From contig CADBQF010000093.1 of assembly GCA_902796705.1 (NCBI GenBank), positions 1 to 11,391 on the forward strand: a DNA stretch of 11,391 bases, read 5' to 3'. The notes beneath the pieces are model-generated. The model was not told the origin of the DNA, searched no databases, and worked only from the letters and a program-made list of their open reading frames with translations. Position numbers and translations under genes: made by a program. Source of the DNA: Ruminococcus flavefaciens (GTDB taxonomy: Bacteria > Bacillota > Clostridia > Oscillospirales > Ruminococcaceae). Within the stretch, counting starts at the first letter, position 1, and every line of letters starts with the position of its first letter. Below, piece after piece: positions 1 through 11,391 of the stretch.

Positions 1-48
1 GGACGCTCACGATAGCTATCGTTTAAGGCAAGACTTGCCAGAGCGTCC
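1..48. repeat. Cloverleaf-like nested inverted repeat
   Basis: An outer inverted repeat (GGACGCTC at 1-8, GAGCGTCC at 41-48) encloses two smaller ones: the perfect 14-bp palindrome ACGATAGCTATCGT (9-22) and GGCAA-GAC-TTGCC (27-39). As RNA or single-stranded DNA this would fold as a three-way junction with two short arms. It lies beyond the 3' end of the minus-strand gene. The window starts at base 1, so the outer stem may continue to the left. I do not recognise the family. It could be a dispersed palindromic repeat or a structured RNA element. The structure is read directly; any function is unknown. Confidence 0.6.
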
Positions 49-88
49 CGTCAGGGGAAATTTTACGCTGAAAGTTTTAGGAAAGGAG

Positions 89-127
89 TTTGAGGGAGAA
101 CCCTTTTTCAAAAGGGTTTCCCTCAAA
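89..127. repeat. Long hairpin, possible terminator or dispersed repeat
   Basis: GAGGGA-g-AACCCTTTT (92-107) pairs with AAAAGGGTTTCCCTC (110-124). This gives about 15 bp with one bulged G and almost no loop, extended by TTT/AAA at 89-91 and 125-127. It lies about 47 bp past the stop codon of the minus-strand gene (174-1088), so it could end that transcript. Each arm also contains a mini-hairpin of the form GGG-loop-CCC followed by T residues, which would suit termination on either strand. There is no T-tract directly outside the full stem, so a dispersed intergenic repeat is an equally good reading. Confidence 0.55.
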
Positions 128-173
128 AAACGTAGCACTACCCTGTCAGCAGAGGGCTTGAACGGTGTAAGTA

Positions 174-1088
174 TCAGAGGAAGAGGCGGTTGTCGAGGTC
201 GAAGATCGAGCCTGATGCGATATCCCAGACTTTGCCGTCGGCGTAGACGGGAGCGAGGTACCAGTCGCCTTCCTTGAATTTAACGACGTAGAGGGTGATT
301 CGGGCGGAAGCGGAGTCGTTGTCGCCTTTGAGGGTTATTTTGACGTTGACTTTTTTGCCTTTTTTGACTTCAACGCCGTAGAGGTCGTAGACTTCCTGTA
401 TCTTGCTGAGGTCAGAGCCGTCAGCGTCGGATTTGCTGAGTATCTCGCATGACCATTTTGAATTCGGGCCGAAGAACCGGTCTTCGAGAGTCTGCTTTTT
501 GGTGGCGAGTTCCTGAGTGAGTCTTTCGTTGTTTGCGTCACGGTTGATGATATACTTCTCGTCCTTTTCTTCGAGGAGCTTTTCCCATTCCGGAGGGTAG
601 CAGGAGTGGAAATAGAGGTCATAGTCAACGTTCGTGAAAGCCTTCATGAGGTTGTTGATCGGCTTGTCATATCCGAGGTCGAGGTTCCTGATGATAGCGA
701 AAGCCGCCGCACCTGCTATACCGAGTATCATGAGGACGATCATGAGGATAAGGATAAATTTCGATTTTTTCAGTGAAGCGTCCTGAGAGATATCACCGCC
801 GGCATTGAGGTAGACATACGGAGCGTCGCTGTCGTTTTCAGAGCCTTTGGAGTTTTGCTGCGGTGCAGGCTGAGGGGGATTTCCTCCGCCGAAAGGATTT
901 CCGGTGATATACGGGCTTTGCTGGGGCATACCGCCGGGCATCTGAGAGCCGTAATAATCCATCTGGGTGGTCTGTTGTCCGGGGTAGTTCATAGTTGATC
1001 TTGCCCTGTTCATAGCGTTCTGAGCTCCTGCACACCGGCATACAGAATTCGGGGGTATCTGATTGTTACAGAACGGACAGATAGGCAT
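174..1088 (-). CDS. Zinc-ribbon, single-TM membrane protein with extracytoplasmic domain
   Basis: 304 residues. The N-terminus has a zinc-ribbon-like cysteine set (CPFC at residues 4-7, CRC at 17-19). Next comes a Gly/Pro/Gln/Met-rich linker to about residue 95, then one hydrophobic helix at about 111-133 preceded by KKSK. The rest (134-304) is a soluble alpha+beta domain, probably outside the cell by the positive-inside rule, with two cysteines (about 163 and 214) that might form a disulfide. Such zinc-ribbon/TM proteins are common in Clostridia. The C-terminal domain is of the general NTF2/DUF4878-like size, but I cannot place it in a family. Start choice: the upstream in-frame GTG at 1097 lies inside the Shine-Dalgarno AAGGAG (1102-1097), so the ATG at 1088, 8 nt downstream, is preferred. 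No function is assigned. Confidence 0.85.
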   Translation of the reverse strand: MPICPFCNNQIPPNSVCRCAGAQNAMNRARSTMNYPGQQTTQMDYYGSQMPGGMPQQSPYITGNPFGGGNPPQPAPQQNSKGSENDSDAPYVYLNAGGDISQDASLKKSKFILILMIVLMILGIAGAAAFAIIRNLDLGYDKPINNLMKAFTNVDYDLYFHSCYPPEWEKLLEEKDEKYIINRDANNERLTQELATKKQTLEDRFFGPNSKWSCEILSKSDADGSDLSKIQEVYDLYGVEVKKGKKVNVKITLKGDNDSASARITLYVVKFKEGDWYLAPVYADGKVWDIASGSIFDLDNRLFL

Positions 1089-1104
1089 AAAAATCACTCC
1101 TTAG

Positions 1105-1121
1105 AAAATATAAATATCAGG
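1105..1121 (+). repeat. 17-nt direct repeat, copy 1
   Basis: AAAATATAAATATCAGG occurs here and again, identically, at 1380-1396. This copy lies just upstream of the ribosome binding site of the minus-strand zinc-ribbon gene, within its probable 5' leader. It contains the octamer AATATCAG. Function unknown; a shared protein-binding site is one possibility. Confidence 0.7.
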
Positions 1122-1196
1122 ATTGTTTAGTTTGAACAATAATAAATGCTATTTGATGTATATAATGCTGAAATTGCACATTGATATCATATATAG

Positions 1197-1225
1197 ATTA
1201 TACCACTACATTCATAAAAAGTCAA
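1197..1225 (-). promoter_or_regulatory. Promoter of the zinc-ribbon membrane protein gene
   Basis: Read on the minus strand, TTGACT (1225-1220) and a perfect TATAAT (1202-1197) are separated by 17 nt, a near-consensus sigma-A promoter. Transcription would start near 1190 and give a leader of about 100 nt before the ATG at 1088. AATATCA (1232-1226 on the minus strand) directly abuts the -35 box, as a matching motif does at the feo promoter. Confidence 0.75.
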
Positions 1226-1379
1226 TGATATTTCAATTATTAAAAATGTAGAAATAAGCCTGCATTTTTTGTGCGTGTTAAAACGACTGAAACACCGGAA
1301 TATCGGAAATATATTTGACAAAACAGCATAATTTACATTTTTGATAATCGTGGAATATATAAAACAGTTGAATCGCCAA

Positions 1380-1396
1380 AAAATATAAATATCAGG
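1380..1396 (+). repeat. 17-nt direct repeat, copy 2
   Basis: This is identical to 1105-1121. It lies just upstream of the feo -35 box. Its AATATCAG (1388-1395) is followed by a second AATATCAG at 1398-1405, so the two octamers repeat with a 10-bp period, one helical turn, and end directly against the TTGACA box at 1406. That is the geometry of a tandem activator or repressor site, but no regulator is identified. Confidence 0.65.
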
Positions 1397-1405
1397 CAAT
1401 ATCAG

Positions 1406-1434
1406 TTGACAAAACAATATGGTTAGTGTATAAT
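1406..1434 (+). promoter_or_regulatory. feo operon promoter
   Basis: A perfect TTGACA (1406-1411), a 17-nt spacer and a perfect TATAAT (1429-1434) make a full-consensus sigma-A promoter. Transcription would start near 1441 and give a leader of about 54 nt to the feoA ATG at 1495. A promoter this strong normally needs a repressor to be conditional, which fits iron-controlled expression. Confidence 0.85.
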
Positions 1435-1441
1435 AACTATA
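1418..1441. promoter_or_regulatory. Candidate operator over the feo -10 box
   Basis: A 24-bp imperfect dyad has outer arms TATGGTTA and TAACTATA, with 9 of 12 position pairs complementary. It covers the -10 hexamer and the likely start site, where a bound protein would block transcription. The GGTTA/TAAC half-sites faintly resemble DtxR/IdeR-type metal-regulator boxes more than a Fur box. The dyad is visible in the sequence; assignment to a regulator family is inference. Confidence 0.4.
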
Positions 1442-1481
1442 GTAGGATAATTAATAATTCCGTCGAAAGGACGTTAATATC

Positions 1482-1487
1482 AGGAGG
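1482..1487 (+). promoter_or_regulatory. Ribosome binding site fixing the first feoA start
   Basis: AGGAGG lies 7 nt before the ATG at 1495. The longer in-frame reading from a GTG at 1426 would begin inside the promoter, upstream of the expected transcript start, so this site decides the start. An AATATCAG octamer (1476-1483) overlaps its first bases. Confidence 0.85.
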
Positions 1488-1494
1488 GATCGGT

Positions 1495-1704
1495 ATGCCA
1501 TTAACATTTGCATCTGTGGGAGAAAAACATACTATCGTCAAGGTAGGAGGAACTCCGGAAGTAAAAAAACATCTCGAAAATCTTGGATTCGTAGCTGGCG
1601 GAGAAGTTTCTGTCGTCAATACGGTAGGCGGCAACCTCATTGTCAATGTCAAAGAGGCAAGAGTTGCTATCAGCCGTGAAATGGCACAGAAGATCGTTAT
1701 CTGA
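1495..1704 (+). CDS. feoA: FeoA-type protein, first copy (divergent Clostridia form)
   Basis: A 69-residue single FeoA domain: a small SH3-like beta-barrel acting in the cytoplasm with the iron transporter FeoB. The pattern is typical of the first of two tandem FeoA proteins in Clostridia: an N-terminal strand (TFASVGE), the helix LENLGF near residue 30, then GNLIVNV followed by RVAIS near the C-terminus. It lacks the APLGDP-type motif of the classical form in the next gene, so the two probably do different jobs. It is first in the feo operon. The stop codon TGA (1702-1704) overlaps the Shine-Dalgarno region of the second feoA, giving tight coupling. The start is set by AGGAGG 7 nt upstream. 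Family assignment is firm; the exact role of this subtype is not known from sequence. Confidence 0.9.
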   Translation: MPLTFASVGEKHTIVKVGGTPEVKKHLENLGFVAGGEVSVVNTVGGNLIVNVKEARVAISREMAQKIVI

Positions 1705-1715
1705 GGAGGAAGAAT

Positions 1716-1934
1716 ATGAATCTTAAAGAAGTCGCAATAGGTGATACAGTCAAGGTGAAGAAGCTTTCAGGCGAGGGTGCTGTTAAACGCCGCATCATGG
1801 ACATGGGCATAACAAAGGGCGTTTCAGTTACAGTCCGCAAAGTCGCACCTCTCGGTGATCCTATCGAGGTAACAGTAAGAGGATATGAGCTTTCTATCCG
1901 CAAAGAGGACGCAGAGAAGATCGAAGTCGAATAA
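1716..1934 (+). CDS. feoA: FeoA-type protein, second copy (classical form)
   Basis: A 72-residue FeoA domain in the classical pattern: basic and hydrophobic N-terminal strands, the helix VKRRIMDMGI (about 23-33), then APLGDPIEV (about 44-52), and a final strand YELSIRKEDAEKI. FeoA proteins bind the cytoplasmic side of FeoB and are needed for Fe(II) uptake, probably by modulating its GTPase. The gene starts 11 nt after the first feoA stop, with GAGGAGG just upstream. It is separated from feoB by about 119 nt containing a small hairpin. Assignment is from length, motif and position next to feoB. Confidence 0.93.
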   Translation: MNLKEVAIGDTVKVKKLSGEGAVKRRIMDMGITKGVSVTVRKVAPLGDPIEVTVRGYELSIRKEDAEKIEVE

Positions 1935-1940
1935 TGACTG

Positions 1941-1958
1941 GCTGCCTTTACAGGCAGC
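1941..1958 (+). other. Hairpin between feoA and feoB
   Basis: GCTGCCT (1941-1947) pairs with AGGCAGC (1952-1958) around a TTAC loop, 7 bp perfect, starting 6 nt after the feoA stop. Only a weak T-rich run follows, so it is not a strong terminator. It may protect the 3' end of a processed feoA-feoA message or tune feoB expression relative to feoA. Confidence 0.5.
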
Positions 1959-2053
1959 AATGATTTGATATTGCGTTAGTTATGTATAACATTTAAGTGT
2001 GCAGTCTCCGCAAGCTCAAAACGGACTCTGCAAGAAAGAGAGGCATTTTTGCA

Positions 2054-4567
2054 ATGGGTATAAGGATCGCTCTCGCAGGAAACCCTAACTGCGGAAAGAC
2101 CACCCTTTTCAATGCACTGACAGGCTCGAATCAGTTCGTAGGCAACTGGCCGGGCGTTACAGTCGAGAAAAAGGGCGGTAAACTCAAAAAACATGATGAT
2201 GTGGAGATAACAGACCTTCCGGGTATATATTCTCTATCTCCGTATACGCTCGAAGAAGTAGTTGCACGTAATTATCTCATCGGTGAAAGACCTGATGCGA
2301 TACTCAATATCATCGACGGCACTAACCTCGAACGTAACCTCTATCTCACAACTCAGCTCACAGAACTCGGTATCCCGGTAGTATGTGCTGTAAATATGAT
2401 GGACGTTGTCCGCAAGAACGGCGACAAGATCAACTTTGAGCAGCTCTCTAAAGTCCTCGGCTGCAAGGTCATGGAGATATCCGCTCTGAAAAATGAGGGT
2501 ATCATGGAAGCTGCCGATGCTGCTATCGAAGCTGCAAAGAGCGGCAAGACGATCCCGCAGCATACTTTCTCCGGCCCTGTTGAACACTGTCTTGCTCATA
2601 TCGAGGAAGCTGCTGTCCACGACCTTCCGGAAGAGCAGCAGAGATGGTACGCTGTAAAGATCTTCGAGCGTGATGAAAAGGCTCTCGAACAGCTCAAACT
2701 CCCGGAAGAGACAATGAAGCACATCGAGCAGGATATCGCCGCTGTTGAAAAGGAAATGGACGACGATGCAGAATCTATCATCACAAATGAGAGATATACA
2801 TACATCACAAGCATCATCGATAAATGTCTCAAGAAGAAAAACGCAGGTGCTTTATCCACATCTGACAAGATAGACAAGATCGTTACGAACCGCTGGCTCG
2901 GACTTCCGATATTCGCAGTCATCATGTTCCTCGTTTACTGGATAGCAATGGTAGGCGTTGGTGCTGCATCGACTGACTGGGCAAACGACGGACTTTTCGG
3001 TGACGGCTGGCATCTCTTCGGAATGGGTTCAAAGCAGACAGAAGAAGCAGAAGAGGAATTCGGCGATACTTCCGCTATCCTCGACGGCTTTATCGCAAAG
3101 GCAGCAGAGGACGGCTTCGATACGGCTGCTGCTGAAGAAGCTATCGATACAGAAGCTGACGACTTCGATGCTGCTGTTGCAGTAAGTGAACTCAACGCTC
3201 TCATGGAGAACTACAGCGATGATGCTGCTGAGTTCGGATTTGAGCTTGAAGATGAAGAAACTCTCGAAGTAACAGACGAGACAGCAACTATCGCTGACGC
3301 TAAAGAAGCTATCTCGCTCTTTGAAAAATATGAAGGCGGAGTTGATCCGGCTAACTACGGTACATGGGTACCCGGCGTTCCGGTACTCATCGAGAAACTC
3401 CTCGGAGACAACTGCCCTGACTGGCTGCATGGTCTTATCATAGACGGTATCGTTGCCGGTGTAGGTGCTGTACTCGGATTTGTACCGCAGATGCTCGTAC
3501 TCTTCCTCCTCCTTGCATTCCTTGAATCATGCGGATACATGGCAAGGATCGCATTCGTAATGGACAGGATCTTCCGCAAGTTCGGTCTTTCCGGTAAGTC
3601 TTTCATCCCGATCCTCGTCGGAACAGGATGCGGTATCCCCGGTATCATGGCTTCACGTACTATCGAAAACGAGCGTGACCGCCGTATGACTATCATGACA
3701 ACAACATTTATCCCCTGCGGTGCAAAGATGCCTTTCATCGCAATGGTAGCCGGAGCAATATTCGGCGGTTCATCACTCGTAGCAGTATCAGCATACTTCA
3801 TCGGTATGGCATCTATCATCATCTCAGGAATTATCCTGAAGAAGACAAAGATGTTCGCAGGCGATCCGGCACCTTTCGTAATGGAGCTTCCTGCATACCA
3901 TATGCCTACTATCGGAAATCTTCTCCGTTCAATGTGGGAGAGAGGCTGGTCATTCATCAAGAAGGCCGGTACTATAATCCTTCTCTCAACTATCGTTGTA
4001 TGGTTCCTCTCATTCTTCGGAACAGTTGACGGTTCATTCAGAATGCTCGAAGAAGACGAGCTTGACCACAGTATCCTCGCAGTTATCGGAAAGGGCATCG
4101 CATGGATATTCATACCTCTTGGCTGGGGCAACTGGCAGGCTGCTGTTGCATCTATCACAGGTCTTGTTGCCAAGGAGAATATCGTTGGTACAATGGGTAT
4201 CCTCTACGGTGCAGGCGACGGAACAGTTTACCAGACACTTGCAGCTAAGTTCACAGCAGTAACAGGCTTCTCATTCCTCGTGTTCAACCTCCTCTGTGCT
4301 CCCTGCTTCGCAGCTATCGGTGCTATGAAGAGAGAGATGAACAACGCTAAGTGGACATGGTTCGCTATCGGCTATCAGTGCGGATTTGCTTACCTTGTAG
4401 CATTCGTTATAAACCAGCTCGGAACACTCTTCAGCGGCAAGACATCAGCTCTCGGCATCGTTGGAGCAGTTATCGCAGCAGCAATAATCGTATTTGCTGT
4501 ATATATGCTCGTAAGACCTTATAAGGAAGCAACAAAGCTCACAAAGACTGTAAAAGTCACAAAGTAA
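2054..4567 (+). CDS. feoB: Ferrous iron transporter B with acidic insertion
   Basis: An 837-residue inner-membrane Fe(II) transporter. The cytoplasmic N-terminal G domain has all its motifs: GNPNCGKT (9-16), the GVTVE switch region, DLPG (54-57), NMMD (114-117) and SALKNEG (143-149). A helical region follows to about 275, then the membrane domain from about 285. Conserved gate motifs are GTGCGIPG (Cys526) and FIPCGAKMP (Cys555), with CAPC (748-751) near the C-terminus. E. coli FeoB is about 773 residues. The extra length here is mainly an acidic segment at about 326-436 after the first TM helix (about 35 Asp/Glu against 4 Lys), probably outside the membrane. Start: the upstream GTG at 1997 adds 19 residues unlike FeoB, whereas ATG 2054 gives the family N-terminus, with AGAGAGG about 10 nt upstream. 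Codon use (many ATC, CTC, GCT) suggests high expression. Confidence 0.96.
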   Translation: MGIRIALAGNPNCGKTTLFNALTGSNQFVGNWPGVTVEKKGGKLKKHDDVEITDLPGIYSLSPYTLEEVVARNYLIGERPDAILNIIDGTNLERNLYLTTQLTELGIPVVCAVNMMDVVRKNGDKINFEQLSKVLGCKVMEISALKNEGIMEAADAAIEAAKSGKTIPQHTFSGPVEHCLAHIEEAAVHDLPEEQQRWYAVKIFERDEKALEQLKLPEETMKHIEQDIAAVEKEMDDDAESIITNERYTYITSIIDKCLKKKNAGALSTSDKIDKIVTNRWLGLPIFAVIMFLVYWIAMVGVGAASTDWANDGLFGDGWHLFGMGSKQTEEAEEEFGDTSAILDGFIAKAAEDGFDTAAAEEAIDTEADDFDAAVAVSELNALMENYSDDAAEFGFELEDEETLEVTDETATIADAKEAISLFEKYEGGVDPANYGTWVPGVPVLIEKLLGDNCPDWLHGLIIDGIVAGVGAVLGFVPQMLVLFLLLAFLESCGYMARIAFVMDRIFRKFGLSGKSFIPILVGTGCGIPGIMASRTIENERDRRMTIMTTTFIPCGAKMPFIAMVAGAIFGGSSLVAVSAYFIGMASIIISGIILKKTKMFAGDPAPFVMELPAYHMPTIGNLLRSMWERGWSFIKKAGTIILLSTIVVWFLSFFGTVDGSFRMLEEDELDHSILAVIGKGIAWIFIPLGWGNWQAAVASITGLVAKENIVGTMGILYGAGDGTVYQTLAAKFTAVTGFSFLVFNLLCAPCFAAIGAMKREMNNAKWTWFAIGYQCGFAYLVAFVINQLGTLFSGKTSALGIVGAVIAAAIIVFAVYMLVRPYKEATKLTKTVKVTK

Positions 4568-4582
4568 AAGGAGTTGGTACAT

Positions 4583-4735
4583 ATGAGGTGGGTGATCGTG
4601 CTTATCGTTCTTATCGCTGTCGTTGGTTTGATAATATATTCGATGATACGTGACAAGAAACAGGGAAGATCATCTTGCAGCCACGGCTGTCAGAACTGTG
4701 CGATGCACGGACAGTGCCATAAAGGTGCAAAGTAA
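4583..4735 (+). CDS. FeoB-associated Cys-rich membrane protein
   Basis: A 50-residue small protein. Residues 2-22 form one hydrophobic helix (MRWVIVLIVLIAVVG...). A basic stretch (RDKKQGR) follows, then a Cys/His-rich tail of the form CSHGCQNCAMHGQC (four cysteines at about 32, 36, 39 and 45). This matches the FeoB-associated Cys-rich membrane protein family, found next to feoB in many Firmicutes. Its role is unproven, with metal handling at the transporter a reasonable guess. The gene starts 15 nt after the feoB stop, with AAGGAG (4568-4573) 9 nt before the ATG, and is the last gene before the operon terminator. Confidence 0.92.
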   Translation: MRWVIVLIVLIAVVGLIIYSMIRDKKQGRSSCSHGCQNCAMHGQCHKGAK

Positions 4736-4810
4736 CTCTGATCTCATAGTGCTGCCTGAAATGACAGGTGTATTCTTAAAGATATCTTCTTAAACCAAAT
4801 ACTTATGAAT

Positions 4811-4837
4811 GGACTGCTCCGGCAGTCCTTTCTTTTT
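4811..4837 (+). terminator. Intrinsic terminator of the feo operon
   Basis: GGACTGC (4811-4817) pairs perfectly with GCAGTCC (4822-4828) around the stable tetraloop TCCG and is followed by TTTCTTTTT (4829-4837). It lies 75 nt after the last feo gene and separates that operon from the promoter at 4919. Confidence 0.92.
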
Positions 4838-4909
4838 ATCCACAGAAGTCTGCTGCCGGCAGTTTTCCTTGCGTGGTATAAAATAATATTTGAATTTTAA
4901 AATATTTCG

Positions 4910-4923
4910 TTCAATATATTGAA
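4910..4923. promoter_or_regulatory. Palindrome over the -35 box, candidate operator
   Basis: TTCAATATATTGAA is a perfect 14-bp palindrome whose right arm includes most of the -35 hexamer (4919-4924). A dimeric regulator bound here would compete with RNA polymerase. The surroundings are very AT-rich, so chance is possible. Confidence 0.35.
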
Positions 4924-4947
4924 ATTTGAAAAAAATAATGCTATAAT
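4919..4947 (+). promoter_or_regulatory. Promoter of the TPR-like/HSP90-like operon
   Basis: TTGAAA (4919-4924), a 17-nt spacer and a perfect TATAAT (4942-4947) form a good sigma-A promoter. The expected start near 4954 leaves a short leader of about 24 nt before the ATG at 4978. No heat-shock element such as a CIRCE-type inverted repeat is present, so this HSP90-like gene is not obviously under HrcA control. Confidence 0.8.
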
Positions 4948-4977
4948 AATGTATATCATTTGTTTGGGAGGCGAAAT

Positions 4978-7269
4978 ATGTTCGACGAAAACCAGTTTCG
5001 CATGATGCCAAGAGGCAGCGAAAGATTCAGATATCTGAGGAAGTGCATCGCACAGGCCGACGCAGAAAAAGACTATAAGCTCGCACTGAGACTCAGATTC
5101 CTGTTCATTGAGGAGTCGATATTCGGTGATGACAACTATTCTGCCATTGTTATGTTCCCGGAGTATATGGCTCTTTACGATCAGCACCCAGACCTGCACG
5201 ACAAGTATGATTTCATGTATGCGTTCAAATGGATAATTGAGGATATCCAGAATTTCCCGCAGGTCACTCCGGAAAAGGCAGAGGAGCTTTTCACGGAATT
5301 TGCAAAAAGATGCCGGGAGTACGGCTATTCGCTCCGGGCTATGTATATGAAGCGTGCTGAATACTATATCCCCATAGATGCCGGTAAGTTCAGGAAAAAT
5401 ATGGAACTCTTCCGCAGGGAAGCTTCCGACGAGATGAGCGACGGAACGGCTCACGATCTCGCCCTTGAAGCAAAAGCAGAGATGCTCTTCGGTGATGCTT
5501 CCAAAGCCGTGAGAATGCTCAACGACCAGCTCGCAAGAGGTCTGACAGCTTCTGAAGTGCCGGAGAGAGAATACGGTATCTTTGCAGAAACTCTCACAAG
5601 ACGGGGCGAATTCGCTGCGGCTGAACACTATGCCGATCTTCTTCTGCCTATGATCTCCGGAAAGGGCAATTACCTCATGGAGACAGGATTCGTTCTGCTC
5701 ACCAAGGCTTATACCGATCTGTTCGCAGCTATAAACGTTTTCCGCAGGCATATCCATTTCTATGTTAGCTGCAAGAATACGAGAATGCAGTTCTACTTTG
5801 CGGAGGCGGCTGCAAGGCTTTTCGATAATATCCTCAGCAGCGGCAAGGAGGAGATAAAGCTCGTTCTGCCGGCTGATTTCCCGCTTTACAATATGAAAGG
5901 CACTTACAGTGTCGAACAGCTCAGAGACTATTTCCGGAGCGATGCTCTTTCGTGTGCTGAAAAATTCGATAACTGCTACGGCACGACTTTCTATACAGAC
6001 AAACTCAATGCCGTTTTCCCGGAATCAGCGGAAACGGAGATAACTCTCCCTGCACCGGGCGGCGTTAAGAGAAATCCCGTGACGCTTGCCGTTCCGTATG
6101 TCTCCATGAGCGATCTTCCCGACTTTGACGAGCCGGCTATATGGTTCACGGGCATAAAAGACCTCGAATACAGGGAAAGCACGTTCGAGGACGGCGTACT
6201 TATCGTCGGTGCTGATGATACGGTCACGAACGACCGCATGAGCTTCGTCTTCAAGCCTGTTGAAGATACCGATTTCGGCGGAGAGGAGTTCTATGACAGC
6301 CTCATTTCCGTTCATCGTACAGATCAGGAAAAATACAAACGCATGACGGAGGAATGTAAGGTCATACTCACTATTTCCACAAGATACGATCCCGGCTGTG
6401 AGGAAAGACAGTATCAGCTCCTTCTGAGAGTGGCAGACAGGCTCAATTTCTGTCAGTCGCCGTGTATCGCTGATGTTCCGACTTTCCGCCTGCTCAGCAG
6501 CGATTGGGTGAAATTTCAGGCAAAGAGCAGCCTTGTCCCGGACAGCAAGTATATGTACCAGATAATAACGACCGTATCCGATACTGACGAAGAACTTGTT
6601 GATATCTTTACATCATCGCTCGGCTGCGTCGGTTCGAGGGAGATAGCTGTTCCCGGTGTAACACGCAAAAATGTTCCCCTGATGATAAGAGTCGTCGAGC
6701 AGATAGCTGAAAGCATCGTTACCCTCGGCATAATGAACGATGAGGGCATACCCAACGAGTGCGGCATAACTCTCGATAACGAACTCATTTCGTTCGTCTG
6801 GAGAAAAGCTGCCGAAAGGCACGAAGCCGTCCGCAGCGAAGATGCTGAGATATTCCTCTGCCTGCCCGGAAGAAAGGAAACGGCCCTCAGTGACCTTGAT
6901 GCCGATACGCTCGGAAGCTTTGCTTTCCGTGATTCAAGAAAATGCTACAGGCTCAAGGAGCAGAAAGCCGCAGAGACTTTCACCTATGCAGCCGGATATT
7001 TCCGACAGGCAGAAGATCCTGCTATGATAGTCGGATTTGATATAATAAAAGATGACGGTATACAGACCGTATATGTCAATGCCGACCATTCCGGAAGCGA
7101 GAAGCTCACCGGTACGATATTCGCCGGCGATGACGGCGATATGAGCGGTCAGACGGTAGAGATCAATACCGATACTGTATTCTACTGGCAGCTCCGTGAC
7201 GGAAGCGATGTGTTCAGCTATGATGATGCGTATTATCTCAAAGCTGCGATCGGCGGAGCAAATCAGTAA
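4978..7269 (+). CDS. Large TPR-like protein with DUF2314-like C-terminus, paralogue 1
   Basis: A 763-residue protein with no signal peptide or TM segment, so probably cytoplasmic. Residues 1 to about 330 are helical and repeat-like: a TPR-style pair at 17-50 (RYLRKCIAQAD...) and others near 199-226 (YGIFAETL) and 269-283. The rest is mixed alpha/beta: a strand-rich block at about 365-640, and a final 95 residues (TFTYAAGYF ... VGFD ... FYWQL) that resemble the DUF2314 pattern. The middle may match DUF4026; both names are from memory and tentative. The start is ATG 4978 with GGGAGG 6 nt upstream. An in-frame TTG at 4960 would swallow this site, and the paralogue also begins MFD. First gene of the operon with the HSP90-like ATPase 65 nt downstream and a full-length paralogue after that. 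It could be a co-chaperone or client adaptor (inference). Four cysteines (23, 112, 550, 595) are conserved in the paralogue. Confidence 0.8.
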   Translation: MFDENQFRMMPRGSERFRYLRKCIAQADAEKDYKLALRLRFLFIEESIFGDDNYSAIVMFPEYMALYDQHPDLHDKYDFMYAFKWIIEDIQNFPQVTPEKAEELFTEFAKRCREYGYSLRAMYMKRAEYYIPIDAGKFRKNMELFRREASDEMSDGTAHDLALEAKAEMLFGDASKAVRMLNDQLARGLTASEVPEREYGIFAETLTRRGEFAAAEHYADLLLPMISGKGNYLMETGFVLLTKAYTDLFAAINVFRRHIHFYVSCKNTRMQFYFAEAAARLFDNILSSGKEEIKLVLPADFPLYNMKGTYSVEQLRDYFRSDALSCAEKFDNCYGTTFYTDKLNAVFPESAETEITLPAPGGVKRNPVTLAVPYVSMSDLPDFDEPAIWFTGIKDLEYRESTFEDGVLIVGADDTVTNDRMSFVFKPVEDTDFGGEEFYDSLISVHRTDQEKYKRMTEECKVILTISTRYDPGCEERQYQLLLRVADRLNFCQSPCIADVPTFRLLSSDWVKFQAKSSLVPDSKYMYQIITTVSDTDEELVDIFTSSLGCVGSREIAVPGVTRKNVPLMIRVVEQIAESIVTLGIMNDEGIPNECGITLDNELISFVWRKAAERHEAVRSEDAEIFLCLPGRKETALSDLDADTLGSFAFRDSRKCYRLKEQKAAETFTYAAGYFRQAEDPAMIVGFDIIKDDGIQTVYVNADHSGSEKLTGTIFAGDDGDMSGQTVEINTDTVFYWQLRDGSDVFSYDDAYYLKAAIGGANQ

Positions 7270-7283
7270 TTTAACTTGCATTA

Positions 7284-7310
7284 TTCAGGGGCGGCTTGAC
7301 CGCCTCTGAA
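7284..7310 (+). other. Strong hairpin between paralogue 1 and the HSP90-like gene
   Basis: TTCAGGGGCGG (7284-7294) pairs with CCGCCTCTGAA (7300-7310), 11 bp with one G-T pair, around the loop CTTGA. The sequence after it is ATTATATTG, not a T-tract, so full termination is unlikely. Partial termination or 3'-end protection could set the first protein above the two downstream genes. Confidence 0.6.
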
Positions 7311-7334
7311 ATTATATTGAACTAAGGAGGTCCT

Positions 7335-9089
7335 ATGGAAGACTTTAAATTCAGCGTCGATCTCGGCGGAATGATAGACATACTCTCAAATCACCTGTAC
7401 AGCACTCCTGTCGTCTTTTTGCGTGAACTTCTGCAAAATGCCGTCGATGCTGTAAGTATGCGTAAAAAAACTGACAGCTCTTTTGATGCACCTGAAATAA
7501 ATATCACGGTGAGCGAAAATGAATCGCTCATTTTTACTGATAACGGCAGCGGTTTGACCGTTGATGAGATACATAAGTTCATCTCGGTCATAGGTCAGTC
7601 CTCGAAGCGTGAGGACAAGTCTTCGTTTATAGGCAGATTCGGCATAGGGCTCCTCTCGTGCTTCATCGTGACTGACGAGATAATCCTCCGCAGCCGTTCT
7701 GTGAAGACTCCCGATAAAGTCCACGAATGGCACGGCTTCTCGAACGGAAGATATTCCGTCACCGAGATCGAGAGCGATATCGGAATCGGCACGGAGATAA
7801 TCATACGTTCTGACGAGGAACACAGGGAGCTTTTCAATGCTGCCGATATACTCAAACATATCAGATATTACGGACTCCCGATACCTTACCCGATATATGT
7901 ATCTTCCGGAAACGGCCTGAAGCTCATGGCTAATGCACAGTTCATAAATACAGCAAAGACACACGAGGGCATACTTCGCTCCGGAAAGATGATATTCGGC
8001 ACTGAGACTGACTATGTTGACTATATCCCCCTTGAATCAGAGAACGGACTTTTCAGCGGTGCAGCGTATATTCTGCCTTATACGGTATCGGCTGCATCAA
8101 AGAGCCGCCACAGGATATATCTCAAAAATATGCTCCTGACCGAGGACGGAAGCTCTATCCTCCCGGAGTGGGCATTTTTCCTCCAGTGCTTCATAAATAC
8201 GGATAAGCTCCAGCCGACGGCTTCGAGAGAGGATTTCTACCAGGATACGCTCCTCATGCAGGCAAAGGAGGAGATAGGCGAGTGCATCGCTGATTATCTG
8301 GAGGAACTTTCCCTGCGTGATCCGAAGATGCTCGCAAAGATAGTCGATCTTCACGGTACGGCACTTAAATCCGTCGCTGTCGAGAATGACAAGCTCTTTG
8401 ATATATTCATGCCGTACTTCATATTTGAGACGAGCCTCGGCAACCTCACCGGAAAAGAACTTGCCTCATGGGAGAAAGAGATATACTACACGCCGAGCAT
8501 AGATGTTTTCAGGCAGCTCCGTCCTGTTTTTGCGGAAAAGTTTGAACTCATCGTCAATGTGGGATATGTCCATGAACGCAGTCTTGTGGAGAAACTCAAT
8601 GAAAAGGGAGAAGCCCATGCGGAACTTCTCCGTGACGATCTTCTTGCCGAACTCCTTGAAGACGAGACAGACGAGGAGCGTTTCAGCTTTATGAGAAAAA
8701 TATTCACCGATGCCCTCTCCGGATATGACTGCAAGGTCATGATAAAGCGTTTCTCACCGCCGCAGCTCGCATCGCTCTATACTATCAACACCGACGGCGA
8801 ACTAAAGCGTGACATTGAACATTCAAAGGAGAACGGCGACAGCCTTTTCTCGGATATGCTCGACGCTTTCAGTGAGGAGATAGACGAGACAGCATCTTCT
8901 ATCCTCTACCTCAACAGCACGAACGACCTGATAAAGAAGCTCTCAGCTTCGCAGGACAGCGAAAAGCTCGGAGTCTTCGCACTCATACTCTATGTCCAGT
9001 CGCTCATATCGGGCGGTTTTCCGGTCTACGGAAAAGAAATGAACATCATGAACGAAAACCTTATAAAGCTCATAGAATGGGGGATATGA
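7335..9089 (+). CDS. Non-canonical HSP90-family protein (GHKL ATPase)
   Basis: A 584-residue protein of the short HSP90-family branch, distinct from HtpG. The Bergerat ATP site is intact: FLRELLQNAVDA (28-39; Glu31 as the likely catalytic base, Asn35 for Mg-ATP), DNGSGLT (69-75), the lid region near 84-91, GRFGIGLLSCF (100-110) and GTEII (152-156). In the middle domain TASRED (295-300) matches the SRE motif whose arginine (here Arg298) contacts the ATP gamma-phosphate in HSP90s. The region after about 340 is unlike the usual HSP90 dimerisation domain and is shorter than in HtpG (about 620-630 residues). No signal or TM segment is seen. Start: ATG 7335 follows TAAGGAGGT (7323-7331) at a short 3-4 nt spacing; no other start keeps the conserved N-terminus. 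Flanked on both sides by paralogous TPR-like proteins. Family assignment is firm; clients are unknown. Confidence 0.92.
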   Translation: MEDFKFSVDLGGMIDILSNHLYSTPVVFLRELLQNAVDAVSMRKKTDSSFDAPEINITVSENESLIFTDNGSGLTVDEIHKFISVIGQSSKREDKSSFIGRFGIGLLSCFIVTDEIILRSRSVKTPDKVHEWHGFSNGRYSVTEIESDIGIGTEIIIRSDEEHRELFNAADILKHIRYYGLPIPYPIYVSSGNGLKLMANAQFINTAKTHEGILRSGKMIFGTETDYVDYIPLESENGLFSGAAYILPYTVSAASKSRHRIYLKNMLLTEDGSSILPEWAFFLQCFINTDKLQPTASREDFYQDTLLMQAKEEIGECIADYLEELSLRDPKMLAKIVDLHGTALKSVAVENDKLFDIFMPYFIFETSLGNLTGKELASWEKEIYYTPSIDVFRQLRPVFAEKFELIVNVGYVHERSLVEKLNEKGEAHAELLRDDLLAELLEDETDEERFSFMRKIFTDALSGYDCKVMIKRFSPPQLASLYTINTDGELKRDIEHSKENGDSLFSDMLDAFSEEIDETASSILYLNSTNDLIKKLSASQDSEKLGVFALILYVQSLISGGFPVYGKEMNIMNENLIKLIEWGI

Positions 9090-9090
9090 T

Positions 9091-11373
9091 ATGTTTGACG
9101 CAGTATATTTTTCCAGCATCTCAGACCTTGAAGAACAGCTCAGGTACCTGAAAAAGTGCATAGCAGAAGCCGACAGCTCCCAGGACTGGAATGCCGCTTT
9201 CGAGCTTCGCTACAAGTATATCAAACAGTCTTTTTTTGCCGATGACAAATTCAAGGCCCTCGTCATTTTCCCGGAGGTATCGAAGCTTTTTGACGATCAT
9301 CAGGACGTGCTTTCCGGCAGAACGCAGTCATTCATGATAATATACAAGTGGATAGTCGAAGCCACGAGGGATTTCTTTGTTATCCCTATGGAAACGTGCA
9401 TGAAGTATTTCGATGAATTCAAACGCCGCTGCGAGCTGTACGGCTACAGCATGAGGACGTATCATATGAAGCTCATGCAGTTCTTTGAGAGCATCGACAA
9501 GAAAAAGGCTATTGAATATCAGCATTATTTCCGCCGTGAGGAACGTGACAGATTAAGCGACTGCGAAGCCTGCGAGATGAATTCCGATATCTTCATGGAA
9601 CTCAATTACGGCAGCGAGGAAAAGGCTGTCCGTATGCTTCACGATATGCAGCGGAGAGGCATCTCCTGTGCCGAGATACCGGAGTGTACATACGGAACGT
9701 TCATAGAGCATTTCATCAAAAAGGGCAATATAGATGAAGCTGAATATTACGGCGACCTCCTCACAGGTATCATTGACCAGAAAAACGAATCGTTCCTTGA
9801 TGAGTTCGCAAGGCTTATCCTACTGTATACGTATACCGATCCGAATGCGGCTCTTGATATGTTCATAAGGCATCTTCCGGCTTATATCCGCATAAAGAAC
9901 AACAGAATGAAGTTCAACTTTGCAGATGCAGCGGCAAGATTCTTTGAAAAGATAGCTGTGAAGAATGAGACTGTATTTGCTGTCCTGCCGAAGACTTTCG
10001 AGCTGTACAAAGAGGACAACGAATACGTTACAGCAGAACTTGCGAAGTATTTCAAGGAAACTGCTGCCGCTATCGCAGTTAAATTCGATGAGAGGAACGG
10101 TACATCATTCTATAAAGATGAACTGGAATTCGTATATCCCGCCGAGCCTGTGAACGATGTAAGCCTGCCGGCTCACGGAAAAGTACGTTCAGTGGAATTC
10201 ACAGCATCAGTTCTCTTCAAAACTCAGGAAGACCTGCCCTCTCCGGACGATATCCTCAAAGTGTTCGTGGAGTCGGATATCCTTGAAGTAACGACCTGCG
10301 GCTGGGACGAAAATGACCTTATCATAAAATGCAGCATAAAAGACAGCGATACAGAGGCGAGATTCCGTATAATACCGCATGAAGCCCCTGATCCGGAGAG
10401 CATGAGGACTTTCCACTATTTCGAGAGGGAAGAGATAGAGTCAGTCGAAAATGAATACGGCTTTGAGATAGCCATATGTGCCGATCTCAACAACGACAAT
10501 GACGACGCAAAGGAAATGGCTCTGCTGTATATCCTCGAAAAGCTCAATACAGGCGGCTGCCCTGTTGTGTGCGACCTGACGAACAACCGCTATCTCAGCA
10601 GCAAATGGCTCAGCGTACAGATGCAAAGTAATGTCCCTGTTCCGGACAAGTACCTTTTCAGGATAATCCCGTATGTCTCCGAAGAGAGAGAGGATATAGT
10701 CGATATGTATACGACCGGCATGAGATGCTTCGGTACGAGAGACCTCATGGTAATGAATGTTCCGAGGGATAATTATGAAAAGGTCATCGATATACTGGAG
10801 CATATCGGACGCACTCTCTGCAAGATAGAAGATCTGCGTGATTACGGCGAGAAGATACAGTGCGGCATCGTTTACGATCAGAAACGAAGTGCAGAGCTTA
10901 CATGGCGTACAGTGAAAGATGTATATCCCGACAGAGTCATCGAAGGTACGGAAGAATTTGCCGTTCCGATGCTCTATCTCAAAAGCAGCAGAAAAGAATA
11001 TTCTCTTGACGAGATACCGGCGGAAGACCTTGAAAAGATAACGTTCAGAAATTATGCAAGAGCTTCAAATATCAATGAGACAAGATCAAAAGATACTTTC
11101 CCCAGAGCCGCCGAAGCATTCATGGCAGACAGTCAGGCTAAACTCATCGTCGGATTCGATATGCCTGCACCGGAAGATGAGGAGATAAATGCAACGATAT
11201 ACGGAGAAGTTCAGCGTAAGGACGGGGAACTTTCGTGTATAGTGAAAGATGTATATGAGACTGATGAGATCAAAGTTGACGATGAGGTGAAGGTCAATAC
11301 AGAGAAGGTGTTCTACTGGCAGCTTGCGAAAGAGGACGGCCTGTACTTCTACGATGAAGCATATTTATTATAA
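9091..11373 (+). CDS. Large TPR-like protein with DUF2314-like C-terminus, paralogue 2
   Basis: A 760-residue cytoplasmic-looking protein, colinear with paralogue 1 from end to end. About 43 percent of the first 60 residues are identical, with less elsewhere. Shared landmarks are RYLKKCIAEAD (18-28), CELYGYS (114-120), FRRE (147-150), KAVRMLHD (178-185), NNRMKFNFADAAARFFE (270-286), NGTSFYKDEL (336-345), LSSKW (502-506), QCGI (590-593) and FYWQL (741-745). The helical N-terminal half and DUF2314-like tail (about 668-760) match paralogue 1, whose tail is nine residues longer. The ATG is one base after the HSP90-like stop (TGATATG), with only a G-run (9079-9083) as ribosome site, so translational coupling is likely. 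Divergence despite full-length conservation suggests an old duplication and distinct roles, perhaps a heteromeric complex with the ATPase (inference). The stop is 18 bases from the window end; no terminator is visible. Confidence 0.82.
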   Translation: MFDAVYFSSISDLEEQLRYLKKCIAEADSSQDWNAAFELRYKYIKQSFFADDKFKALVIFPEVSKLFDDHQDVLSGRTQSFMIIYKWIVEATRDFFVIPMETCMKYFDEFKRRCELYGYSMRTYHMKLMQFFESIDKKKAIEYQHYFRREERDRLSDCEACEMNSDIFMELNYGSEEKAVRMLHDMQRRGISCAEIPECTYGTFIEHFIKKGNIDEAEYYGDLLTGIIDQKNESFLDEFARLILLYTYTDPNAALDMFIRHLPAYIRIKNNRMKFNFADAAARFFEKIAVKNETVFAVLPKTFELYKEDNEYVTAELAKYFKETAAAIAVKFDERNGTSFYKDELEFVYPAEPVNDVSLPAHGKVRSVEFTASVLFKTQEDLPSPDDILKVFVESDILEVTTCGWDENDLIIKCSIKDSDTEARFRIIPHEAPDPESMRTFHYFEREEIESVENEYGFEIAICADLNNDNDDAKEMALLYILEKLNTGGCPVVCDLTNNRYLSSKWLSVQMQSNVPVPDKYLFRIIPYVSEEREDIVDMYTTGMRCFGTRDLMVMNVPRDNYEKVIDILEHIGRTLCKIEDLRDYGEKIQCGIVYDQKRSAELTWRTVKDVYPDRVIEGTEEFAVPMLYLKSSRKEYSLDEIPAEDLEKITFRNYARASNINETRSKDTFPRAAEAFMADSQAKLIVGFDMPAPEDEEINATIYGEVQRKDGELSCIVKDVYETDEIKVDDEVKVNTEKVFYWQLAKEDGLYFYDEAYLL

Positions 11374-11391
11374 AAAGAAAAAATAAAAAAA

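Follow-up and report, generated by a model that had tools for sequence, protein, structure and literature searches.

TPR co-chaperones (Hop/Sti1, FKBP51/52, PP5, Tom70) dominate the biology of eukaryotic HSP90, whereas bacterial Hsp90 is described, in the excerpts available of PMC8957991 and PMC7688965, as working with the DnaK system. According to the first excerpt HtpG works with DnaK and CbpA, according to the second bacteria have no Hop ortholog, and neither mentions a bacterial TPR partner of Hsp90. The window (the whole 11,391-nt stretch analysed, contig C93 of a 2.27-Mb genome assembly in 441 contigs) raises the question of whether such a partner exists: it carries an HSP90-type ATPase gene between genes for two TPR-like proteins, A and A', an arrangement that the initial annotation took for a self-contained chaperone/co-chaperone module. 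Among the matches listed, the closest relatives of the host genome in named collections are Ruminococcus/Ruminiclostridium/Oscillospiraceae-type MAGs.

The ATPase and its neighbours in the window

As initially described, A, the ATPase and A' are co-directional open reading frames, and a single base separates the ATPase stop codon from the start of A' (Table 1). A promoter-like site lies 5' of A, and a consensus scan of the region found 13 such sites against 9.9 expected in shuffles; that one promoter serves all three genes, as had been proposed, is unproven. From its sequence, the hairpin between A and the ATPase gene is a possible attenuator-like, terminator-like or processing site. Upstream of the three genes (positions 1495-4735) are an ORF judged by eye to be FeoA-like, FeoB, and a cysteine-rich ORF of 50 aa that bears a hydrophobic stretch.

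Table 1. Coordinates of features in the window and in the parallel gammaproteobacterial loci
Feature	Position	Strand	Basis
Promoter-like site 5' of A	4919..4947	+	TTGAAA-17-TATAAT, TG before -10; 11/12 consensus matches
Protein A, 763 aa, TPR-like N half and DUF4026-like C half	4978..7269	+	ORF
A, TPR-like N half	~4987-6012	+	TPR-family profile A3
11-bp hairpin between A and ATPase gene	7284..7310	+	no clean T run; fold z -2.85
HSP90-family ATPase, 584 aa, NF010683	7335..9089	+	profile match above curated cut-off
ATPase E31	7425-7427	+	
ATPase D69	7539-7541	+	
ATPase GRFGIG motif	7632-7649	+	
ATPase SRE-loop Arg298	8226-8228	+	
Protein A', 760 aa	9091-11373	+	ORF
A' residues 1-350, predicted TPR superhelix ending near family motif KFDxRNG	9091..10140	+	predicted fold
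A' residues 351-760, alpha/beta half related to DUF4026_N + DUF4026_C	10141..11373	+	sub-cut-off Pfam matches
Parallel ATPase + 764-774 aa gene, L173	5881-10122		
Parallel ATPase + 764-774 aa gene, L174	5947-10170		
Parallel ATPase + 764-774 aa gene, L124	5971-10118		

The ATPase aligns almost end to end (residues 5-583) with NCBIfam NF010683 (PRK14083), "HSP90 family protein", at 556 bits against a cut-off of 455. The name of this family is silent on any partner, and the recurring TPR neighbour described below is an addition of the present work. HtpG, the canonical bacterial Hsp90, has the same fold and domain order, and the catalytic residues are retained, but the ATPase scores 158 bits with the HtpG model NF003555, below its curated cut-off of 371. 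A second HSP90 gene of the host genome, on contig C313, is taken as HtpG-type from its PF00183 score (382 bits) and its 658-aa frame. Twelve residues are invariant in 47 aligned sequences (E31, N35, D38, D69, G71, G73, G100, G103, G105, S297, R298 and E299); we take the roles of the conserved residues (GHKL ATP site, middle-domain catalytic arginine) from known Hsp90s. With these residues kept and the N, middle and C-terminal HSP90 domains all present in the predicted fold, the HSP90-like GHKL identity first assigned to the gene stands. Judged by profile and structure prediction, the gene encodes a complete clamp of the bacterial HSP90 family, which belongs to the NF010683 clade and is distinct from the product of the HtpG-type gene in this genome. 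Two controls, Corynebacterium glutamicum and Deinobacterium chartae, likewise score above the NF010683 cut-off. Inspection of 26 ATPase C-termini revealed no MEEVD-like tail; they end in ...LIEWG(I) or in lineage-specific tails.

A and A' are full-length paralogues, as was first thought, with 33% identity over 770 aligned columns. The helical-repeat character of their N halves was also upheld: A matches the TPR-family profile A3 (1.3e-89), and A' is predicted to form a TPR superhelix. No Pfam TPR model scores above cut-off in A or A'; A' matches the PPR model TIGR00756 at 21.3 (cut-off 20), and a Listeria relative of A matches TPR_8 at 26.1 (cut-off 25.7). The C halves resemble DUF4026. A' reaches 25.7 and 20.3 bits with PF13218 and PF22789 (cut-off 27; E 1.4e-5 and 8.2e-4), and A reaches 18 bits with DUF4026_N (E 0.0032), again below the cut-off of 27. 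The best DUF4026 E-value among relatives, 5.1e-20, is better than those of the window's proteins; A and A' are thus related to DUF4026, yet not classed as members. Among 55 family members, PF13218 is matched in 28, PF22789 in 16 and DUF2314 (PF10077) in 6 at E <= 0.01, the C half being DUF2314-like in some relatives. The two families are present as the C half of long A proteins; in the window's proteins they fall below the Pfam cut-offs and are joined to a TPR half.

Co-inheritance of the ATPase and the A family

Neighbours were tabulated for the best 80 of at least 579 confirmed ATPase stretches, obtained by a scan of one-genome-per-species contigs; every count out of 80 below refers to this best 80 of at least 579. 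An A-family gene is found in 70 of these loci, which are mostly from Ruminococcus-type MAGs and so not independent, and in all 70 it lies on the ATPase strand. It is within 100 nt of the ATPase gene in 63 (61 downstream, 2 upstream); further ones lie up to 400 nt downstream (3), within 2 kb (3) and at 7.4 kb (1), all gaps being slightly smaller than start-based ones because they were measured between stop-to-stop stretches. The fetched stretch holds no A in the other 10. Downstream of the ATPase, 75, 67 and 337 nt of sequence remain in L072, L101 and L107, about 2 kb in L105 and L102, and about 5 kb in L103; about 8 kb without A was seen in L040, L051, L052 and L111.

The sandwich of the window turned out to be local. 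Usually one short or one long TPR gene, or one of each, comes after the ATPase: one short stretch (~350 aa) occurs in 18 of the 80 loci, one long in 19, and short plus long in 24, with other sets in the rest, although these classes are rough since contig edges truncate some A genes. At least two A stretches over 200 aa were counted in 31 of the 80. No natural fusion of ATPase and TPR protein was accepted, as what resembles one in L129 is an ATPase split between two frames. Four related loci (L054 10870-11694, L055, L064, L068) have a further gene between their short and long TPR genes, and its L054 copy has a MazE-like N-terminus above the Pfam cut-off. Directly 3' of the long A gene, 10 of the 80 loci have a small ORF of about 125 aa (for example, L054 13953-14333); the L064 copy has a hydrophobic stretch at its N-terminus.

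Besides the ATPase and A, no gene family exceeds 15 of the 80 loci. A link to c-di-GMP was considered and dropped. Near 15 of the 80 loci there is a family-2 gene (Pfam confirmed GGDEF in 7 of 7 scanned), and near 10 an HD-GYP-like family-4 gene (HD_5 confirmed in 4 of 4 scanned); the GGDEF background of 322 matches in 20 genomes (51.4 Mb) predicts about 6.8 in the 1.09 Mb of loci, and since the enrichment is only twofold and clade-bound, it is not counted as evidence. The GGDEF genes lie directly upstream of the ATPase in L054, L056, L058, L064, L087 and others, where they combine a LacI-type binding domain with GGDEF, two genes upstream in L048-L050, and downstream in L043 (FIST + GGDEF).

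Such adjacency could in principle reflect chance or shared ancestry alone, with no joint function. Many of the 80 loci come from related MAGs, so that adjacency is partly inherited, and the identities of ATPase and TPR protein correlate at r 0.90, as shared descent predicts. Co-presence nevertheless survives lost adjacency. We searched the whole genomes of eight loci lacking A and of L109, in which A is not adjacent, leaving aside those of L072 and L101 (contig edge), and A was found in 9 of 9, each with at least one uninterrupted, nearly full-profile match. It holds in separate lineages as well. In a sample of 257 genomes of the window's family, the ATPase is present in 15 and A in 17, including all 15 ATPase genomes (Fisher p 2e-22, a statistic that ignores kinship); in a phylum sample of 398 genomes, the ATPase is present in 6, and strong A matches occur in the same 6, with G231 and G372 (A-profile E ~1e-5) set aside as generic TPR matches. 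The ATPase threshold in both samples (1e-90) was chosen to exclude HtpG and could miss fragments. The ATPase is above the NF010683 cut-off in 14 of the 15 family genomes; in G049 it is split in two frames and falls under it. The two family genomes with A and no ATPase match at 1e-90 are G593, with an intact, solitary long A gene of 778 aa (L169 1846-4182), and G030, with a decayed one (L156 2958-4038). Some genomes appear under two handles (G460 and G516 have the same coordinates), so the nine-genome search overlaps the family sample.

A third sample of 61 genomes separates the two kinds of HSP90; the window's own genome is counted in this sample and in the other two. An HSP90-type match is present in 49, and A occurs only in the five with an NF010683-type gene and in G030; among the 44 with an HSP90-type match but no NF010683-type gene, the decayed copy of G030 is the only A. 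Thus, A follows this ATPase and not HtpG-type genes, and coincidence or common descent without joint function is a very improbable explanation. The A family and the ATPase form a co-inherited HSP90-TPR module, and it is in this sense of co-inheritance that the proposed self-contained module is borne out (70 of the best 80 of at least 579 loci, 9/9, 15/15 and 6/6).

Variation of the TPR partner across lineages

Related TPR proteins are found directly beside the ATPase well outside the window's relatives: in a Listeria record (two tandem copies), in Paenibacillus cellulosilyticus, in five genomes of one family (one with two copies), on three plasmids of Streptomyces, where the ORFs measure 1033-1143 aa, and on a gut contig that carries the label phage. 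For the S. globosus partner, the alignment spans 329 columns at 99.7% probability. The Listeria gene is presumably lmo0942, an identification made because lmo0942 and the Listeria gene both lie about 202 nt from fri. The excerpts of two papers mention lmo0942 in a list or a table.

It is the C-terminal part of the TPR protein that varies. Listeria, Paenibacillus and some Clostridia lack it, in Oscillospiraceae-type genomes it is DUF4026/DUF2314-like, and in Streptomyces it is longer and contains further TPR repeats. In a tree of the TPR half (FastTree, midpoint root), the tandem copies of Listeria, G165 and G547 cluster by genome, among those listed, which indicates that the TPR gene was apparently duplicated repeatedly beside a single ATPase. 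Among those listed, A' is nearest to the L039 partner (distance 0.83), and A is farther from everything (nearest 1.43).

The relation could also run the other way, with the TPR proteins as clients that the ATPase, as a private chaperone, folds or activates, and with the TPR protein and its DUF4026-like half doing the actual work. Clients may diverge as A does: its median identity is 28% against 44% for the ATPase (3081 pairs, 79 of the best 80 loci of at least 579), a faster divergence that clients explain nearly as well as adaptors do. One ATPase also serves one to three TPR genes, and the rarity of any third family near the best 80 loci would likewise suit a chaperone with private clients. 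On the other hand, all lineages seen have retained the TPR half, a common partner-binding fold, the would-be effector half is missing in Listeria, Paenibacillus and several Clostridia, and G593 has an intact A with no ATPase match. On balance, we regard the TPR proteins as unlikely to be the clients.

Another possibility is a stress or conflict device, for example an anti-phage one, in which the HSP90-type ATPase restrains a TPR sensor or effector. Presence is patchy, as such a device would be (15 of 257 family genomes, while three further members of its genus gave no match); ORFs judged by eye to be recombinase-like lie near L126 and L170; Listeria has a SUKH (SMI1/KNR4) gene after its pair of tandem TPR genes (L119 9882-10628); and DUF2314 is, in the excerpt of PMC3482391, an immunity family of polymorphic-toxin loci. 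However, the Listeria copy is surrounded by ordinary annotated genes, no toxin or nuclease family is common to the neighbourhoods among the annotated neighbours (a minority), and the PADLOC search for anti-phage systems gave for the ATPase only partial matches (11 families), to the ATPase domain of the TmtA and REase_II models, and for A and A' nothing at E <= 1. A conflict role thus seems distinctly improbable.

A putative HSP90-TPR machine and its gammaproteobacterial parallel

The reading that we prefer, and consider reasonably probable, is that the ATPase works together with a dedicated TPR protein, of the A family, as a self-contained HSP90-TPR chaperone module. Its established part comprises the layout of the genes, their family membership, the conservation of the catalytic residues, the predicted folds and the co-inheritance. 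We infer that the TPR protein is an adaptor or co-chaperone that would contact the ATPase and whose C half would bind clients. The TPR superhelix, as the constant part, most likely docks on the HSP90 clamp by a route other than a MEEVD tail, and the choice of clients or partners most likely falls to the variable C-terminal part or the groove. Through repeated tandem duplications next to one ATPase gene, the TPR gene would then supply several adaptors for one clamp; A and A' would be one such set, and paralogues of this kind would give different client choices.

More tentatively, and as a proposal that falls somewhat short of being probable, at least two bacterial phyla may have a second HSP90 machine that uses TPR co-chaperones of its own, without MEEVD docking, in which swapped C halves and duplicated TPR genes retarget the clamp. 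The likeness to eukaryotic HSP90 and its TPR co-chaperones has two differences: the bacterial ATPase lacks the MEEVD tail, and the partner gene adjoins the ATPase gene. No sequence kinship of the A family to Hop and the like is shown. If the proposal is true, the HSP90-TPR partnership is not a eukaryotic invention, or it arose more than once, given a parallel pair in Gammaproteobacteria. The compact pair occurs in culturable bacteria (Paenibacillus, Streptomyces, Geosporobacter), where it would offer a two-gene test system, and it provides a first genomic context for NF010683, the A-type TPR family and DUF4026. The ATPase family is already named; its recurring TPR partner, recognised here from sequence, appears to be new, as no description of it was found among the matches listed in a search of the open-access literature.

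The gammaproteobacterial pair, found on a P. aeruginosa plasmid, a Xanthomonas plasmid and a Salmonella contig, consists of an HSP90-like ATPase gene and, directly downstream, a gene for a protein of 764-774 aa (Table 1). The partner genes have weak TPR matches, all below the Pfam cut-offs, and in Xanthomonas the annotation names a TPR protein. The Salmonella partner was considered as a member of the A family and rejected, since it has no detectable relation to A. PA1068 and PA1069 were considered as locus tags of the P. aeruginosa pair, and the link was dropped. In the excerpt of one paper, "PA1068" is a strain number. In that of another, a table of heat-shock expression gives a lowered value for PA1069. 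The two gammaproteobacterial ATPases that were scored, L173 and L124, stay below the NF010683 cut-off with 293 and 286 bits, and a separate family may be warranted for them.
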